From Xanthobacteraceae bacterium (GTDB lineage: Bacteria; Pseudomonadota; Alphaproteobacteria; Rhizobiales; Xanthobacteraceae), in contig JAHBZB010000002.1 of the NCBI GenBank assembly GCA_019635635.1, forward strand, positions 891,204 through 955,203: DNA of 64,000 nt, read 5' to 3'. The notes beneath the pieces were generated by a model. That model made no database searches. It was not told the DNA's origin and saw only the letters and a program-made list of their open reading frames with translations. Position 1 is the first letter of the stretch; each line of letters starts with the position of its first letter. This document shows positions 1 to 64,000 of this stretch, in pieces. The position numbers and the translations under genes are program-made.

Positions 1-594
1 ATCGTGATCATGCCTCTCTCTACCGGCTATATGCGCGTATTCGGCCGGCGCTTTCTCAATTCGATCACGGTGCTGGTCGCCGACTCCAACGAAATCAACG
101 ACACGCAGACTGCGATCGAGAAGCTGATTACCGAGCGCCACCGCGGCGTCACCGATTTCACGATCCGCAACACCGCGTCGATTCTCGAAACTGCGATCGC
201 AACGCAGGAAACGCTGACGCTCCTGCTCGCATCCGTCGCCGCGATTTCGCTGCTGGTCGGCGGCATCGGCGTCATGAACATCATGCTCGTCTCCGTCACC
301 GAGCGGACACGCGAGATCGGCGTGCGCATGGCGACCGGCGCGCGGATGAGCAACATCCTGTTGCAATTCAACACCGAGGCGCTCGTGGTCTGCGGCATCG
401 GCGGGCTTGTTGGCGTCGCGCTCGGCGTCACGGTCGCGCTGATCGTGCAGAGCTTCGGGGTCGCGATCCTGCTCTCGCCGCTGCCCGCGATTCTCGCCTT
501 CTCCTGCGCGTTCCTCACGGGGCTTCTGTTCGGCTATCTGCCTGCGCGAAAGGCCGCGCAGATGGACCCTGTGGTCGCGCTTTCCTACGAGTAG
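1..594 (+). CDS. MacB/FtsX-type ABC transporter permease, C-terminal part (5' truncated by window)
   Basis: The frame is open from the first base, so only the last ~197 residues are present. The visible part has the end of a periplasmic domain, a membrane helix around [20 protein letters not shown], the cytoplasmic motif [14 protein letters not shown], two more helices, and the tail [16 protein letters not shown]. This arrangement, and especially the [11 protein letters not shown] and P-A--A--DPV-AL signatures, is typical of MacB/LolC-like permeases. These couple an ATPase to export or lipoprotein trafficking without forming a classical channel. The substrate cannot be told, and the ATPase partner would lie upstream of the window. 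It ends 57 bp before glyQ, in the same direction. Confidence 0.85.
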
Positions 595-651
595 CTTGCC
601 TTCCGTGCGCCTCCTCCCTAGGGTCCCGCCGATTTCCGAGACCGGCGCAAC

Positions 652-1572
652 ATGTCCGACAAAAACGATCCGCTATCGCCTGCCCGCTCCTTTCAGGGCC
701 TGATCCTCGCGCTCCAGAATTTCTGGGCGAGACAGGGCTGCGTGATTTTGCAGCCCTACGACATGGAGATGGGTGCCGGTACCTTTCATCCGGCGACGAC
801 GTTGCGCGCGCTCGGGCCGAAGCCTTGGAACGTCGCTTACGTGCAGCCCTCGCGCCGCCCGAAAGACGGCCGCTATGGCGAGAACCCGAACCGGCTTCAG
901 CACTATTATCAGTATCAGGTGATCCTGAAGCCTTCGCCGCCGAACCTCCAGGAGCTTTACCTGCAATCGCTCGCCGCGATCGGGATCGACAACAAGATCC
1001 ACGACATCCGCTTCGCCGAGGACGACTGGGAAAGCCCGACGCTCGGCGCCTGGGGCCTCGGGTGGGAATGCTGGTGCGACGGCATGGAAGTTTCGCAGTT
1101 CACTTATTTCCAGCAGGTCGCGGGCTTCGAGTGCTCGCCGGTTTCGGGCGAACTCACCTACGGCCTCGAGCGCCTCGCGATGTACGTGCAGGGCGTCGAG
1201 AACGTCTATGACCTGAACTTCAACGGACTCGAAGGCGACAAGAGGGTCACCTACGGCGACGTGTTCCTGCAACCCGAGAAGGAATATTCGCGGCACAATT
1301 TCGAGTATGCCGACACGGTGATGCTGTTCGAGCAATTCAAGATGGCGGAGAACGCCTGCAAAAAATATCTCGCCGACGGCGACCGCGGCGAGGAACACCT
1401 GATGGCGCTGCCGGCCTACGACCAGTGCATCAAGGCGAGCCACGTGTTCAATCTGCTCGATGCGCGCGGCGTGATCTCGGTCACCGAGCGGCAGAGCTAC
1501 ATTTTGCGTGTGCGCGAGCTTGCAAAGGCCTGCGGTGCGGCGTGGCTGAAAACCGAAGGAGGCCGGGCATGA
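652..1572 (+). CDS. glyQ: Glycyl-tRNA synthetase alpha subunit
   Basis: This is the catalytic alpha subunit of the bacterial heterotetrameric (alpha2beta2) GlyRS, which activates glycine and charges tRNA-Gly in the cytoplasm. The 306 residues match the usual length. The class II core is visible: residues 35-52 ([18 protein letters not shown]) and the motif-2 region at 63-81 ([19 protein letters not shown]) are close to invariant in the family. The start ATG is followed by MSDKNDPL. The stop overlaps the next gene (ATGA), which suggests translational coupling to the cysteine hydrolase. The beta subunit lies 1.5 kb downstream, separated by two unrelated genes. Confidence 0.98.
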
Positions 1573-2168
1573 GCACGCCGAAGACTTTGCTACAGATGGC
1601 CGGCGCCTCGCTCGAGCCGGGGAAATTCTCCGAAAGCGCGGTCGTCATCATCGACGCGCAGAACGAATATTTGAACGGTAAGCTGCCGCTGCCCGGCGTA
1701 GAGGCCGCGCTCGACAACATTGCGATTCTTTTGAAGGCTGCGCGCGCGGCGAATGCACCCATCATTCACGTACAGCACAAGGGCCGCGCGGGCGGACTGT
1801 TCGATCCCGGCGCGGACGCTTTCAAGCTCGCGCCGCAGGCCGCGAACGAACCCGGCGAAGCTATCGTCGAAAAGCCGCTGCCGAATTCGTTCGCGCAGAC
1901 CAATTTGCAGGACGTGCTCACGAAGACCGGCAGGAAATCGCTGATCGTCGCCGGCTTCATGACGCATATGTGCGTGTCCTCGACGGTGCGCGCGGCGCTC
2001 GACCTCGGCTACCGCACGACGGTCGTCGCGGATGCCGCGGGTACGCGCGACTTGCCGGATCCGACCGGCGGGCCTGCGCTTTCGGCGGCCGAATTGCACC
2101 GCGCAGCACTCGCGGGGCTCGCCGACCGTTTTGCCATCGTCGCAATGCTCGAAGCGTTGAAAGCCTAG
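1569..2168 (+). CDS. Isochorismatase-family cysteine hydrolase
   Basis: This is a 199-residue alpha/beta hydrolase of the isochorismatase/nicotinamidase superfamily. The presumptive catalytic triad is visible: D29 in [11 protein letters not shown]102 in EKPLPNSF, and C135 in [14 protein letters not shown]. The MTHMCVS--VRAA-D-GY block is the superfamily signature. The substrate is not evident; members hydrolyse amides or isochorismate in the cytosol. The start is the ATG that overlaps the glyQ stop by 4 nt (ATGA). An open frame reaches further upstream, but it runs through glyQ coding sequence. Placement between glyQ and the membrane protease suggests co-transcription with the GlyRS genes, but no functional link to glycine charging is shown. 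Confidence 0.9.
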
Positions 2169-2177
2169 CGCCGCCTT

Positions 2178-3044
2178 ATGGGCATTCTGATCGCCGCCGT
2201 CATCACGACGATCGTTGCCATCGTCGTGATCGGCGCGCTGATCCGGCGGCTATCGGCGCGCGAAGACCGCAACGTTCTCGTCCTCGCATTCTTCTTTGCG
2301 CTGCCGTTACAGCCGCTCGCGTTCTATTTCATCCGGCTGCCGCTGCATGAACTGCTCACGAAATGGATCGGCGCGGGCGCGCTGCTCACCGCGATTTCCT
2401 TGTTCTATGCGCCGGTGACGGAAGAAGTCGCGAAGTGGCTCGCGCTTGGCGTGCCTTCGATCCGCAAGGCACTGAAACCGGGCAACGCAGTCGCGATCGC
2501 GCTCGCCGTAGGCCTCGGTTTCGGCAGCGGCGAGTTATGGTTCATCGCCGAGCGGCTCACGCATTCACCGCAACTGCTCGGCCTGCCATTTTACGCCTTC
2601 ACCGGCTTTCTCACCGAGCGGCTGATGGTCTGCTTTCTGCACGGCTCGTTCATTGCGCTCTTCTTCAAGCGCTACGCCGAAGGAAAGAGTGTGTGGGCGG
2701 CGGCGCTATTCGGAATCGCGCCGCACTTTGCGCTCAACTTCCCGATTTATCTTTCCAGCATCAATCTGCTTGGCTTCAGCGGTCAGGTTTGGGGCCCGCT
2801 GCTCGTGATCTACGTCTCGCTCTTCACGCTCGCGATGTTTGGCTTCGTTAACCGGCTTTCGAGCGGCAAAGCGCGCGAGGGCATCCTCGGGCAAGCGACC
2901 TGCCCGGAATGTCACCAGGTCTATCCGCGCTCATTCTTCGCGCTGAACCTGCTGACAAGGCGCTACGAGCGCTGCCCGCATTGCCGGCACTGGCATCTCG
3001 TGCCGGTGCGCCAGCCCTCGCGTGACAAGGGCGGGAAGGCTTGA
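2178..3044 (+). CDS. PrsW/YhfC-like intramembrane protease with C-terminal zinc ribbon
   Basis: The protein has 288 residues and about seven hydrophobic helices up to residue ~225. Putative active-site features of the PrsW/CPBP-like (ABI) clan are visible: E82-E83-x-x-K86 in PVTEEVAKW, E119 in GFGSGELWF, H155 in FLHGSF, and H183 in PHFALN. After the last helix comes a cytoplasmic zinc-ribbon-like knuckle pair, C242-x2-C245 and C266-x2-C269 (TCPECHQ...RCPHCRH). In the wider family such proteins cleave membrane anchors or prenyl-proteins; the substrate here is unknown. The gene begins 9 bp after the cysteine hydrolase and precedes glyS by 30 bp, so it looks like part of the glyQ-glyS operon. 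Family assignment is from motifs read by eye. Confidence 0.7.
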   Translation: MGILIAAVITTIVAIVVIGALIRRLSAREDRNVLVLAFFFALPLQPLAFYFIRLPLHELLTKWIGAGALLTAISLFYAPVTEEVAKWLALGVPSIRKALKPGNAVAIALAVGLGFGSGELWFIAERLTHSPQLLGLPFYAFTGFLTERLMVCFLHGSFIALFFKRYAEGKSVWAAALFGIAPHFALNFPIYLSSINLLGFSGQVWGPLLVIYVSLFTLAMFGFVNRLSSGKAREGILGQATCPECHQVYPRSFFALNLLTRRYERCPHCRHWHLVPVRQPSRDKGGKA

Positions 3045-3074
3045 TAGGCACTCGGCGCGAAGCAGAGCCCGAAC

Positions 3075-5183
3075 ATGCCCGACCTTCTCCTCGAACTTTT
3101 TTCCGAAGAAATTCCAGCGCGCATGCAGCGGCAGGCGGCGGAGAACCTTAAAAAGCTCGTCACCGACGCGCTGGTGAACGGCGGCCTTGTCTATGAGGGC
3201 GCGAAGGCTTTCGTGACGCCGCGGCGGCTCGCGCTATCAATTCACGGCCTGCCCGCGAAGCAGCCCGACCTGAAAGAAGAAAAGAAAGGCCCGCGCGTCG
3301 GCGCTCCCGACGGCGCGCTCCAAGGCTTCCTGAAAGCCGCAGGCCTCAAGTCGATCGCGGACGCGAAAATCCAGAACGACAAGAAGGGCGACTTCTATAT
3401 CGCGATCACCGAGAAGAAGGGCCGCGCGACGCAGGACGTGATCGCGGAACTGATCCCCTCGGTGGTGCGCTCCTTCCCGTGGCCGAAGTCGATGCGCTGG
3501 GGTTCGGGCGCGCTGACCTGGGTGCGCCCCTTACATTCGATCATCTGCACTTTCGGACCGGAAACCGAAGAGCCGGAAGTCGTGCGCTTCGACATCGACG
3601 GCATCCAATCCGGCAACGTGACGCGCGGACATCGCGTGATGTCCTCGGGTGAGATCACGGTGAGGCGGCTCGACGACTACGCGAAAAAGCTCGAGGCCGC
3701 CCGCGTCGTGCTGGATGCCGACCGGCGCAAGGAAATCATCCTTGCCGATGCAAAGAACATTGCGCTCGCGCATGGGCTCGAACTGGTCGAGGACGAAGCA
3801 CTGCTCGAGGAAGTCGCTGGCCTTGTCGAATGGCCGGTGGTGCTGCTCGGCGAATTCGAAGCGGCATTTCTCGACATTCCGCCGGAAGTGATCCGCGCCA
3901 CCATCCGCATCAACCAGAAATGCTTCGTGCTGCGCGACCCGAAGACCGGCGGGCTCGCGAACCGCTTCATTCTCGTTGCCAACCTGGAAGCCACCGATAA
4001 TGGCGAAGCGATCAAGGCGGGCAACGCGCGCGTGATCCGCGCGCGGCTTTCGGACGCGAAATTCTTCTGGGACACCGACCGCAAGACCAAGCTCGAAGGG
4101 CGGCTGCCTAAATTCGGGCAGATCACGTTCCACGAGAAGCTCGGCACGCAGGCCGCGCGCATCGGACGTATCGCGAAGCTCGCGAAAGAACTGGCGCCCG
4201 TTGCTAAGGCGGACGCGGCTAAAGCAGAGAAAGCTGCGACGCTCGCCAAGGCCGACCTGCTCACCGAAGTCGTCGGCGAATTTCCGGAAGTGCAAGGTCT
4301 GATGGGCAAGTATTATGCGCTGGCCGAAGGCATCGACAAGGAAATCGCCGCGGCCTGCGAAGATCACTACAAGCCGCAAGGCCCGAACGACCGCGTGCCG
4401 AATGCACCGGTCTCGATCGCGGTCGCGCTCGCCGACAAGCTCGACACGCTCGCGGGCTTCTGGGCGATCAACGAAAAGCCGACCGGCTCGAAAGATCCTT
4501 ACGCGCTGCGCCGCGCCGCGCTCGGCGTGATCCGCATCGTTCTCGACAACAAGCTGAGGTTGCCGCTGCTTGACGGAGCATTCCGCAAGGCGCTCGCGGC
4601 TTTGCCGAAAATGATCGAACCCAAGAACGTCAAGGATGCCCCCAGCATCTCGCCCGAAGAAGACCTGCTCGGCTTCTTCGGCGACCGTCTCAAGGTTTAT
4701 CTGCGCGACGCGGGCGCGCGGCACGACCTGGTCGATGCCGTGTTCGCGCTCGGCGGACAGGACGATCTCGTGCTGATCGTCCGCCGCGTGGAAGCGCTCG
4801 GCAAATTCCTCGACACCGAAGACGGCAAGAACCTGCTCGCGGGTTACAAGCGCGCGGCGAACATCCTTTCGATAGAAGAGAAGAAAGACAACAAGAAGTA
4901 TTCTGGCGAGCCGGATGCCGCGAAACTCTCGGCGCCAGAAGAAAAAGCACTGGCATCCGCGATCAAGACCGCGGAAAACGAAGTCGAAGCCGCACTGAAG
5001 AGCGAAGACTTCGAGGCCGCGATGCGCGCCACGGCGAAACTGCGCGCGCCGGTCGATGCTTTCTTCGACAAGGTGATCGTGAACGCCGACGACAAGGCGG
5101 CGCGCGAGAACCGCCTGAAGTTGCTCAATCGCATCCGCGAGGCGACGCGCCACGTCGCGGACTTCTCCCGTATCGAGGGCTGA
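3075..5183 (+). CDS. glyS: Glycyl-tRNA synthetase beta subunit
   Basis: This is the 702-residue beta subunit of heterotetrameric GlyRS, which binds tRNA and supports catalysis by GlyQ. The N-terminus [17 protein letters not shown] is a family hallmark, as are SMRWG (around residue 140) and GHR (around 190). The central part is the HD-like region and the C-terminal ~100 residues form the DALR-type anticodon-binding domain ([17 protein letters not shown]). The length is normal. A methyltransferase gene starts 1 bp after the stop, so the operon appears to continue. Confidence 0.98.
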
Positions 5184-5184
5184 T

Positions 5185-5769
5185 ATGCCCGACCGCGAAA
5201 CGCTCGCCGCCTACGACAAAGCGCCGGTCGATTTCGCGGAAGGCTGGCTCTCGCAGCCGACGCCGGCCGATCTTCAGGAAATCGTCCGGAAATATTTCCG
5301 GCCCGGACCGACCGCCGACATCGGCTCGGGCAGCGGGCGGGATGCCGCGTGGCTTGCCGGGAACGGATTTGAAGTGACCGGCTACGACGCATCGCAAGGC
5401 CTGCTTGCCGAAGCGCGGCGGCGCTATCCGAAACTGACCTTCGACTACGCCGCCCTGCCCGCACTCGAAGGGATTGCGGACGAGAGTTTCGACAACGTGC
5501 TTTGCGAAACCGTCATCATGCACCTGCCGCGCGAAGAAATCGTGCCGTCGGTGCGGCGGTTGCTCGCGATCCTGAAGCCCGGCGGAATTCTTTATCTAAG
5601 CTGGCGCGTACACGAGAAAGACCGGCGCGACGAACATGGCCGCCGTTATGCGGCATTCGAGCCGGACCTGATCCGCGATGCGGTGGCTCCGCATGCGATC
5701 CTGCTCGACGAAGAATTGACCAGCGATTCCTCCGGCAACGCGATCCACAGGCTTGTCGTCCGGAACTAA
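5185..5769 (+). CDS. Class I SAM-dependent methyltransferase
   Basis: The protein is 194 residues with a Rossmann-type methyltransferase core: motif I at residues 45-53 (DIGSGSGRD), the acidic loop GYDAS, then FDNVLCETVIMHLPREE and LKPGGILYLSWR as motifs IV-V. This resembles small UbiE/Methyltransf_11/25-type enzymes. The substrate is not deducible. The start ATG lies 1 bp past the glyS stop, which indicates coupling. Nothing in the context ties it to tRNA charging beyond shared transcription. Confidence 0.88.
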   Translation: MPDRETLAAYDKAPVDFAEGWLSQPTPADLQEIVRKYFRPGPTADIGSGSGRDAAWLAGNGFEVTGYDASQGLLAEARRRYPKLTFDYAALPALEGIADESFDNVLCETVIMHLPREEIVPSVRRLLAILKPGGILYLSWRVHEKDRRDEHGRRYAAFEPDLIRDAVAPHAILLDEELTSDSSGNAIHRLVVRN

Positions 5770-5840
5770 TTGAAACTTCCCGAGGCTTCCCGCGTTATGC
5801 GCTCGCGCCCGATTCGGAGCGCGATTTCCCGGAGGCCTTC

Positions 5841-5978
5841 ATGACCATCAGTCTCGTCCAGTTACAGCCGATCATCGCGCTCATCGCGGGCATTCTCATT
5901 CTGATCATGCCGCGGCTCCTGAACTTCATCGTTGCAATCTATCTCATCATCGTCGGCATCACCGGATTGATCCGGTAA
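5841..5978 (+). CDS. DUF3096 small membrane protein (45 aa)
   Basis: This short gene encodes a 45-residue, almost entirely hydrophobic protein that begins MTISLVQLQPIIALIAGILI and ends IIVGITGLIR, with two membrane helices joined by PRLLN. The pattern matches DUF3096, a family of tiny inner-membrane proteins of unknown role common in Proteobacteria. A GGAGG lies 5 bp ahead of the ATG. A strong hairpin with a T-run follows directly. Confidence 0.85.
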   Translation: MTISLVQLQPIIALIAGILILIMPRLLNFIVAIYLIIVGITGLIR

Positions 5979-5982
5979 AAAG

Positions 5983-6010
5983 AAAACGGGCGGCCTTGGC
6001 CGCCCGTTTT
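5983..6010. terminator. Bidirectional intrinsic terminator
   Basis: A perfect 13-bp inverted repeat (aaaacgggcggcc / ggccgcccgtttt) with a 2-nt tt loop sits between the convergent DUF3096 gene and the minus-strand small membrane gene. The A-flank and T-flank let it work in both directions. Confidence 0.9.
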
Positions 6011-6031
6011 GCTCGTTCGTGCGAGACTTCG

Positions 6032-6214
6032 TCAGAGACCTTTCGTCGTCACGCCGAGCGCCAGCAGGGCATAGCCGATCACGGCGAGCCAGAACTGATA
6101 CTGCGTGAGATAGGCGACCGGCTTGAAGTGGCCGACCAGCGCCAGCACGACGAGGATCAGTGACAGGACGAAGGTAACGACTTTCGGCGCGCTTATATTC
6201 ATGGTTGCCCCCAT
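6032..6214 (-). CDS. Small two-helix membrane protein (60 aa), unknown function
   Basis: The predicted 60-residue product begins MGATMNISAPKVVTF and has two hydrophobic helices (FVLSLILVVLALVGHF and FWLAVIGYALLALGV). I chose the ATG at 6214 because a GGAG sits 8 bp ahead; the ATG at 6202 has a poorer site. A short inverted repeat (gctccgg / ccggagc, 6222-6237) covers this ribosome-binding site and could modulate access to it. No function is recognised. Confidence 0.7.
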   Translation of the reverse strand: MGATMNISAPKVVTFVLSLILVVLALVGHFKPVAYLTQYQFWLAVIGYALLALGVTTKGL

Positions 6215-6369
6215 AAAAAGAGCTCCGGTGCCGGAGCCATTTGCAAATCTTGGCGCGATTCCGGTGGCAGCGCCATGACGCCGCTGTGCATTGCGGCGTC
6301 TGCTGTTGCGGCGCATCGTCCTAGGCGTTAAGCCTTCCGCACCCTCAAAACAGCCTCCGGAATTTCCGC

Positions 6370-9048
6370 ATGACGAAATGGGTTTACAGCTTTGGCGATG
6401 GCAAAGCCGAGGGCAAAAGCGGAATGAAGGAGTTACTCGGCGGTAAAGGTGCCAACCTCGCCGAGATGTCGAACCTTGGGCTTCCGGTGCCGCCGGGCTT
6501 CACCATCACCACCGAAGCCTGCGTGCATTATTACTCGAATAAAAACATCTATCCCGCCGGGCTGAAGGCCGAAGTCGAAGCTGCACTCGCCGGCGTCGAA
6601 AAAATCACGGGCCGCAAATTTGGCAGCGACACCGATCCACTGCTCGTTTCGGTGCGCTCGGGCGCGCGCGCCTCGATGCCCGGCATGATGGATACGGTGC
6701 TGAATCTCGGTCTCAATGACCAGACCGCCGAAGCGCTCGCGAAATCCGCGAACGACAAGCGCTTCGCCTATGACTCCTATCGCCGCTTCATTCAGATGTA
6801 TTCCAACGTCGTGCTCGGCGTCGATCACCACAACTTCGAAGATATTCTCGAGGACTACAAGGACCAGAAGGGCTTTGTGCTCGACACCGACCTGGCTGCC
6901 GACGACTGGATCGAGATCGTGAAGCGCTACAAGACCCGCGTGCAGGAAGAACACCGCAAGCCGTTTCCGCAGGACCCCCACGAACAGCTTTGGGGCGCGA
7001 TCAGCGCGGTGTTCGGTTCGTGGATGAATGCGCGCGCGGTCACTTATCGCCGCCTGCACGGCATTCCCGAATCCTGGGGCACGGCGGTCAACGTACAGGC
7101 CATGGTGTTCGGCAACATGGGTGAGGACTCGGCCACCGGGGTCGCGTTTACGCGCAATCCCTCGACCGGCAAGAAAGAGTTCTACGGCGAGTTTCTCGTG
7201 AACGCACAGGGCGAAGACGTGGTCGCCGGCATCCGCACGCCGCAGAATCTGACAAAGATCGCGCGCGAGGAGGCCGGCTCCGACAAGCCTTCGCTCGAAG
7301 AAGTGATGCCGCAGACTTTTGCGCAGCTCAAAGACATCTTCGCGAAGCTCGAGAAGCACTATGCGGACATGCAGGACATCGAATTCACGGTCGAGAAATC
7401 GAAGCTGTGGATGTTGCAGACGCGCTCGGGCAAGCGCACCGCGAAGGCGTCGCTTCGTATCGCCGTCGAAATGGCGAACGAAGGCGTGATTACCGAGGAA
7501 CAGGCGATCAACCGCATCGAAGCCGGTGCACTCGACCAGCTTCTACATCCGACCATCGATCCGAAGGCCGAGCGCAAGGTGATTGCGACCGGCCTCCCCG
7601 CCTCGCCGGGTGCTGCCTCAGGCGAAATCGTGTTTTCCGCCGACGAAGCGGAATCCGCGAAAGGCTCGGGCCGCAAGGTGATCCTCGTGCGCGTCGAAAC
7701 CTCGCCAGAAGACATTCACGGCATGCATGCGGCGGAAGGCATTCTGACCACGCGCGGCGGCATGACTTCGCATGCGGCCGTGGTCGCGCGCGGCATGGGC
7801 AAACCCTGCGTCTCCGGCGCGGGTTCGATCCGTATCGATTACGGCGCGAAGACCATGACGGTAGGCCCGGTTACGCTGAAGGCAGGCGACATCATCACCA
7901 TCGACGGCGCACAGGGCCAAGTCCTGCAAGGCCGCGTGCCGATGATCGAGCCGGAGCTGACCGGCGAATTCGCGACGCTGATGGAATGGGCCGACAAGGT
8001 GCGCAAGCTCGGCGTGCGCGCGAACGCTGACACGCCTGCCGACGCGAAAGCCGCGCGCAACTTCGGCGCGGAAGGCATTGGGCTTTGCCGCACCGAGCAC
8101 ATGTTCTTCGACGACGACCGCATTCTCGCAGTGCGCGAGATGATCCTGGCCGACGACGTGAAGAGCCGCCGCAAGGCCCTCGACAAGCTCCTGCCCGCGC
8201 AACGCTCCGATTTCATCGCGCTGTTCGAGACCATGAAGGGCCTTCCCGTCACCATCCGGCTGCTCGATCCGCCGCTGCACGAATTCCTGCCACATACCGA
8301 GAAAGACATGGCGGAAGTCGCCGCTTCGCTCGGCACCGACGTGAAGAAACTCGCCGCGCGCAAGGCTGAGCTTTCCGAATTCAATCCGATGCTGGGTTTT
8401 CGTGGCTGCCGGCTTGCGATCGCATTCCCGGAAATTGCGGAGATGCAGGCGCGCGCGATTTTCGAGGCGGCGGTACACGCCGGAAAAACTACCGGCGCGC
8501 CAGTGGTGCCGGAAGTCATGGTGCCGCTGATCACGACCAAGGCCGAATTCGATATCGTGAAGGCGCATATCGACGCGATGGCCGAAGCCGTGCAGGCGGA
8601 AACCAAAACCAAGATCGAATATCAGGTCGGCACCATGATCGAGCTGCCCCGCGCCTGCCTGCGCGCGGAGGAAATCGCGGAGACCGCCGAGTTCTTCTCC
8701 TTCGGCACCAACGACCTCACACAGACCACGTTCGGCATTTCGCGCGACGACGCTGCGATCTTCCTCAACACCTATCTCACCAAGGGCATCATTCCGATCG
8801 ATCCCTTCGTCTCGATCGACCGCGGCGGTGTCGGCGAACTCGTGAAGATCGGCGTCGAGCGCGGGCGGAAATCGCGGCCCGACATCAAGCTCGGTATCTG
8901 CGGCGAACATGGCGGCGATCCCGCCTCGGTTGCCTTCTGCCACGAAACCGGACTGAACTACGTTTCCTGCTCGCCGTTCCGCGTGCCGATCGCGCGGTTA
9001 GCGGCGGCACAGGCCGCGCTCGGCAAGGAACTGGTCAGCGAAGCATGA
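6370..9048 (+). CDS. ppdK: Pyruvate, phosphate dikinase
   Basis: This 892-residue enzyme reversibly converts pyruvate, ATP and phosphate to PEP, AMP and pyrophosphate, a route between glycolysis and gluconeogenesis in rhizobia. The domain order is normal. The N-terminal ATP-grasp domain starts WVYSFGDGKAEG with LLGGKGANLAEM. The swivelling phosphohistidine domain carries TRGGMTSHAAVVARGMGKPC with catalytic H468. The C-terminal TIM barrel carries GLCRTEHMFF, SFGTNDLTQTTFGISRDD and LGICGEHGGDP, with the catalytic cysteine at C844. The start codon is ATG at 6370. The gene's TGA overlaps the next gene's ATG. Confidence 0.98.
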   Translation: MTKWVYSFGDGKAEGKSGMKELLGGKGANLAEMSNLGLPVPPGFTITTEACVHYYSNKNIYPAGLKAEVEAALAGVEKITGRKFGSDTDPLLVSVRSGARASMPGMMDTVLNLGLNDQTAEALAKSANDKRFAYDSYRRFIQMYSNVVLGVDHHNFEDILEDYKDQKGFVLDTDLAADDWIEIVKRYKTRVQEEHRKPFPQDPHEQLWGAISAVFGSWMNARAVTYRRLHGIPESWGTAVNVQAMVFGNMGEDSATGVAFTRNPSTGKKEFYGEFLVNAQGEDVVAGIRTPQNLTKIAREEAGSDKPSLEEVMPQTFAQLKDIFAKLEKHYADMQDIEFTVEKSKLWMLQTRSGKRTAKASLRIAVEMANEGVITEEQAINRIEAGALDQLLHPTIDPKAERKVIATGLPASPGAASGEIVFSADEAESAKGSGRKVILVRVETSPEDIHGMHAAEGILTTRGGMTSHAAVVARGMGKPCVSGAGSIRIDYGAKTMTVGPVTLKAGDIITIDGAQGQVLQGRVPMIEPELTGEFATLMEWADKVRKLGVRANADTPADAKAARNFGAEGIGLCRTEHMFFDDDRILAVREMILADDVKSRRKALDKLLPAQRSDFIALFETMKGLPVTIRLLDPPLHEFLPHTEKDMAEVAASLGTDVKKLAARKAELSEFNPMLGFRGCRLAIAFPEIAEMQARAIFEAAVHAGKTTGAPVVPEVMVPLITTKAEFDIVKAHIDAMAEAVQAETKTKIEYQVGTMIELPRACLRAEEIAETAEFFSFGTNDLTQTTFGISRDDAAIFLNTYLTKGIIPIDPFVSIDRGGVGELVKIGVERGRKSRPDIKLGICGEHGGDPASVAFCHETGLNYVSCSPFRVPIARLAAAQAALGKELVSEA

Positions 9049-9320
9049 CGAAGAATCCGCATTCTCTGTTTCTCGCGATCATGCTCGCGGTGGGCCTGAT
9101 CGTGGCGCTCGCGCTGTGGGCGCAGCCTTCGCTGAACGCCTTCGACTTCATGCCCTTCATCACGATCTTCGTGGCGATGGGCCTGGCCGAACTCGCGCTG
9201 ATGTTCGGCGGCAAGCTCATCGGACCGATGCCGCTGAACATGCGCCTGATCGGTCTTGCCTTTGGCGTCGGCGTCTATCTCGTCGTCTCGCAGCTTCTCA
9301 AATTCGTGCCGGCGCCGTGA
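9045..9320 (+). CDS. Small membrane protein coupled to ppdK (91 aa), unknown function
   Basis: The 91-residue product has three hydrophobic segments (FLAIMLAVGLIVALALWA, FMPFITIFVAMGLAELALMF, LIGLAFGVGVYLVVSQLL). Its start overlaps the ppdK stop (ATGA), so it is probably translated together with ppdK. I do not recognise the family. Confidence 0.75.
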   Translation: MTKNPHSLFLAIMLAVGLIVALALWAQPSLNAFDFMPFITIFVAMGLAELALMFGGKLIGPMPLNMRLIGLAFGVGVYLVVSQLLKFVPAP

Positions 9321-9339
9321 TGCGGATGCGCGGGGTTCG

Positions 9340-10278
9340 ATGAGCGTCCCTTCGCTTGCTGAACTCCGCAGCGGCGGCAAGCCCGCGCTTGCGCGCGCGC
9401 TCGCTGCGATCGAAACCGAAGCCAATTCGCCCGCGCTCGCCGCACTCCTCGACGAAGCCTGCGCAACCCCAAAAGGTCATGTGCTCGGACTGACCGGCAC
9501 ACCCGGCGTCGGCAAATCGACCCTCATCAATGCGCTGATTGCGCGGGCGCGGGCCACGCACAAAACCATCGCCGTGATCGCGGTCGATCCGTCTTCCAAG
9601 GCGACCGGCGGGGCGTTGCTTGGCGACCGCGCCCGCATGACCACCAATCCCGACGACAAGGGCGTGTTCGTGCGCTCGATGGCGGCGCGCGACCGGCTCG
9701 GCGGCATCTCGAACGAAACCATCGCAGCGGCCGTGTTGATGCGCGCGCTCTACGACCGCGTGATCGTCGAAACCGTCGGTGTCGGCCAGTCGGAGTCCGA
9801 CATCGCGGGGATTGCCGACACGGTGCTGCTCTGCATCCAGCCCGGTGCCGGCGACTCGCTCCAGTTCATGAAAGCGGGCGTGATGGAATTACCCGACGTC
9901 GTCGCCGTCACCAAAGGGGATCTCGGCGCCGCGGCGCGCCGCGCACGCGCGGATGTCGAAGGCGCGCTAGGGCTCTCCGCGCCCGGCGAATGGAAAGCGC
10001 CGGTCGTAACGATTTCGGCGACGACCGGCGACGGGCTCGACCTGCTCGACGAAGCGATTGCGAAGCACGCCGCGTTTCTCGGCGAAGACGGCCGCGGCGC
10101 AAAGCGCATGCAGAAGCAGGAAGCCGCCTGGGTCGACGAAGCGATCAAGGCGCGCTTCGGCAGTGAAGGTCTGGAAGCCGCGCGAGACATAAAGACCGAT
10201 GCCCCCGGCCCGTTCTCGCGCGAGGCCGCACTCGCGGAAGTGCTTCGAAAGCGCCTGAAAGCATTAACCGGCAAGTAA
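9340..10278 (+). CDS. meaB: ArgK/MeaB-family P-loop GTPase
   Basis: This is a 312-residue G3E-type GTPase. Walker A is GTPGVGKST (residues 53-61), followed by VIAVDPSSKATGGALLGDRARM and VETVGVGQSE, all characteristic of MeaB/ArgK. Family members act as chaperones for adenosylcobalamin-dependent methylmalonyl-CoA mutase, gating cofactor loading in the cytosol. No mutase gene is in this window, so the partner must be elsewhere if the role is conserved. I chose the ATG at 9340 (MSVPSLAEL); an in-frame extension to 9256 overlaps the preceding gene and lacks homology-like sequence. Confidence 0.92.
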   Translation: MSVPSLAELRSGGKPALARALAAIETEANSPALAALLDEACATPKGHVLGLTGTPGVGKSTLINALIARARATHKTIAVIAVDPSSKATGGALLGDRARMTTNPDDKGVFVRSMAARDRLGGISNETIAAAVLMRALYDRVIVETVGVGQSESDIAGIADTVLLCIQPGAGDSLQFMKAGVMELPDVVAVTKGDLGAAARRARADVEGALGLSAPGEWKAPVVTISATTGDGLDLLDEAIAKHAAFLGEDGRGAKRMQKQEAAWVDEAIKARFGSEGLEAARDIKTDAPGPFSREAALAEVLRKRLKALTGK

Positions 10279-10331
10279 CCCTGTTCGCGCGATAAATCCC
10301 GCTTAGTAGAGTAAGCGTTGCGTAGGGTGTC

Positions 10332-11468
10332 ATGCGTAGCCGGCGAGCGCCGCGGAAGCGGCCTTCATATTTGCGTTTTGCGCTCGCGCCCGCGCTTTTT
10401 CTCCTCGGCACCACCCAGGCTGCCTATCAGGATCTCGGCAGCCTGCTCGCCAAGGAAGCGGGTCTCACCGAACGCGCCCGCGCGCACCTGATGCAGGGCG
10501 CGCTCTCCTCCTTAAAAACCGCGACGCTCTCGCTGCCGACCAATAACTTCTTCGCCTTGCCCGAGACGCCGCTGCGCGCGGTGCCACCGGCCGATGTCGA
10601 CATCACCGGCTCGCTGCCGCGCGAGGACGGCACGGTCGCGCCGAGAGGCGCGATCACGGCCGCGATTAACCGCTCCAACAAAGCCGATAAAATTCTGAAG
10701 CCGGTCACGTTCCTGCCAAACGATATTGCGCTCTCGCTCGAACTCGACCCTTCCGCGCCGCATACGGCCGGCCTGTTCGATACCGACGAGCCGAGCGCGG
10801 ACCGCGCCGGAAGCCTCGCGCACGCTCCCGATCTGCCGGCAGCCGACCCGACCAAATCGTTCCGTATGAGCAGCCTCTTGTTCGACGCCGAGGACGCCTT
10901 CTCGCCGCCCGGCGCATTCAAGCACCGGCAATATGTCCCGCCGGCGGTGGTGCCTGACAATTCGCCGGACGCGCCGCTGCATGCAACCCGCAAGCTGACG
11001 CCGGCGGAGCGGCTCAATCTCACCGCCGCGACGCGCGCCAAGGCGGTCAAATGCCTGGCGGAAGCGATCTATTTCGAGGCGCGCTCCGAGCCCGAGAAAG
11101 GACAGATGGCGGTCGCGCAGGTCGTCATCAACCGTGCGTTCTCGGGCTACTATCCAAACGACATTTGCGGCGTGGTCTATCAGAACAAGCACCGCCATTT
11201 GTCCTGCCAGTTCACGTTCGCATGCGACGGCATTCCCGACATCGTCAACAGCAAGCCCCATTGGGAGCTTGCGCAGCGCCTCGCCAACGAGGCGCTCGAC
11301 GGCAAGGGCTATCTCGACGATGTCGGCAAGGCGACGCACTACCACGCCTATTACGTGCGGCCGTATTGGGCGAAGAAGATGCGCAAAATGGCGCGGATCG
11401 GCGCGCACACGTTCTACTTCCCCTACGAATGGGAAGTGAACGACTCGACCGCGACGGCCGAGCAGTAA
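10332..11468 (+). CDS. SleB/CwlJ-type cell wall hydrolase
   Basis: The 378-residue protein has an N-terminal membrane anchor (about residues 16-35), a long Pro/Ala-rich linker to about residue 230, and a C-terminal Hydrolase_2 domain starting AEAIYFEARSEPEKGQ. The motifs EARSEP-KG--AVAQVV-NR, CGVVYQ and CQFTFACDG are the SleB/CwlJ signature; the glutamate in YFEAR is the presumed catalytic residue. Family members cut peptidoglycan as lytic transglycosylase-like enzymes. In non-sporulating alphaproteobacteria they presumably remodel the wall. The gene converges on the small minus-strand gene 8 bp away. Confidence 0.92.
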   Translation: MRSRRAPRKRPSYLRFALAPALFLLGTTQAAYQDLGSLLAKEAGLTERARAHLMQGALSSLKTATLSLPTNNFFALPETPLRAVPPADVDITGSLPREDGTVAPRGAITAAINRSNKADKILKPVTFLPNDIALSLELDPSAPHTAGLFDTDEPSADRAGSLAHAPDLPAADPTKSFRMSSLLFDAEDAFSPPGAFKHRQYVPPAVVPDNSPDAPLHATRKLTPAERLNLTAATRAKAVKCLAEAIYFEARSEPEKGQMAVAQVVINRAFSGYYPNDICGVVYQNKHRHLSCQFTFACDGIPDIVNSKPHWELAQRLANEALDGKGYLDDVGKATHYHAYYVRPYWAKKMRKMARIGAHTFYFPYEWEVNDSTATAEQ

Positions 11469-11475
11469 GCCTCGT

Positions 11476-11616
11476 TCAGAGCAGGAACGGATCGACGCGG
11501 CCGAGCGCCGTGACGAGCACGATCAGGCCGAACACCAGAATCATTCCGGTCGCGGCGAGGCCTGCGATCAGCGAAAAATCGACCAGCATTCCGGGGACGG
11601 CTTTCATGTGGCGCAT
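11476..11616 (-). CDS. Single-helix small membrane protein (46 aa), unknown
   Basis: The predicted 46-residue product starts MRHMKAVPGMLVDFSLIAGL and has one long hydrophobic stretch ending LGRVDPFLL. I placed the start at the ATG with an AGGAG 5 bp upstream; the frame extends further but with non-membrane, basic sequence. No family is recognised. Support is a good ribosome-binding site and a plausible transmembrane helix. Confidence 0.55.
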   Translation of the reverse strand: MRHMKAVPGMLVDFSLIAGLAATGMILVFGLIVLVTALGRVDPFLL

Positions 11617-11729
11617 GACGACTCCTTTTTCCGGAGCCGGTCCCGACCGCCCTGCTCCCGTAACATCTTCGCCCAACAACCGCCCTGAACCTTTTTGGTT
11701 CCACAAGACTTTGGGGCTACAAGCCGGGT

Positions 11730-11999
11730 ATGGCCGTCTATGTCGATGAAGCGATCTGGAACTGGCAGGGAATGCGCTGGGCGCACCTGATCGCGGATGG
11801 CGAAGACGAACTCCACCGCTTCGCGGCGGAACTCGGCATCTCCCGGCTGGTCTATCAGGGACCGCCCAAGACGGCGCATCCGCACTACGACATCACCGCG
11901 TTCGAGCGGCGGCGGGCCGTCGCACGTGGTGCGATCCTGTGCACGCGGGAAGAGATCGTCGTGGTGCTGCGGCGGCTGAAGACGCGACGCGGGCTTTAA
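11730..11999 (+). CDS. DUF4031 domain protein
   Basis: This 89-residue protein starts MAVYVDEAIWNWQGMRWAHL. It has the DUF4031 pattern: VYVD at the start, W-HL-AD, ELHRFAAELGI, and H-DIT--ERRRAVA-GA toward the end. The function of the family is unknown. The 3' end overlaps the convergent M48 protease gene by 4 nt. Confidence 0.82.
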   Translation: MAVYVDEAIWNWQGMRWAHLIADGEDELHRFAAELGISRLVYQGPPKTAHPHYDITAFERRRAVARGAILCTREEIVVVLRRLKTRRGL

Positions 12000-13162
12000 G
12001 AGCGCCAGGGGTTGGGCTTGGCCGGATCGGGTGCCCAGCCTGCCTGCGGTTGGGGCTGCGGCTGCGGGCTCGGCGATCCCCAGGGACCGGGCGCCGGCGT
12101 CCCGGTATCGGTCTCGGCGGCTTCCGCCTGTGAGGCATGCGCGCTTTCAAAATCATCCGGATCGGGCAATGCGATCGGGCCCGGATCATGCCCACCTGCG
12201 GTGCGGATCAGAGCTTCGACGCGCTTTTCAATCGCAGGATGCGTCGAAAAGAGGTCGACAAAGCCTGAATTTGGATTGTCGACGCACATCTCCATCACCG
12301 AAGAGGTGGCACTGCGCAATTCGCCCCGGTTCTCGATCTTGCGAAGCGCTGAAATCATGGCGTCGGGATTTTTCGTAAGTTCAACCGCGCCCGCGTCGGC
12401 GAGATACTCGCGCGAGCGCGACAGCGCAAAACGGATCACGATGGAAAGAACCCATGCGAGCGCGATGATCGCAAGCGCGATCAGGATCGCGGCGATTGCG
12501 CCGCCACCGCTCTTGCGGTTGCTCGACGAACTCGAACTCCAGCGCGTGCCGCTCGAACGCGAGTTGAACATGATCCGGAAGGTCAATTCGCCGATGAAGG
12601 AAATGATGCCGGCCATCACGACCGCGACCACGAGGAGCTTCACGTCGCCGTTGCGGATATGCGTCAGCTCGTGCGCGAGTACGGCCTCGATCTCGGAATC
12701 GTCGAGACGGTCCAGAAGGCCGCGCGTGACCGCGATCGTGTATTGGTTCTGATTCAGGCCGGTGGCGTAGGCGTTGAGGGCGGTGTCTTCCGTGATCTTC
12801 AGCTTCGGTATCGGAATTCCGCGCGAGATGCAGAGATTTTCGAGGAGATTATAGAGCTTCGGCTCTTCCTTGCGCGTTACGCCATGTGCGCCGGTCTGGT
12901 TGTCGATCATCGACTGGTGAAAGCGGTACGCGATCAGAAGCCAGACAACGGTGATCGCGGTCGAAACCGGAGCGGCGTATTTAAGGTCGCGGAACGCAAA
13001 AGCGAGAATATAATCGAGCGGCGCGTCGCCCATCGTGAAGGCGCGGAAAATCAGCGCGCCCGCGAAGGTCAGCATATAGACAAGGAAGAACAGCCCCACG
13101 ATCAGGAGCGTGGAGCGAATCCGGTTCGAGCGGATATGCGTATAGAGCCCGTAGGCTGCCAT
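11996..13162 (-). CDS. M48-family membrane zinc metalloprotease (HtpX/YcaL-like)
   Basis: The 388-residue protein has two N-terminal helices (about residues 19-38 and 65-79), then the M48 catalytic region with HELTH at 164-168 (zinc ligands H164 and H168), two further hydrophobic segments around 175-190 and 225-255, and the downstream third-ligand region SREYLADAGAVELT. The C-terminus is a Pro/Gln-rich tail ending PNPWRS. M48 membrane proteases take part in quality control of membrane proteins. It lies directly downstream of a LemA gene; M48/LemA pairs are common and likely form one operon. Confidence 0.93.
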   Translation of the reverse strand: MAAYGLYTHIRSNRIRSTLLIVGLFFLVYMLTFAGALIFRAFTMGDAPLDYILAFAFRDLKYAAPVSTAITVVWLLIAYRFHQSMIDNQTGAHGVTRKEEPKLYNLLENLCISRGIPIPKLKITEDTALNAYATGLNQNQYTIAVTRGLLDRLDDSEIEAVLAHELTHIRNGDVKLLVVAVVMAGIISFIGELTFRIMFNSRSSGTRWSSSSSSNRKSGGGAIAAILIALAIIALAWVLSIVIRFALSRSREYLADAGAVELTKNPDAMISALRKIENRGELRSATSSVMEMCVDNPNSGFVDLFSTHPAIEKRVEALIRTAGGHDPGPIALPDPDDFESAHASQAEAAETDTGTPAPGPWGSPSPQPQPQPQAGWAPDPAKPNPWRS

Positions 13163-13228
13163 GGTCGGCGCTCGTCCCCGAGAATGCGAACGGCCCGGCA
13201 GGTGATGCCGGGCCGCTGCTTGCTACGA

Positions 13229-13792
13229 TCAGAACTTCACGTTCGGCGCGACTTCGAGCTGCGGACGCGCATCGCCCACATCGAAGAACTCGCGGTGACG
13301 GAAACCGAGCGCGCCGGCGAACAGCGCCGCAGGCAACTGCTCGATCGCGGTGTTGTATTCCTGGACCGCGTTGTTGAAGAAGCGGCGGACGGCTGCGAGC
13401 TTGTTTTCGATATCCGAAAGCTCGGTCTGCAACTGCTGGAAGTTGGTATTCGCCTTGAGGTCCGGATAGGCCTCGGCGAGCGCGAACAGACCGCCGAGCG
13501 CCTTGGTCAGCATGTTCTCCGCCTGCGCGGCTTGCGCCGGGCCCTTGGCGGCGATCGCGCTGTTGCGCGCGGCGATCACAGCCTCGAGCGTGCCGCGCTC
13601 GTGGCTCGCATAGCCTTTGACGGTCTCGACGAGGTTCGGGATCAGGTCGTGCCGCTGCTTGAGCTGCACGTCGATGTCGGCATAGGCCTGGTTGGCGCGC
13701 TGCCGGAGCGCGACAAGGCCGTTGTAGACGAATATGACGTAGAGAACGAGCACGCCGATAATACCGAGCGTGACCAGCAAGCCAGTGGACAT
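13229..13792 (-). CDS. LemA family protein
   Basis: The 187-residue protein has one N-terminal membrane helix (LVTLGIIGVLVLYVIFVYNG) followed by the helical LemA domain. The signatures N-LV-LR-R--QA-ADIDVQLKQRHDLIPNLV and FNNAVQEYNT are clear. The biochemical role of LemA proteins is unsettled. The gene is 66 bp upstream of the M48 protease on the same strand, consistent with a functional pair. Confidence 0.93.
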   Translation of the reverse strand: MSTGLLVTLGIIGVLVLYVIFVYNGLVALRQRANQAYADIDVQLKQRHDLIPNLVETVKGYASHERGTLEAVIAARNSAIAAKGPAQAAQAENMLTKALGGLFALAEAYPDLKANTNFQQLQTELSDIENKLAAVRRFFNNAVQEYNTAIEQLPAALFAGALGFRHREFFDVGDARPQLEVAPNVKF

Positions 13793-13869
13793 CTAGAACT
13801 CCCTCAGGGCGATTTGCCTCTGCCGGAGCCTAGCGCAGATTCCAGCAAAAGTGCGAGGGCTTAAGGGGT

Positions 13870-15594
13870 CTAGGCGGCGTGGGTTTTCCTGTCCGGAGGC
13901 GACGGCGCGATCCGGATACAGTTGCGGCCCGCGGATTTCGCGGTGTAGAGCGCCCGGTCGGCCCGCTCGATCAATTCTTCGACATCGCGGTCGTGACCGC
14001 TCACCGCAGCACAGCCGATGCTCACGGTAATGGCAAGATCCTTGCCGTCGAAGGGAATGATGCTGTCGGCGATGACCAGACGGATACGCTCGGCCAATTC
14101 GTGCGCGTCATGCTCGCTGACTTCGCGCAGCAACACGACGAACTCCTCGCCGCCGAAGCGCGCGACCTTGTCGGTCTCCCGCAGCGTCTGCGCGATCAGT
14201 TCGCCCACGCGGCGAATGACGGCATCGCCCGCGGGATGACCATGCTCGTCGTTGACGCGCTTGAAATGATCGATATCGATGACCAGCATCGCGATCGAGC
14301 GGCTATAGCGCTGATAGTAGCGCATGGCGTCGGTACCCGCTTCCATGAAGGCGCGGCGGTTCAGAAGATTGGTCAGCGGATCGGTTTCCGCGAGCTTGCG
14401 CAGGCTGGCGATGTCTTCGGCGAATTTCCGCGCCTCTTCCGCGGCCTTCTGCTCCGCTTCCTGGGTGAGGCGCTCGACGAAGCCGATGCGCAGCAGGAGC
14501 GACCGCAGCGAAGTGGAAAGATGAATCACCTCGGCCGAGCCGCGCAGGCGCGGCAAGGTGGTGGCGCCATTCTCGCGACCGATGCGGTCGGCGGCCTTGG
14601 TAAGCTGATGGATCGGACCGGCGACGCGTTTTGCGATTGCGCCCGCGAGCAGGATGCCGAAAATCGCGACCACCGTGCCGATGCCGACAATGGTCCAGAA
14701 CATCTGCCGCGCCGCCGCGAAGGCAACGTCACCGCTGCGCCGTGCGATTACGCCCCAGCCCATGCCGGGATAATCGCGGTGGCCGTCCATCAGCGCGTAA
14801 CCCGACAGCGCTTCGCCGCTTGGGCCATGATCGACGAAAACCTGATGTTTGGCCTTGCGCATCTGCGCGACCTGCGCCGACGGATAGCGCGCGCGATAGT
14901 CCTTCGAGCCGAGCAGCACTTCGCCAGACGGTGTCACGACCACGAGCTGGTCGCCGTCGCGCTCCATCGCGCTGCGGATTTCCTCGATCTCGCGCCAGTG
15001 AATCGCGGCGACCAGCACGCCGGCCAGTTCGTTGTTATAGTTGTAGACGGGAAACGCGAACTTGACGAAAGAGATCGCCTCGTCCTTGCCGTTACGCACC
15101 GCGCGGTCGAGCGCTTCCCTATCCGGCGCGTCCTCGATCGACGGTCCCTGCAACGCCTTCAGGAACCACGCCTCTTCGGCCACGTTCTCATTTTCGCGAA
15201 AGCCGTCGGACGCGACCAGCACCTTGCCTTCCTTCGAGACGAAGGCGAGCCAAGTGTAATCCGAAAAACTCGCATTGAGCCGGTCGAGTGCGGGGCGCAG
15301 CACTTTCGGATCGGACGAAACCGCCGAGCGGATCAGATCGAACTTCGTATAGGACTGAATGCGGTGGAACACCTGCTGGAAATAACGGTCCATACGGTCG
15401 GACGCGGTTTCCGAAATCTGGATCATCTCGCGGCTGAGCAGCCGCGTCGTTTCCTGGCGACCGACATAGGCGGCGCCGAAGGCGATGGCGAAGGACACGA
15501 ACAGGCACAGCGCGGTGGTCGCGAGCGCGATCTGCTCGCGGACCGTCAAACGGTCCTCGAACGCCCAGACTTTTTCTTTCAGTTTCGCGAGCAA
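13870..15594 (-). CDS. Membrane diguanylate cyclase with Cache-type sensor, HAMP and GGDEF
   Basis: The 574-residue sensor has a transmembrane helix (about 22-45), an extracytoplasmic Cache/dCache-like domain (about 50-290), a second helix (about 300-320), a HAMP segment, a short coiled coil rich in E and A, and a C-terminal GGDEF domain. The active-site loop is intact as GGEEF (481-485), and an inhibitory I-site RxxD (RETD, 472-475) lies five residues before it. It should therefore make c-di-GMP and be feedback-inhibited. The ligand is unknown. It is transcribed away from the thioredoxin operon with about 240 bp between the starts. Confidence 0.95.
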   Translation of the reverse strand: MLAKLKEKVWAFEDRLTVREQIALATTALCLFVSFAIAFGAAYVGRQETTRLLSREMIQISETASDRMDRYFQQVFHRIQSYTKFDLIRSAVSSDPKVLRPALDRLNASFSDYTWLAFVSKEGKVLVASDGFRENENVAEEAWFLKALQGPSIEDAPDREALDRAVRNGKDEAISFVKFAFPVYNYNNELAGVLVAAIHWREIEEIRSAMERDGDQLVVVTPSGEVLLGSKDYRARYPSAQVAQMRKAKHQVFVDHGPSGEALSGYALMDGHRDYPGMGWGVIARRSGDVAFAAARQMFWTIVGIGTVVAIFGILLAGAIAKRVAGPIHQLTKAADRIGRENGATTLPRLRGSAEVIHLSTSLRSLLLRIGFVERLTQEAEQKAAEEARKFAEDIASLRKLAETDPLTNLLNRRAFMEAGTDAMRYYQRYSRSIAMLVIDIDHFKRVNDEHGHPAGDAVIRRVGELIAQTLRETDKVARFGGEEFVVLLREVSEHDAHELAERIRLVIADSIIPFDGKDLAITVSIGCAAVSGHDRDVEELIERADRALYTAKSAGRNCIRIAPSPPDRKTHAA

Positions 15595-15836
15595 AATTAA
15601 GCCCCGTGTCGCCGGACTCTTCGGTCCTTGATCCCGGAGCGATTTCTAACCCTGTGGCCACCAGTATCCCGTTACAATCGACGGTAAAATTGGAGAAAAG
15701 GGCTAAAGCGCCGTTTACCAAACGGGGCTTTACGCTCGCGGCTTTGTGACCCACGCGCTCCTGTTTGCGGCTGCATGCCCGGCGTCATCGCGGTATCCAG
15801 TAACACCCGGTTAGGCATATCGCGGAGAGAGCGGAC

Positions 15837-16232
15837 ATGAATCGCAGGCAGTTCACGGCGCTCGCGCTTGCCGCACTGGCAACGCCGCTTTCCGTCGGCC
15901 GGGCCATGGCGGCCTTTACCGATTACCAGGCCGAGAACTTCGTGCGGCTGCTTTCGAGCGGCGGGCCGGTCGTGGTGCACGTTCACGCCGACTGGTGCCC
16001 GGTCTGCCGCGCCCAGATTCCGGTAATGAACAAGGTGCTGGCGCAGCCGGCCTACAAGAACGTGCGGGCGGTGCGCGTGAACTTCGACAAGGAACAGAAA
16101 TTTCTCGCCGACTATAAAGTCGTGCGGCAGTCCACTATCCTGATCTTCAAGGGCGGAAAGGAAATCGCCCGCCTTTCCTACGAGACCGACCCGGCCCGTA
16201 TCGAGCAGACGCTCGCGCGCGCCATTTCATAA
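15837..16232 (+). CDS. Exported thioredoxin-like protein with CPVC active site
   Basis: The 131-residue protein has a short Arg-containing signal peptide (MNRRQFTALALAALATPLSV, cleavage likely near A25-A26). The thioredoxin fold follows with the redox motif ADWCPVC (C54, C57). The position of the conserved cis-proline reads RQST, so Ser stands where Pro is usual; this is seen in some exported thioredoxin-like families. It probably acts in the periplasm as a thiol reductase or relay. It is the first gene of an operon with the TGA-containing paralogue (12 bp downstream) and ccdA, which would supply electrons across the membrane. GGAGAG is its ribosome-binding site. Confidence 0.9.
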   Translation: MNRRQFTALALAALATPLSVGRAMAAFTDYQAENFVRLLSSGGPVVVHVHADWCPVCRAQIPVMNKVLAQPAYKNVRAVRVNFDKEQKFLADYKVVRQSTILIFKGGKEIARLSYETDPARIEQTLARAIS

Positions 16233-16244
16233 CGGAGCAAAACC

Positions 16245-16637
16245 ATGCGCCGGATTCTCCTCGCTTTCCTCGCGCTCGCCATGACGACTTCGCTTGCCAT
16301 GGCGGCCTTCGTGACCTTCGAGAAAACAAAATTCGACGCGCTCGTGAAATCGAACGCACCGGTCGTGATCCATTCCCACGAATGGTGGTGACCGACCTGC
16401 CGTGCGCAGGCGAATGTCCTGGAAGGACTTCAGAAAGATCCGAAATTCTCGAAAGTGACGCTGTTCCGCGCGAGTGCGAGCGACGAGCGGGAATTCCTTT
16501 CCTCGATCAAGGTTACCTCGCGTAGCGTGATCGTAGTTTACGCAGGCGGCAAGGAAATCGGCCGTCTCAACTGGATAACCGATGCCGCGCAGATCCGCGC
16601 GTTGCTCGAACAGGCGGTAGCGCAGGCAGGCGAATGA
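16245..16637 (+). CDS. Thioredoxin-like protein with in-frame TGA at first redox Cys: candidate selenoprotein (UPTC)
   Basis: Reading through one in-frame TGA (16389-16391, codon 49), this is a 130-residue protein of the same size and architecture as its upstream neighbour: signal peptide MRRILLAFLALAMTTSLAMA, thioredoxin-like fold, and C-terminal helix. HEWW-TGA-PTCRAQ aligns residue for residue with HADW-C-PVCRAQ of the paralogue, so the TGA stands exactly at the N-terminal catalytic Cys. There is no other stop or frameshift, the ribosome-binding site is good (CGGAG, 7 bp), and the terminal TGA overlaps the ccdA ATG. Selenocysteine insertion is the most informative reading; the alternative is a TGC-to-TGA nonsense mutation or a sequencing error. 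Like the paralogue it has Ser at the cis-Pro position. Confidence 0.7.
16396..16433 (+). other. Candidate SECIS-like hairpins downstream of the TGA
   Basis: Two short stem-loops follow the TGA. The first is cctgc/gcagg (16396-16400 with 16406-16410, loop cgtgc), which begins only 4 nt after the codon. The second is ctgga/ttcag (16419-16423 with 16429-16433, one G-U pair, loop aggac); its loop guanines are about 34 nt past the TGA. The second is the better positioned for a bacterial SECIS, which is known to be a small hairpin with G in the apical loop a few tens of nucleotides downstream. Both are short and were found by eye. Confidence 0.35.
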
Positions 16638-17347
16638 CAGCAATCCTTCTCGCGTTCTTCGCCGGCACGTTTACGGTCATCAATCCCTGCATCCTGCCGC
16701 TACTGCCGGTCGTGGTAGCGGCAGCCTTCGCCAACGGAAAATTGGGTGCGGCAGCACTGCTCGCCGGACTGGTCGCAGGCTTCGCAACACTGGGCGTCCT
16801 TGTGAACGCCACCGGTGCGCTGTTCGGAATCGGCGAAAACACGTTGCGGATTGCGGTCGCGATCCTGCTTCTTGTTTTCGCCGCGGTGCTGTTGATCTCA
16901 CCGCTGGAACGGCGCTTTTCCAATCTGGTTGCGCCGGTCGGCGCGGCCGGCGCCAATCTCGCGGCACGCGCGGGAAATTACGGCATCGCAGGTCAGTTCG
17001 CGGTCGGCATCCTGCTAGGGGCGATCTGGGCACCCTGCTCCGGACCTTCGGTCGGGGCAGCACTTTCGCTCGCGGCAGAAGCGGGCGGCTATCTCATCGC
17101 CGCCGCTCGCATGACGGCGTTCGCGCTCGGCGCGGCACTCGTGCTTTTTCTGGTTGCGATCGGTGCACGCTCGCTTGCGAACCGCAGCGGCGGCGTCGCG
17201 AAGATCGCGCCTTATGCGAAGAAAATCGCCGGCAGCGCGTTTCTTCTGGTCGGCGTCCTGATGCTCACCGGGTTCGACCGGCGCATCGAAGCGGTGCTGG
17301 TCGGGTTAATGCCCGACTGGCTCGTTACGTTCACCACGCAATTCTAG
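16634..17347 (+). CDS. ccdA: CcdA-type transmembrane thiol-disulfide reductase
   Basis: The 237-residue protein has six hydrophobic helices. It has the two CcdA/DsbD-beta cysteines, C19 in INPCILPLLP and C135 in WAPCSGPS, each in a Pro-containing helix turn. CcdA proteins carry reducing equivalents from cytoplasmic thioredoxin to periplasmic thioredoxin-like partners. The two exported thioredoxin-like proteins encoded immediately upstream are the obvious partners. The start ATG overlaps the stop of the TGA-containing gene, so ribosomes would normally arrive by reading through that gene. A terminator follows. Confidence 0.93.
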   Translation: MTAILLAFFAGTFTVINPCILPLLPVVVAAAFANGKLGAAALLAGLVAGFATLGVLVNATGALFGIGENTLRIAVAILLLVFAAVLLISPLERRFSNLVAPVGAAGANLAARAGNYGIAGQFAVGILLGAIWAPCSGPSVGAALSLAAEAGGYLIAAARMTAFALGAALVLFLVAIGARSLANRSGGVAKIAPYAKKIAGSAFLLVGVLMLTGFDRRIEAVLVGLMPDWLVTFTTQF

Positions 17348-17356
17348 GCGCGAAAA

Positions 17357-17380
17357 CGGGAGTCGCTTTCACGACTCCCG
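17357..17380. terminator. Intrinsic terminator after ccdA
   Basis: A 9-bp stem (cgggagtcg / cgactcccg) with a 6-nt loop is followed by cttt on the plus strand and preceded by aaaa, so it may also serve the convergent small secreted-protein gene. Confidence 0.75.
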
Positions 17381-17395
17381 CTTTGAACGCCGACG

Positions 17396-17614
17396 TTAGC
17401 GTGCGTCGGCGCGGCTGACGCACGAGCCGGCCGAGGTCGAATCCTTCGACTTGTCCTTCATGCCCTTCTGACACGCAGCCATGGTGTCGAAGCTGCAATC
17501 GATCTTGTCGGTGCCTTTCAGACAGAAGTTTTTGCTGCCGACGATCTGCGGCGCTTGCGCGGAAGCGGCGGTCATGGCGAAGGCGAGGATGGTTCCAGCA
17601 ATAGCGAGGCGCAT
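17396..17614 (-). CDS. Small secreted Cys-containing protein (DUF3551-like)
   Basis: The 72-residue product has a signal peptide (MRLAIAGTILAFAMTAASAQ) and a short mature part with three cysteines: FCLKGTDKIDCSF, TMAACQKG and GSCVSRADAR. The spacing resembles DUF3551, a family of small exported proteins abundant in rhizobia, of unknown role. I chose the ATG at 17614, with GGGAG upstream; the longer frame adds non-signal sequence. Confidence 0.75.
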   Translation of the reverse strand: MRLAIAGTILAFAMTAASAQAPQIVGSKNFCLKGTDKIDCSFDTMAACQKGMKDKSKDSTSAGSCVSRADAR

Positions 17615-17698
17615 ATTCGTTTCTCCCTTTGACGCCCTCCGTGAGGCGGCAACACGAGGAGACAGGCTTGGTTCCAAAGGAACAAGGTTTTCGCGCGA

Positions 17699-18277
17699 TC
17701 AGCGGAACTGACGAATGCCGAACAATTGGAGCAGCGGATTGTTCGATTGCGTTTTGGGCGGCGGACGGCGCACGTAACGTCTCGTGCGCCGCTGATGCAC
17801 GACCGCTTTTTTCTTGGTTGCAGCGTCTTCGTCTGTTTCTGCCGATGGCTCCGGAATCGTCGCCGTCGTCTCGGGTTCCGCCTCCGGCATCGGCGTCTCT
17901 GCCGCGGCGGTTTCGGCGGCGTTCTGTGCTGCGGCCTGTCTTTCCAGTTCGGCCTGGGTCGGCAAGGAGACCGCAGCGGGCGGCGGTAACTCGATCTCCA
18001 CATTGCGCACCGGCGCCGTTTTTTGCGCCGGCGGCGCGGCCTTGGTTTCCCGCACTATGGGAAGGGGCGGATCGAACTTGCTCCCAAGCGGCTGCTGCGG
18101 CGCACGCGACACCATCAGAAAGCCCACCGCGCCGAAGGCGAAGAGCAGAAAGCCGAGCGTGATCGCGGTCGCAGCGAATACGATGCGCAGGCCGGAATTT
18201 CCGGCTCTTTTGCCACGCCGCCTCTGTTCGCGCCGCACACGCGATAGCGTGTCTGTTTCTGGATGGGCCGCCGCCAT
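17699..18277 (-). CDS. Hypothetical single-pass membrane protein, Pro/Ala/Glu-rich
   Basis: The product has about 192 residues. A basic N-terminus (RRGKRAGNSG) leads into one membrane helix (IVFAATAITLGFLLFAFGAVGF split across the bilayer). The long region beyond it is low-complexity and rich in P, A, E and T, and the C-terminus is strongly basic (KKKAVVHQRRTRRYVRRPP). The topology would place the acidic linker outside the cytoplasm. No domain is recognised. A TTG in frame lies three codons earlier; the ATG is preferred. Confidence 0.65.
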   Translation of the reverse strand: MAAAHPETDTLSRVRREQRRRGKRAGNSGLRIVFAATAITLGFLLFAFGAVGFLMVSRAPQQPLGSKFDPPLPIVRETKAAPPAQKTAPVRNVEIELPPPAAVSLPTQAELERQAAAQNAAETAAAETPMPEAEPETTATIPEPSAETDEDAATKKKAVVHQRRTRRYVRRPPPKTQSNNPLLQLFGIRQFR

Positions 18278-18334
18278 GGGCGGCAATCTAACTGAGTCGC
18301 GAATCCAGCAACGTTAAATTTACCCGGAGCCGGC

Positions 18335-18667
18335 TCAGGCGGTCACCGCACGCGGGCCAAAGAGGATAATGGCCGCGCCGATCAGGCAGATTGCGGCCCC
18401 GAGCGCGTCCCAGCGGTCTGGCCGCGCGCCTTCCACGACCCAAAGCCACAACAGCGAGGCGACGATATAGACGCCGCCGTAAGCCGCATAGGTGCGGCCG
18501 GCTGCGTCGCTCTCCACGAAGGTAAGAAGCCAGGCGAAGGCAACGAGCGAGAGCGTCCCTGGAATGAGCCACAGCGCGGACTTGCCAATACGGAGCCAGG
18601 CCCAGAAGGCGAAGCAACCGGCAATCTCGCAAAGCGCGGTCAGCGCGAAAATGGCAACGGAAACCAT
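18335..18667 (-). CDS. YnfA/UPF0060 family membrane protein
   Basis: This is a 110-residue, four-helix inner-membrane protein. The motifs [25 protein letters not shown] and [16 protein letters not shown] identify the YnfA/UPF0060 family, which is related to small multidrug-resistance-type transporters. Its substrate is not established. I chose the ATG at 18667, which gives the usual family length. Confidence 0.92.
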
Positions 18668-18686
18668 GGCAGCGACTTGCTCGCCG

Positions 18687-19913
18687 CTATTCTGCGGCGA
18701 GGATCGTGTTGCGCACAATCGGGTAGATCTGGCCGTTCCACTTCTTGCCGGAGAACACGCCATAATGGCCGACACCGGCCTGCATGTGATGGCGCTTGCG
18801 GTAAGGCTTGATGCCGGAACAGAGATCCTGCGCGGCGAGCGTCTGGCCGAGCGCGCAGATGTCGTCGCGCTCGCCTTCGACGGTGAGCAGCGAGGTCTTG
18901 CGGATCGCCTTCGGCTCGACCAATTCGCCCTGGAATTTCAGTTCGCCCTTCGGCAGCCGGAACTCTTGGAACACCCATTGCACGGTTTCCAGATAAAATT
19001 CGGCGGTGAGGTCGAGGACTGCGAAATACTCGTCGTAGAAATCCTTGGTCTGCTTCGCCTTCTGGAATTCGCCGCGCGCGAGATTCTGATAGAGGTCCAT
19101 GTGCGCCTTCACATGGCGGTCCATGTTCATCGACATGAAGGCGGAAAGCTGCACGAAGCCCGGATAGACATGACGGCCCGCGCCCTTGTGCTGCGGCGGC
19201 ACCACCGAGATCAGGTTCTTCTCGAACCATTCGATCGGCTTGCCGGTGGCAAGATCATTCACCTTCGTGGGATTGACGCGGCAATCGATCGGACCCGCCA
19301 TCAAGGTCAGGCTTTTGGGCTGCGCCTTCATGCCGTTCTTGGCCATGACCGAGGTTGCGACCAGTGCGGCGACACAAGGCTGGCACACCGCGACCACATG
19401 CGCGCCAGGACCGAGCGCTTCGAGGAAGCGGATCATGTGATCGACATATTCGTCGAAGCCGAAGCGGCCCGCGGAAAGCGGAATATCGCGCGCGTTGTGC
19501 CAGTCGGTGATGTAGACGTCATGCTCCGAGAGCAGCGTGCGCACGGTTTCGCGGAGTAACGTCGCGAAGTGGCCCGAGAGCGGCGCCACCACCATGACGC
19601 GAGGCTGCGCACTATCGATGTCTTTCTTGAAATGCAGGAGCGTGCCGAACGGCGTCTGCATCGTCGCCTGCTCGACCACCGCGACTTCGCGGTTGCCGAC
19701 CATCACGCTGTCGATGCCGAAAGCGGGCCGGCTGTGGCTCAGCCGCGCGCGGGTGACCATTTCGAGGCCCGCGGCGAGCGCGCCGAAGGGCGTCTGTCCA
19801 GCATAGCCGTTGAGGCCGGTGACAACACCGCGGACATTTGCCAGTGCAGTTTCCGCGAAGGAGCGGATCGTATCGTTCAGGTCAGACTGCGCCTGATAGG
19901 CAGAATAAATCAT
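18687..19913 (-). CDS. phaZ: Intracellular polyhydroxyalkanoate depolymerase
   Basis: The product has about 408 residues and matches intracellular PHA/PHB depolymerases, which mobilise storage granules into hydroxybutyrate. The lipase-box-like nucleophile motif contains cysteine (VCQPC, C177-C180) as in PhaZa-type enzymes; [14 protein letters not shown] and the C-terminal [13 protein letters not shown], with the probable catalytic His, are family hallmarks. I favour the ATG at 19913 (MIYSAYQA, matching the family N-terminus). An upstream in-frame ATG at 19940 would add nine residues and has no ribosome-binding site. Confidence 0.92.
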
Positions 19914-20046
19914 CCAGTCCCAGCCTCGTTGCCCCGCCATTCAGGCGCTGCAACAGGCTAGCGGATTTCTTGTTGCAGTGCGATAGTCTACTTCGGTCTA
20001 ACGCGGTGGCGCGTGGACAAGTTCCCGCCGCGCCCAAGGGGGTTTT

Positions 20047-20703
20047 ATGGCTGGGGTCACGTTGACGATTGCGAGCAAAAACTACGGCTCCTGGTCGTTG
20101 CGAGGCTGGTTATTGTGCAAAATTGCCGGCATCGACTTCGACGAGCACTCCATTTCCGCCGACGACCCCGATGCGCGGGCCGAATTGCTGCTTTTATCGC
20201 CATCCTTTCTGGTCCCTTCGCTCACGAACGGCAGCGTCAAAGTCTGGGACACGCTGGCGATCGCCGAATACCTGAACGAGACCAAGCCCGACGCGGGACT
20301 CTTGCCGAAGGACGCCGCCGCGCGCGCCCATTGCCGCGCGATCTCCGGCGAGATGCATTCCGGATTTTCCAACCTGCGCTCGGCGCTCCCGATGAACATC
20401 AAGGCCACCTATCCGGGCTTCAAGGTGTGGCAGGGTGCGCAGGCCGACATCGATCGCGTCACCGAAATCTGGCGCGAGTGCATCAAGAAATACGGCGGGC
20501 CTTATCTGTTCGGAAAGACGCTCACGCTCGCGGACGCGATGTATGCGCCGGTCTGCTCGCGCTTCACGACCTATAACGTGAAGCTCGACGAGGTGAGCGC
20601 CGCCTATTGCAAGGCGATGCTTGCTACCCCCTTCATGCAGGAATGGACCGCGGCCGCCAAGAAAGAGCCGGACGAACTGGAAGAACTGGACGTGGAGTTC
20701 TGA
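20047..20703 (+). CDS. Glutathione S-transferase family protein
   Basis: The 218-residue protein has an N-terminal thioredoxin-like domain (SKNYGSWSLRGWLLCKIAGI, with Ser positions typical of the active site) and a C-terminal all-helical domain (PYLFGKTLTLADAMYAPVCSRF). The ADAM-AP motif and the N-terminal KNYSSWSLR-like block resemble the YfcF/maleylacetoacetate-isomerase-like GST branch. The substrate is unknown. It is divergent from phaZ with about 130 bp between. Confidence 0.9.
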   Translation: MAGVTLTIASKNYGSWSLRGWLLCKIAGIDFDEHSISADDPDARAELLLLSPSFLVPSLTNGSVKVWDTLAIAEYLNETKPDAGLLPKDAAARAHCRAISGEMHSGFSNLRSALPMNIKATYPGFKVWQGAQADIDRVTEIWRECIKKYGGPYLFGKTLTLADAMYAPVCSRFTTYNVKLDEVSAAYCKAMLATPFMQEWTAAAKKEPDELEELDVEF

Positions 20704-20748
20704 CGCGCTAGTCTCGCGCCGCTTTCGTCACCGGTCTTCCGATTCGTC

Positions 20749-21204
20749 ATGACCCTGCGCGCGCGGCTTCTGTTTTGCGTCCTGATCTGCTGCATGCCCG
20801 GCGATTTCGCGCAGGCGCAGGGCTGGAAGGCCGGCGAATACGATGCCTCGGTTTCCAACCGCGCAAATACCAGCACGCTTTATGTCGAGTGCATTTCGGA
20901 CGGACGCATTTTCATGCGCATCCAGTTCCGCGCCTACACGAATATCTGGTTCAACGAGGGCGCTATCGTCCGCATCGGGAAGCAGGAATTTCCGGTCGAG
21001 ATCGGCATGGGCAGCGAGCACATGTACCTGCACAACCTGCCGAAGCTCGGGGTTTCGAGGGAGTTGATCGACGCACTCAAGGGCGGCGGAACGCTCGTGC
21101 TGCAAGGAAAAGCGGTGCAGCGCCTATCGGAAGCGCAGCGCACCTATCCGCTCGAGGGTGCTGCGAAATTCATCGAGGAAGTGCAGCGGGATTGCGGGCG
21201 CTAG
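20749..21204 (+). CDS. Hypothetical secreted protein (151 aa)
   Basis: A signal peptide (MTLRARLLFCVLICCMPGDF, cleaved near AQAQ) precedes a mature domain of about 128 residues that looks beta-rich (TSTLYVECISDGRIFMRIQF). It has two cysteines, in YVECIS near the start and the C-terminal DCGR, which could form a disulfide. I do not recognise a family. It ends 3 bp before the convergent PD-(D/E)XK-like gene. Confidence 0.7.
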   Translation: MTLRARLLFCVLICCMPGDFAQAQGWKAGEYDASVSNRANTSTLYVECISDGRIFMRIQFRAYTNIWFNEGAIVRIGKQEFPVEIGMGSEHMYLHNLPKLGVSRELIDALKGGGTLVLQGKAVQRLSEAQRTYPLEGAAKFIEEVQRDCGR

Positions 21205-21206
21205 TG

Positions 21207-21743
21207 TTAGCTAACTACTTTGGTCAGATTGACCAATTCAATTCCCTCCAATCGCGATCTGAATGAACTTCCTGACAAAGCTAGAAAAGCCTCCTCATCA
21301 GTCACGAACATAAAACGATAGTCGGCCTTTGTTCGGGAGAGGCGATCCAAGTCTTTAATTATACTTGTGCGTTGCGCTGCACCAAACCCCGGCTGATAAG
21401 GCTTCGTTGTTTTTAGTTCTCCGACAATCACTTTCCCATCGGAAGTTTTAGCTTCGATATCAATACCAGGAGCGCCTTGAGCTTTACCGCCAGCATCAAA
21501 ATCAACAATGTTAAACCTTTCTCTGAGGTAGATTTTGATTATGAGCGTAGCCGCGAAGGCTATGTCGTTGTTTATATTTCCCAGCGCGTTCTTTATTCCG
21601 GTCAAAAACGAAAAAAGCTGAAGCGCGTTTATTTCCTCGGGCAACTTGTTTTCTTCAAGATACTGACGAAGGGCGCTATCCTTTGCAGCGATGGATGAAC
21701 AGAATCTGTTCTCTGCTTCAGTGTAGTCAGCCGACTGTTTCAT
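21207..21743 (-). CDS. Orphan PD-(D/E)XK nuclease-like protein in an AT-richer patch
   Basis: The 178-residue protein has a helical N-terminal half followed by a region that fits the PD-(D/E)XK nuclease core: D-I-E in PGIDIEAKT, then the strand VIVGELKTTKP with the E-x-K signature, and a following helix with conserved-looking basic residues (RTSIIKDLDRLSRTK). Codon use and base composition are visibly more AT-rich than the neighbours, which suggests acquisition by transfer. No methyltransferase or other defence gene is adjacent. It could be a restriction-like endonuclease, a solitary defence effector, or an inactive relative. The assignment is by motif only. Confidence 0.55.
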   Translation of the reverse strand: MKQSADYTEAENRFCSSIAAKDSALRQYLEENKLPEEINALQLFSFLTGIKNALGNINNDIAFAATLIIKIYLRERFNIVDFDAGGKAQGAPGIDIEAKTSDGKVIVGELKTTKPYQPGFGAAQRTSIIKDLDRLSRTKADYRFMFVTDEEAFLALSGSSFRSRLEGIELVNLTKVVS

Positions 21744-21750
21744 TTGATGA

Positions 21751-21834
21751 TTAGCGAATCCATAGAAGAATTAAGAGCAACAATGCGAAAGTTACGATTG
21801 CGGAGCCAAAGCCGATAAATATCGCCCTTACCAT
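21751..21834 (-). CDS. Possible 27-aa single-helix peptide
   Basis: An ATG at 21834 opens a 27-codon frame, MVRAIFIGFGSAIVTFALLL followed by LILLWIR, which would be one membrane helix. A GGGAG lies about 11 bp upstream, a poor distance. It is in the AT-richer patch next to the nuclease-like gene, 7 bp away. This is weakly supported and may be chance. Confidence 0.25.
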   Translation of the reverse strand: MVRAIFIGFGSAIVTFALLLLILLWIR

Positions 21835-21888
21835 TTTCGACCCATCTCCCTTCCGCACACATCCCCGATCACAGTATCCATAAATAAA

Positions 21889-21911
21889 ACGCCACCCTGT
21901 GCGGGTGGCGT
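21889..21911 (-). terminator. Terminator-like hairpin (third behind glnII)
   Basis: A 9-bp perfect stem (acgccaccc / gggtggcgt) with a 5-nt loop. Read on the minus strand it is followed by ttttattta. Confidence 0.6.
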
Positions 21912-21935
21912 CAAGAAGCGCTGCAAAAAAGAAAT

Positions 21936-21965
21936 CGGGGGAGGCACTACCGCGCACCTCCCCCG
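21936..21965 (-). terminator. Terminator-like hairpin (second behind glnII)
   Basis: A 9-bp stem (cgggggagg / cctcccccg) with a 12-nt loop. On the minus strand it is followed by atttctttttt. Confidence 0.6.
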
Positions 21966-22054
21966 CGACATCGTCCCTATTGGCCCTGGAGACCGACGCC
22001 GATCGCTTGCCGCTTTCGCGCCAAGGCAATTCGCTTCTCGAGCCTGAGAAAATT

Positions 22055-22091
22055 CCGGAAGCCCGCGGGGAGGAAGATCGCGGGCTTCCGG
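22055..22091 (-). terminator. Strong intrinsic terminator of glnII
   Basis: A 13-bp perfect stem (ccggaagcccgcg / cgcgggcttccgg) with an 11-nt loop lies 10 bp past the glnII stop. On the minus strand it runs into aattttct. Confidence 0.85.
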
Positions 22092-22100
22092 TTCGCTAAT

Positions 22101-23135
22101 TTAGGCCGCCTTCTTCGCGCCGGTCGGAACTTCGGAGATCGTCTTCAGAATCTGCGAAGCGATCGCGTAGGGATCGCCCTGCGAGTTCGGACGGCGGTCT
22201 TCGAGGTAGCCCTTGTAGCCGTTGTTCGCGAAGGAATGCGGAACGCGGATCGAAGCGCCGCGGTCGGCCACGCCGTAGGAGAACTTGTTCCAGGGCGCGG
22301 TCTCGTGCTTGCCGGTGAGGCGCTTGTCGTTGTCGGGACCGTAAACCTTGATGTGGTCCATCAGGTTCTTTTCGAACTGCGCCATCAGCGCCTCGAAATA
22401 TTCCTTGCCGCCGACTTCGCGCATGTACTTCGTGGAGAAGTTCGTGTGCATGCCCGAGCCGTTCCAGTCGGTGTCGCCGAGCGGCTTGCAGTGCCACTCG
22501 ATGTCGATGCCGTACTTTTCGGTGAGCCGCATCATCAGGTAGCGGGCGATCCACATCTGGTCGGCGGCGGTCTTCGAGCCCTTGCCGAAAATCTGGAATT
22601 CCCACTGGCCCTTCGCGACTTCCGCGTTGATGCCTTCGTGGTTGATGCCGGCCTCCAGGCAGAGGTCGAGATGCTCTTCGACGATCTCACGCGCGACCGA
22701 GCCGACGTTCTTGTAGCCGACGCCGGTGTAATACGGGCCTTGCGGCGCCGGATAACCTTCGGTCGGGAAGCCGAGCGGGCGGCCGTCCTTATAGAAGAAG
22801 TATTCCTGCTCGAAGCCGAACCATGCGTCGGCGTCGTCGAGGATGGTCGCGCGGGTGTTCGACGAATGCGGCGTGACGCCATCCGGCATCATGACTTCGC
22901 ACATGACGAGCGCGCCGTTCTTGCGCGCGGCGTCGGGATAGATCGCGACGGGTTTGAGCACGCAATCCGACGAGTGGCCTTCAGCCTGCATCGTGGACGA
23001 GCCGTCGAAGCCCCAGAGCGGAAGCTCTTCGAGCTTCGGGAAAGACGAATATTCCTTGATCTGCGTTTTGCCGCGCAGGTTCGGCACGGGCGTGTAGCCG
23101 TCGAGCCAGATGTACTCGAGACGATACTTGGTCAT
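22101..23135 (-). CDS. glnII: Glutamine synthetase type II (eukaryote-like)
   Basis: The 344-residue enzyme makes glutamine from glutamate, ammonia and ATP. The length and sequence are those of rhizobial GSII rather than the ~470-residue GSI: MTKYRLEYIWLDGYTP at the start, LPLWGFDGSST, FGFEQEYFFYKDGRPLG, KPLGDTDWNGSGMH and NDKRLTGKHETAPWNKFSY. GSII octamers or decamers are not adenylylated and are typically controlled at transcription by nitrogen status. I chose the ATG at 23135. It is divergent from a DUF2735 gene, a pairing seen in rhizobia, with a 299-bp intergenic region carrying repeats and a leader hairpin. Confidence 0.97.
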   Translation of the reverse strand: MTKYRLEYIWLDGYTPVPNLRGKTQIKEYSSFPKLEELPLWGFDGSSTMQAEGHSSDCVLKPVAIYPDAARKNGALVMCEVMMPDGVTPHSSNTRATILDDADAWFGFEQEYFFYKDGRPLGFPTEGYPAPQGPYYTGVGYKNVGSVAREIVEEHLDLCLEAGINHEGINAEVAKGQWEFQIFGKGSKTAADQMWIARYLMMRLTEKYGIDIEWHCKPLGDTDWNGSGMHTNFSTKYMREVGGKEYFEALMAQFEKNLMDHIKVYGPDNDKRLTGKHETAPWNKFSYGVADRGASIRVPHSFANNGYKGYLEDRRPNSQGDPYAIASQILKTISEVPTGAKKAA

Positions 23136-23198
23136 AGGGATTTCTCTCAGGTTAGTGACTGTCCAGGGCACACCCACGCCGCATCCGAGGGACCAAAA

Positions 23199-23220
23199 AC
23201 GGGCTATTTCAACTGCCCGT
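23199..23220 (-). promoter_or_regulatory. Terminator-like hairpin in the glnII leader
   Basis: acgggc / gcccgt with a 10-nt loop lies about 64 bp upstream of the glnII ATG. On the minus strand it is followed by tttttgg, the form of a rho-independent attenuator. No minus-strand gene lies upstream that it could terminate, so if it is transcribed it belongs to the glnII leader. Confidence 0.4.
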
Positions 23221-23342
23221 AAAAAGGCACGCTCACGAAAACGGCACGAATGTCAGCCGTCGAGTCATACCGAGCAGCCAAAATGGCGGCCACAAAAGCA
23301 GCCTCTTATTTGAGCAAATGTTATGCAAACGCTGCTTTTTCG

Positions 23343-23371
23343 GCGGGCAAACGTAGACAAAAGCGGGCAAA
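23343..23371. promoter_or_regulatory. Direct repeat gcgggcaaa spaced 20 bp
   Basis: gcgggcaaa occurs at 23343-23351 and 23363-23371, start to start exactly 20 bp, about two helical turns, on one face of the DNA. It lies between glnII and DUF2735. Looser gcaaa copies lie just before (gagcaaatg, atgcaaacg). It may be a regulator-binding site; the regulator is not identified. Confidence 0.35.
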
Positions 23372-23393
23372 TGGAACGAAATCTCCCCATAAC

Positions 23394-23408
23394 CGCTTGA
23401 ATCAAGCG
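23394..23408. promoter_or_regulatory. Operator-like palindrome upstream of DUF2735 gene
   Basis: cgcttga-a-tcaagcg is a perfect 7-1-7 palindrome 26 bp ahead of the DUF2735 start codon and directly before its GAGGAG ribosome-binding site, a position suited to a repressor. Confidence 0.4.
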
Positions 23409-23434
23409 AAACCGTACTCGAGGAGATTTCGAAG

Positions 23435-23614
23435 ATGTCTGCACAAAATGAACGCACATCGGCGACGATCTACCAGTTTCCCGTCCGCGGCCGTTTCGCC
23501 AACCCGAACGGCCTGATGCGGCAGGACAATGCGCTGCCGACCAATTCGATCGGCGACGCCTGGTATCACGACGATGCAATGAAAGAAGAACAGAAGGCAA
23601 AGGCGCGGCACTAA
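23435..23614 (+). CDS. DUF2735 domain small protein (59 aa)
   Basis: The 59-residue protein starts MSAQNERTSATIYQFPVRGR and ends WYHDDAMKEEQKAKARH. The block ATIYQFPVRGR and the late WYH-DA are the DUF2735 hallmarks. Such genes sit divergently next to glnII in many rhizobia, so a role linked to glutamine synthetase or nitrogen control is a reasonable inference; no mechanism is known to me. A GAGGAG precedes the ATG. Confidence 0.85.
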   Translation: MSAQNERTSATIYQFPVRGRFANPNGLMRQDNALPTNSIGDAWYHDDAMKEEQKAKARH

Positions 23615-23618
23615 TCCT

Positions 23619-23729
23619 GTCATTCCGGACGCGCGAAGCGCGATCCGGAATTCATGAGCCAAGTATATTGGCCTTGTTTTGCCGCTCTGGATTTCGGGTT
23701 CGTTCGCTACCGCTCGCCCCGGAATGACT
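23619..23729. repeat. Dispersed palindromic repeat element (tcattccgg type)
   Basis: The stretch begins gtcattccgg and ends ccggaatgac, with an inner hairpin gcgcgaagcgcg and a less regular middle. Elements with these arms are scattered through rhizobial intergenic regions; a compact copy is at 30429-30468. It lies between DUF2735 and the convergent glutaminase and may aid termination. Confidence 0.7.
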
Positions 23730-23738
23730 GAGTAAGGG

Positions 23739-24623
23739 TTAAACCCCGAACACCGACCAGCCCATGCGGCGGGTAAGCTGTTCGAGCGCAATCCTCCCGA
23801 GATGGGAGTTGCCGTTCTCATCGAGCCCTGGAGACCATACCGCGATCGACGCCTTACCCGGCGCGATCGCGAGTATGCCGCCGCCGACGCCGCTCTTGCC
23901 CGGCAGGCCGACACGATAGGCGAATTCGCCCGAGCCGTCGTAATGGCCGCACATCATCATGATCGCGTTGATGCGCTTGGCGCGCTCCGGCGTCACCACG
24001 CTCATGCCGGTCGAAGGATTCACGCCGTTGTTCGCAAGGAAGCGGCCGGCCATCGCTAGCTGGCGGCAGTTCATCGCGATCGCGCAATGGTGGAAATAAA
24101 CGCCAAGCGTGAAATGCACCGGGTTGTCGAGCCGGTCGAAGGATTTCATGTAGTTCGCAAGTGCGGCGTTGCGGAAGCCCGTGCGCTGCTCGGAAGCCGC
24201 AACCTCGTCGTCGATCGTGATTTTCTCATCGTCGGCGATGAACTGCATGAAGCGCACGATCTCACCCAGCGCCTCGCGCGGCTGGCCCGACAGGATCACG
24301 TCCGTCACTGCAATTGCGCCGGCATTGATAAAAGGATTGCGCGGCTTGCCGCGCTCGTACTCGAGCTGCACGATCGAGTTGAAGGCGCTGCCCGAAGGCT
24401 CGCGCCCTACCCGCTGCCACAGCCTGTCGCCGATCTTGCCGAGCGCAAGCGTCAGGGTGAACACCTTGGAGATGCTCTGGATCGAGAACGGCACCTCGCT
24501 GTCGCCGCCGCTTGCGATCTCGCCATCGTTGCCGACAACCACGATACCGAACTTCCGCGGATCGACCTTGGCGAGCTCAGGAATATAAGACGCGACCTTG
24601 CCGCGCTCCGGCCTCTCGGCCAT
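23739..24623 (-). CDS. glsA: Glutaminase
   Basis: This is a serine-dependent beta-lactamase-fold glutaminase that converts glutamine to glutamate and ammonia. The Ser-x-x-Lys dyad is in IQSISKVF (S50, K53). [24 protein letters not shown] and GVGGGILA are family motifs. From this ATG the protein has 294 residues, about 14 short. Upstream codons in the same frame read [14 protein letters not shown], which matches the family N-terminus, but its first position is ATT (24663-24665) where ATG is expected. Either ATT initiates (308 residues) or translation begins at the internal ATG. It neighbours glnII, giving synthesis and breakdown of glutamine side by side. Confidence 0.93.
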
Positions 24624-24753
24624 GTCGGCGGCAATTTCCTTTACGGCTTCCTTCAGATCGGGAATGGCGCGTCACCCGCGCGGACTAAGCGCGGCCTCAT
24701 TGAAAAACGGCGCGAATGTATGGGATGCCGCGCGTCCCTGCCAAGCACTGAAA

Positions 24754-25197
24754 TTACGCAGTCGCGCGCTCGTCCAGCGCGGCCTTGATCGCGGAGCCGA
24801 CGCTTCCCTTCATCGCCTCCCCCAGCGCCATGACGCCGGTCAGCGGGCGCACCATCACTTCGAACGCGACGATCTTGCCGTCCCCACCGAATTTCACGAG
24901 GTCGATGCCTTTCAACTCTTTATCTCCGACGCGCGCCGCGAATTCGAGACAGACGCTGTTCTCGCTGTCGTAGAGTTCGCGGTGATAGACGAAATCCTGA
25001 AATACCTTGGTCGCACCGCGCAGCACGATACAGACCACCTTCTTGCCGGGATAAGGCGTATTGGCCACCGGCGAACGGAAGACCGCTTCGTCCGCGACGA
25101 TACTCTCGAGATCGGAGAGATCGTTCTTCGCGATCATGTCGTGCCATTTTTTCAGCGCGGCCGCGGCTGCCGGCGAAAGGGCGGGCAAAGTGTTCAT
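24754..25197 (-). CDS. NTF2/SnoaL-like fold protein
   Basis: The 147-residue protein starts MNTLPALSPAAAAALKKWHD. The pattern WHDMIAKNDLSDLESIVADEAVFRSP, then strands VCLEFAARVGDKELKGIDLVKF and IVAFEVMVRPL, is that of SnoaL/NTF2-like cone-shaped domains (DUF-type, enzyme or binding protein). No catalytic role can be assigned. The start ATG (25197) has GAGG upstream; an in-frame extension to 25236 is less likely. Confidence 0.8.
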   Translation of the reverse strand: MNTLPALSPAAAAALKKWHDMIAKNDLSDLESIVADEAVFRSPVANTPYPGKKVVCIVLRGATKVFQDFVYHRELYDSENSVCLEFAARVGDKELKGIDLVKFGGDGKIVAFEVMVRPLTGVMALGEAMKGSVGSAIKAALDERATA

Positions 25198-25367
25198 CGT
25201 GCGTCCTCTGTCTCGTTCCGGTGCGGCGCCCAGCAAGTGCGCGGGTTGCCATGATTAACACGCGGCACCTTAGGGTTACCAGACGATAAAGAATCCGCCC
25301 GGCAGTTTATGCAGCGGCAAGCGCGCTAATTCCGGCATGCACAAACAAGAATTTCAGGGAGACGTGC

Positions 25368-25634
25368 ATGTTGAAGAATAAACTCACGGCCATTGCCGTT
25401 GCTGTTTCGATCGGTCTTGCGCCGGTCGCCGCGAGCGCCCAGCGCGCTCCGGTGCCGGTACCGGTCGGCGGTTCGGCCGGCGCAGGCCACGTTTACGGCC
25501 TCGTCGGCTGCGTGCTTTCGATCATGATTGCCGCCACCGACAAAGGCAGAAAGTACAAGAAAGAACTGACCACGGACGAGGCGCTTACCTGCGGCCTGCT
25601 TTACTGGGTCAAGGAAGCGAACAAGAAGCGCTAA
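25368..25634 (+). CDS. Small secreted protein, paralogue A (88 aa)
   Basis: A signal peptide (MLKNKLTAIAVAVSIGLAPV, cleaved near ASAQ) precedes a Pro/Val-rich spacer and a conserved C-terminal block: GLVGCVLSIMIAAT, KELTTDEALTCGLLYW, then VKEANKK. Two cysteines are shared with the paralogue at 26659-26922, which is the same size. The family is not one I recognise. The GCV-SIM stretch could be a short amphipathic or membrane helix. A GC-rich terminator follows 29 bp after the stop. Confidence 0.75.
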   Translation: MLKNKLTAIAVAVSIGLAPVAASAQRAPVPVPVGGSAGAGHVYGLVGCVLSIMIAATDKGRKYKKELTTDEALTCGLLYWVKEANKKR

Positions 25635-25662
25635 GGCTTCTGTTTAGCAAAAATAGCAATGC

Positions 25663-25682
25663 CCCCGGCGCACGCGCCGGGG
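25663..25682. terminator. Intrinsic terminator after paralogue A
   Basis: ccccggcg / cgccgggg with a 4-nt loop is followed by ttttgtttttg. It is very similar to the hairpin after paralogue B. Confidence 0.9.
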
Positions 25683-25707
25683 TTTTGTTTTTGCGGCCGC
25701 GATATAC

Positions 25708-26562
25708 TTATCCGGCAGCATCATTCTTTCTGTCAGCGCGGAAATCCAGCGCGGGTGACTTCAACTGCCACAGAAAACCGTGTGCGCGTTCGTCGCGAAT
25801 TTCCTTCAGCCCGATCTGCATGGCGTCGTAGCCGCCGCGGGGTGCCGCCGCATAGGTGCCGAACAAGCGGTCCCAAAGGGAAAACACAGTGCCGTAGTTG
25901 CTGTCCGTCTCGCGGTGCCAGGCCGAGTGATGCAGCGAGTGCATGTTCGGCGTGACAAAAATCAGGCGCAGTACGCGGTCGAGTTCTTGAGAAATCCGGA
26001 AGTTCGCGTGCGTTGCAACGTGCACGCCCGCTTCCACGAGTTCGTATGCCGCGAGCACGGCCGGATCCATGCCGAGCGCGGCCGCCACCGAAGCCGTGAC
26101 GAGAACGAGCATGCACACTTCAGCGGGGTGGGAACGGAGTGCGGTCGAAACATCGAGATGCGTATCGGAATGATGCACGCGATGTATGCGCCATAATACC
26201 GGCGTCTTATGCATAATGAAATGCAGCGCGTAGCCCGCGAAGCTGCGCCCGAACACAGTGAGCGCGACTGCGAGCCACCATGGCACGGAAACATTATTCA
26301 GCAGGCCGTAGCCGTTGCGGTTCGCCCAATAGGCGGCGGCGACCGACGAGACCGGCGTTAACACCGCAAGCGTAAGATTGATCAGCCCGATACCGAAATT
26401 CGTCGGCCAGCGATTCGGGCGCGCCGGATCGGAAGAGAATCCCGGCTTTCGCGCCTCGATAACGGCAAACACGACAATGACCGTGACGTAACCGAGCATG
26501 AGAAGCGTCTGCCGGTCAGGCGCTACCGCTAGAACCACGCGCTCGAAGGTAACCCAGTCCAT
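25708..26562 (-). CDS. Sterol desaturase / fatty acid hydroxylase family membrane enzyme
   Basis: The 284-residue protein has four or so hydrophobic helices and the clustered histidines of the di-iron membrane hydroxylase family: HFIMH, HRVHH and HSLHHSAWH. Family members hydroxylate or desaturate sterols, carotenoids or fatty acids using oxygen. The substrate cannot be deduced; hopanoid or lipid modification would be plausible. It lies between the two paralogous secreted-protein genes but on the opposite strand. Confidence 0.92.
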   Translation of the reverse strand: MDWVTFERVVLAVAPDRQTLLMLGYVTVIVVFAVIEARKPGFSSDPARPNRWPTNFGIGLINLTLAVLTPVSSVAAAYWANRNGYGLLNNVSVPWWLAVALTVFGRSFAGYALHFIMHKTPVLWRIHRVHHSDTHLDVSTALRSHPAEVCMLVLVTASVAAALGMDPAVLAAYELVEAGVHVATHANFRISQELDRVLRLIFVTPNMHSLHHSAWHRETDSNYGTVFSLWDRLFGTYAAAPRGGYDAMQIGLKEIRDERAHGFLWQLKSPALDFRADRKNDAAG

Positions 26563-26658
26563 TATGAATCAATATGCCCGTCCGATGTGCCGGATGGGAA
26601 TACTGCCTGAAGAATGCTAGGAAAGCAGCGGCTCGTTCAAGGATAAGGGGGTTGTCCG

Positions 26659-26922
26659 ATGGCTAGATCGAAGCTGGCGACACTGACATTAGCGGTGGCG
26701 ATGGCAATTTCACCGCTTACGGCCAAAGCAGGCGTCATCATCGTGCCGCCTGTAGCGCAGGCCTCAACGAGCGGAGCCGCTACTTTCGGGCTGGTCGGCT
26801 GCGTCGGCAGCATCATGCTCGCCGCGATCGACGCAAGCCGCAGATACAACCGCGAACTTACGACCGAAGAAGCCGCGACCTGCGGTCTGCTTTACTGGAT
26901 CAAGCTCGCAAACCTGCAATGA
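26659..26922 (+). CDS. Small secreted protein, paralogue B (87 aa)
   Basis: A signal peptide (MARSKLATLTLAVAMAISPL, cleaved near AKAG) and the same C-terminal block as paralogue A: FGLVGCVGSIMLAAID, RELTTEEAATCGLLYW, then IKLANLQ. Both cysteines are kept. An AAGGGGG lies upstream of the ATG. The signal peptides have diverged while the C-terminal ~45 residues are conserved, which points to selection on the mature part. Confidence 0.75.
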   Translation: MARSKLATLTLAVAMAISPLTAKAGVIIVPPVAQASTSGAATFGLVGCVGSIMLAAIDASRRYNRELTTEEAATCGLLYWIKLANLQ

Positions 26923-26950
26923 TAAATCCTTTCCTGATGGGAAAATGAAA

Positions 26951-26969
26951 CCCCGGCGGCACGCCGGGG
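26951..26969 (+). terminator. Intrinsic terminator after paralogue B
   Basis: ccccggcg / cgccgggg with a 3-nt loop, then ttttgttttttt. Confidence 0.9.
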
Positions 26970-27004
26970 TTTTGTTTTTTTGAGCAGCCGGATATCTGAC
27001 GGGA

Positions 27005-27463
27005 ATGGCGAAGAAGAAAGCGGTCGACGATACGCACGCGGCGCGGCCATTCTGGAAACGGGCGCTCAACCTGAACGTGATGCGCAAGCTGCCGTTCTGG
27101 ATGCTCGCCTTCGCCTCGATCCTGATCGCGAACCACGCGCCTTATGGCAGAAGGCCGGTGGAATTCGACTGGGACATCAGCTGGGCCTCGATTGAATGGT
27201 CGCTCTACAAACCGCTGCACATTCTGGGCTGTGCGCTTCTGATGGTGCTTGCGGTACTCGCCTATCGATGGAAGCGCTGGCCGGTCGCGGCGTTGCTCAC
27301 CATGACGGTGGGCTTGAGTTGGGAAATCGCGCAAACGACGGTCGCGGGGCACAACCCGCGGCTTGCGGACCTCGCGCCGGATTTCATCGGCGTCGTGCTT
27401 GGCTGGCTGATCGTCGAAGGCATTCGCCACGCGATGCTGCCGGAGGATTATCTGTTCGGGTGA
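27005..27463 (+). CDS. VanZ-like membrane protein
   Basis: The 152-residue protein has four helices. The third and fourth contain GLSWEIAQTTVAGHNPRLAD and LAPDFIGVVLGWLIVEG, which fit the VanZ-like pattern (E--Q plus D---N/D--G). The family's molecular role is unclear. It ends 1 bp before the convergent minus-strand gene. Confidence 0.7.
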   Translation: MAKKKAVDDTHAARPFWKRALNLNVMRKLPFWMLAFASILIANHAPYGRRPVEFDWDISWASIEWSLYKPLHILGCALLMVLAVLAYRWKRWPVAALLTMTVGLSWEIAQTTVAGHNPRLADLAPDFIGVVLGWLIVEGIRHAMLPEDYLFG

Positions 27464-27464
27464 A

Positions 27465-27830
27465 TTACCAGACTGCGTAGGCGGTCAAAGCCGCGGCGGC
27501 GAGAAATATCGAAATCGCCGGATGCCGCCATCCGCAATAGATACAGCCAAGCGCGGTCAGGAAGACCGTTCCAGCGAGGGTGAGACCGATTGCCCGCAGC
27601 GGGTTTGCGGGCTGCGCGGCCACAATCGCGAGGACGGCCGCCGCGCACCACCAGTAGAGACTCGACAGGTGCCAGACCGCGCGAATGACGCGCTCGGTAA
27701 AGCCGCGATCGCCGCGGCGAAGCAAAGGCAAATCCGGCATCGCAAGCAGGCGCGGCAGAAATCCGCGTTCACCCAGATAGGAATGCGCAACGCCCGCGAC
27801 GACCATCAGAACAGCGGCCAGCGACAGCAT
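27465..27830 (-). CDS. Hypothetical four-helix membrane protein (121 aa)
   Basis: The 121-residue protein starts MLSLAAVLMVVAGVAHSYLG, has a short charged loop (LPLLRRGDRGFTERVIR), and three more hydrophobic segments with a CIYCGWRHP turn. The AHSYLGE-- and RAVWH-SS--W motifs recur in uncharacterised proteobacterial membrane proteins. The function is unknown. It is 11 bp downstream of the ETF-QO gene on the same strand. Confidence 0.7.
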   Translation of the reverse strand: MLSLAAVLMVVAGVAHSYLGERGFLPRLLAMPDLPLLRRGDRGFTERVIRAVWHLSSLYWWCAAAVLAIVAAQPANPLRAIGLTLAGTVFLTALGCIYCGWRHPAISIFLAAAALTAYAVW

Positions 27831-27841
27831 CGCGCGAACCT

Positions 27842-29509
27842 TTACATATTCGGATAGTTCGGCCCGCCGCCGCCTTCGGGCGTAGTCCAGTTGATGTTCT
27901 GGTTCGGGTCCTTGATGTCGCAGGTTTTACAGTGGACGCAATTCTGCGCGTTGATCTGGAAGCGCACATCGCTTCCCTCGCCCACCCACTCGTAAACGCC
28001 GGCAGGGCAATAGCGGTTCGACGGACCGGCATAAACATCGTGCTCCGACTCTTTCTGAAGCTCCATGTTTTTGACGATCAGATGGATCGGCTGGTTCTCT
28101 TCGTGGTTGGTGTTCGAAATGAACACAGAGCCGAGCTTGTCGAATGAGATCACGCCATCCGGTTTCGGATAATCGATCTTCTGGAATTTCGACGCGGGTT
28201 CGAGCGAGGCTGCATCGGTCTTGCCGTGACCGAGCGTGCCGAAGATGGAGAAGCCGAACAGCTGGTTCGTCCACATGTCGAAGCCGCCGAGCATCATGCC
28301 GAGATAGAGGCCGAACTTCGACCACAAGGGCTTCACGTTGCGGACCTTCTTGAGGTCCGCGCCGACCTGCGAGGCGCGCCAGCCTTCCTCGTAGCCGGTG
28401 AGTTCGTCGCGCGAGCGGCCGGCGGTGAGCGCATTTGCGATGTCTTCGGCAGCCATGATGCCGGTGAGCACCGCGTTGTGCGAACCCTTGATGCGCGGGA
28501 CGTTGACGAAGCCCGCCGCGCAGCCGACCAGCGCGCCGCCCGGAAACACAAGCTTCGGCACCGACTGGAAGCCGCCTTCCGTAATCGCACGTGCGCCATA
28601 GGAGAGACGCTTGCCGCCCTCGAAAGTGCCGCGGATCGCAGGATGTGTCTTGAAGCGCTGGAATTCCTCGAACGGGGCGATGTACGGGTTCTTGTAGTTG
28701 AGATGGACGACGAAGCCGACCATCACCTGCTCATCTTCCATGTGGTAGAGGAATGAGCCGCCGCCGGTTTCGTTATCCAGCGGCCAGCCGAAGGAGTGCT
28801 GCACCAGCCCCGGGTGGTGCTTCTCGGGCGCGACCTTCCAGAGTTCTTTCAGGCCGATGCCGAACTTCTGCGGCTCGGAATTTTTATCCAACCCGAATTT
28901 CGCGATTAGTTGTTTCGAGAGCGAGCCGCGCGCGCCTTCGGCAAACAGCGTGTACTTGCCGTGCAACTCGATACCACGCTCGAAATGCGAAGTCGGCTTG
29001 CCGTCGCGGCCGATGCCCTTATCGCCGGTGGCGACACCTTTCACCGCACCGTTCTCGTCGAACAAGACTTCGGCTGCCGCGAAGGTCGGATAGATTTCGA
29101 CGCCGAGCGCTTCGGCGCGCGACGCCAGCCAGCGGCAGACGTTACCGAGCGAGACGATGTAGTTGCCGTGATTGTTCATCAACGGCGGCATGAGGAAGTT
29201 CGGCAACCGGAAGGCGCCGGTCTTCGTCATGTAGTAAAAGCGATCGTCCTTAACCTGGGTCTTGAGCGGCGCGGTGTCGTCCTCGCGCCAGTCGGGAATC
29301 AGGCGATCGAGGCCGATGGGATCGACCACCGCGCCAGAAAGAATATGCGCGCCGACTTCGGAGCCTTTTTCCAGCACGACTACGGTCATCTCCGGCGAAA
29401 GCTGCTTGAGCTTGATCGCAGCCGCCAGACCGGAGGGCCCGGCGCCGACGATCACGACGTCGAATTCCATTGCCTCGCGTGCGGGGAGTTCCTGATTTTC
29501 CTCGGCCAT
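27842..29509 (-). CDS. Electron transfer flavoprotein-ubiquinone oxidoreductase
   Basis: The 555-residue flavoprotein passes electrons from ETF (fatty- and amino-acid dehydrogenases) to ubiquinone at the inner membrane. FAD is bound by DVVIVGAGPSGLAAAIKL near residue 20. The C-terminal 4Fe-4S domain has C501 in YCPAGVYEW and NCVHCKTCDI (C524, C527, C530). The ending GGGGPNYPNM is typical. The length equals that of mitochondrial-type ETF-QO. ETF subunit genes are not in the window. Confidence 0.97.
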   Translation of the reverse strand: MAEENQELPAREAMEFDVVIVGAGPSGLAAAIKLKQLSPEMTVVVLEKGSEVGAHILSGAVVDPIGLDRLIPDWREDDTAPLKTQVKDDRFYYMTKTGAFRLPNFLMPPLMNNHGNYIVSLGNVCRWLASRAEALGVEIYPTFAAAEVLFDENGAVKGVATGDKGIGRDGKPTSHFERGIELHGKYTLFAEGARGSLSKQLIAKFGLDKNSEPQKFGIGLKELWKVAPEKHHPGLVQHSFGWPLDNETGGGSFLYHMEDEQVMVGFVVHLNYKNPYIAPFEEFQRFKTHPAIRGTFEGGKRLSYGARAITEGGFQSVPKLVFPGGALVGCAAGFVNVPRIKGSHNAVLTGIMAAEDIANALTAGRSRDELTGYEEGWRASQVGADLKKVRNVKPLWSKFGLYLGMMLGGFDMWTNQLFGFSIFGTLGHGKTDAASLEPASKFQKIDYPKPDGVISFDKLGSVFISNTNHEENQPIHLIVKNMELQKESEHDVYAGPSNRYCPAGVYEWVGEGSDVRFQINAQNCVHCKTCDIKDPNQNINWTTPEGGGGPNYPNM

Positions 29510-29610
29510 AGCGCTCTTCCTTGGGATTTCGAGTGTTTTCCCTGTTTTTTGGACCGATTACAACGTGCTTGTCATTGACGTAGCGGCAGTTTGGATTTCA
29601 TTTCGAGGCC

Positions 29611-30426
29611 ATGTCCGAAGCTCCGCCGCATCCGATGGACGTTCTGCGCTTCTACGCCGAAAACGGCGTGGACATTGCGCTAGACGAGAGCGCGCCGAAC
29701 CGTCTGGCGGAACCGGCGCCGGTATTCGAGACGCCGAAGCGAGAGGCGCCGAAGCCTTTCGGCGCGACCCCCGCGCCGCTGCGACCGCAGGCGGCTTCGC
29801 GAAACGTCACGCCGCCCGCAGCACCCGAAGCCGCAATCCGCGACGCGGCACAACTCGCAGCCGATGCGAAGACGCTCGACGAGTTGCGCGCGGCTGTCGA
29901 AAGTTTTCAGGGCTGCGCGCTGAAAGCAACTGCGATGCGTACAGTGTTCGCCGACGGCAACCCGCAGGCGCGGCTAATGTTCGTCGGCGAAGGACCGGGT
30001 GCGGACGAAGACCGCGAGGGCCTGCCCTTCGTCGGCCGCTCGGGAAAATTGCTCGACCGCATGATCGCGGCGATCGGCCTCGACCGCACCTCCGCCTATA
30101 TCGCGAACATCATTCCGTGGCGTCCGCCCGGAAACCGGACGCCGACGCCGCAGGAATCCGCGATCTGCCTGCCCTTCATCAAGCGGCAGATCGAGCTTGC
30201 CGATCCCGACATTCTGGTCTGCCTCGGCGGGCCTTCGGCAACGACGCTGCTGGAGTTAAAAGAAGGCATCACGCGCGCACGCGGGCGCTGGTTCGAATAC
30301 GACACGGGCAAGCGCAAGATCAAAGCCATCGCCCTCTTCCACCCGGCTTATCTGTTGCGCTCGCCCGCGCACAAAAAGCTCGCGTGGCAGGATTTGCTTT
30401 CGATCAAGAAGGCGCTGGCGTCCTAG
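29611..30426 (+). CDS. udg: Family 4-type uracil-DNA glycosylase
   Basis: The 271-residue protein has a variable Pro/Ala-rich N-terminal ~85 residues and then the family-4 UDG domain: MFVGEGPGADED (motif A), LPFVGRSGKLLD, RPPGNRTPTP and HPAYLLRSP (motif B). It removes uracil from DNA at the start of base excision repair. Of the four cysteines that normally hold the 4Fe-4S cluster, only C102 and C186 are in place. The other two positions read F99 (FQGC) and W170 (IIPWRPP), so a normal cluster is unlikely. It is divergent from ETF-QO. Confidence 0.9.
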   Translation: MSEAPPHPMDVLRFYAENGVDIALDESAPNRLAEPAPVFETPKREAPKPFGATPAPLRPQAASRNVTPPAAPEAAIRDAAQLAADAKTLDELRAAVESFQGCALKATAMRTVFADGNPQARLMFVGEGPGADEDREGLPFVGRSGKLLDRMIAAIGLDRTSAYIANIIPWRPPGNRTPTPQESAICLPFIKRQIELADPDILVCLGGPSATTLLELKEGITRARGRWFEYDTGKRKIKAIALFHPAYLLRSPAHKKLAWQDLLSIKKALAS

Positions 30427-30428
30427 TT

Positions 30429-30468
30429 GTCATTCCGGGTCCGATGCTTCGCATCGTCCCGGAATGAC
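30429..30468. repeat. Compact palindromic repeat (gtcattccggg type)
   Basis: gtcattccggg and cccggaatgac flank an inner hairpin cgatgc-ttc-gcatcg. It sits between the convergent udg and permease genes and probably doubles as a terminator. It shares its arms with the element at 23619-23729. Confidence 0.8.
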
Positions 30469-30478
30469 AGGACCGCAA

Positions 30479-31864
30479 TCAAGTAAACGCGAACTTGATC
30501 GCGAACAAAATCGCCAGCACAAACAGTGCGGGCGTCACGTCCTTCTCCTTGCCCGCGAAGATTTTGATCAGCGCAAAGGTGATGAAGCCGAGGCCGATGC
30601 CGGTCGCGATCGAATAAGTCAGCGGCATCGAGACGGCGCAGACGATGGCCGGTGCGTATTCAGTGATGTCGTTCCAGTCCATCTCCGAAAGCCCGCGCGC
30701 CATGATCGCCGCGACGAACAAAAGTGCGGCGGCCGAGGCATAGGCCGGGATGGATGCTGCAAGCGGCGAGAAGAACAGCGCGAGCAGAAATAGAATAGAG
30801 ACCACCACCGCGGTCAAGCCGGTGCGGCCTCCCGCGGCCACGCCTGCGCTGCTTTCGATATAGCTCGTCGTGGTGGAGGTGCCGATTGCCGAGCCGAACA
30901 TCGCGGCGAAGCTGTCGGAAATCAGCGCCTGACGCATGCGCGGGAGATTGCCCTTCTTGTCGAGCAGGCCCGAGCGGTGCGTGACGCCGATCAGGGTACC
31001 CGCATTGTCGAATACGTCGATCAGGAACAGCGTCAGCACGGCGACGATGAAGGACAGTTCGAAGGTGCGCGACCAGTCGAACGCAAGCAACGTCGGCGAG
31101 AGCGACGGCGGCAGCGAGACGACGCCGCCGAACTTGGTCAAGCCCAGCGGGATGCCGACCGCGGCCACCACCAGCATGCCGATGATGGTCGCGCCCGGAA
31201 TGTTCCGATAATTCAGCGCTGCGATCAGAATGAAGCCGAAGATCGCAAGAATCGCGGGCCATGAGGCAAGCAGCCGCGGATCGAGCTTGCCGAGCGTGAC
31301 CAAGGTTGCCGGGTGGTCGACGATGATGCCGGCGTTCTCGAGCGCGATAATCGCCAGGAACAGGCCGACGCCCGCCGAAATCGCGAGCTTCAGGTTCAGG
31401 GGAATCGCGTTGATGATGTATTCGCGAACCCGGAATACCGAAACCAGGAAGAACAGCACGCCCGATAGAAACACCGCCCAGAGCGCCTGCTGCCATGTGT
31501 ATTTATATGTAAGCACGATGGTGAAAGCGAAAAAGGCGTTCAAGCCCATGCCGGGCGCGAGCGCGATCGGATATTTCGCGTATAGGCCCATCACCGCGGT
31601 TGCGACCGCGGCGGCGAGACAGGTCGCGACGAAGACCGCGCCCTGCGGCATGCCCGCTTTCGCAAGAATCTGCGGGTTGACGACGATGATGTAGGCCATC
31701 GTCAGGAACGTGGTGATGCCGGCGATGATCTCGGTGCGGATGGTGGAACCGTTTTCGCCGATGGAGAAATAGTCGTTCAGCCAATTCTCGAACTGCGACG
31801 GCTGTGGACGCGACGACGCCTTGGCCCGCGCCTTCGCCTTTGCGGCCTTCTTTGCCTTTGCCAT
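30479..31864 (-). CDS. NCS2-family (AzgA-like) purine permease
   Basis: The 461-residue transporter has 12-14 helices. A Lys/Ala-rich N-terminus (AKAKKAAKAKARAKASSR) leads to TEIIAGITTFLTMAYIIVVNP, then APGMGLNAFFAF and DVFDNAGTLIGV, the signatures of the AzgA branch of NCS2 (adenine, guanine or hypoxanthine uptake). The start ATG (31864) gives the family length; the longer frame upstream is not coding-like. The lysine repeat ahead of the family's conserved start is unusual but could be lineage-specific. Confidence 0.93.
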   Translation of the reverse strand: MAKAKKAAKAKARAKASSRPQPSQFENWLNDYFSIGENGSTIRTEIIAGITTFLTMAYIIVVNPQILAKAGMPQGAVFVATCLAAAVATAVMGLYAKYPIALAPGMGLNAFFAFTIVLTYKYTWQQALWAVFLSGVLFFLVSVFRVREYIINAIPLNLKLAISAGVGLFLAIIALENAGIIVDHPATLVTLGKLDPRLLASWPAILAIFGFILIAALNYRNIPGATIIGMLVVAAVGIPLGLTKFGGVVSLPPSLSPTLLAFDWSRTFELSFIVAVLTLFLIDVFDNAGTLIGVTHRSGLLDKKGNLPRMRQALISDSFAAMFGSAIGTSTTTSYIESSAGVAAGGRTGLTAVVVSILFLLALFFSPLAASIPAYASAAALLFVAAIMARGLSEMDWNDITEYAPAIVCAVSMPLTYSIATGIGLGFITFALIKIFAGKEKDVTPALFVLAILFAIKFAFT

Positions 31865-32080
31865 GAATGCCCCCTCAAGAATACGGATCGAATCCAAAAT
31901 GCATTGCGGAACAGAATAGCCCGCCGCCGACACCGACGCGGACAGCCGCGTTACTTGTCCACCGCAAGGACTTTTCATGACGCGCCGCGGGAGAGCGCCG
32001 GAAAGCGCTTGCGCTGCAGAGACATGAGCGGCGGCCCGGGTTAAAGTGACTCCAATCTGGCCGGCACGGAGTACCCTGAG

Positions 32081-33454
32081 ATGGACATCGATCCGCTGCT
32101 GCTTGCGCGAATCCAGTTCGCCTTCACGATCACCTTCCACATCATCTTCCCCACCTTCACGATCGGGCTTTCGGCCTATATCGCGACGCTCGAGGTAATG
32201 TGGCTATGGTCCGGGCGTGAACACTATCACCGGCTGGCGCGCTTCTGGACCAAGATCTTCGCGGTTTCGTTCGCAATGGGCGTCGTCTCCGGCATCGTGC
32301 TCTCGTATCAGTTCGGCACCAACTGGAGCCGCTTCTCCGAATTCGCGGGCAACATCGTCGGGCCACTGATGGGCTACGAGGTGCTGACCGCGTTCTTCCT
32401 CGAGGCGACCTTCCTCGGCATCATGCTGTTCGGCTGGGACCGGGTGCCGAAGCCGTTGCATGTCTTCGCCTGCATCGCGGTCGCTGCCGGCACGCTGATG
32501 TCGGCGTTCTGGATTCTGTCCGCGAACAGCTGGATGCAGACGCCGCAGGGACACGCGATCCAGAACGGCATCGCGGTGCCGGTGGACTGGCTCGCAATCG
32601 TCTTCAATCCGAGCTTTCCCTATCGCTTCGCGCACATGACGACGGCCGCCTATCTGACGACCTCCTTCGTCGTGCTCGCAGTCGGCGCGCGCTACATGAT
32701 CGCGGGCAAATTTTTTGACGAGGCGAAGACCATGCTCCGCATGGGGATCGGCTTCGCCGCGATCGTGGCCCCGCTCCAGCTTCTGATCGGCGACCAGCAC
32801 GGGCTGAATACGCTCAAGCACCAGCCGATCAAGATCGCGGCGATGGAAGCGCATTGGGACGGCAGCCATCCCGGCGCGCTCGTGCTATTCGCATGGCCCG
32901 ACGAGAAGAACGAAAAGAATCTGTTCGAGATTTCGATTCCGAAAGCGGCTTCCATGATCCTGAAGCACGACCCCAACGCGCTGTTCCCGGGATTGAAGAG
33001 CGTACCGCCGCAAGACCGTCCGCCGGTAAAGAACGTGTTCTTCGCCTTCCGCGTCATGGTCGGCATCGGCCTGTTCATGATCGGATCGGCTTTCTTCGGC
33101 ATTTATCTCTGGTGGCGGCGGAAGCTTTTTCAAACGCGCTGGTATCTGTGGCCGATGCAGCATGCATGGTGGATCGGGTTCGTCGCGGTGATCGCAGGCT
33201 GGCTCGTCACCGAAAACGGAAGACAGCCGTGGATCGTCTATGGATTGCAACGAACCGCGGACGCGATCTCTCCGGTCGCGGGCGGCCTCGTGCTCTCCAC
33301 GCTTATCCTCTACGTCGCGGTCTATTCGATCGTGTTCTCGATGGGCATCTATTACATCAATCGGCTGATCGCGAAGGGCCCAGGCGCGGACGAACTGGCG
33401 CCCGACAGCGGCGTACCGAACCGGCCGCTCGCGGCAGGTGTGAAACAACAATGA
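32081..33454 (+). CDS. cydA: Cytochrome bd-type quinol oxidase subunit I (cyanide-insensitive type)
   Basis: The 457-residue subunit carries hemes and the quinol site of a terminal oxidase that reduces O2 to water. H20 in ITFHIIFPTF is the conserved heme ligand near the N-terminus; LTAFFLEATFLGIMLFGW, SANSWMQTP and GDQHG are family motifs. It is shorter than E. coli CydA (~520 residues), with a short Q-loop, as in CioA-type oxidases. GGAG lies 11 bp upstream of the ATG. The stop overlaps the next gene (ATGA). The alternative symbol would be cioA. Confidence 0.95.
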   Translation: MDIDPLLLARIQFAFTITFHIIFPTFTIGLSAYIATLEVMWLWSGREHYHRLARFWTKIFAVSFAMGVVSGIVLSYQFGTNWSRFSEFAGNIVGPLMGYEVLTAFFLEATFLGIMLFGWDRVPKPLHVFACIAVAAGTLMSAFWILSANSWMQTPQGHAIQNGIAVPVDWLAIVFNPSFPYRFAHMTTAAYLTTSFVVLAVGARYMIAGKFFDEAKTMLRMGIGFAAIVAPLQLLIGDQHGLNTLKHQPIKIAAMEAHWDGSHPGALVLFAWPDEKNEKNLFEISIPKAASMILKHDPNALFPGLKSVPPQDRPPVKNVFFAFRVMVGIGLFMIGSAFFGIYLWWRRKLFQTRWYLWPMQHAWWIGFVAVIAGWLVTENGRQPWIVYGLQRTADAISPVAGGLVLSTLILYVAVYSIVFSMGIYYINRLIAKGPGADELAPDSGVPNRPLAAGVKQQ

Positions 33455-33831
33455 CGATCGCTTTCGAACGCACCGTTCCGATCCTGCGGATGTTCTCGGT
33501 CGAGAAGACGAAGGAATTCTATTTCGACTTTCTCGGGTTCAAGCTCGACTGGGAACACCGCTTCCACGACGGCGCGCCGCTCTACATGCAGATCTCGCGC
33601 GGAGCGGCCGTGTTGCAACTTAGCGAACACTTCGGCGACGGCACGCCGGGCAGCGCGGTCTATTTCTACATGAAAGGCATCGAGGAATTTCAGCGCGAAC
33701 TGCTTTCCAAAAACTATCGTCATGCGCGGCCCGGTATTCATCATCAGGACTGGGGCATGATCGAAGTGATGATCGACGATCCTTCGGGCAACAAGATTCG
33801 TTTCGGCGAACCTAAATTACAGGGAGTCTGA
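33451..33831 (+). CDS. VOC/glyoxalase-fold protein within the bd oxidase operon
   Basis: The 126-residue protein starts MTIAFERTVPILRMFSVEKT and has the vicinal-oxygen-chelate fold pattern of bleomycin-resistance/glyoxalase proteins: FYFDFLGFKLDWEHRF, PLYMQISRGAAVLQLSEHFG and MIEVMIDDPSGNKIRFGEP. Candidate metal ligands include H55 or H60-region residues and the E in IEVMIDDP. The reaction is unknown. It is translationally coupled to cydA by ATGA and ends 1 bp before cydB, so it is expressed with the oxidase. Confidence 0.88.
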   Translation: MTIAFERTVPILRMFSVEKTKEFYFDFLGFKLDWEHRFHDGAPLYMQISRGAAVLQLSEHFGDGTPGSAVYFYMKGIEEFQRELLSKNYRHARPGIHHQDWGMIEVMIDDPSGNKIRFGEPKLQGV

Positions 33832-33832
33832 G

Positions 33833-34837
33833 ATGGAATGGTATCTGCCGCTGATCTGGGCACTGGTGATCGGCTTCGCGGTCGCGATGTATGTCGTGCT
33901 CGACGGTTTCGATCTCGGCATCGGCATTCTCTTTCCCTTCGTCGACTCCGATCAGGAGCGCGACCAGATGATGAACACGGTTGCACCGTTCTGGGACGGC
34001 AACGAAACCTGGCTTGTGCTCGGCGGCGCGGGACTGCTGGTTGCGTTTCCGGTCGCGTACGCGATCCTGTTGCCCGCGTTTTATCTGCCGGTGACGCTGA
34101 TACTGCTCGGGCTCGTGTTGCGCGGGGTGTCGTTCGAGTTTCGCTGGATTGCAAAGACCAGCAAGTATCTCTGGAATTTCGCGTTCGCAGGCGGATCGAC
34201 GGTCGCGGCCTTCATGCAGGGCGTGATCGTCGGCGGCATGGTGAGCGGAATCAAAGTGCAGGGCACGCAATATGCCGGCGGCAGCTTCGACTGGTTCACG
34301 CCATTCTCGTTGATGTGTGGCTTCGCGATGGTGACAGGCTATGCGCTGCTCGGCGCGACCTGGCTTCTCATGAAAACAGAAGGCGCGGTCGCAGAGCACG
34401 CGCGGCGTCATGCGATGATCGCGCTCTACGCAGTGCTGTTCTTCATGGCGGTCGTGTCGCTATGGACGCCGCTCGAACATGCGCGCATCGCGGAGCGCTG
34501 GTTCTCGCTGCCGAATTTCCTTTTCTTCTGGCCGGTGCCGCTCGTCACCGCGGTGCTTTCGTTCCTGTGCTGGTACTGGCTCAGGAAGGGAAACGATTTC
34601 ATGCCGTTCTGGTGCGCGATCGCGCTCTTCTTCATGGGCTATTCGGGACTGGTGATTTCCAATTTCCCGTATCTCGTGCCGCCCACACTGAGCGTCTGGG
34701 ACACGGCCGCGGTACCGGCGAGCCAGTTGTTCGCGCTGATGGGAACGCTTTTCATGTTTCCGATCCTGATCGGCTACACGGTTTTCATCTACTGGATTTT
34801 CCGCGGCAAAGTTCGCGAAGGCGAAGGCTATCACTAG
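33833..34837 (+). CDS. cydB: Cytochrome bd-type quinol oxidase subunit II
   Basis: The 334-residue subunit II has eight or nine helices. MEWYLPLIWALVIGFAVAMY, VLDGFDLGIGILFPF, FWDGNETWLVLGGAGL and RGVSFEFRW are family signatures. It partners CydA in the membrane. The ending FRGKVREGEGYH is typical of CioB-type proteins. No CydX-like small subunit is visible in the 218 bp that follow, which hold only an imperfect hairpin. Confidence 0.95.
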   Translation: MEWYLPLIWALVIGFAVAMYVVLDGFDLGIGILFPFVDSDQERDQMMNTVAPFWDGNETWLVLGGAGLLVAFPVAYAILLPAFYLPVTLILLGLVLRGVSFEFRWIAKTSKYLWNFAFAGGSTVAAFMQGVIVGGMVSGIKVQGTQYAGGSFDWFTPFSLMCGFAMVTGYALLGATWLLMKTEGAVAEHARRHAMIALYAVLFFMAVVSLWTPLEHARIAERWFSLPNFLFFWPVPLVTAVLSFLCWYWLRKGNDFMPFWCAIALFFMGYSGLVISNFPYLVPPTLSVWDTAAVPASQLFALMGTLFMFPILIGYTVFIYWIFRGKVREGEGYH

Positions 34838-35055
34838 CGCCTTTGACGCTTTGTTCACGGAATGAGGATAGAGTTTCCGGCAGCGGCGCTCTTTCGCATT
34901 TTGCATCGCGGCGGGAACTCACCTAACGCTTCAACGGCAGCGACGCATCCGCAACGCTCAGAAACCGATTCAAGAGAAAAGCGAGTCTTTTCAAGCTGCT
35001 GAATCGCAGCGTTGAAAGCGCGATTCCGGGCTTTTTCTTAAAGCATCGATTCCGC

Positions 35056-36585
35056 CTAGCGCGGCGGAATGATCGCCCATCCGAGCCGTACCGGATCTCC
35101 CCCGCCACGCGACCACGGCAAGCGTAGCGGCGCCTCAGCAACGAAGGCAGGAAGTTTCGCGCCATAGTCCGAAGGCGGCGACAAATCAGACCCGCGGATT
35201 TCCCAGAACACGATGCCGCCCTTCTTCGCGAAATCCTCGCTCTCGATCCATGGCGAGCGCGAAAGATCGGCGTCGATCACGACATGCGGACGGTCCGCGC
35301 TCATTACAGAAATCTGCGCGGCGGTAACACGCGCACCAACGAGATACTCGAGCGGACGTCCGGTGCGCGTGCGGAAGATTTCAGTAAGCGTTCTTGCCGC
35401 CGAAAGCGCGGGCCAGTTCGCGGCGCGGTTGTCACCGAGCCATCCCGGCGAGAAGCTCGATGCGATCTGCGCGAGCGGCGGCACAAACAGAAAGATCAGC
35501 GCGATCACACCGACAATACGTTGCCTGCGAATGACAAGCCGCTCGCCACCCAGCAGCACTGCGGCGACACCGGAGAACAACAGAAGCGGCGCAAAGAATT
35601 GCGGCTTGGCTGCACGCCCGGTTGCGTAGAGCCAGAGCAACGCAAGCAATGCCGGAACGGCCGCAAGCGCGACCAGGCCCGCGCGCGGAAAAGATGCCGC
35701 AGGTTCGCGCACAAGGACTGGCGCGTTTTCCTTCGCGGCGTAAGCGGTCGCGAGAAACAGAAGCATCGCGAAACCGAAATGTCCGAGCAAAAGATCGAAG
35801 ACGAGGCGAAGCGGCGGATGCAACTCGCCGGCAGCAATGCCCGCACCCTGCCCGGCAAAAAGATTCGGCGCGCCATTTTGCCAGAGCCAGAGCAGGCGCG
35901 GTCCCGCGAAGAAGGCAAAAATGAAAATCGAAAGCGCAAAACAAAGCAGCGCGTCGAAGCGCGCGATCGCGGCGCGGCCATACGACGTTGCGAGCGTGAC
36001 GATCGCGAACAACGCCGCAAGCACGATACCCTGCGGTCCGCCGTAAAGCATCGCGCCGAGAATGATGCCGAGCGCGATCCAACCGTTCGGCTTGCGCTCG
36101 CCGACTGCGATCCACCACGCGAGTGCCGCGGCGGCGGCAAGCGGCATTTGCAACACGTCGCCGATCAGCGGATTACCCGGCAATGCGACCGGAAACACAC
36201 CGACCATGAGCATGACTGCGATCGTCGCGTGACGGTCGCCCGCGATACGCCGCGCGAAAAGAAAAACGAACCATCCCGCGAGCGCAACGCAAAGCGTGGA
36301 CACGAGACGCAACAGGAATAATGAACTCGTCACATGATAGATCGCAGCGGAAAGCCACGCGGCGAGCGGCGGCAATTCGGTGTAACCCTGCATCCACTCG
36401 CGGCCGAGTGCGAGCGCAACCGCCATCTGCGGCGGCGGCGCGGGTTCGGCGAGTTGCATCGCGATTGCCCAGATCAGCGCATGCGCGAGCAAAGCAAGCG
36501 CGAGAAAGCCCGCGGGGATCGCGCGCAGGCCTTCGACAAAAATGGATGCTTCGAGCGGCCCGGCCGCCTCGCGAATGGGACGCAT
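35056..36585 (-). CDS. GT39/ArnT-like membrane glycosyltransferase
   Basis: The 509-residue integral membrane protein has about 11-12 helices and the ArnT/PMT (glycosyltransferase family 39/83) layout. The first extracytoplasmic loop follows the first helix and holds Y-ELPPLAAWLSA. GNPLIGDVLQMPLAAAAALAW follows and a soluble C-terminal part (about 410-509) ends LGWAIIPPR. Such enzymes move sugars from polyprenyl phosphates onto lipid A, proteins or polysaccharide in the periplasm; the acceptor is unknown. Its ATG overlaps the rnhB stop by one base (TGATG), so the two are coupled. Confidence 0.85.
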   Translation of the reverse strand: MRPIREAAGPLEASIFVEGLRAIPAGFLALALLAHALIWAIAMQLAEPAPPPQMAVALALGREWMQGYTELPPLAAWLSAAIYHVTSSLFLLRLVSTLCVALAGWFVFLFARRIAGDRHATIAVMLMVGVFPVALPGNPLIGDVLQMPLAAAAALAWWIAVGERKPNGWIALGIILGAMLYGGPQGIVLAALFAIVTLATSYGRAAIARFDALLCFALSIFIFAFFAGPRLLWLWQNGAPNLFAGQGAGIAAGELHPPLRLVFDLLLGHFGFAMLLFLATAYAAKENAPVLVREPAASFPRAGLVALAAVPALLALLWLYATGRAAKPQFFAPLLLFSGVAAVLLGGERLVIRRQRIVGVIALIFLFVPPLAQIASSFSPGWLGDNRAANWPALSAARTLTEIFRTRTGRPLEYLVGARVTAAQISVMSADRPHVVIDADLSRSPWIESEDFAKKGGIVFWEIRGSDLSPPSDYGAKLPAFVAEAPLRLPWSRGGGDPVRLGWAIIPPR

Positions 36586-37247
36586 CAAACTTCGCCGGCG
36601 AGAACGTCGGCTTGCGGTGCTGCCGTGCCGCGCAAACACGCGCGCACGGGAGCAAACGAGTTACGGTGATGGATCGTGGGCCCGTGCGCTTGCAGCCGTT
36701 CCCAGTGCAGACTCGTGCCGTAGCCTTTGTGTTTCTCGAAGCCGTATTCGGGATGCGCGAGACCGAGCTGCATCATCAGGCGGTCGCGCGTGACCTTCGC
36801 GACGATGGAGGCGGCCGCGATAGAGGCGACGATGCCGTCGCCGCCGATCACGGCCTTGACCTCGCATTGCAATGACAGACTGTCGCGGCCATCGACGAAG
36901 ACGAGCTGCGGCACGCGCGGCAGCGCGCAGACCGCCTGCGCCAAGGCCCAGAGGCTCGCGCGCAGAATATTGTCGCGGTCGATCCGCGCGGGCGGCGCGA
37001 CGGTGACCGCGACTTCCGCAGTCGCGCAAATCTTCTCGAACAGGATTTCGCGCTCTTGCGCGTCGAGCATCTTGGAGTCGTCGAGCCCCTTGGGCACGCG
37101 CGCCGGGTCGAGAATCACGGCGGCCGCGACCACCGGGCCCGCGAGCGGACCACGGCCCGCTTCGTCGCAACCGGCAACCGGCAGCAAGCCCTTGCGCATT
37201 GCATTGGCTTCGCGGGCGAAGGTCGGTCCACGGCGCGCAAGAATCAT
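36585..37247 (-). CDS. rnhB: Ribonuclease HII
   Basis: The 220-residue enzyme nicks RNA in RNA-DNA hybrids and at single ribonucleotides in DNA. The catalytic acidic cluster is visible: [19 protein letters not shown] (D and E), VFVDGRD (D), and DRLMMQLG (D) after [32 protein letters not shown] is the family C-terminal block. I chose the ATG at 37247 ([10 protein letters not shown]); an extension to 37295 is possible but unlikely. Confidence 0.96.
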
Positions 37248-37420
37248 GTCAGGAACTTTACAGGGCGCAGGAAATGTCCGGATGCGCCGGACCATGCCAT
37301 GCGAATCCGGCTCCTGCTACTAATGAGAGCGCCGATTTGCGACAAACTCACAGGTCGGCCACAATCGCGGTCACTAAATAAGGTTGAGGCGGGCAGCGCC
37401 CGCGGGCGGAGGCAAGGAAG

Positions 37421-38341
37421 ATGCGTTGGGACGATTTCCGGCAGAGCGAAAATGTCGAGGACCGCACCGGTGACGGTCCGCTGGCGGGGCCTGGCTTTCC
37501 GCTGCCCACCGGGCGCGGCGGCTTCGGCATCGGCACCCTCATCGTTCTCGGCCTGATCGCCTGGGCGGTCGGCATCGATCCGCGTGTCATTCTGTCCGGC
37601 ATCGAGATGACGCAAGGGCCCTCCGGCTACGAGCAACGCATTCCGAACCAGCCTTCGGTCCAGAAGAAGGGCGCGCCGAACAACGAACTCGGCCGTTTCG
37701 TCGCGGGCGTGCTCGGCTCGACCGAAGATCGCTGGGCTGAGATTTTCGCGGAATCCGGCGCGCGCTATCGCGCGCCCCGGCTCGTGGTGTTCAGCCGCGC
37801 GACCAATTCGGCCTGCGGCTATGCGCAGTCGGCGATGGGGCCGTTCTATTGCCCGCCGGAACAGGCGGTCTATCTCGACACCTCGTTCTTCCAGGACCTG
37901 CAGCGCAAGCTAAATGCCTGCCCGGCCGGCTCCAAGACCTGCGAATTTTCGCAGGCCTACGTGATTGCGCATGAAGTCGGCCATCATGTGCAGAACCTGC
38001 TCGGCATCCTGCCGAAAGTGAACCAGGCGCAACGCGGCGCGAGCCCGCGCGAGCGCAACGCGTTGCAGGTCCGCGTCGAGTTGCAGGCGGATTGCTTTGC
38101 CGGCGTCTGGGCCAACCGCCAGCAGAAGAAGAAAGAATTTCTCGATCCGGGCGACGTCGACGCGGCACTCCAGACCGCGACCGCAATCGGCGACGATACG
38201 CTGCAGCGGCGCTCGCAGGGCGTAGTGGTGCCCGACTCCTTCACGCACGGCTCGGCGGCGCAGCGCAAACGCTGGTTCCAGACCGGCTTCCAGTCCGGCG
38301 ACCTCAATAGCTGCAATACGTTCTCGTCGAACGCGATCTAG
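37421..38341 (+). CDS. YpfJ-type putative neutral zinc metalloprotease
   Basis: The 306-residue protein starts MRWDDFRQSENVEDRTGDG, the YpfJ family signature. One membrane helix follows (about residues 38-55: IGTLIVLGLIAWAVGI). The zinc site is HEVGH (184-188) in AYVIAHEVGHHVQNLLG, with ELQADCFAGVWA as the downstream third-ligand region. The C-terminus ends RWFQTGFQSGDLNSCNTFS, as in the family. The physiological substrate is unknown. Confidence 0.93.
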   Translation: MRWDDFRQSENVEDRTGDGPLAGPGFPLPTGRGGFGIGTLIVLGLIAWAVGIDPRVILSGIEMTQGPSGYEQRIPNQPSVQKKGAPNNELGRFVAGVLGSTEDRWAEIFAESGARYRAPRLVVFSRATNSACGYAQSAMGPFYCPPEQAVYLDTSFFQDLQRKLNACPAGSKTCEFSQAYVIAHEVGHHVQNLLGILPKVNQAQRGASPRERNALQVRVELQADCFAGVWANRQQKKKEFLDPGDVDAALQTATAIGDDTLQRRSQGVVVPDSFTHGSAAQRKRWFQTGFQSGDLNSCNTFSSNAI

Positions 38342-38352
38342 CCGGGCCGGCC

Positions 38353-38898
38353 GTGGAGGAAAAGCCGTTCGTCCCGATCAGCTTCGCAGTGCTGACCATA
38401 TCGGACACGCGGCAGCTCGCTGAAGACAAGTCCGGCGCGCTGCTTGCCGAACGTATCGAAGCGGCAGGCCATAAACTCGCCGCGCGCGCGATCGTCAAAG
38501 ACGACGTGCGCGCGATCCGCACCAAGGTGCGCGGCTGGATCAGGGACAGGAAGATCGACGCGGTGATCACCACCGGGGGCACCGGCTTCACGGGCCGCGA
38601 CGTGACGCCCGAAGCGGTCGAGCCTTTATTCGAGAAGCGGATGGACGGCTTCTCGATCGTGTTCCACCGCGTGTCCTACGAGAAGATAAAGTCCTCGACG
38701 ATCCAGAGCCGCGCAACGGCCGGGGTCGCGAATTCGACCTACATTTTCTGCGTGCCGGGCTCACCCGGCGCCTGCCGCGACGCATGGGACGAAATTCTCG
38801 TCCATCAGTTCGATCTTCGTCACAAGCCCTGCAACTTCGTTGAGATCATGCCGCGGCTTGACGAGCATCTGAAACGGACAAAGGTCCGGAAGAAGTAG
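38353..38898 (+). CDS. moaB: Molybdenum cofactor biosynthesis protein MoaB
   Basis: The 181-residue protein belongs to the MoaB/MogA fold that binds molybdopterin (related enzymes adenylylate it before molybdate insertion). ISDTR and ITTGGTGFTGRDVTPEAV contain the conserved GGTG nucleotide/MPT loop; VFCVPGSPGA-like FCVPGSPGACRDAW follows. It begins with GTG at 38353, 11 bp past the metalloprotease gene. No other moa genes are nearby. Confidence 0.93.
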   Translation: MEEKPFVPISFAVLTISDTRQLAEDKSGALLAERIEAAGHKLAARAIVKDDVRAIRTKVRGWIRDRKIDAVITTGGTGFTGRDVTPEAVEPLFEKRMDGFSIVFHRVSYEKIKSSTIQSRATAGVANSTYIFCVPGSPGACRDAWDEILVHQFDLRHKPCNFVEIMPRLDEHLKRTKVRKK

Positions 38899-38920
38899 CG
38901 CGGTTGGCCTGCTTGTTAGC

Positions 38921-38993
38921 CTCATCCTGAGAGCGCGAGCAAAGCGAGCGCGTCTTGAGCCGCGCGACTTCGTCGCGCTTCTCACCGTGAGGG
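38921..38993. repeat. Degenerate palindromic repeat between moaB and ndh
   Basis: The element starts ctcatcctgag and ends ctcaccgtgagg, with an inner perfect hairpin gcgcgac-ttc-gtcgcgc (38962-38978). It resembles the second common class of rhizobial intergenic palindromes and is distinct from the tcattccgg class. It occupies most of the gap before ndh. Confidence 0.6.
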
Positions 38994-39000
38994 CCAACGC

Positions 39001-40242
39001 ATGACGAAACCGAAAGTCGTCATCATCGGCGCGGGGTTCGGCGGGCTGGAAGCGGCGCGGGCACTGCGCAAAGCAGACGCCGAAATCACGGTCATCGACC
39101 GGCACAACCACCATACCTTCCAGCCGCTGCTCTATCAGGTCGCGACCGCGACGATTTCTCCGGCCGACATCGCCTGGCCGGTGCGCAGCATTCTGCGCCG
39201 CCAGGAGAACGCGAGCGTAATGCTCGGCACGGTCCGCGCGATCGACCCCAAGGCGCGCATCGTCGAGGCCGATACGATCAGCCTGCCCTATGACTATCTC
39301 GTGATCGCGACCGGGGTCACGCATTCCTATTTCGGCCATGACGACTGGCAGAACAGCGCGCCGGGCCTGAAGACGCTGACCGACGCCACCAAAATCCGCA
39401 GCCGTGTGCTCTTGTCCTTCGAGCGCGCCGAGCTCGCGCAGAACGAAGACGACCGCAAACGCCTGCTCACGTTTGTTATCGTCGGCGGCGGGCCGACCGG
39501 CGTGGAAATGGCAGGTGCAATTGCGGAAATCGCGCGACAGACATTGCGCTTCGACTTCCGTCACATCGACCCGCGCGCGGCGCGCATTCTGCTGATCGAG
39601 GCGGGGCCGCGCATCCTACCCGCTTTCCCCGAAGACCTTTCTGCTTACGCCGAGAAGTCGCTTCGCAAGATGGGCGTCGAGGTGATGACCTCGACCGTCG
39701 TGACGGATGTGGAGCGCGATCACGTCATGCTCGGCGAACGCAGAATCGATTCCGAGGCGATCATCTGGGCCGCAGGCGTGAAGGCTTCTGCCGCCGCGAA
39801 CTGGCTCGACGCGGAAGCCGACCGCGCCGGAAGAATAAAGGTCGGCGGCGACCTTTCGGTGCCGGGACATCCGGAAATCTTCGCGGTCGGCGACACCGCC
39901 ACGCTCGCGACCCCGATTCCCGGCATCGCACCCGCCGCGAAGCAGATGGGGAAATATGCCGGACAGGTGATTGCCGCTCGGATCGCGGGCAGTGCCCCGC
40001 CCCCGCCCTTCGTTTACCGGCATGCCGGCGATCTTGCGACCATCGGCCGGAAATCGGCCGTGGTGAAATTGAATAAACTGAAACTGACCGGATTCACCGG
40101 CTGGTTATTCTGGTCGGTCGCGCATATTTATTTCCTGATCGGAATCCGCAACCGTCTGATGGTCGCGATGACCTGGCTCTGGAACTACCTCACTTATCAG
40201 CGCGGCGCGCGGCTGATTACCCGTGACGACCGGCCCGGGTAA
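39001..40242 (+). CDS. ndh: Type II NADH dehydrogenase
   Basis: The 413-residue flavoprotein oxidises NADH and reduces quinone without pumping protons. The FAD site is VVIIGAGFGGLEAARAL near the start; the NADH site is VIVGGGPTGVEMAGAIAE around residue 160; AVGDTATL binds the flavin ribityl region. The C-terminus has an amphipathic/membrane anchor (LTGFTGWLFWSVAHIYFLIG). Paired with the bd-type oxidase elsewhere in the window it could form a non-coupled respiratory branch. Confidence 0.95.
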   Translation: MTKPKVVIIGAGFGGLEAARALRKADAEITVIDRHNHHTFQPLLYQVATATISPADIAWPVRSILRRQENASVMLGTVRAIDPKARIVEADTISLPYDYLVIATGVTHSYFGHDDWQNSAPGLKTLTDATKIRSRVLLSFERAELAQNEDDRKRLLTFVIVGGGPTGVEMAGAIAEIARQTLRFDFRHIDPRAARILLIEAGPRILPAFPEDLSAYAEKSLRKMGVEVMTSTVVTDVERDHVMLGERRIDSEAIIWAAGVKASAAANWLDAEADRAGRIKVGGDLSVPGHPEIFAVGDTATLATPIPGIAPAAKQMGKYAGQVIAARIAGSAPPPPFVYRHAGDLATIGRKSAVVKLNKLKLTGFTGWLFWSVAHIYFLIGIRNRLMVAMTWLWNYLTYQRGARLITRDDRPG

Positions 40243-40308
40243 ACCGCGGAACCAATCGGCTGCCCGCGACTTTACCATAGCTGGGGTCAAAAAAAGTGGA
40301 GCGCAAGA

Positions 40309-40899
40309 ATGCAAGTTCCTCTCGAGATTTCCTATCACAACATCGACAAGTCGGAGACCGCGGAGGACACGATCCGGTCGCATGTCGCCGATCTCGAAGA
40401 AATTTACGACCGTATTACTTCATGCCGCGTGCGGGTGGACCAGCGCGCGAAAAACGAAAGCCGCTCGATCCCGCCGGTGGTGCGGATAGAACTGCGCATT
40501 CCCGGTCACAAGAACATCGTGGTCGCGCACGAGCCGGATCATCTGTTGCGTAAATACCAGTCGCCCGATCTCTACAATGCGATCAACGAGGCGTTCCGGA
40601 TCGCGGAGGAGCGCCTTCAGGAATTGAAGGAAATGCGCGCACCCGCCACGCGCGCAGCGGCCGCGGCCGGCGAAGTGCAGTTTCTCGGTCAGGTCGCCGA
40701 AATCTATCCGTTGCAGGACTATGGCTACCTGCTGAACAAGGACGGCGCGCTGCTTTACTTCCACCGCAATTCGATCCTGTCCGGCAACTTCGACTATCTG
40801 GTGCGGGGCTCCGAGGCCTATTACGTGGAAGAGAACGGTGACACCGGGCCACTCGCCAGGAAGGTCTGGGTGAAGGAGACCGCGCACAGGGCAGCCTGA
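40309..40899 (+). CDS. HPF/RaiA-like ribosome-associated domain fused to a cold-shock-like domain
   Basis: The 196-residue protein has two parts. Residues 1-105 resemble the HPF/RaiA (sigma-54 modulation) fold: VPLEISYHNIDKSETAEDTI, then a basic strand VVRIELRIPGHKNIVV and the helix DLYNAINEAFRIAEERLQEL. Residues 112-192 resemble a cold-shock OB domain: GEVQFLGQVAEIYPLQDYGY, LLYFHRNSIL and the ending GPLARKVWV. HPF proteins bind the 30S decoding region and CSDs bind RNA, so a ribosome-hibernation or RNA-related role is inferred. AGxxGG-like spacing to the ATG is modest. Confidence 0.85.
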   Translation: MQVPLEISYHNIDKSETAEDTIRSHVADLEEIYDRITSCRVRVDQRAKNESRSIPPVVRIELRIPGHKNIVVAHEPDHLLRKYQSPDLYNAINEAFRIAEERLQELKEMRAPATRAAAAAGEVQFLGQVAEIYPLQDYGYLLNKDGALLYFHRNSILSGNFDYLVRGSEAYYVEENGDTGPLARKVWVKETAHRAA

Positions 40900-40935
40900 G
40901 CGCACTGTCGAACTGCTAGAGGCCGCTCTTGCGAA

Positions 40936-41856
40936 TTATCGGAGCTTAAGCTCCCAGATCTCGCCGACGAGTTTCTTCCCGAAATCCGTGTGCGGCTTGG
41001 TGCCGGTCAGCGCGAACCCCGCTTTCGCATACAGTTTTCGCGCGGCGAGAAGTTCGCTCTGCGTCCAGAGCACTATTTTTTCGTAGCCGCATTTTTTCGC
41101 GAAGCTCACGCATTCCTGCAAGAGCTTCTGTGCAACTCCTCTGCCGCGCGCCCATGGCTCCAGAAACATGAGCCGCAGTTTCGCGGTTTTCGCGTCTTCC
41201 CGCACCAGACAGACCGAGCCCGCCGGCACCCCATTCAACTCCGCGATCCAGCAGCGCTCATATTTCGGCTGATAGTTTTTCAGGAAGTTCGCACAGATGT
41301 CCGCGACCAGCGCCTCGAATTGCGGGCCGTAGCCGTACTCGGCGTCATAAAGCGAGCCGTGGCGCATGGTGATCCAGCCCATGTCGCCGGCGCGATGCGT
41401 GCGTAGCAGAACTTTGTTTCCAGCTTCCGCGCCGGTAAGCGCCGCGACGATCTTCATGCCGTCGAGCAGTTGCGCCTGCGCGGGGAGCTGCAAAGTTCCG
41501 ATCATCGCGCCGACACTTTCGCGCGAACGCGCCTCGAGCGGCGCATAGGCCGAATAGCCGAGGCGCGTCAGCGAAACCAGAACGCTCCTGCGGTCGCCCG
41601 CGGAACTGCTTCGCGAAATCAGTTTCGCTTTGGCGAAACGCTCCAGCATGCGGCTCAGGTAGCCGGCGTCGAGGCCGAGCTTGGACGCGATCTCGCTCGC
41701 GGTCTGTTCGCCTTCGGAAAGTTCGTGCAGCACACGCGCTTCGGTCAGCGAATAAGGCGTATCGAGGAAACCTTCGTCGAGCACACCGAGCGTGCGGGTA
41801 TAGGCGCGGTTGAAGCGGCGGACTTCGTCGATATTAGCGCGGCTGACCTTCGGCAT
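40936..41856 (-). CDS. MarR-type regulator fused to GNAT acetyltransferase
   Basis: The 306-residue protein has a winged-helix MarR half (about 1-145; EARVLHELSEGEQTASEIAS, then GLDAGYLSRMLERF as the recognition-helix region and RRSVLVSLTRLG as the wing). The GNAT half (about 155-306) carries the acetyl-CoA loop WARGRGVAQKLLQECVSFAK and KIVLWTQSELLAARKLYAKA. This domain fusion is widespread in rhizobia and actinobacteria. Effector and target are unknown. Confidence 0.93.
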   Translation of the reverse strand: MPKVSRANIDEVRRFNRAYTRTLGVLDEGFLDTPYSLTEARVLHELSEGEQTASEIASKLGLDAGYLSRMLERFAKAKLISRSSSAGDRRSVLVSLTRLGYSAYAPLEARSRESVGAMIGTLQLPAQAQLLDGMKIVAALTGAEAGNKVLLRTHRAGDMGWITMRHGSLYDAEYGYGPQFEALVADICANFLKNYQPKYERCWIAELNGVPAGSVCLVREDAKTAKLRLMFLEPWARGRGVAQKLLQECVSFAKKCGYEKIVLWTQSELLAARKLYAKAGFALTGTKPHTDFGKKLVGEIWELKLR

Positions 41857-41891
41857 CTGCCGAGGTTCGGACAGATGTTTGACTGAGTCAA

Positions 41892-42485
41892 CTATTCTTC
41901 CGGGTCGGCCAGAAGCACCCGGGAGCGCAGCTTCACGATCCGCATGCGGCCGAGTTTGGCGATCAAGCGCTTATGCGCGTTCTCGCCTTTCTGGTGACCG
42001 CCGAGCTTTTGATAAAGCAGCTTCGAAATCAGCAGGCCCTGCTCGGCGCGCGGGCGGCCGGTGAGCGTAAGCCGCGCCCGCGCAGTGGCCTCGGCAAGCC
42101 GCGGTGTCAAACCGAAGCCCTCAAAAGCGAGCCGGAAGGTCGCCGCGCGGCGGTCGGCGTGACCTACGCGGCCGACGGTGTCGAGAAATTTCCGTACCTC
42201 ACGGATCCAGCCTTCTTCTAGAATCCCGCCGGGATCGAGAAACAGAAGCCACTCGCCGCGCGCGGCGGCACGTGCGCCTTCGCGCAGGCGCAGACCGAGG
42301 TCTTTCTCGCCCTTGATGAAAATGCAGCCGGCGGCGTCGGCCACCGCCTCGGTCTCGTCGCTTGAACCGCCGTCGGCCAGCACTACATCGCGGACAATGC
42401 CGGCCGCCGCACCCGAGACTAGCGCGGCCAGCGTCGGAACGATCTCGCGCTCCGAATCAAGCGTGGGAATCACGACGCTGATCAA
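41892..42485 (-). CDS. Small family 2 glycosyltransferase
   Basis: The 197-residue GT-A protein has SVVIPTLDSEREIVPTLAAL at the start, the nucleotide-sugar region VVLADGGSSDETEAVAD, and a short acceptor part. The usual DxD position reads FLDPGG, a form seen in TIGR04283-like enzymes. The product may act on lipids or small acceptors; this is not decidable. It ends just upstream of the MarR-GNAT gene in the same direction. Confidence 0.85.
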   Translation of the reverse strand: MISVVIPTLDSEREIVPTLAALVSGAAAGIVRDVVLADGGSSDETEAVADAAGCIFIKGEKDLGLRLREGARAAARGEWLLFLDPGGILEEGWIREVRKFLDTVGRVGHADRRAATFRLAFEGFGLTPRLAEATARARLTLTGRPRAEQGLLISKLLYQKLGGHQKGENAHKRLIAKLGRMRIVKLRSRVLLADPEE

Positions 42486-42648
42486 ATGAACTTCGCGCCC
42501 CCAGCGCGGTTATCCGAGTGACCGCGTTGTTACCGGCGTCCCCCAGTCACCTCAAGAGTTCGGTTTGGCGGAACTTTCGGCACTATATCTTGTTCTTGTT
42601 TTGTTCTCATTTCGAGACTAGGATTTCTTTCCATCGGGAGCAAAGGCC

Positions 42649-43815
42649 GTGGACGACAGATTCGACACCGAACGCGAATACGAGATTGATCGCAGCGAGG
42701 CCGAGTTCGCGCCGGAAAGCGCGGACGGCCTGCTTTCGACCACGGTCGGTGGCGACCGCCGCCGCGGTCGTGGTGCGGTCTCGAATACGAGCGGCCGCTA
42801 TGAGCCTTCGGCGCGCATCCCGTTCGACGATGGCTGGCAGTCGCTCGACGAATTGCCGCCGTTCAAGACGGTCGAGCGCGAGGAGCGCGCGCGCAAGATC
42901 ATCAGCCGCAACCAGTCGCCCGATCTCGGCTTCGACCGCTCGATCAATCCCTATCGCGGCTGCGAGCACGGCTGCATCTATTGCTTCGCGCGGCCGACAC
43001 ATGCCTATCACGGCATGTCGGCGGGACTCGATTTCGAAAGCCAGTTGTTCGTAAAGCCGGACGCGCCGGAGCTGCTACGCAAGGAACTGGCGGCGGCGAG
43101 TTACACCCCACGCACGATCGCGATGGGCACCAACACCGACCCCTATCAGCCGATCGAGCGCAAATGGAAGCTCACGCGCCGCATCCTCGAAGTGCTGCGC
43201 GACGCCAACCATCCGGTCGGCATCGTCACGAAATCGATCCTGGTGTTGCGCGATCTCGATATTCTTTCGGAGATGGCGTCAAAAGGCCTCGCCAAGGTCG
43301 CGCTCTCGGTTACGACGCTCGACCCGAAACTCGCCCGCGCCATGGAGCCGCGCGCCTCCACGCCTGCGAAGCGGCTTGAGGCGATCCGCGCGCTTTCGCG
43401 CGCCGGCGTGCCGACGGCGATCATGACGGCACCCATCGTGCCCGCGATCAACGATTCCGAAATCGAGCGGCTCTTGGACGCCGGTGCCGCGAACGGCGCG
43501 GTGGAAGCCGGTTTCGTGATGCTGAAGATGCCGTTCGAGATCAAGGACCTGTTTCGCGAATGGCTGCGCGAGCATTTCCCGGACAAGGAAAAGCACGTGA
43601 TCTCGCTAATCCGCGACATCCACGGCGGCAAGGATTACGACTCGACCTGGGGCGTGCGGCAGACCGGGACCGGCCCCTACGCCTGGTCGATCGGGCGGCG
43701 CTTCGAGCTTGCCTGCAACAAGCTCGGTCTTAACCGGCGCAGCTATCGGCTGACCACCGCGCTGTTCAGAAAGCCTGCGATGAAGGGCGACCAGATGGAT
43801 CTGTTCGCGGCGTAA
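42649..43815 (+). CDS. PA0069-family radical SAM protein
   Basis: The 388-residue protein has the radical SAM cluster motif C105-x3-C109-x2-C112 in RGCEHGCIYCFARPTHAYHG, and MGTNTDPYQPIERKWKLTR, which mark the PA0069/SplB-like family. The reaction is unknown; relation to spore photoproduct lyase suggests DNA or nucleotide chemistry but this is only by family. The start is GTG at 42649 with GGGAG 9 bp upstream. The N-terminal ~90 residues are charged and variable. Confidence 0.92.
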   Translation: MDDRFDTEREYEIDRSEAEFAPESADGLLSTTVGGDRRRGRGAVSNTSGRYEPSARIPFDDGWQSLDELPPFKTVEREERARKIISRNQSPDLGFDRSINPYRGCEHGCIYCFARPTHAYHGMSAGLDFESQLFVKPDAPELLRKELAAASYTPRTIAMGTNTDPYQPIERKWKLTRRILEVLRDANHPVGIVTKSILVLRDLDILSEMASKGLAKVALSVTTLDPKLARAMEPRASTPAKRLEAIRALSRAGVPTAIMTAPIVPAINDSEIERLLDAGAANGAVEAGFVMLKMPFEIKDLFREWLREHFPDKEKHVISLIRDIHGGKDYDSTWGVRQTGTGPYAWSIGRRFELACNKLGLNRRSYRLTTALFRKPAMKGDQMDLFAA

Positions 43816-43894
43816 TTCCCGCTTTCGCAGGGATAGCCGGAGGCAAATCCCTAACAGCCGTTAACGCTCTGCATTTACTGCGTTTTTACCGTGA

Positions 43895-45094
<1,200 letters not shown>

Positions 45095-45097
45095 CTC

Positions 45098-46828
45098 CTA
45101 CAGCTCGTCCGCTTTCGTCGTTGCCTGCGTCGCGGGTCCGGGCGTCGCGGCGTTCTTGAACGCGTAGTCCATCATGCCCTGCGCGATTTCGCGCTCGCCC
45201 ATGATCGTAAAACTCGCACCTAGACGGTTGAGGTTGTCCTTCTCGGCATCCGAGTGCGCCCGCGCGACGATCTCAAGCGAAGGATTGGCCTTGCGCGCCT
45301 GCTCTACGATCTGCCCGGCCTCGAAGCTTTCGGGAATCGCGACGAACAGGGTTCTGGCGTGCGGCAGGTTGACCGCGGCAAGCAGTTCAGACGACGCGGC
45401 GTTGCCGAAAAAGACTTCGATGCCGCGCGCGCGCAACTGCTTCACGACATCGGTGCGGTCTTCGATCACCAGATAAGGAATGTTCAGCTCGCGCAGCCGG
45501 TCGCCGATATGCGAACCGACGCGGCCATAGCCGACGATGACGGCGTGGTTCGCAAGCGAGGTCGGCGTGAGCGTAGCCGCAGCTTCTTCCGCGGGCTCGG
45601 CAGGACCTGCGATCTCTTCTTCGGTTTTCGCCTTGCGCTTCTCCAGCTTCGGCTTGATCCAGTCGATCGCCTGAAACACGAAGGGATTCAGCATGATCGA
45701 GATGATCGCGCCCGCGAGAATGAGGTCGAGGCCGGTCTGCGGCATCAGCTTCAGCGCGACGCCGAGGCCCGCGAGGATGAAGGAGAATTCGCCGATCTGC
45801 GCAAGCGAAGCGGAAATCGTAAGCGCCGTGGTGGTCGGGTAACGGAAGGCGCGCACGATCAGGAAGGCCGCAATCGACTTGCCGAAGACGATGATGAAGA
45901 TCGTGCCGGCGAGCAGCCAGGGATGCTCCAAGACGATCGCCGGGTTGAACAACATGCCGACCGAAACGAAGAACAAGACGGCGAAGGCGTCGCGAAGCGG
46001 CAGCGTTTCTTCCGCCGCGCGCTGCGAGAGCGGCGACTCGCTCATCACCATTCCCGCGAAGAACGCGCCAAGCGCGAACGACGCGCCGAACAAAGTTGAG
46101 GCGGCGTAAGCAATACCGATCGCAATCGCAAGTACCGAAAGCCGAAACAGTTCGCGCGAGCCGGTATGCGCGACCCAATGCAGAAGCCATGGTACCACGC
46201 GCTGCCCGATCACCAGCATCACGACGACGAAGGCCGCCACTTTCCCGAGCGTGATTGCGATCGGCTGCCACATCGCGGCGTCCGCAAGCGCGTCCTTCGC
46301 CATGATCAGGCCGGCGAGCGCAGGAAGCAGGACGAGCGCCAGCACCATCGCGAGGTCTTCGACGATCAGCCAGCCGACCGCGATGCGGCCGCGTTCGGTT
46401 TCCACGAGACGGCGCTCCTGCAAGGCGCGGAGCAACACGACAGTAGACGCGACCGACAGCGCAAGACCGAAGACGAAACCCGCGATCAAACCCCAGCCGA
46501 GGAAATAGGCCATCCCCATGCCCATCAAGGTCGCAACGCCGATCTGCGCGATCGCGCCCGGAATTGCGATGGCGCGGACGGAAAGCAAATCTTTCAGCGA
46601 GAAATGCAGGCCGACGCCGAACATCAGCAAAATCACGCCGAGCTCGGCGAGTTCGTTGGCAAGCGCCTGATCGGCGACAAAGCCTGGCGTATAGGGACCG
46701 GCAAGAACCCCCGCGAGCAGATAGCCGACGATCGGCGAAATCCTCAGGCGATGCGCGATCGACCCGAAGATGAACGCGAGCACAAGGCCCGCGACGATGG
46801 TGGCTATCAGCGGCGTGTAATGGGGCAT
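45098..46828 (-). CDS. CPA2-family cation/proton antiporter with TrkA-N domain (KefB/YbaL-like)
   Basis: The 576-residue protein has about 12-13 membrane helices (1-390) with GVILLMFGVGLHFSLKDLL, the Na/H-exchanger signature. A cytosolic RCK/TrkA-N domain follows at about 425-560 (HAVIVGYGRVGSHIGDRL, Rossmann glycines). This is the YbaL/KefB-like architecture for K+ or Na+ efflux gated by a nucleotide or glutathione. The ion is not determined. The start is ATG 46828 (MPHYTPLIA); the longer frame adds ten basic residues. Confidence 0.92.
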   Translation of the reverse strand: MPHYTPLIATIVAGLVLAFIFGSIAHRLRISPIVGYLLAGVLAGPYTPGFVADQALANELAELGVILLMFGVGLHFSLKDLLSVRAIAIPGAIAQIGVATLMGMGMAYFLGWGLIAGFVFGLALSVASTVVLLRALQERRLVETERGRIAVGWLIVEDLAMVLALVLLPALAGLIMAKDALADAAMWQPIAITLGKVAAFVVVMLVIGQRVVPWLLHWVAHTGSRELFRLSVLAIAIGIAYAASTLFGASFALGAFFAGMVMSESPLSQRAAEETLPLRDAFAVLFFVSVGMLFNPAIVLEHPWLLAGTIFIIVFGKSIAAFLIVRAFRYPTTTALTISASLAQIGEFSFILAGLGVALKLMPQTGLDLILAGAIISIMLNPFVFQAIDWIKPKLEKRKAKTEEEIAGPAEPAEEAAATLTPTSLANHAVIVGYGRVGSHIGDRLRELNIPYLVIEDRTDVVKQLRARGIEVFFGNAASSELLAAVNLPHARTLFVAIPESFEAGQIVEQARKANPSLEIVARAHSDAEKDNLNRLGASFTIMGEREIAQGMMDYAFKNAATPGPATQATTKADEL

Positions 46829-46913
46829 TCTTCCTCGTTTCGTGCGCGGCCGGCGCACATATTTAATTAGAGGAAGCGCTTCGCCTTATGCAATCGAAAA
46901 CACCCGCGGGGCC

Positions 46914-47792
46914 TTAGAGAGACAGCGGCAGGCCGAAAGAATTGGGCGACGGCGGTTGTACGACCGGCGCCTTCGAGCCGTCCGGCCCCGGCAACTCGTC
47001 GGTCCAGACCGTAAACTTACGGAGAATGTTGTGGCCGAAGGTGGTCGAGATCGCGACGTCGGCCGCGTCCCTTCCCCGCCCGATCAGGATGCGCGCGATG
47101 CGAGGCATGTTGTGGCGCGCGTCGAACGAGTACCATTTGCCGCCGAGATAGACCTCGAACCATGCCGAGAAATCCATCGGCGCGGGATCGAGCGGCACGC
47201 CGATGTCGCCGAGATAGCCCGTGCAGTAGCGCGCCGGAATATTCATGCAGCGGCAGAGCGTGATCGCGAGATGCGCGAAATCGCGGCAGACGCCGCGCTG
47301 GTCGGAGAGTGCATCGGCGGCGGTGCGCGTTGCCGAGGCATGCGGATAGCCGAAGCTGATTTTCGAGTTCACGAAATCGCAGATCGCCTGCACGCGAGGC
47401 CAGCCTTCCGGCGTGTTGCCGAATAAGGCCCATGCCATGCCTACCAGCTTGTCGGTCTCGCAATAGCGCGAGGCGAGCAGAAACATCAGCGCTTCGTCGG
47501 GAAGATCTGCGATGTTGTGCTGCTTCGCCTCCGGCACGATCGGCTCCGGCGTGCCGGCGTCGTTGATCACCGTGTCGGTGAAAATGCGCAGTTCGCCCGC
47601 GGGCGCGACGATGCGCGTACAGGTGTTGCCGAAGGCATCGCGGTAGCTGCGCGCGGGAACGGCGGGCGAGAACTGCAAAGTGTCGGGCATTTCGAGATCG
47701 GCCTGCCGCGACGGATGCACGTTCAGCATCAACACCATGGGTGTCGGTTGCGTGCATTCATAGACGATGTCGAAGCCGATTTTGATCTGCAC
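46914..47792 (-). CDS. Transglutaminase-like family protein
   Basis: The 292-residue protein (GTG start at 47792, VQIKIGFDIVYECTQPTPMV) has an N-terminal beta domain and a transglutaminase-fold core. The nucleophile candidate is C169 in DQRGVCRDFAHLAITLCR, and an Asp is at D224 in YSFDARHN. The canonical catalytic His position reads Ser (S209 in DFSAWFEVYLGG), so the usual Cys-His-Asp triad is incomplete unless H227 substitutes. The family is common in rhizobia, without known function. Confidence 0.85.
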   Translation of the reverse strand: MQIKIGFDIVYECTQPTPMVLMLNVHPSRQADLEMPDTLQFSPAVPARSYRDAFGNTCTRIVAPAGELRIFTDTVINDAGTPEPIVPEAKQHNIADLPDEALMFLLASRYCETDKLVGMAWALFGNTPEGWPRVQAICDFVNSKISFGYPHASATRTAADALSDQRGVCRDFAHLAITLCRCMNIPARYCTGYLGDIGVPLDPAPMDFSAWFEVYLGGKWYSFDARHNMPRIARILIGRGRDAADVAISTTFGHNILRKFTVWTDELPGPDGSKAPVVQPPSPNSFGLPLSL

Positions 47793-47886
47793 GGAAGGGG
47801 ACTCAAAATAAAAACGCGGCGGCGACCTAAAAGCCGCCACCGCGCCGATTGTTCCCCCCAAACGATGAGGCGCAAAGCCTATAATT

Positions 47887-48237
47887 TCATCGTGCCGCGA
47901 CGACCATGATCTCCACTTTGTATTCGGGCGAGGCAAGTTTCGCCTCGATGGTCGCGCGCGCGGGCACGTTGCCCGGCGACACCCAGCCTTCCCAGACCTT
48001 GTTCATTTCCGCGAAGTTCGAAATGTCGGGGAGGAAAATCTGCGTCTGCAGGAGCTTGGTCTTGTCGGTACCCGCCTGCTTCAGGAGATCGTCGATGATT
48101 TCGAGGATTTCCTGGGTCTGCTCGGTCACGCTCTTGCCCTTGGCTTTGTCGGCAACCTGTCCGGCGAGATAGACGGTGTTGTTGTGCACGACGGCCTGCG
48201 CCATGCGCGGTCCCGGCTCGATACGCTGGATGCTCAT
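47887..48237 (-). CDS. RidA/YjgF-family protein
   Basis: The 116-residue protein matches RidA-like enamine/imine deaminases: VYLAGQVADKAKGKSVTEQT, VKIQIFLPD-like LLQTQIFLPDISNF, and PARATIEAKLASPEYKVEIM with the conserved Arg. Such proteins clear reactive 2-aminoacrylate. The length is near the short end for the family. The start overlaps the mutY stop (ATGA), so it is coupled to mutY. Confidence 0.9.
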   Translation of the reverse strand: MSIQRIEPGPRMAQAVVHNNTVYLAGQVADKAKGKSVTEQTQEILEIIDDLLKQAGTDKTKLLQTQIFLPDISNFAEMNKVWEGWVSPGNVPARATIEAKLASPEYKVEIMVVAAR

Positions 48238-49349
48238 TTTCTTCTCCCTTTGGGCTTGCGTTCGATTTCAAGTGCGTGGGCGATAACCTTTCGCATCACA
48301 CTCGGCAAGGCTTCGTCTTCGAGCGCGCCGAGCGCGACGAAGCGCATGGCCTTCGGCGCGCGCATCCGCTTCGCTACGCCCGTGCGATAGACCGTCAATT
48401 CGAGCGGGAAATGCGTGAAGACGTGCCGCACGACACCAGCGGTCTTCTCCCATTTCAGCCCGGCAACCGGCGCAGCCTTCGTCGACTCTTTATATTCAGC
48501 GCTCCATTCGCTGCCCGGCACTTCGGTCATGCCGGCGAGCAGGCCCTTCTCGCCGCGCGTCCGCAGAAGAATATGACCGTCTTCGCGCAGCACGACGAAG
48601 GCGGCACCCTTGCGGAGCTTGCCTTCCTCTTTTGCCGTCTTGCGCGGAAACGTCTCCTGATCGCCGCGCGCACGCGCGATGCAGACATCCATCCACGGAC
48701 AGATCGCGCAGGCCGGACGTTTCGGCGTGCAGATCGTGGCGCCGAGATCCATCATCGCCTGTGCAAAATCGCCGGCGCGGATAGCCGGCGTCATTTCGGC
48801 GGCAAGCCGCGATAGCGTCTTCTTCGCGGCGGGAAGTTTTTCTTCGACCGCAAAGAGCCGCGACATCACGCGCTCGATATTGCCATCGACCGGTGTCGCC
48901 TTGCGGCCGAACGCGATCGCGGAAATCGCAGCCGAAGTGTAGACCCCGATACCGGGAAGCCGCCGCAACTCATCTTCGCCTTCGGGAAACGCGCCCGCAA
49001 ATTCCGCAACCACGGCTTTCGCGCAGGCATGCAGGTTTCGCGCACGCGCGTAATAGCCGAGACCGGCCCAGGCCGAGAGCACTTCCTCCTGCCGCGCGTT
49101 CGCAAGCGACGTCACGTCCGGCCAGCGCGCCAGAAACTTCGCGTAATAGGGCAGCACGGTTTCGACGCGGGTTTGCTGCAACATAATTTCGGAAAGCCAG
49201 ACGCGGTATGGGTCCGGCTTCGCACCACCGCGTGCGCGCCATGGCAGCACGCGCGCGGAAACGTCGTACCAGGCAAGCAGTGTCGCCGCCTCGGGTGCCG
49301 CTTTCGGCTTTGCCCGCTGTTCACGCCCTGCCCTGCTTGTCTCGCGCAT
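48234..49349 (-). CDS. mutY: A/G-specific adenine DNA glycosylase
   Basis: The 371-residue enzyme removes adenine mispaired with 8-oxoguanine. The catalytic HhH region is RRLPGIGVYTSAAISAIAFG and VDGNIERVMSRL (catalytic Asp), with SEIMLQQTRVETVLPYY earlier. The 4Fe-4S loop CTPKRPACAICPWMDVC has all four cysteines. The C-terminal NUDIX-like domain (about 235-360) recognises 8-oxoG. It is divergent from the DUF721 gene with only 39 bp between. Confidence 0.96.
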   Translation of the reverse strand: MRETSRAGREQRAKPKAAPEAATLLAWYDVSARVLPWRARGGAKPDPYRVWLSEIMLQQTRVETVLPYYAKFLARWPDVTSLANARQEEVLSAWAGLGYYARARNLHACAKAVVAEFAGAFPEGEDELRRLPGIGVYTSAAISAIAFGRKATPVDGNIERVMSRLFAVEEKLPAAKKTLSRLAAEMTPAIRAGDFAQAMMDLGATICTPKRPACAICPWMDVCIARARGDQETFPRKTAKEEGKLRKGAAFVVLREDGHILLRTRGEKGLLAGMTEVPGSEWSAEYKESTKAAPVAGLKWEKTAGVVRHVFTHFPLELTVYRTGVAKRMRAPKAMRFVALGALEDEALPSVMRKVIAHALEIERKPKGRRK

Positions 49350-49388
49350 CCGGAAGCTCTACGCCGAAACGAGCCGGAGCCGCAAAAG

Positions 49389-49880
49389 ATGGCCGTCTCG
49401 CCCAAACGCCCCCGCAATGCCGCCGTGCTCGCCGACCTCGTCGGCAGGACCGTTGGCGACGCGTTCAAGCGGCAGGGTTTTGCCGCGGTCGAAATCGTCA
49501 CGCATTGGGCCGACATCGTCGGCGAGGATCTCGCGCGGCGCTCGGAACCGATCAAGCTTTCCTGGCCGCGCCGCGAAGACCCGGATTCGGTCGGAATTCT
49601 GCAGGTGCGGGTCGAGGGCGCCTATGCGCTCGAAATCCAGCACATGCAGCCGGTCATTATCGAGCGCGTGAACCGCTATTTCGGCTGGCGCTGCGTCGGC
49701 CGGCTTGCGATCAAGCAAGGGCCGGTTGCGCCGAGGCGAAAACAGCCTGCCCTCCGCAAGGAGCCTTCCGCTGCCGAAATCGAGAAAGCGCGCGCGGCGC
49801 TCGGGGATTTCGAAGACCCGGCGCTGGCGCAATCGGTGGCAAAGCTCGGCGTGCTCATCAAGGATCGCGGCGGAAAGTGA
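49389..49880 (+). CDS. DUF721 (DciA-like) protein
   Basis: The 163-residue protein starts MAVSPKRPRNAAVLADLVGR. The DUF721 motif is the block AAVEIVTHWADIVGEDLARR, then P-KLSWPRREDPDSVGIL and LRVEGAYALEIQHMQPVIIE. DUF721 includes DciA, a replicative-helicase loader. Here the role could be similar, but this is inference from the family. The C-terminal third is basic. It is the first gene of the DUF721 / DsbA-like / smc series. Confidence 0.9.
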   Translation: MAVSPKRPRNAAVLADLVGRTVGDAFKRQGFAAVEIVTHWADIVGEDLARRSEPIKLSWPRREDPDSVGILQVRVEGAYALEIQHMQPVIIERVNRYFGWRCVGRLAIKQGPVAPRRKQPALRKEPSAAEIEKARAALGDFEDPALAQSVAKLGVLIKDRGGK

Positions 49881-49971
49881 GCCAGGGCACCGCACGCTTG
49901 CCACAATCAATAGTGCAGTCTAGGTCCAATCGACCTTAGTTTCCCGTCATTTCCCTTGCCCGGAGGCCGCC

Positions 49972-50643
49972 TTGTCCGTTTCGCGCCGTCAATTCAATGC
50001 TGGTCTTTCCGCTGCCGTGCTGGCGGCCGCTGCCACGAATTTCCTGCCGGGCGCGGCGTTTGCGCAGGCAAGCAAGCCGGTCAAGAAATTCACTCCGGCC
50101 GACCTCTTCAAGGCAGGCGCGCTCGGCGACCATGTGCTCGGCAAGGCCGACGCGCCGGTGACGATCGTGGAATACGCCTCGTTCACCTGCAGCCATTGCG
50201 CGAATTTCCACACCACGACCTTCCCGAAGCTCAAAGAGAAGTACATCGACACCGGCAAGGTGAAGCTGATCTTCCGCGTGTTCCCGACCGCGCCGGCAGA
50301 GCTTTCGATCGGCGCCGGCATGCTCGCGCATTGCGCGGGCGAGGAGAAATATTTCGCGATGGCTTCCGCGCTGTTCGAAACCCAGCGCACCTGGATGTCG
50401 ACCAGCGACCCGCTGCCGGCGTTGAAGAAGCTCGCGAACCAGGCCGGCATCACCGACGAGAAGTTCAACCAGTGCCTCAGCGACAAGAACCTCGCGCAGG
50501 AAATCCAGCAGACCGCGGTGCGCGGCTACGAGGTTTTCGGCGTGGAAGGCACCCCGACCTTCTTCATCAACGGCACCATGGTCATCGACGGCGAAGCCTC
50601 GATCGAGAACTTCTCGAAGGTCATCGACCCGCTGTTGAAGTAA
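49972..50643 (+). CDS. DsbA-like exported thiol-disulfide oxidoreductase
   Basis: The 223-residue protein starts with TTG (CGGAGG 5 bp upstream) and has a Tat-like leader (SVSRRQFNAGLSAAVLAAAA). The thioredoxin-fold redox motif is C73-S-H-C76 (FTCSHCANFH) and the cis-Pro loop is EGTPTFFINGT. It resembles the BdbD/DsbA group (DSBA_thioredoxin_4) that introduces or isomerises disulfides in the periplasm. The location ahead of smc is conserved in rhizobia. Confidence 0.92.
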   Translation: MSVSRRQFNAGLSAAVLAAAATNFLPGAAFAQASKPVKKFTPADLFKAGALGDHVLGKADAPVTIVEYASFTCSHCANFHTTTFPKLKEKYIDTGKVKLIFRVFPTAPAELSIGAGMLAHCAGEEKYFAMASALFETQRTWMSTSDPLPALKKLANQAGITDEKFNQCLSDKNLAQEIQQTAVRGYEVFGVEGTPTFFINGTMVIDGEASIENFSKVIDPLLK

Positions 50644-50660
50644 AATAAGTAGTGGATTTT

Positions 50661-50679
50661 GCGGGCCTTTTTGGCCCGC
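50661..50679 (+). terminator. Weak terminator-like hairpin after DsbA-like gene
   Basis: gcgggcc / ggcccgc with a 5-nt T-loop. No good T-run follows, so termination may be partial. Confidence 0.4.
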
Positions 50680-50797
50680 TATCCCCAGCGTCGTTTTGTA
50701 AATAACCGGCCGCGGACTTGCCGCGACCGGGCGGTAGCCCCATCGTGACGGGCATCCGAATCGCGCGAAACAAGCGCGTCACAAGGCCAGAAAATAT

Positions 50798-53700
50798 ATG
50801 CAGTTCACGCGGTTAAAGCTTCTTGGTTTCAAGTCCTTCGTCGAGGCATCCGAGTTTGTGATCGAACCGGGGCTCACCGGCGTCGTCGGCCCGAACGGCT
50901 GCGGCAAGTCGAACATCGTCGAGGCGCTGCGTTGGGCCATGGGCGAAAGCTCGACCAAGGCCATGCGCGCGCAGGACATGGATCAGGTGATCTTCGCCGG
51001 TTCCGCGCACCGCCCGCCGCGCAACACCGCGGAAGTCGTGATCGTGGTCGATAACGCCGACCGCACCGCCCCCGCGCAGTTCAACGATAACGACATCCTC
51101 GAAGTCTCGCGCCGCATCGAGCGCGAAGCAGGTTCCGCCTATCGCATCAACGGCCGCGAAGTGCGCGCCCGTGACGTGCAACTCCTGTTCGCGGACGCCT
51201 CCTCCGGTTCGCGCTCGCCCGCGCTCGTCAGGCAGGGCCAGATCGGCGAGATCATCAACGCGAAACCGGAATCGCGCCGCCGAATCCTGGAGGAAGCCGC
51301 TGGTATTTCCGGCCTGCACGCGCGCAAACACGAAGCCGAGACGCGGCTCAAGGCCGCCGAGACCAATCTTCAGCGCCTCGAGGACGTGATCGGCCAGATC
51401 GCGACCCAGATGGACAGCCTGAAGCGGCAGGCGCGGCAGACGGTTCGCTACAAGAACATCTCCGGTGAAATCCGCCGCCGTCAGGCATTGCTCATGGCGC
51501 TGCGCTGGCGCGAAGCGGAAGCGCAGATCGCCGAAGCCGAGCACACCCGCGATCTCGCGGTGCGCGCGGTCGCGGACCAGACCAAGTTGCACCTCGAAGC
51601 GAGCCGCAAGCAGACCGAAGCCGGCGAGCAACTGAACCCCGCGCGCGAACAGGCTGCAATCGCGGGTGCGGGCCTCCAGCGCCTCAACCTCGCCAGCGCC
51701 GAACTCGACAAGGAAGAAGCCCGCGCGAAACACCGCGCCGAGGAACTAGACCGCCGGCTCACACAACTTTCCGCCGACATCGAGCGCGAGCGCGCGCTTG
51801 CGAACGACGCAGTCGAAGTGCTTGCCCGCCTCGTCCGCGAAGAAGAAGCGCTGACGGCGGAAGAAAACAGCGTTTCCGGCGGCGAAGCGGCCGCCCGCGA
51901 GCGCATGACGGCTGCCGAACAGCAACTGATCGCAACCGAAAAGGCGTTCGACGAGGCGACCGCGGAACTTGCGTCGCTGGTCGCAAAACGTGGCTCGCTC
52001 GAAGCGTCGATGGAAAACCACCGCGCGCGGCTTGCGAAAATCTCCGCCGAAATCGAGCAGATCGAGCAGGAAGCGGGTCAGGGTTTGGCCGAGAACGGCG
52101 GCGAACTGGCACGGCTGCGCGAAGCCGCGGCCGCAGCCCACGAAAACGTAAGCCGCACCGACGCCGCGGTCCTCAAGGCCGAAGCCGCGCGCTCAGCCGC
52201 CGCACAGGCGCTCAGCGTCGCACGCGCGCCGTGGCAGACGGCGGAGCAGAACCTGCACCGGCTGGAAACCGAAGCGCGCACGCTTGCGAAGATGCTGGGC
52301 GAGCAGTCGAAGTCGCTGTTTCCGCCCGCGGTCGATCAGGTTCAGGTCGCAAGCGGCTACGAAGCCGCGCTTGCCGCGGCACTCGGCGACGAACTCGATG
52401 CGCCGTTCGATGCTTCCTCGCCGATGCACTGGGCGGGTGCGGACGCGAATGCGTCCGACCCCTTGCTGCCCGCGGGCGTCGAGCCGCTCACCGCACAGGT
52501 GAACGCGCCGGAAGCGCTGGTGCGCAGCCTCAGGCAGATCGGCGTCGTCGATCGCGCGCAAGGACCGGAACTGCGCAAGCAGCTCTCCGTCGGCCAGCGC
52601 CTCGTCTCGAAGGAAGGCGACCTGTGGCGCTGGGACGGCTACACCGTCACGGCGGATGCGCCGACCGCCGCCGCACGGCGGCTGGCCGCGCGCAACCGGC
52701 TTGCCGAAATCGATCAGGAAGTCGCGAGTGCGCGCGAAGCCGTCGCCAGGGCGAAAGCCGAGAACGACAAGGCGCAGGCCGAACTGACCGCCGCCGAAAC
52801 CGAAGAACTCAACGCCCGCGGACTGTGGCGCAATGCCCAGAGCACTTCCGACGCGGCGCTTCAGGCGCTGGCCGACGCCGAGCGCGGCGCGGGCGAGCAC
52901 CAGTCGCGCCTGTCCGCGCTTTCGGAAGCGCGCGCTCGTCTGCTCGCGAACAAGACCGAAACCGAAGGCCTTTCGGCGGAAGCGGCGAGCCTGCTCGCTT
53001 CACTGCCCGTTGTCGCCGCGGCCGAAGCAGCATTGAGCGCATTGCGCATCCGCGTCACCAACGACCGCGCGGCCTATGCAAGCGCCAAGGCCGACATCGA
53101 CGGCATCGAGCGCGAACGCGCGGCGCGCGCGCATCGGCTATCCACCATCGGCGCCGAGCGCGCGTCGTGGCGCGAGCGCGAGGAGCGGGCGGGCCTTCAG
53201 ATCACGTCGATCGAACAGCGTGTCGCGGAAACGAAGAACGAGCGCTCGTCGCTCGACGACGCGCCCGCGAAATTCGCCGAGCAGCGCAATGCCCTCCTCA
53301 CCGAGATCAACGCGGCGGAAGCGAAGAAGCGCGAAGCCGATGACAAACTGGTCGCGGCCGAGCAGGTGCTGGCCGACGCCGACAAGGCCGAGCGGGAACT
53401 GCGCGACGCGCTTTCCGCGGCCCGCGAAGTATCGGCCCGCGACGAGGCAAGGCTGGAAGCCGCGCGCCAGCGCAAGAACGATCTGGCGCGCGAAGTCACC
53501 GAGGTCCTCGGCGGCGAGCCGACGGACGAGCGGATCGCAGAAGCGCTCGATACCAAGGGCGCGGAATCCGACCCTGCCGAAGTCGCGGCCAAGCTCGAGA
53601 GCCTGGAGCGCGAGCGCGAACGGCTGGGTGCGGTCAACCTGCGCGCCGACGAGGAGCTGACCGAGGTCGAAAAGCAGCACATCGGACTGACCACCGAGCG

Positions 53701-54250
53701 CGACGACCTCGTGGAAGCCATCAAGCGGCTCCGCACCGGCATCCAGAGCCTGGATAAGGAAGCGCGCGAGCGCCTCACCGCCTCGTTCCAGACTGTGAAC
53801 GAGCACTTCAAGAAGCTCTTCACCGGCCTGTTCTCGGGCGGCACTGCGGAACTCGTGCTGACCGGCTCCGACGACCCACTGGAAGCCGGCCTCGACATCA
53901 TCGCCAAGCCCCCCGGAAAGAAGGCGCAGTCGCTGTCGCTCCTGTCGGGCGGCGAGCAGGCGCTGACTGCCATGTCGCTGATTTTCGCGGTGTTCCTGAC
54001 CAACCCCTCGCCGATCTGTGTGCTGGACGAAGTCGACGCGCCGCTCGACGACTCGAACGTGGAACGCTTCTGCGGGCTCTTGGAGCGGATGCGGGACGAA
54101 ACCGACACCCGTTTTATTACGGTGACACATAACCCGATCACCATGGCCCGCATGGACCGGCTGTTCGGGGTCACCATGGCCGAACGGGGCGTGTCGCAAC
54201 TGGTCTCGGTCGACCTACAGACGGCGCAAAGCTATCGCGAAGCGGGCTAG
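50798..54250 (+). CDS. smc: Chromosome segregation protein SMC
   Basis: The 1150-residue condensin ATPase organises chromosomes. Walker A is GPNGCGKSN (31-39), the signature is [15 protein letters not shown] near 1050, and Walker B is [13 protein letters not shown] near 1075, all in the head. Two long Ala/Glu/Arg-rich coiled coils (about 165-490 and 650-1000) flank a hinge around 500-630. The first residues [20 protein letters not shown] are canonical. The heavy charge and repeats explain the large antisense open frames across it. Confidence 0.98.
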
Positions 54251-54257
54251 GTTTTGC

Positions 54258-54295
54258 CGAGTCTCGCGCGAGTCTCGGGAGACTCCCGAGACTCG
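54258..54295. repeat. Inverted/direct repeat packed with four GANTC sites
   Basis: Just after smc, cgagtctcg is repeated at 54258-54266 and 54269-54277. The second copy forms a 12-bp stem (cgagtctcggga / tcccgagactcg, 54269-54280 with 54284-54295, loop gac). GANTC sites (CcrM targets) fall at 54259, 54270, 54281 and 54290. It could be a terminator, a methylation-sensitive control site, or both. Confidence 0.65.
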
Positions 54296-54446
54296 CCGCC
54301 GCACCCTTGATAAGCGGTAATTTATCCAACGAATACAGAGTGTTAAGAGACGTTTACGTTTCTTGACACCCATAAACCCCCTCACTATGGTCCGCGCGGC
54401 TTCGGAGAGAAGCCGCTATTTTCCTCGACTTTTGAGAGGTTTCCCG

Positions 54447-54794
54447 ATGAGCGGCGACCCCAAAAGCGGAAACGGCGGGGGCGATCTTTCCGACAGGCTG
54501 CGACGTCTCGACGAAAAACTCGACGCGCGAAATGCGGAGGAGATGCGGACCAAGCCCGCGCCCCCGCCTGACGCTGCGGACCGTTCCGGGTTCACGCGAG
54601 GCATGAAACTCTCCGGCGATTTCGTCGGAGGCGTGGTCGCTGGCTTCGCCGTCGGGTGGCTGTTCGACAAGCTCACCGGATGGTCGCCGTGGGGGCTGAT
54701 CGTTTTCATTCTCCTCGGTTTCGCAGCCGGCGTTTTGAACGTACTTCGCTCGGTCGGCGCGTTGCCGAAATACGGCGAGCGGCGGGAAAAATGA
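54447..54794 (+). CDS. atpI: AtpZ/AtpI-family protein of the F0 operon
   Basis: The 115-residue protein starts MSGDPKSGNGGGDLSDRLRR and has a soluble N-terminus then two helices (GDFVGGVVAGFAVGWLFDKL and PWGLIVFILLGFAAGVLNV), the AtpI layout. AtpI assists assembly of the c-ring. A GAGAGG lies upstream of the ATG. It leads the F0 gene cluster. Confidence 0.9.
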   Translation: MSGDPKSGNGGGDLSDRLRRLDEKLDARNAEEMRTKPAPPPDAADRSGFTRGMKLSGDFVGGVVAGFAVGWLFDKLTGWSPWGLIVFILLGFAAGVLNVLRSVGALPKYGERREK

Positions 54795-54830
54795 GATTAG
54801 CGGCGCGATCCGCGCCGGAGACTGGAAACG

Positions 54831-55583
54831 ATGGCCGACCCAATTCATCAATTCGAGATCAAGAAGATCGCCGTCCTCGGCCACATCGGGCCTTATGAGA
54901 TTGCGCTGACCAATTCGGCCGTCTTCATGATCGCCGCGGTCGTAACCATCGTCGGCTTCATCCTGCTTGCGACCTCGGGCCGCTCGCTGGTGCCGGGGCG
55001 TTTACAGTCACTCGCCGAGATAACCTACGATTTTGTCGCCGATACCGTGCGAAGCACGGCCGGCAAGGAGGGGATGAAGTTCTTCCCCTTCGTGTTCTCG
55101 ATCTTCACTTTCGTGCTCGTGCTGAACATGTTCGGCATGATCCCCGGCTTCTTCACCGTCACCAGCCACATCGTGATCACCGGCGCGCTCGCGCTTTTGG
55201 TGATCCTGGTCGTCATCATCTACGGCCTCTACAAGAACGGTTTCAAATTCTTCAAGCTGTTCTGGCCTTCGGGCGTGCCGATGTTCGTCATGCCGATGAT
55301 CGTGCTGATCGAAATTCTTTCGTTCCTGTCGCGCCCGCTTTCGCTCTCGGTGCGACTGTTCGCGAACATGCTCGCGGGCCACATCACCATCAAGGTTTTC
55401 GCGAGCTTCATCGGCTTGCTTGCGACCTCGCTCGGTGTCGCTGGCTGGGCGCTCGGCATCCTACCCTTCGGCATGCTGATCGCGCTGACCGCGCTCGATC
55501 TCCTGGTCGCATTCCTGCAGGCCTACGTGTTCGCCGTGCTCACCTGTCTCTATCTCAACGACGCAATTCACCCCGGTCACTGA
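54831..55583 (+). CDS. atpB: F0F1 ATP synthase subunit a
   Basis: The 250-residue subunit forms the proton half-channels. The essential Arg lies in [15 protein letters not shown], followed by the Gln/His region and [20 protein letters not shown]. The N-terminus [11 protein letters not shown] is typical of rhizobia. Confidence 0.97.
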
Positions 55584-55623
55584 CCGAACAGTTCAACCAG
55601 AAAGTCTCCAGAGGAGTTTCGTT

Positions 55624-55863
55624 ATGGATCCAGTAGCAGCAAAAGAACTTGGCCGTCTGATCGGCGCCGGCATCGCGGCGATCGGCATGGGCGGCGCCGG
55701 CGTCGGCGTCGGTCTGATTTTCGGCAACTATCTCTCCGCCGCGCTCCGCAACCCGGCCGCCGCGCAGGGCCAGTTCGGCAACCTGATTTTCGGCTTCGCC
55801 GTGACCGAAGCGCTGGGCATCTTCTCGCTGCTCATCGCGCTCCTGCTCCTGTTCGCCGTCTAA
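55624..55863 (+). CDS. atpE: F0F1 ATP synthase subunit c
   Basis: The 79-residue hairpin protein carries the proton-binding carboxylate in the second helix ([20 protein letters not shown], Glu in TEA). The polar loop is [17 protein letters not shown] precedes the ATG. Confidence 0.97.
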
Positions 55864-55889
55864 GCGGACGAGAAGGAAGGCCGACGTAA

Positions 55890-56417
55890 ATGGCGACGAA
55901 TACGCATACCGAACATCCGGGCGGGAAGGCGCCGTTTCCTCCGTTCCAGGGGGAGACGTTTCCTTCGCAGATCTTCTGGCTCACGATCTGCTTCGTCGCG
56001 CTTTACGTCCTGCTCTCGCGCGTCGCGCTGCCGCGTCTCGGCGGCGTGATCGCCGAGCGCAACGCGAAGATCGAGGGCGACCTCGAGGCCGCGAACCGGC
56101 TTCGTAACGACAGCGAAGCCGCGCAAGCCGCCTATGAGAAGTCGCTCGCCGATGCCCGCACGAAAGCGCAGACGCTCGCTTCCGAATCCCAGGCCAAGGC
56201 GGCCTCGGAAGCGGAAGCCCAGCGCAAGGAACTCGAAGCCGGCCTCAAGGCCAAACTCGACGCCGCCGAAGCGCAGATCGCGAAAACCAAGTCCGCGGCA
56301 ATGACGAACGTACGCACGATCGCGGTCGATACCGCGGGCGTGATCGTCGAACGGCTGACCGGCAAGGCCCCTGCCCCGCAGGCGGTCGAACGCGCGGTCG
56401 ATGCCGCCCTGCACTAA
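55890..56417 (+). CDS. atpG: F0F1 ATP synthase subunit b'
   Basis: The 175-residue peripheral-stalk subunit has a soluble N-terminus, one membrane helix (IFWLTICFVALYVLLSRVAL), and a long charged coiled coil (AERNAKIEGDLEAANRLRND). Two b-type genes in tandem (b' then b) are the alphaproteobacterial layout. Nomenclature varies (atpG or atpF2). Confidence 0.93.
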   Translation: MATNTHTEHPGGKAPFPPFQGETFPSQIFWLTICFVALYVLLSRVALPRLGGVIAERNAKIEGDLEAANRLRNDSEAAQAAYEKSLADARTKAQTLASESQAKAASEAEAQRKELEAGLKAKLDAAEAQIAKTKSAAMTNVRTIAVDTAGVIVERLTGKAPAPQAVERAVDAALH

Positions 56418-56428
56418 GGAGCACGCCG

Positions 56429-56923
56429 TTGCCAAACTGGTTGTTGGAAGCAGAACTCTGGGTCGCCGTCGCCTTCGCGGTGTTCCTGATCATCGTGTTC
56501 CGCTTCGGCGTGCACCGCTCGCTGCTCGGGATGCTCGATCAGCGTAGCGCCAAGATTCAGGCCGAACTCGACGAAGCCAAGCGGCTGAAGGACGAGGCCG
56601 AGCGGCTTCTGGCCGAGTACCAGCAGAAGGCGCGCGAGGCAGAGAACGAAGCGAAAGCGATCGTCGCGCAGGCCAATACCGAAGCGAAGCAGATCGCAGC
56701 CGACGCGAAAACGCGGCTCGAGGAATTCATCTCCCGCCGTACCAAGATGGCCGAAACCAAGATCGCCCAGGCCGAGACCCAGGCGATGGCGGAAGTTCGC
56801 GCAGCGGCAGCCGACGCCGCAGTGAAGGCCGCGGAAGTGATCGTCGCGGAAACCGCGAAGGGTCAGGACGGCAAGGCTCTCCTCGACAACGCCATCAAGG
56901 ATGTGAAAGCACGGCTCGGCTGA
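56429..56923 (+). CDS. atpF: F0F1 ATP synthase subunit b
   Basis: The 164-residue subunit has an N-terminal membrane helix (WVAVAFAVFLIIVFRFGVHR) and a coiled coil. It starts with TTG at 56429, with AAGGAG upstream and 11 bp after the b' stop. It pairs with b' in the peripheral stalk. A strong terminator follows. Confidence 0.95.
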   Translation: MPNWLLEAELWVAVAFAVFLIIVFRFGVHRSLLGMLDQRSAKIQAELDEAKRLKDEAERLLAEYQQKAREAENEAKAIVAQANTEAKQIAADAKTRLEEFISRRTKMAETKIAQAETQAMAEVRAAAADAAVKAAEVIVAETAKGQDGKALLDNAIKDVKARLG

Positions 56924-56943
56924 TCGCCTTCCCGATACGGATT

Positions 56944-56977
56944 AAAAAAACGGCCGCTTTGAAGCGGCCGTTTTTTT
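56944..56977. terminator. Intrinsic terminator of the F0 operon
   Basis: cggccgctt / aagcggccg with a 2-nt loop, flanked by seven A and seven T, giving a strong bidirectional terminator. Confidence 0.95.
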
Positions 56978-57016
56978 GTTTGGGGAGTTCCTGTTTCGGG
57001 CGCATGCGGCAAGAAA

Positions 57017-57039
57017 AAAGGCCGCAAGACGCGGCCTTT
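57017..57039 (-). terminator. Terminator of the lipoprotein gene
   Basis: aaaggccgc / gcggccttt with a 5-nt loop. On the minus strand it ends in tttttt. Confidence 0.8.
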
Positions 57040-57059
57040 CATTCTTTGCTTTCCGGCGC

Positions 57060-57884
57060 TTACTGGCGCGGCGGCGGATCGAAGGTCGGCACGTTCGACG
57101 GCGCCTGCTGTTGCTGCTGCTGCGGCGGCGTGAACGTCGGCGGCTGTTGCTGCGGCGGTGCCGTGAACGTCGGTTGCTGCTGCTGTTGCTGCGGGGCCGG
57201 CGCCTGCTTCTTGACCTGCTTCTTCGGCGGGGCCTTTTTCTTCACCGGAGCCTTCTTCTTCGCCGGCGGCGGCGCGCCTTGCGGATCGAACCCGACATAG
57301 ACCACGTATTTCTCGAGGTTCTTGTCGGCCGGCAGCGGGAACGTGAGATCGTCCTCGACCTGCGTGAACGGCACCTGCGTCGAGCCCTGCGGCACGCTGA
57401 CGTTCACGGCGTAGAATTTCGAAATGATCGGGCGCGGCTGCGGACCTTCCTGAACCAACGCGATGCGCAGGGGCACGGTCACGTTGCCCGGACCGCCTTT
57501 GGGACCGACCAGCAGGCGGCCTTCGATGCCGACCTTGATCGTCATGGTGTCGCCGAGAACCGCGCATTCGCGGGCGATCTGCACGATGCTCGCCTGATAG
57601 CGCACGTTGGTCGGACCCTGCCCCGCGTTCTGCGCCCAGGCGCTTGCGCCCTGACGGATGGTCGCGCCGGGACAATTTTCGTCCGCATTGACCTGGGTCT
57701 GCGCGTTCGGATTCGTGTTCGGATTGTCGGGGTCGTTCGGCGCCGGACCTTGCTTGAAGATGTCGCCCATATTGCCGATCGGGCCCATCACGTTCTCAAC
57801 GGTGCTGCAACCGGCCAATAAGGCCACCAAGACAAATGCCGCCCAGCCCTGCATATGCAGGCTTTGCCTCGAAACTTTACGCAT
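57060..57884 (-). CDS. Hypothetical lipoprotein with low-complexity Lys/Pro/Gln tail
   Basis: The 274-residue protein begins MRKVSRQSLHMQGWAAF and has a lipobox LLAGCS (lipid on the Cys). The central part (about 70-200) is probably beta-rich (VGIEGRLLVGPKGGPGNVTV). The tail has Lys/Pro repeats (KKKAPVKKKAPPKKQVKKQ) and then Gln/Pro runs. It resembles lipoproteins of rhizobia whose function is unknown. GGAGGAG precedes the ATG. Confidence 0.8.
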   Translation of the reverse strand: MRKVSRQSLHMQGWAAFVLVALLAGCSTVENVMGPIGNMGDIFKQGPAPNDPDNPNTNPNAQTQVNADENCPGATIRQGASAWAQNAGQGPTNVRYQASIVQIARECAVLGDTMTIKVGIEGRLLVGPKGGPGNVTVPLRIALVQEGPQPRPIISKFYAVNVSVPQGSTQVPFTQVEDDLTFPLPADKNLEKYVVYVGFDPQGAPPPAKKKAPVKKKAPPKKQVKKQAPAPQQQQQQPTFTAPPQQQPPTFTPPQQQQQQAPSNVPTFDPPPRQ

Positions 57885-57942
57885 ACTCACCACTCCTCCG
57901 CACCCATCATATCACGCGACGGGCGTCCGCGAACCCTCAAGA

Positions 57943-59307
57943 TTAGCCGCCGTTCGATTTTGCCAGCGGCGCAGGCCGTCCCACCATGACTACAAGAAAC
58001 TTCGCGTCCGCTAAAAGCCGTTTCGCAGCGCGGCGCACATCGTCGGCGGTCACCGCGTTAACCATCATGTTGCGGCGCTCGATGTAATCGATGCCGAGAT
58101 CTTCGAGTTGAATTTCAAGCAACTGCTGGGCGACCTTCGCAGACGTGTCGAAGTGCAGCAGATAAGAGCCTGTCAGATAACTTTTCGCCTGCGCCAGTTC
58201 TTCCGCGGTCGGCCCATCTTTCGCGATCCGCGCAATCTCCTCCTCGATGAGTTGCAGCGCTTCCACCGCGCGGTCGTTGCGCGTCGAGGTGCCGCCGAGA
58301 AAAAGCCCGCTATGGTCGAGCGTCGAGAGGTATGAATACACCGAATAGGCAAGGCCGCGCTTTTCGCGCACTTCGCGATAAAGCCGCGAGGAAAAACTGC
58401 CGCCGCCCAATATGTGGTTCAGCACATAAGCCGGCATGAAATCCGGGTCTTTGCGCTTGAGGCCGACGCCTCCGAAAATGATCGTGGTCTGGGGGATATT
58501 GAGATCGACCACATCGCGCCGGCCGAGCGACTGCGGCGTCGCCTCGGGTACCGGAGTAAGATCCGCCTTCGCCGGCAGCTTGGCGAATACCTGATCGACC
58601 AGACGTGCGAGTTCGTCGCGTTCGATCGAACCGACGGCGGCCACCTTCAAGTTGGACCGCGCGAGGTTCTTCTTCACGAAAGCGAACAGCATCGAGCGCT
58701 CGACGCCGGCAACCGAGGTTTCGTCGCCTTTGACCGGACGGCCATAGGGATGATTCGGGAAAGCGGAAGCGAACCAGCGCAGGCCCGCTAGTTCACTCGG
58801 ATTCGTGAGCGAGCGCCGGTAGGCCGCGAGCACGCTGGCACGAATGCGGTCGATCGCCTCCTGATCGAAACGGGGAGCCTGGAGCGAAAGCCGCAGAAGC
58901 TCGAAGGCTTCGTCGCGATCGTCGCTCAACATGCGCAAGGAGCCGCGGAAAGTGTCGCGGTCGGCGCTGAACGAGAGCGAAATCGCGCGGCGCTCCAGCC
59001 GTTCGTGAAACGCTTTCGCATCGAGGTCGCCGGCACCCTCGTCGAGCGTCGAGGCGGCCATGTAGGCAAGGCCAGCGCGGTCGGCGGGATCCTGGCTCGC
59101 ACCCGCACCGTCGAAAGCGAAATTCAGCGAAATGATCGGCAGGGTGTCGTCGCGGATGAACCAGACTTCGATGCCCGCGGGCGTGATCAGCTTTTCGATC
59201 TTGCCGGGCTGCGCTTCAGCCGCAGCCGCGGACGAGAACAGGGCGAGAGCCATTACGATCCCCTTAAAGAACCCGGAAATGCGGCGGTTGCCGCGCGCAA
59301 TCTTCAC
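57943..59307 (-). CDS. M16 peptidase-like subunit lacking the zinc motif
   Basis: The 454-residue protein (GTG start at 59307, overlapping the previous stop as GTGA) has a signal peptide (about 1-31: GIVMALALFSSAAAAEAQ). It then has two M16 halves. At the zinc-motif position it reads GLAYMAASTLDEG rather than HxxEH. The late segment GGGSFSSRLYREVREKRGLA is the M16 RY-type active-site partner region. It most likely forms a heterodimer with the catalytic subunit encoded upstream, as in the PqqL/alpha-beta MPP type. Confidence 0.92.
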   Translation of the reverse strand: MKIARGNRRISGFFKGIVMALALFSSAAAAEAQPGKIEKLITPAGIEVWFIRDDTLPIISLNFAFDGAGASQDPADRAGLAYMAASTLDEGAGDLDAKAFHERLERRAISLSFSADRDTFRGSLRMLSDDRDEAFELLRLSLQAPRFDQEAIDRIRASVLAAYRRSLTNPSELAGLRWFASAFPNHPYGRPVKGDETSVAGVERSMLFAFVKKNLARSNLKVAAVGSIERDELARLVDQVFAKLPAKADLTPVPEATPQSLGRRDVVDLNIPQTTIIFGGVGLKRKDPDFMPAYVLNHILGGGSFSSRLYREVREKRGLAYSVYSYLSTLDHSGLFLGGTSTRNDRAVEALQLIEEEIARIAKDGPTAEELAQAKSYLTGSYLLHFDTSAKVAQQLLEIQLEDLGIDYIERRNMMVNAVTADDVRRAAKRLLADAKFLVVMVGRPAPLAKSNGG

Positions 59308-60686
59308 GAGCGCTTCTCCGGCGTGCCCGCAGTCTGCGGACGCATCAGATATCCGGTCACCGCGCGTCGAAGTTCGAGCCAGTTCTTCGCGGCTTTCTGC
59401 ACATCCTCGGGCGTCACGGTGCGAACCTTCGCGGGCCACTCCTTGACGGACGCGACGGTGAGACCGGTCGTCAGCGCCGCGCCGTAGATGCGGGCGAGCG
59501 AAACCTGATTGTCCTGCGCGAAGATGGTGGAAGCGATGATGCGCGTTTTCACGCGCTCCACTTCCTCCGCGTCGACACCATCCTTCGCGATCTGTGCGAT
59601 CACTTCATCGAGCGCTGCTTCCAGCGCCTCGAGCGTCACGCCGGGACGAGGATAGGCATAAACGCCGAAGCGCGTCGCATCGAGTGCCGTGCCCTGGTAC
59701 CAGGCGCCGGCATTCGCGGCGAGACCCTTTTCCACGACCAGCGCACGATAGAGGCGGCTGGTCTGACCGCCGCCGAGAACGTGCGAGAGCACTTCCAGCG
59801 CTTCGCCTTCATTGCCGGTCGCAATGCGATAGGACGGCACGAGGTAATAGCGCGACATCGACGGCTGCTGTACGCGCTGATCGGTGAGCGTAAGCCGGCG
59901 GTGTGCATGCGGCTCCGGCTCGGTCGGGCGCACGCGCGGCGCGACTTCGGCTACGCGCGGCACTTTGCCATAGGTTTTTTCGGCGAGCGCGCGCGCTTCC
60001 TTCTCGTCGAGGTCGCCTGCGAGCACGAGCACCGCGTTGTTCGGCGTGTAGAAGCGCTTGTAGAAATCGAGCGCGGATTCGCGGCTCAGCTGACGGATTT
60101 CATGCATCCAGCCGATGATCGGCCGGCCGTAAGGATGATTGACGTAGAGCGCCGCGGTCAGCGCTTCGGCGAGTTGTGCCGCCGGATCGTTGTCGGTGCG
60201 GGTGCGGCGCTCTTCGAGCACGACCTGACGTTCGGGCAACACGACTTCGTCGGTAAGGCGGAGACCGGTCATGCGGTCGGCCTCGAAGGTCATCACCTGT
60301 TCGAGGTTATCCTTGGTCACGCGCTGGAAATAGGCGGTGTAATCCTGTGAAGTGAATGCATTTTCCTGCCCGCCGATCGTCGCGACGACCTGCGAAAATT
60401 TTCCGGCCGGATTTTTCTCGGTGCCCTTGAACATCAGATGCTCAAGGAAGTGTGCGAGGCCGGACTTACCCGGCGTTTCGTCCGCGGAGCCGACCCGATA
60501 CCAGATCATATGCGTGACGACCGGCGTGCGGCGATCGGGGATCACCACCACTTCCAAGCCGTTCGCGAGTTTGAACTCGCTCACCTGCAAACCCTGCGTC
60601 TGGGGATTCGCGGCCGTCGGCAACAGAACAGCCGCCGAACCGGCGGCCGCACAAATCGCAATCGCGGTCATGATCGTGGTCCGCAC
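59304..60686 (-). CDS. M16 zinc metallopeptidase, catalytic subunit
   Basis: The 460-residue exported protein has the inverted zinc site H79-F-L-E82-H83 in KSGLAHFLEHLMFKGTEKN. It has a signal peptide (about 1-29) and a second half with GGGQTSRLYRALVVEKGL. It pairs with the next gene. The start is GTG at 60686, or the ATG at 60671. Substrates of such periplasmic M16 pairs are peptides or small proteins. Confidence 0.93.
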   Translation of the reverse strand: MRTTIMTAIAICAAAGSAAVLLPTAANPQTQGLQVSEFKLANGLEVVVIPDRRTPVVTHMIWYRVGSADETPGKSGLAHFLEHLMFKGTEKNPAGKFSQVVATIGGQENAFTSQDYTAYFQRVTKDNLEQVMTFEADRMTGLRLTDEVVLPERQVVLEERRTRTDNDPAAQLAEALTAALYVNHPYGRPIIGWMHEIRQLSRESALDFYKRFYTPNNAVLVLAGDLDEKEARALAEKTYGKVPRVAEVAPRVRPTEPEPHAHRRLTLTDQRVQQPSMSRYYLVPSYRIATGNEGEALEVLSHVLGGGQTSRLYRALVVEKGLAANAGAWYQGTALDATRFGVYAYPRPGVTLEALEAALDEVIAQIAKDGVDAEEVERVKTRIIASTIFAQDNQVSLARIYGAALTTGLTVASVKEWPAKVRTVTPEDVQKAAKNWLELRRAVTGYLMRPQTAGTPEKRS

Positions 60687-60754
60687 CTTCCGAAAAACTC
60701 CATAAGAACCGGCCGCCGCCGCGGCCCGCGAGAAAGGCGTTCCTACGCCTGCCG

Positions 60755-61594
60755 TCAGCGCGTTTGAATCGGGCCCGAATAATCCGGCATGTTCGGATGC
60801 ACCAGGCGGCGATCGTCCTTTTGCTTATCCTTGGCGACAGCGCCGTAAGGTGCGTTCTTCGAAGGCGTGAGATAGCCGGACGGCGGCTCGGTCAACGACT
60901 GCCGTTCCGGCTCGCCGGTGAATACGAGCGGCTTTTCCTGCTGCTCGTGTCCGATCATCGGCAGCATCTTCGTCAGGCCCGGAATGCCGAGTTGCTGCAC
61001 CGTGGACTGCGCTTCGTTCGCGGTCGCGTCGGTCTGCGAAGCGCCCTTGGTGCCGCGCGTGAGGGGGCCCGTCCCCTTCATTTCGTCGGCGCGGAGCGTG
61101 CGTCCGCTGTAAGTCGGATCTTCTTCCGCGCGCGAGAACATACGCGTTTTCTTTTTCTTCTTCTGCGCCGCCTTCACTTCCGGATCGACCGGGAAGTCCG
61201 GATTGCGGTGGCGGACGAGACCGGGTTCGACCGGCGGCGGCAGCGTGAGGTTGGCGGCCGGCGGCGGGGCGTTGTTGTTTTCCGGCGCGGGCGCGGCCGG
61301 CTGGCGCGGATTGCTGAAATCCCAAGCATCCGGCTGGGTCGCCGCGGTGTTCGGCTGCACCTGCGGCTGCACATAATTATTCGTGATCGGCGGAACGACG
61401 AGCGGCGGGCGCTCCTGATAGTCGATCTGCGGTCCGGGGAGCGAGAGAATGCCGATCGAGCCGAACAGCTTCTGAAGGCCGGTCGGGCCGTCGTCATCGT
61501 CGTCTTCCGCAAGAGATGGCTGGATCGCGGCAAAACTCATCGCTGTCGCAAGCGCGAAAGCGGCAAGTACCGTCAGGAAACGACGTTCGGACAT
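60755..61594 (-). CDS. Hypothetical secreted protein, Pro/Asn-rich
   Basis: The 279-residue protein has a signal peptide (MSERRFLTVLAAFALATAMS, cleaved near LAE), an Asp run (EDDDDDGP), a Pro/Asn-rich middle, a Lys run (QKKKKKTRMF), and a more regular C-terminal third (VQQLGIPGLTKMLPMIGHEQ). No family is recognised. It lies between lspA and the M16 operon, in the same direction. Confidence 0.7.
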   Translation of the reverse strand: MSERRFLTVLAAFALATAMSFAAIQPSLAEDDDDDGPTGLQKLFGSIGILSLPGPQIDYQERPPLVVPPITNNYVQPQVQPNTAATQPDAWDFSNPRQPAAPAPENNNAPPPAANLTLPPPVEPGLVRHRNPDFPVDPEVKAAQKKKKKTRMFSRAEEDPTYSGRTLRADEMKGTGPLTRGTKGASQTDATANEAQSTVQQLGIPGLTKMLPMIGHEQQEKPLVFTGEPERQSLTEPPSGYLTPSKNAPYGAVAKDKQKDDRRLVHPNMPDYSGPIQTR

Positions 61595-61632
61595 TGCTGG
61601 CCTCTATACCCGTCGGAAGACCCGGAAACCGG

Positions 61633-62190
61633 TCAAATCCCGCCCTTTGGCGGCGATTTCAAGGCGTTAGGGCTGAAGGCATCGTACAGGAGCCCTACCA
61701 CCCCCGCAACGATGGCCGCATCGGCAAGGTTAAACACGTACCAGCGGAACCCGTAGGCGTGGAGCGAGACGAAATCGATCACCGCCCCCTGAATCGCCCG
61801 GTCCAGCGCGTTTCCAAGCGCGCCCCCGATGAGGAGGCCCAAGGCGGCCGCGGTCAGCGGCGTGGCAGCCCGCCGCAGCCAGACCAGAAACAGGAGCGAG
61901 GCCGCGATCTTCACAGAAAAGAGCACCCAGCGGCCGAGTTCCCCATCCTGTGGAAAAAGGCCGTAGGAGATGCCCCGGTTCATGGCGAGCACAAAATCCG
62001 CGAAGGGGGCGATGTAAATCTTGCCGCGCGTGGCGAGATCGAGCCCGTAAAGCACCGCGTATTTCGTGATCTGGTCGAGCGCGAAGGTTACCGCGGCGAT
62101 GAACAGGCCGACCTTCAGGTAAGGCGCGGGCTGCGACACGGCTCCGCCCGCGGATTTCACCGGATCACTCGGCGGCTTTACGCGCGGCAT
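61633..62190 (-). CDS. lspA: Signal peptidase II
   Basis: The 185-residue membrane aspartic protease cleaves the signal peptide of prolipoproteins. The catalytic Asp residues are D130 in NALDRAIQG and D157 in [19 protein letters not shown] is a family block. I chose the ATG at 62190 (MPRVKPPSD). It overlaps the ileS 3' end by 26 bp. Confidence 0.95.
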
Positions 62191-64000
62191 AGAATTCGCG
62201 AAGGGCCGCGGCATCGCGCGGGGTTACGTCGGGATATTCCTTGTCGGTGCCGACGAGCGGGGAAATCTTCCACGAACGGGCGCACTTCTTTCCTTCAGCG
62301 CGCACCGGCACAACGGCGACGCCCGCGACCTCCGGCACGCGAAAAGCATCCGCCGGCCCCTCGCCGCTCTCGATCTTCGCCTCCGAGGTGATGCAGACTT
62401 CGGCCATGTCGGTGCCCTTGCAGGCGTCGAACAGTTCCTTATCGGCAATGTAGATGTGCGGCGCGGCTTCCAGCGAGGAGCCGATCCGCTTCTGCGCGCG
62501 CTCGATCTCGAGCGCGCCGGTAACGACACGGCGCACGGTGCGGATCTTCTTCCACTTCTCTGACAACGCTTCGTTGCGCCAGTCTGCGGGGACTTCCGGG
62601 AAAGTTTCGTTATGCACCGAGCCGGTCTCGCTCGGGAAGCGCGAGAGCCAGACCTCTTCCGCCGTGAAGCAGAGGATCGGCGCGATCCACGTCGTGAGAC
62701 ACTTGAAAGTATGATCGAGCACCGTGAGGCAGGATTTCCGCGCAACCGAAGAGATCGGATCGCAATAGAGCGTGTCCTTGCGGATGTCGAAATAAAACGC
62801 CGAAAGATCGACCGTCATGAACTGCACGAGCGAAGCGAATACGCGCTTGTAGTCGAAGTCGGCGTAAGACTTGCGCACCACCGCATCCATCTCGGCGAGA
62901 CGGTGCAGCATCAGCCGCTCCAGCTCCGGCATCTTTTCGACCGGAACGCGGTCGGCTTCCGTGAACGGATGCAATGATCCGAGAATCCAGCGGAGCGTAT
63001 TGCGCAGCTTGCGGTAAGTATCGACGGTCGTTTTCAGAATCTCAGGGCCGATACGCTGGTCGTCGGAGTAATCGGTCGCAGCGACCCACATGCGCAGGAT
63101 ATCCGCACCGCTATCCTTGATGACCTTCTGCGGATCGACCGTGTTGCCGAGCGACTTCGACATCTTGCGGCCGTGCTCGTCCAGCGTGAAGCCGTGGGTG
63201 AGCACGACGTCATAAGGCGGGCGGCCGCGCGTTCCGCAGGATTCCAGGAGCGACGAGTGGAACCAGCCGCGATGCTGGTCCGAGCCTTCAAGATACATGA
63301 CTGTATCCTTGCCGCCGTCCCGCTTGCGCTTGATGCCGGCAAGCTGCGGAAACAGCTTCGGGTCTTCCAGCGTGAAGGCATGCGTAGAGCCGGAATCAAA
63401 CCAGACATCGAGAATGTCGTTCACTTTCTCGTATTTCGCCGGGTCGAAATCGGGCTTGAGAAAACGCGCGCCGTCCTTGTCCGCGAACCATGCGTCCGCG
63501 CCTTCCTTTTTGAAGGCCTCGACAATGCGCGCGTTGACGCGGTCGTCGAGGAGCGTTTCGCCTGTCTCCTTATTCACGAATACCGCGATCGGCACGCCCC
63601 AGGCGCGCTGGCGCGAGATCACCCAGTCGGGGCGGTTTTCGATCATGCCGTTGATGCGGTTCTCGCCGGAAGCCGGGACCCACTTCACGCTGCGGATGCC
63701 TTCGAGCGCGAGTTCGCGCAGCGTCTCGCCCTGATAGTTGCTGAGCGTGGCCTCACTGCCGCCGCCCGCGGACGCCGCACTCAAGGCAAGCGAGAACGAA
63801 TTGATCGGCTTGTCCATCGCAATGAACCACTGCGGCGTGTTGCGATAGATCACGGGCTTCTTCGAGCGCCACGAGTGCGGATATTGGTGCTTGAGACGCG
63901 AGCGCGCGATCAGCGCGTTCGCTTCGGCCAGCGCCTTGATGACGGCTTCGTTCGCGTCGCCCTTGTTGCCCTTGTCGTCGAGCACGCGCTTGCCTTCGAA
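62165..64000 (-). CDS. ileS: Isoleucyl-tRNA synthetase, C-terminal part (5' truncated by window)
   Basis: The frame is open to the window edge and gives the last 611 residues. [15 protein letters not shown] is the class I KMSKS loop. The editing-domain end ([20 protein letters not shown]) and the anticodon-binding domain are visible. The C-terminal zinc-binding Cys set of E. coli IleS is mostly absent: [19 protein letters not shown] keeps only one Cys, which is the common alphaproteobacterial form. It is upstream of lspA, overlapping it. Confidence 0.97.

Follow-up and report, generated by a model that had tools for sequence, protein, structure and literature searches.

Three genes form one tight run in the window, the whole 64,000-nucleotide stretch of DNA that was analysed. 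The first, Trx1 (15837 to 16232, + strand), encodes an exported-type thioredoxin of 131 amino acids with a WCPVC active site (PF00085 48.5 bits, cut-off 23.5), and the last, ccdA (16634 to 17347, + strand), encodes CcdA, a DsbD-type transmembrane electron carrier of 237 amino acids (PF02683, DsbD_TM, 38.3 bits, cut-off 27.1). Between them lies Trx2 (16245 to 16637, + strand), a frame of 130 codons whose ATG follows the Trx1 stop after a gap of 12 bases and whose own stop is overlapped by the ccdA start (ATGA, 16634 to 16637). The order Trx1, Trx2, ccdA recurs in five other genomes of the genus (G023, G063, G104, G121 and G152).

Translated from the window, the Trx2 frame reads MRRILLAFLALAMTTSLAMAAFVTFEKTKF...HSHEWW-TGA-PTCRAQ...QAGE-TGA, and its single internal in-frame stop is the TGA at 16389 to 16391 (+ strand), codon 49. 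Since the active site of the upstream Trx1 reads HADWCPVCRAQ where Trx2 has HEWW-TGA-PTCRAQ, this TGA stands exactly at the first Cys of the CxxC motif. In alignment A1, codon 49 is an invariant Cys column once the TGA is translated as C, which places an in-frame UGA opposite the catalytic Cys of the homologues, and the second active-site Cys codon, the TGC of codon 52 (16398 to 16400, + strand), is invariant as well. A preliminary description of this DNA had reported one in-frame TGA in an otherwise intact 130-codon gene, located precisely at the N-terminal Cys of the motif, and both statements hold when the frame, the ccdA overlap, the Trx1 comparison and column 49 are read again. The codon very probably specifies selenocysteine (Sec), in which case Trx2 would be an exported-type thioredoxin of 130 amino acids with a W-U-P-T-C active site; its first 20 residues (16245 to 16304, + strand) look, by eye, like a signal peptide.

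With U read as C, Trx2 scores 30.1 bits against PF00085 (gathering score 23.5), its sole Pfam match at E 0.001, and it falls below the curated cut-offs of the NCBIfam equivalogs TrxC NF008229 (39.2 versus 125 bits) and TIGR01068 (34.1 versus 96.8). It is a member of the thioredoxin family that lies outside these TrxC and thioredoxin equivalogs. On the opposite strand just past ccdA (17396 to 17677, - strand), the window also encodes a small, exported-looking protein with four Cys, judged by eye to be a possible client of a redox relay.

Selenocysteine decoding and codon 49 in the genus

The genome that contains the window (G000; 3.37 Mb, four contigs, 100% complete) encodes SelB (443.4 bits, cut-off 242.25), SelA (593.6 bits, cut-off 267.9) and SelD (426 bits, cut-off 125), along with a tRNA-Sec that ARAGORN identifies and RF01852 scores at 80 bits; the Rfam model also scores two other G000 genes (50.7 and 48.1, gathering score 47), which ARAGORN calls tRNA-Ser. 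All four components on which the preliminary description had made its reading depend (selA, selB, selC for tRNA-Sec, and selD) are present in this one genome. The sel genes lie near fdhE and formate dehydrogenase genes, and fdhA, which encodes the formate dehydrogenase large subunit (1388.8 bits), has one in-frame TGA of its own. Given the sel genes, the tRNA-Sec and this TGA-containing fdhA, decoding of UGA as Sec is very probably already at work in this cell.

The tRNA-Sec gene (G000:C2, L003 1342-1437) lies wholly within the 3' end of the selB frame (L003:1318-3390), an arrangement known in other Rhizobiales (PMC8124441; here and below, published papers are cited from excerpts). A lipoate-protein-ligase-like gene (G000:C2, L109:4114-5267; 100.4 bits, below the cut-off of 280) adjoins selB and selD, and a search of NCBIfam at E 1e-8 gave nothing for the tested part (L109, 4117-4500) of the frame beside it.

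Our genus sample comprises eight genomes (G000, G023, G063, G085, G104, G121, G137 and G152). Codon 49 of Trx2 is TGA in G000 and in G023 (record JAHBZE01, a Xanthobacteraceae MAG), TGC in G104 and G063, and TGT in G121 and G152. G085 has Trx1, ccdA and a Sec system and is without Trx2, and G137, which is 72% complete, gave no Trx2 match. The preliminary description held that stops elsewhere in the orthologues would count against a selenoprotein; the five orthologues (G023, G104, G063, G121 and G152) have no further in-frame stop.

Machinery and TGA codon go together in the genus, with one exception. SelB scores above its cut-off in G000, G023, G085 and G152 (and in 80 of 198 genomes of the family), and a selB search at E 1e-60 gave no match in G063, G104, G121 or G137. 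SelD is above its cut-off in four of the 12 genomes tested (G000, G023, G085 and G037), as is FdhA in four of the eight genus genomes (G000, G023, G085 and G152). Both TGA genomes carry selB and selD, with a tRNA-Sec also present in G023, and three of the four Cys genomes (G063, G104 and G121) are without selB, selD and fdhA above the cut-offs. The exception is G152, in which selB, tRNA-Sec and fdhA are present, yet Trx2 has Cys; selD was not found in this genome, which is 86% complete. As a separate observation, the fdhA of G023 (L095) has a TAG at match codon 137 besides the TGA at 195, which may be real or an assembly error. If it is real, the retention of Sec decoding in that organism could depend more on Trx2.

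TGA is one base away from TGC and TGT, the codons found in the Cys relatives. A competing view put forward in the preliminary description was that Trx2 has lost its Cys codon and become a pseudogene, or that the TGA stems from an error in sequencing or assembly. The comparison of G000 with G023 argues strongly against both. The same TGA occurs in these separate genomes even though their Trx2 genes differ by 27% at synonymous sites, and frame, length and ccdA overlap are intact in both. Before the TGA, the two genes differ by 9 synonymous and 6 nonsynonymous changes (dN/dS 0.169), and after it by 16 synonymous and 2 nonsynonymous changes (dN/dS 0.032), as compared with dN/dS values of 0.083 for Trx1 and 0.046 for CcdA. 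Two or fewer nonsynonymous changes among the 18 past the TGA would be expected under neutrality with P = 1.2e-8. The part of Trx2 past the apparent stop is therefore under strong protein-level constraint. Since the TGA is kept in G023 and selection continues downstream of it, we consider a decaying gene or a read error to be ruled out, with a probability close to nil.

The hairpin past the UGA and a second case in the class

A bSECIS-like hairpin, GAA-U-GUCCU-GGA-AGGAC-UUC, lies at 16412 to 16431 (+ strand) and is identical in G023. It has a 5-bp upper stem, a bulged U and a loop that begins with G, and the spacing from the UGA to this loop is 29 nt. The hairpin of G000 fdhA (GG-U-GUCCA-GUU-UGGGC-CC, spacing 19 nt) has in common with it the bulged U, the GUCC on the 5' strand and the G-first loop. 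According to the bSECIS model, the loop has 3-9 nt, the upper stem 4-16 bp, a G stands in the first two loop positions, the spacing is 16-37 nt and the MFE is at most -7.5 (PMC13188914). The geometry of the Trx2 hairpin (loop 3, stem 5, GG, spacing 29) fits this description. When coded without the energy filter, however, the same general geometry fits about 60% of all window positions, so the fit proves nothing, and we rejected generic geometry as proof of Sec insertion. The 20-nt hairpin alone has a folding energy of -5.7 kcal/mol and a 41-nt stretch one of -15.1 kcal/mol; when G000 and G023 stretches running 41-62 nt from the UGA are compared with shuffled sequences, the z-scores lie between -0.5 and -2.3, which is a weak signal.

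An FdhA-like hairpin criterion, framed after both the Trx2 and fdhA hairpins had been seen, picks out 9 of 1473 TGA, 20 of 2716 TGC and 8 of 958 TGT sites in the window, and 129 of 18266 sampled positions. It picks out Trx2 of G000, G023 and G104 as well as fdhA itself, and passes over the Trx2 orthologues of G063, G121, G152, G015, G032 and G037; the Cys relative G104 thus retains a near-identical hairpin. G000 and G023 do not differ at all in codons 54-71 of Trx2. This lack of change has P = 0.005 for codons 54-70, which were picked after viewing the alignment, and P = 0.11 for the longest unchanged run anywhere past the TGA. For the same pair, the excess at silent sites of codons 54-64 is borderline (P = 0.058), and the silent sites of these codons have no significant excess conservation between G000 and the four Cys relatives (P 0.15 to 0.71). 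Looking for a SECIS element past 16391, as the preliminary description had suggested, hence turns up a SECIS-like hairpin whose likeness to that of fdhA is, by itself, modest evidence for Sec insertion.

Searches beyond the genus indicate how seldom a TGA occupies this position. In the family search, 111 of 198 genomes gave a match (E 0.001), and at least 28 matches contain a TGA; among the matches listed, G000 and G023 alone have it in the active site, as against 0 of 26 others. In the order search, 114 of 397 genomes gave a match (E 1e-12; about 10 candidates scored per genome), and among the matches listed only Trx2 of the window has an in-frame stop. At the level of the class, 27 of 385 genomes gave a match (E 1e-14; again about 10 candidates scored per genome), and an in-frame stop occurs in two of the matches listed, Trx2 and a thioredoxin of G858, at the same active-site position. 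G858 belongs to another family of the class, and its exported-type UGTC thioredoxin comes directly after ccdA (L169:5001-6235). The gene begins 29 nt past ccdA (PF02683 53.9 bits) and has its TGA at the first Cys (EW-TGA-GTC, codon 57). This genome carries selB (430.9 bits), which is adjoined, by eye, by a selA-like frame; Rfam at gathering score found nothing in the 34 kb around this selB, and ARAGORN found no tRNA in the 4.9 kb around it. The hairpin of the G858 gene (GAUC-CGUGU-GAUC, 21 nt) fits the general geometry and is missing the bulged U. The G858 thioredoxin also matches 67 plasmid records; among the 30 of these that were listed, the two without an annotated feature at the matching site both have Cys.

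The UGA might instead be a true stop that serves as a switch, either through regulated termination or through read-through by a near-cognate tRNA, such that a truncated protein and a little of the full-length form, lacking Sec, would be made. In favour of this idea, our data consist of DNA only and the hairpin is not strong by itself. It is nonetheless very improbable, as the codon sits exactly where the catalytic Cys belongs, selB is present in all three genomes with an active-site TGA (G000, G023 and G858), and G000 has the full machinery for placing Sec at UGA. The explanation as a whole, that Trx2 is a genuine selenoprotein, an exported-type thioredoxin with Sec at UGA codon 49, has in our estimate a probability of about 0.95. 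The candidate thioredoxin-fold selenoprotein (U-P-T-C) of the preliminary description is in this way supported by the machinery, by the TGA of G023 and by the selection past it.

Likely origin of the selenocysteine form

In a tree built from 11 genes of the region (rooted on G015 and G032, with the partial G152 left out and ccdA taken from tblastn), G085 splits first, and the Sec pair then stands beside (G104,(G063,G121)), with bootstrap values of 97-100%. When G152 is added, two nodes drop to 51 and 62%, and G152 is not placeable. A midpoint-rooted tree of 36 thioredoxin sequences, hand-picked from the retrieved loci, groups the Sec pair with G063 and G121 (99%), inside Cys branches. The trees disagree on the place of G104. 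A small trx2 tree gives weak support (54%) to a place of the Sec pair next to the four Cys congeners together, and the first genus trees, from trx1, trx2 and ccdA alone, were poorly resolved. In every tree, the history with the fewest steps has Cys changing to Sec in the ancestor of G000 and G023. This is most likely how the Sec form came about, in the common ancestor of the G000 species and G023, a lineage that would already have been using Sec decoding for formate dehydrogenase.

The 36-sequence tree bears on two other relationships. The preliminary description called Trx1 the upstream paralogue of Trx2; a Cys thioredoxin does adjoin Trx2, but Trx1 falls outside the group that holds it (82%) and is, judging from this tree, not a recent copy. 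The G858 sequence falls outside the Trx2 clade (100%), among other Cys thioredoxins, with its exact place supported by less than 80%, and its Sec appears to be a separate event.

A different history, which leaves the nature of Trx2 itself untouched, is that the ancestor of the genus had a Sec Trx2 and that the Cys species reverted, most of them after losing the Sec system. The near-identical hairpin kept by G104, which has Cys and in which selB was not found, gives this scenario some weight, since remnant SECIS-like structures after Cys codons have been taken as a sign of a Sec ancestor (PMC1794560); the three Cys genomes without selB, selD and fdhA above the cut-offs would also agree with it. 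We suspect that it is unlikely, however, because the Trx2 relatives outside the genus (G015, G032 and G037) have Cys, G152 has selB but Cys, a single gain takes fewer steps in the trees than a gain followed by reversion, and changes from Sec to Cys are rare according to PMC1794560 and PMC13188914. Whichever way the change went, one genus holds a natural series: Sec with full machinery (G000 and G023), Cys with selB and tRNA-Sec (G152), Cys without selB and selD (G063, G104 and G121), and machinery without Trx2 (G085). How a redox protein gains Sec can therefore be tested with close partners.

A possible CcdA-fed relay and its known counterparts

The known CcdA and DsbD families suggest a route for electrons that starts at cytoplasmic thioredoxin, passes through CcdA and ends at exported thioredoxins, and the CcdA-coupled members of the latter group include CcmG/ResA, TlpA and SoxW. 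To our knowledge, all of these use Cys. By analogy, we suspect that electrons pass from cytoplasmic thioredoxin to CcdA and on to both Trx1 and Trx2, a relay of CcdA, Cys thioredoxin and Sec thioredoxin that we infer from gene order and family knowledge. SelB would deliver Sec-tRNA(Sec) to codon 49, guided by the hairpin at 16412 to 16431, and the exported Trx2 would carry the U-P-T-C active site, the selenol of which would reduce a putative envelope target. Placed at the attacking position, a selenol would be expected to speed this reduction.

Two PF02683 proteins each are found in G000 and G023. Among the DsbD_TM frames listed, long ones (712-729 aa) occur in G063, G104, G121 and G085, one of 524 aa lies near a contig end in G152, and no long DsbD frame occurs in G000 or G023; the one long frame examined, that of G063, has DsbD_N, DsbD_TM and a C-terminal Trx domain. 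There is thus a weak indication that, in the Sec species, the small CcdA may take on a larger share of the work, standing in for full-length DsbD, although the lack of a long listed frame in these two species would count as a single evolutionary event at most.

With the G858 gene as a second case next to ccdA, thioredoxins fed by CcdA may be sites at which Sec is favoured. That the class has placed Sec more than once in a CcdA-adjacent exported thioredoxin, separately in this genus and in the lineage of G858, is a tentative proposal that we rate somewhat short of even odds. If it is true, CcdA-to-selenol electron transfer across the membrane would be a recurrent solution. Ordinary gene calling would probably cut or miss genes such as Trx2. 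In the excerpt of a 2006 survey, Alphaproteobacteria appear with one selenoprotein family, FdhA, and Table 1 has no assigned Sec/Cys conversion for thioredoxin (PMC1794560). Trx2 would add a second selenoprotein to the kind of genome in which that survey found formate dehydrogenase alone. We found no earlier report of the Trx2 Sec thioredoxin in the open-access literature, seen in excerpts, an absence that carries little weight because the literature covered was open-access only.

Among known systems, Trx2 resembles CcmG/ResA, TlpA and SoxW in being a small exported-type thioredoxin encoded beside a CcdA-type carrier of the DsbD_TM family, a position shared by the G858 gene, and it departs from these Cys proteins in that one of the two tandem thioredoxins here would use Sec. 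Selenoproteins with a UxxC or UGC motif have been predicted among DsbG-like, thiol:disulfide interchange (PF13098) and TlpA-like proteins (PMC13188914, Table 1). Like them, Trx2 would be a Trx-fold redox protein with Sec in its motif, but those are other families, and Trx2 matches PF00085 only. SaoT (NF040730) and an HUIPC-motif thioredoxin-like selenoprotein (NF047660), both named in PMC13188914, are likewise thioredoxin-like with UxxC, whereas Trx2 matches neither model at E 0.001. Closest is the Sec-containing thioredoxin of PF00085 with UxxC, which is experimentally verified according to Table 1 of PMC13188914 (see also PMC9312934), and the Sargasso Sea survey recorded a Sec thioredoxin as well (PMC1088965). 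As in the verified protein, the Trx2 domain scores above the Pfam cut-off and Sec would occupy the first CxxC position; Trx2 may differ in its signal peptide (by eye), and it does differ in its place in a Trx1-Trx2-ccdA run and in its source, the records of its genus being named as Xanthobacteraceae and Hyphomicrobiales MAGs. The verified protein is, we presume, that of Treponema denticola. Because the Sec thioredoxin with UxxC is already a verified family, Trx2 would be a further member of it in an uncommon setting.
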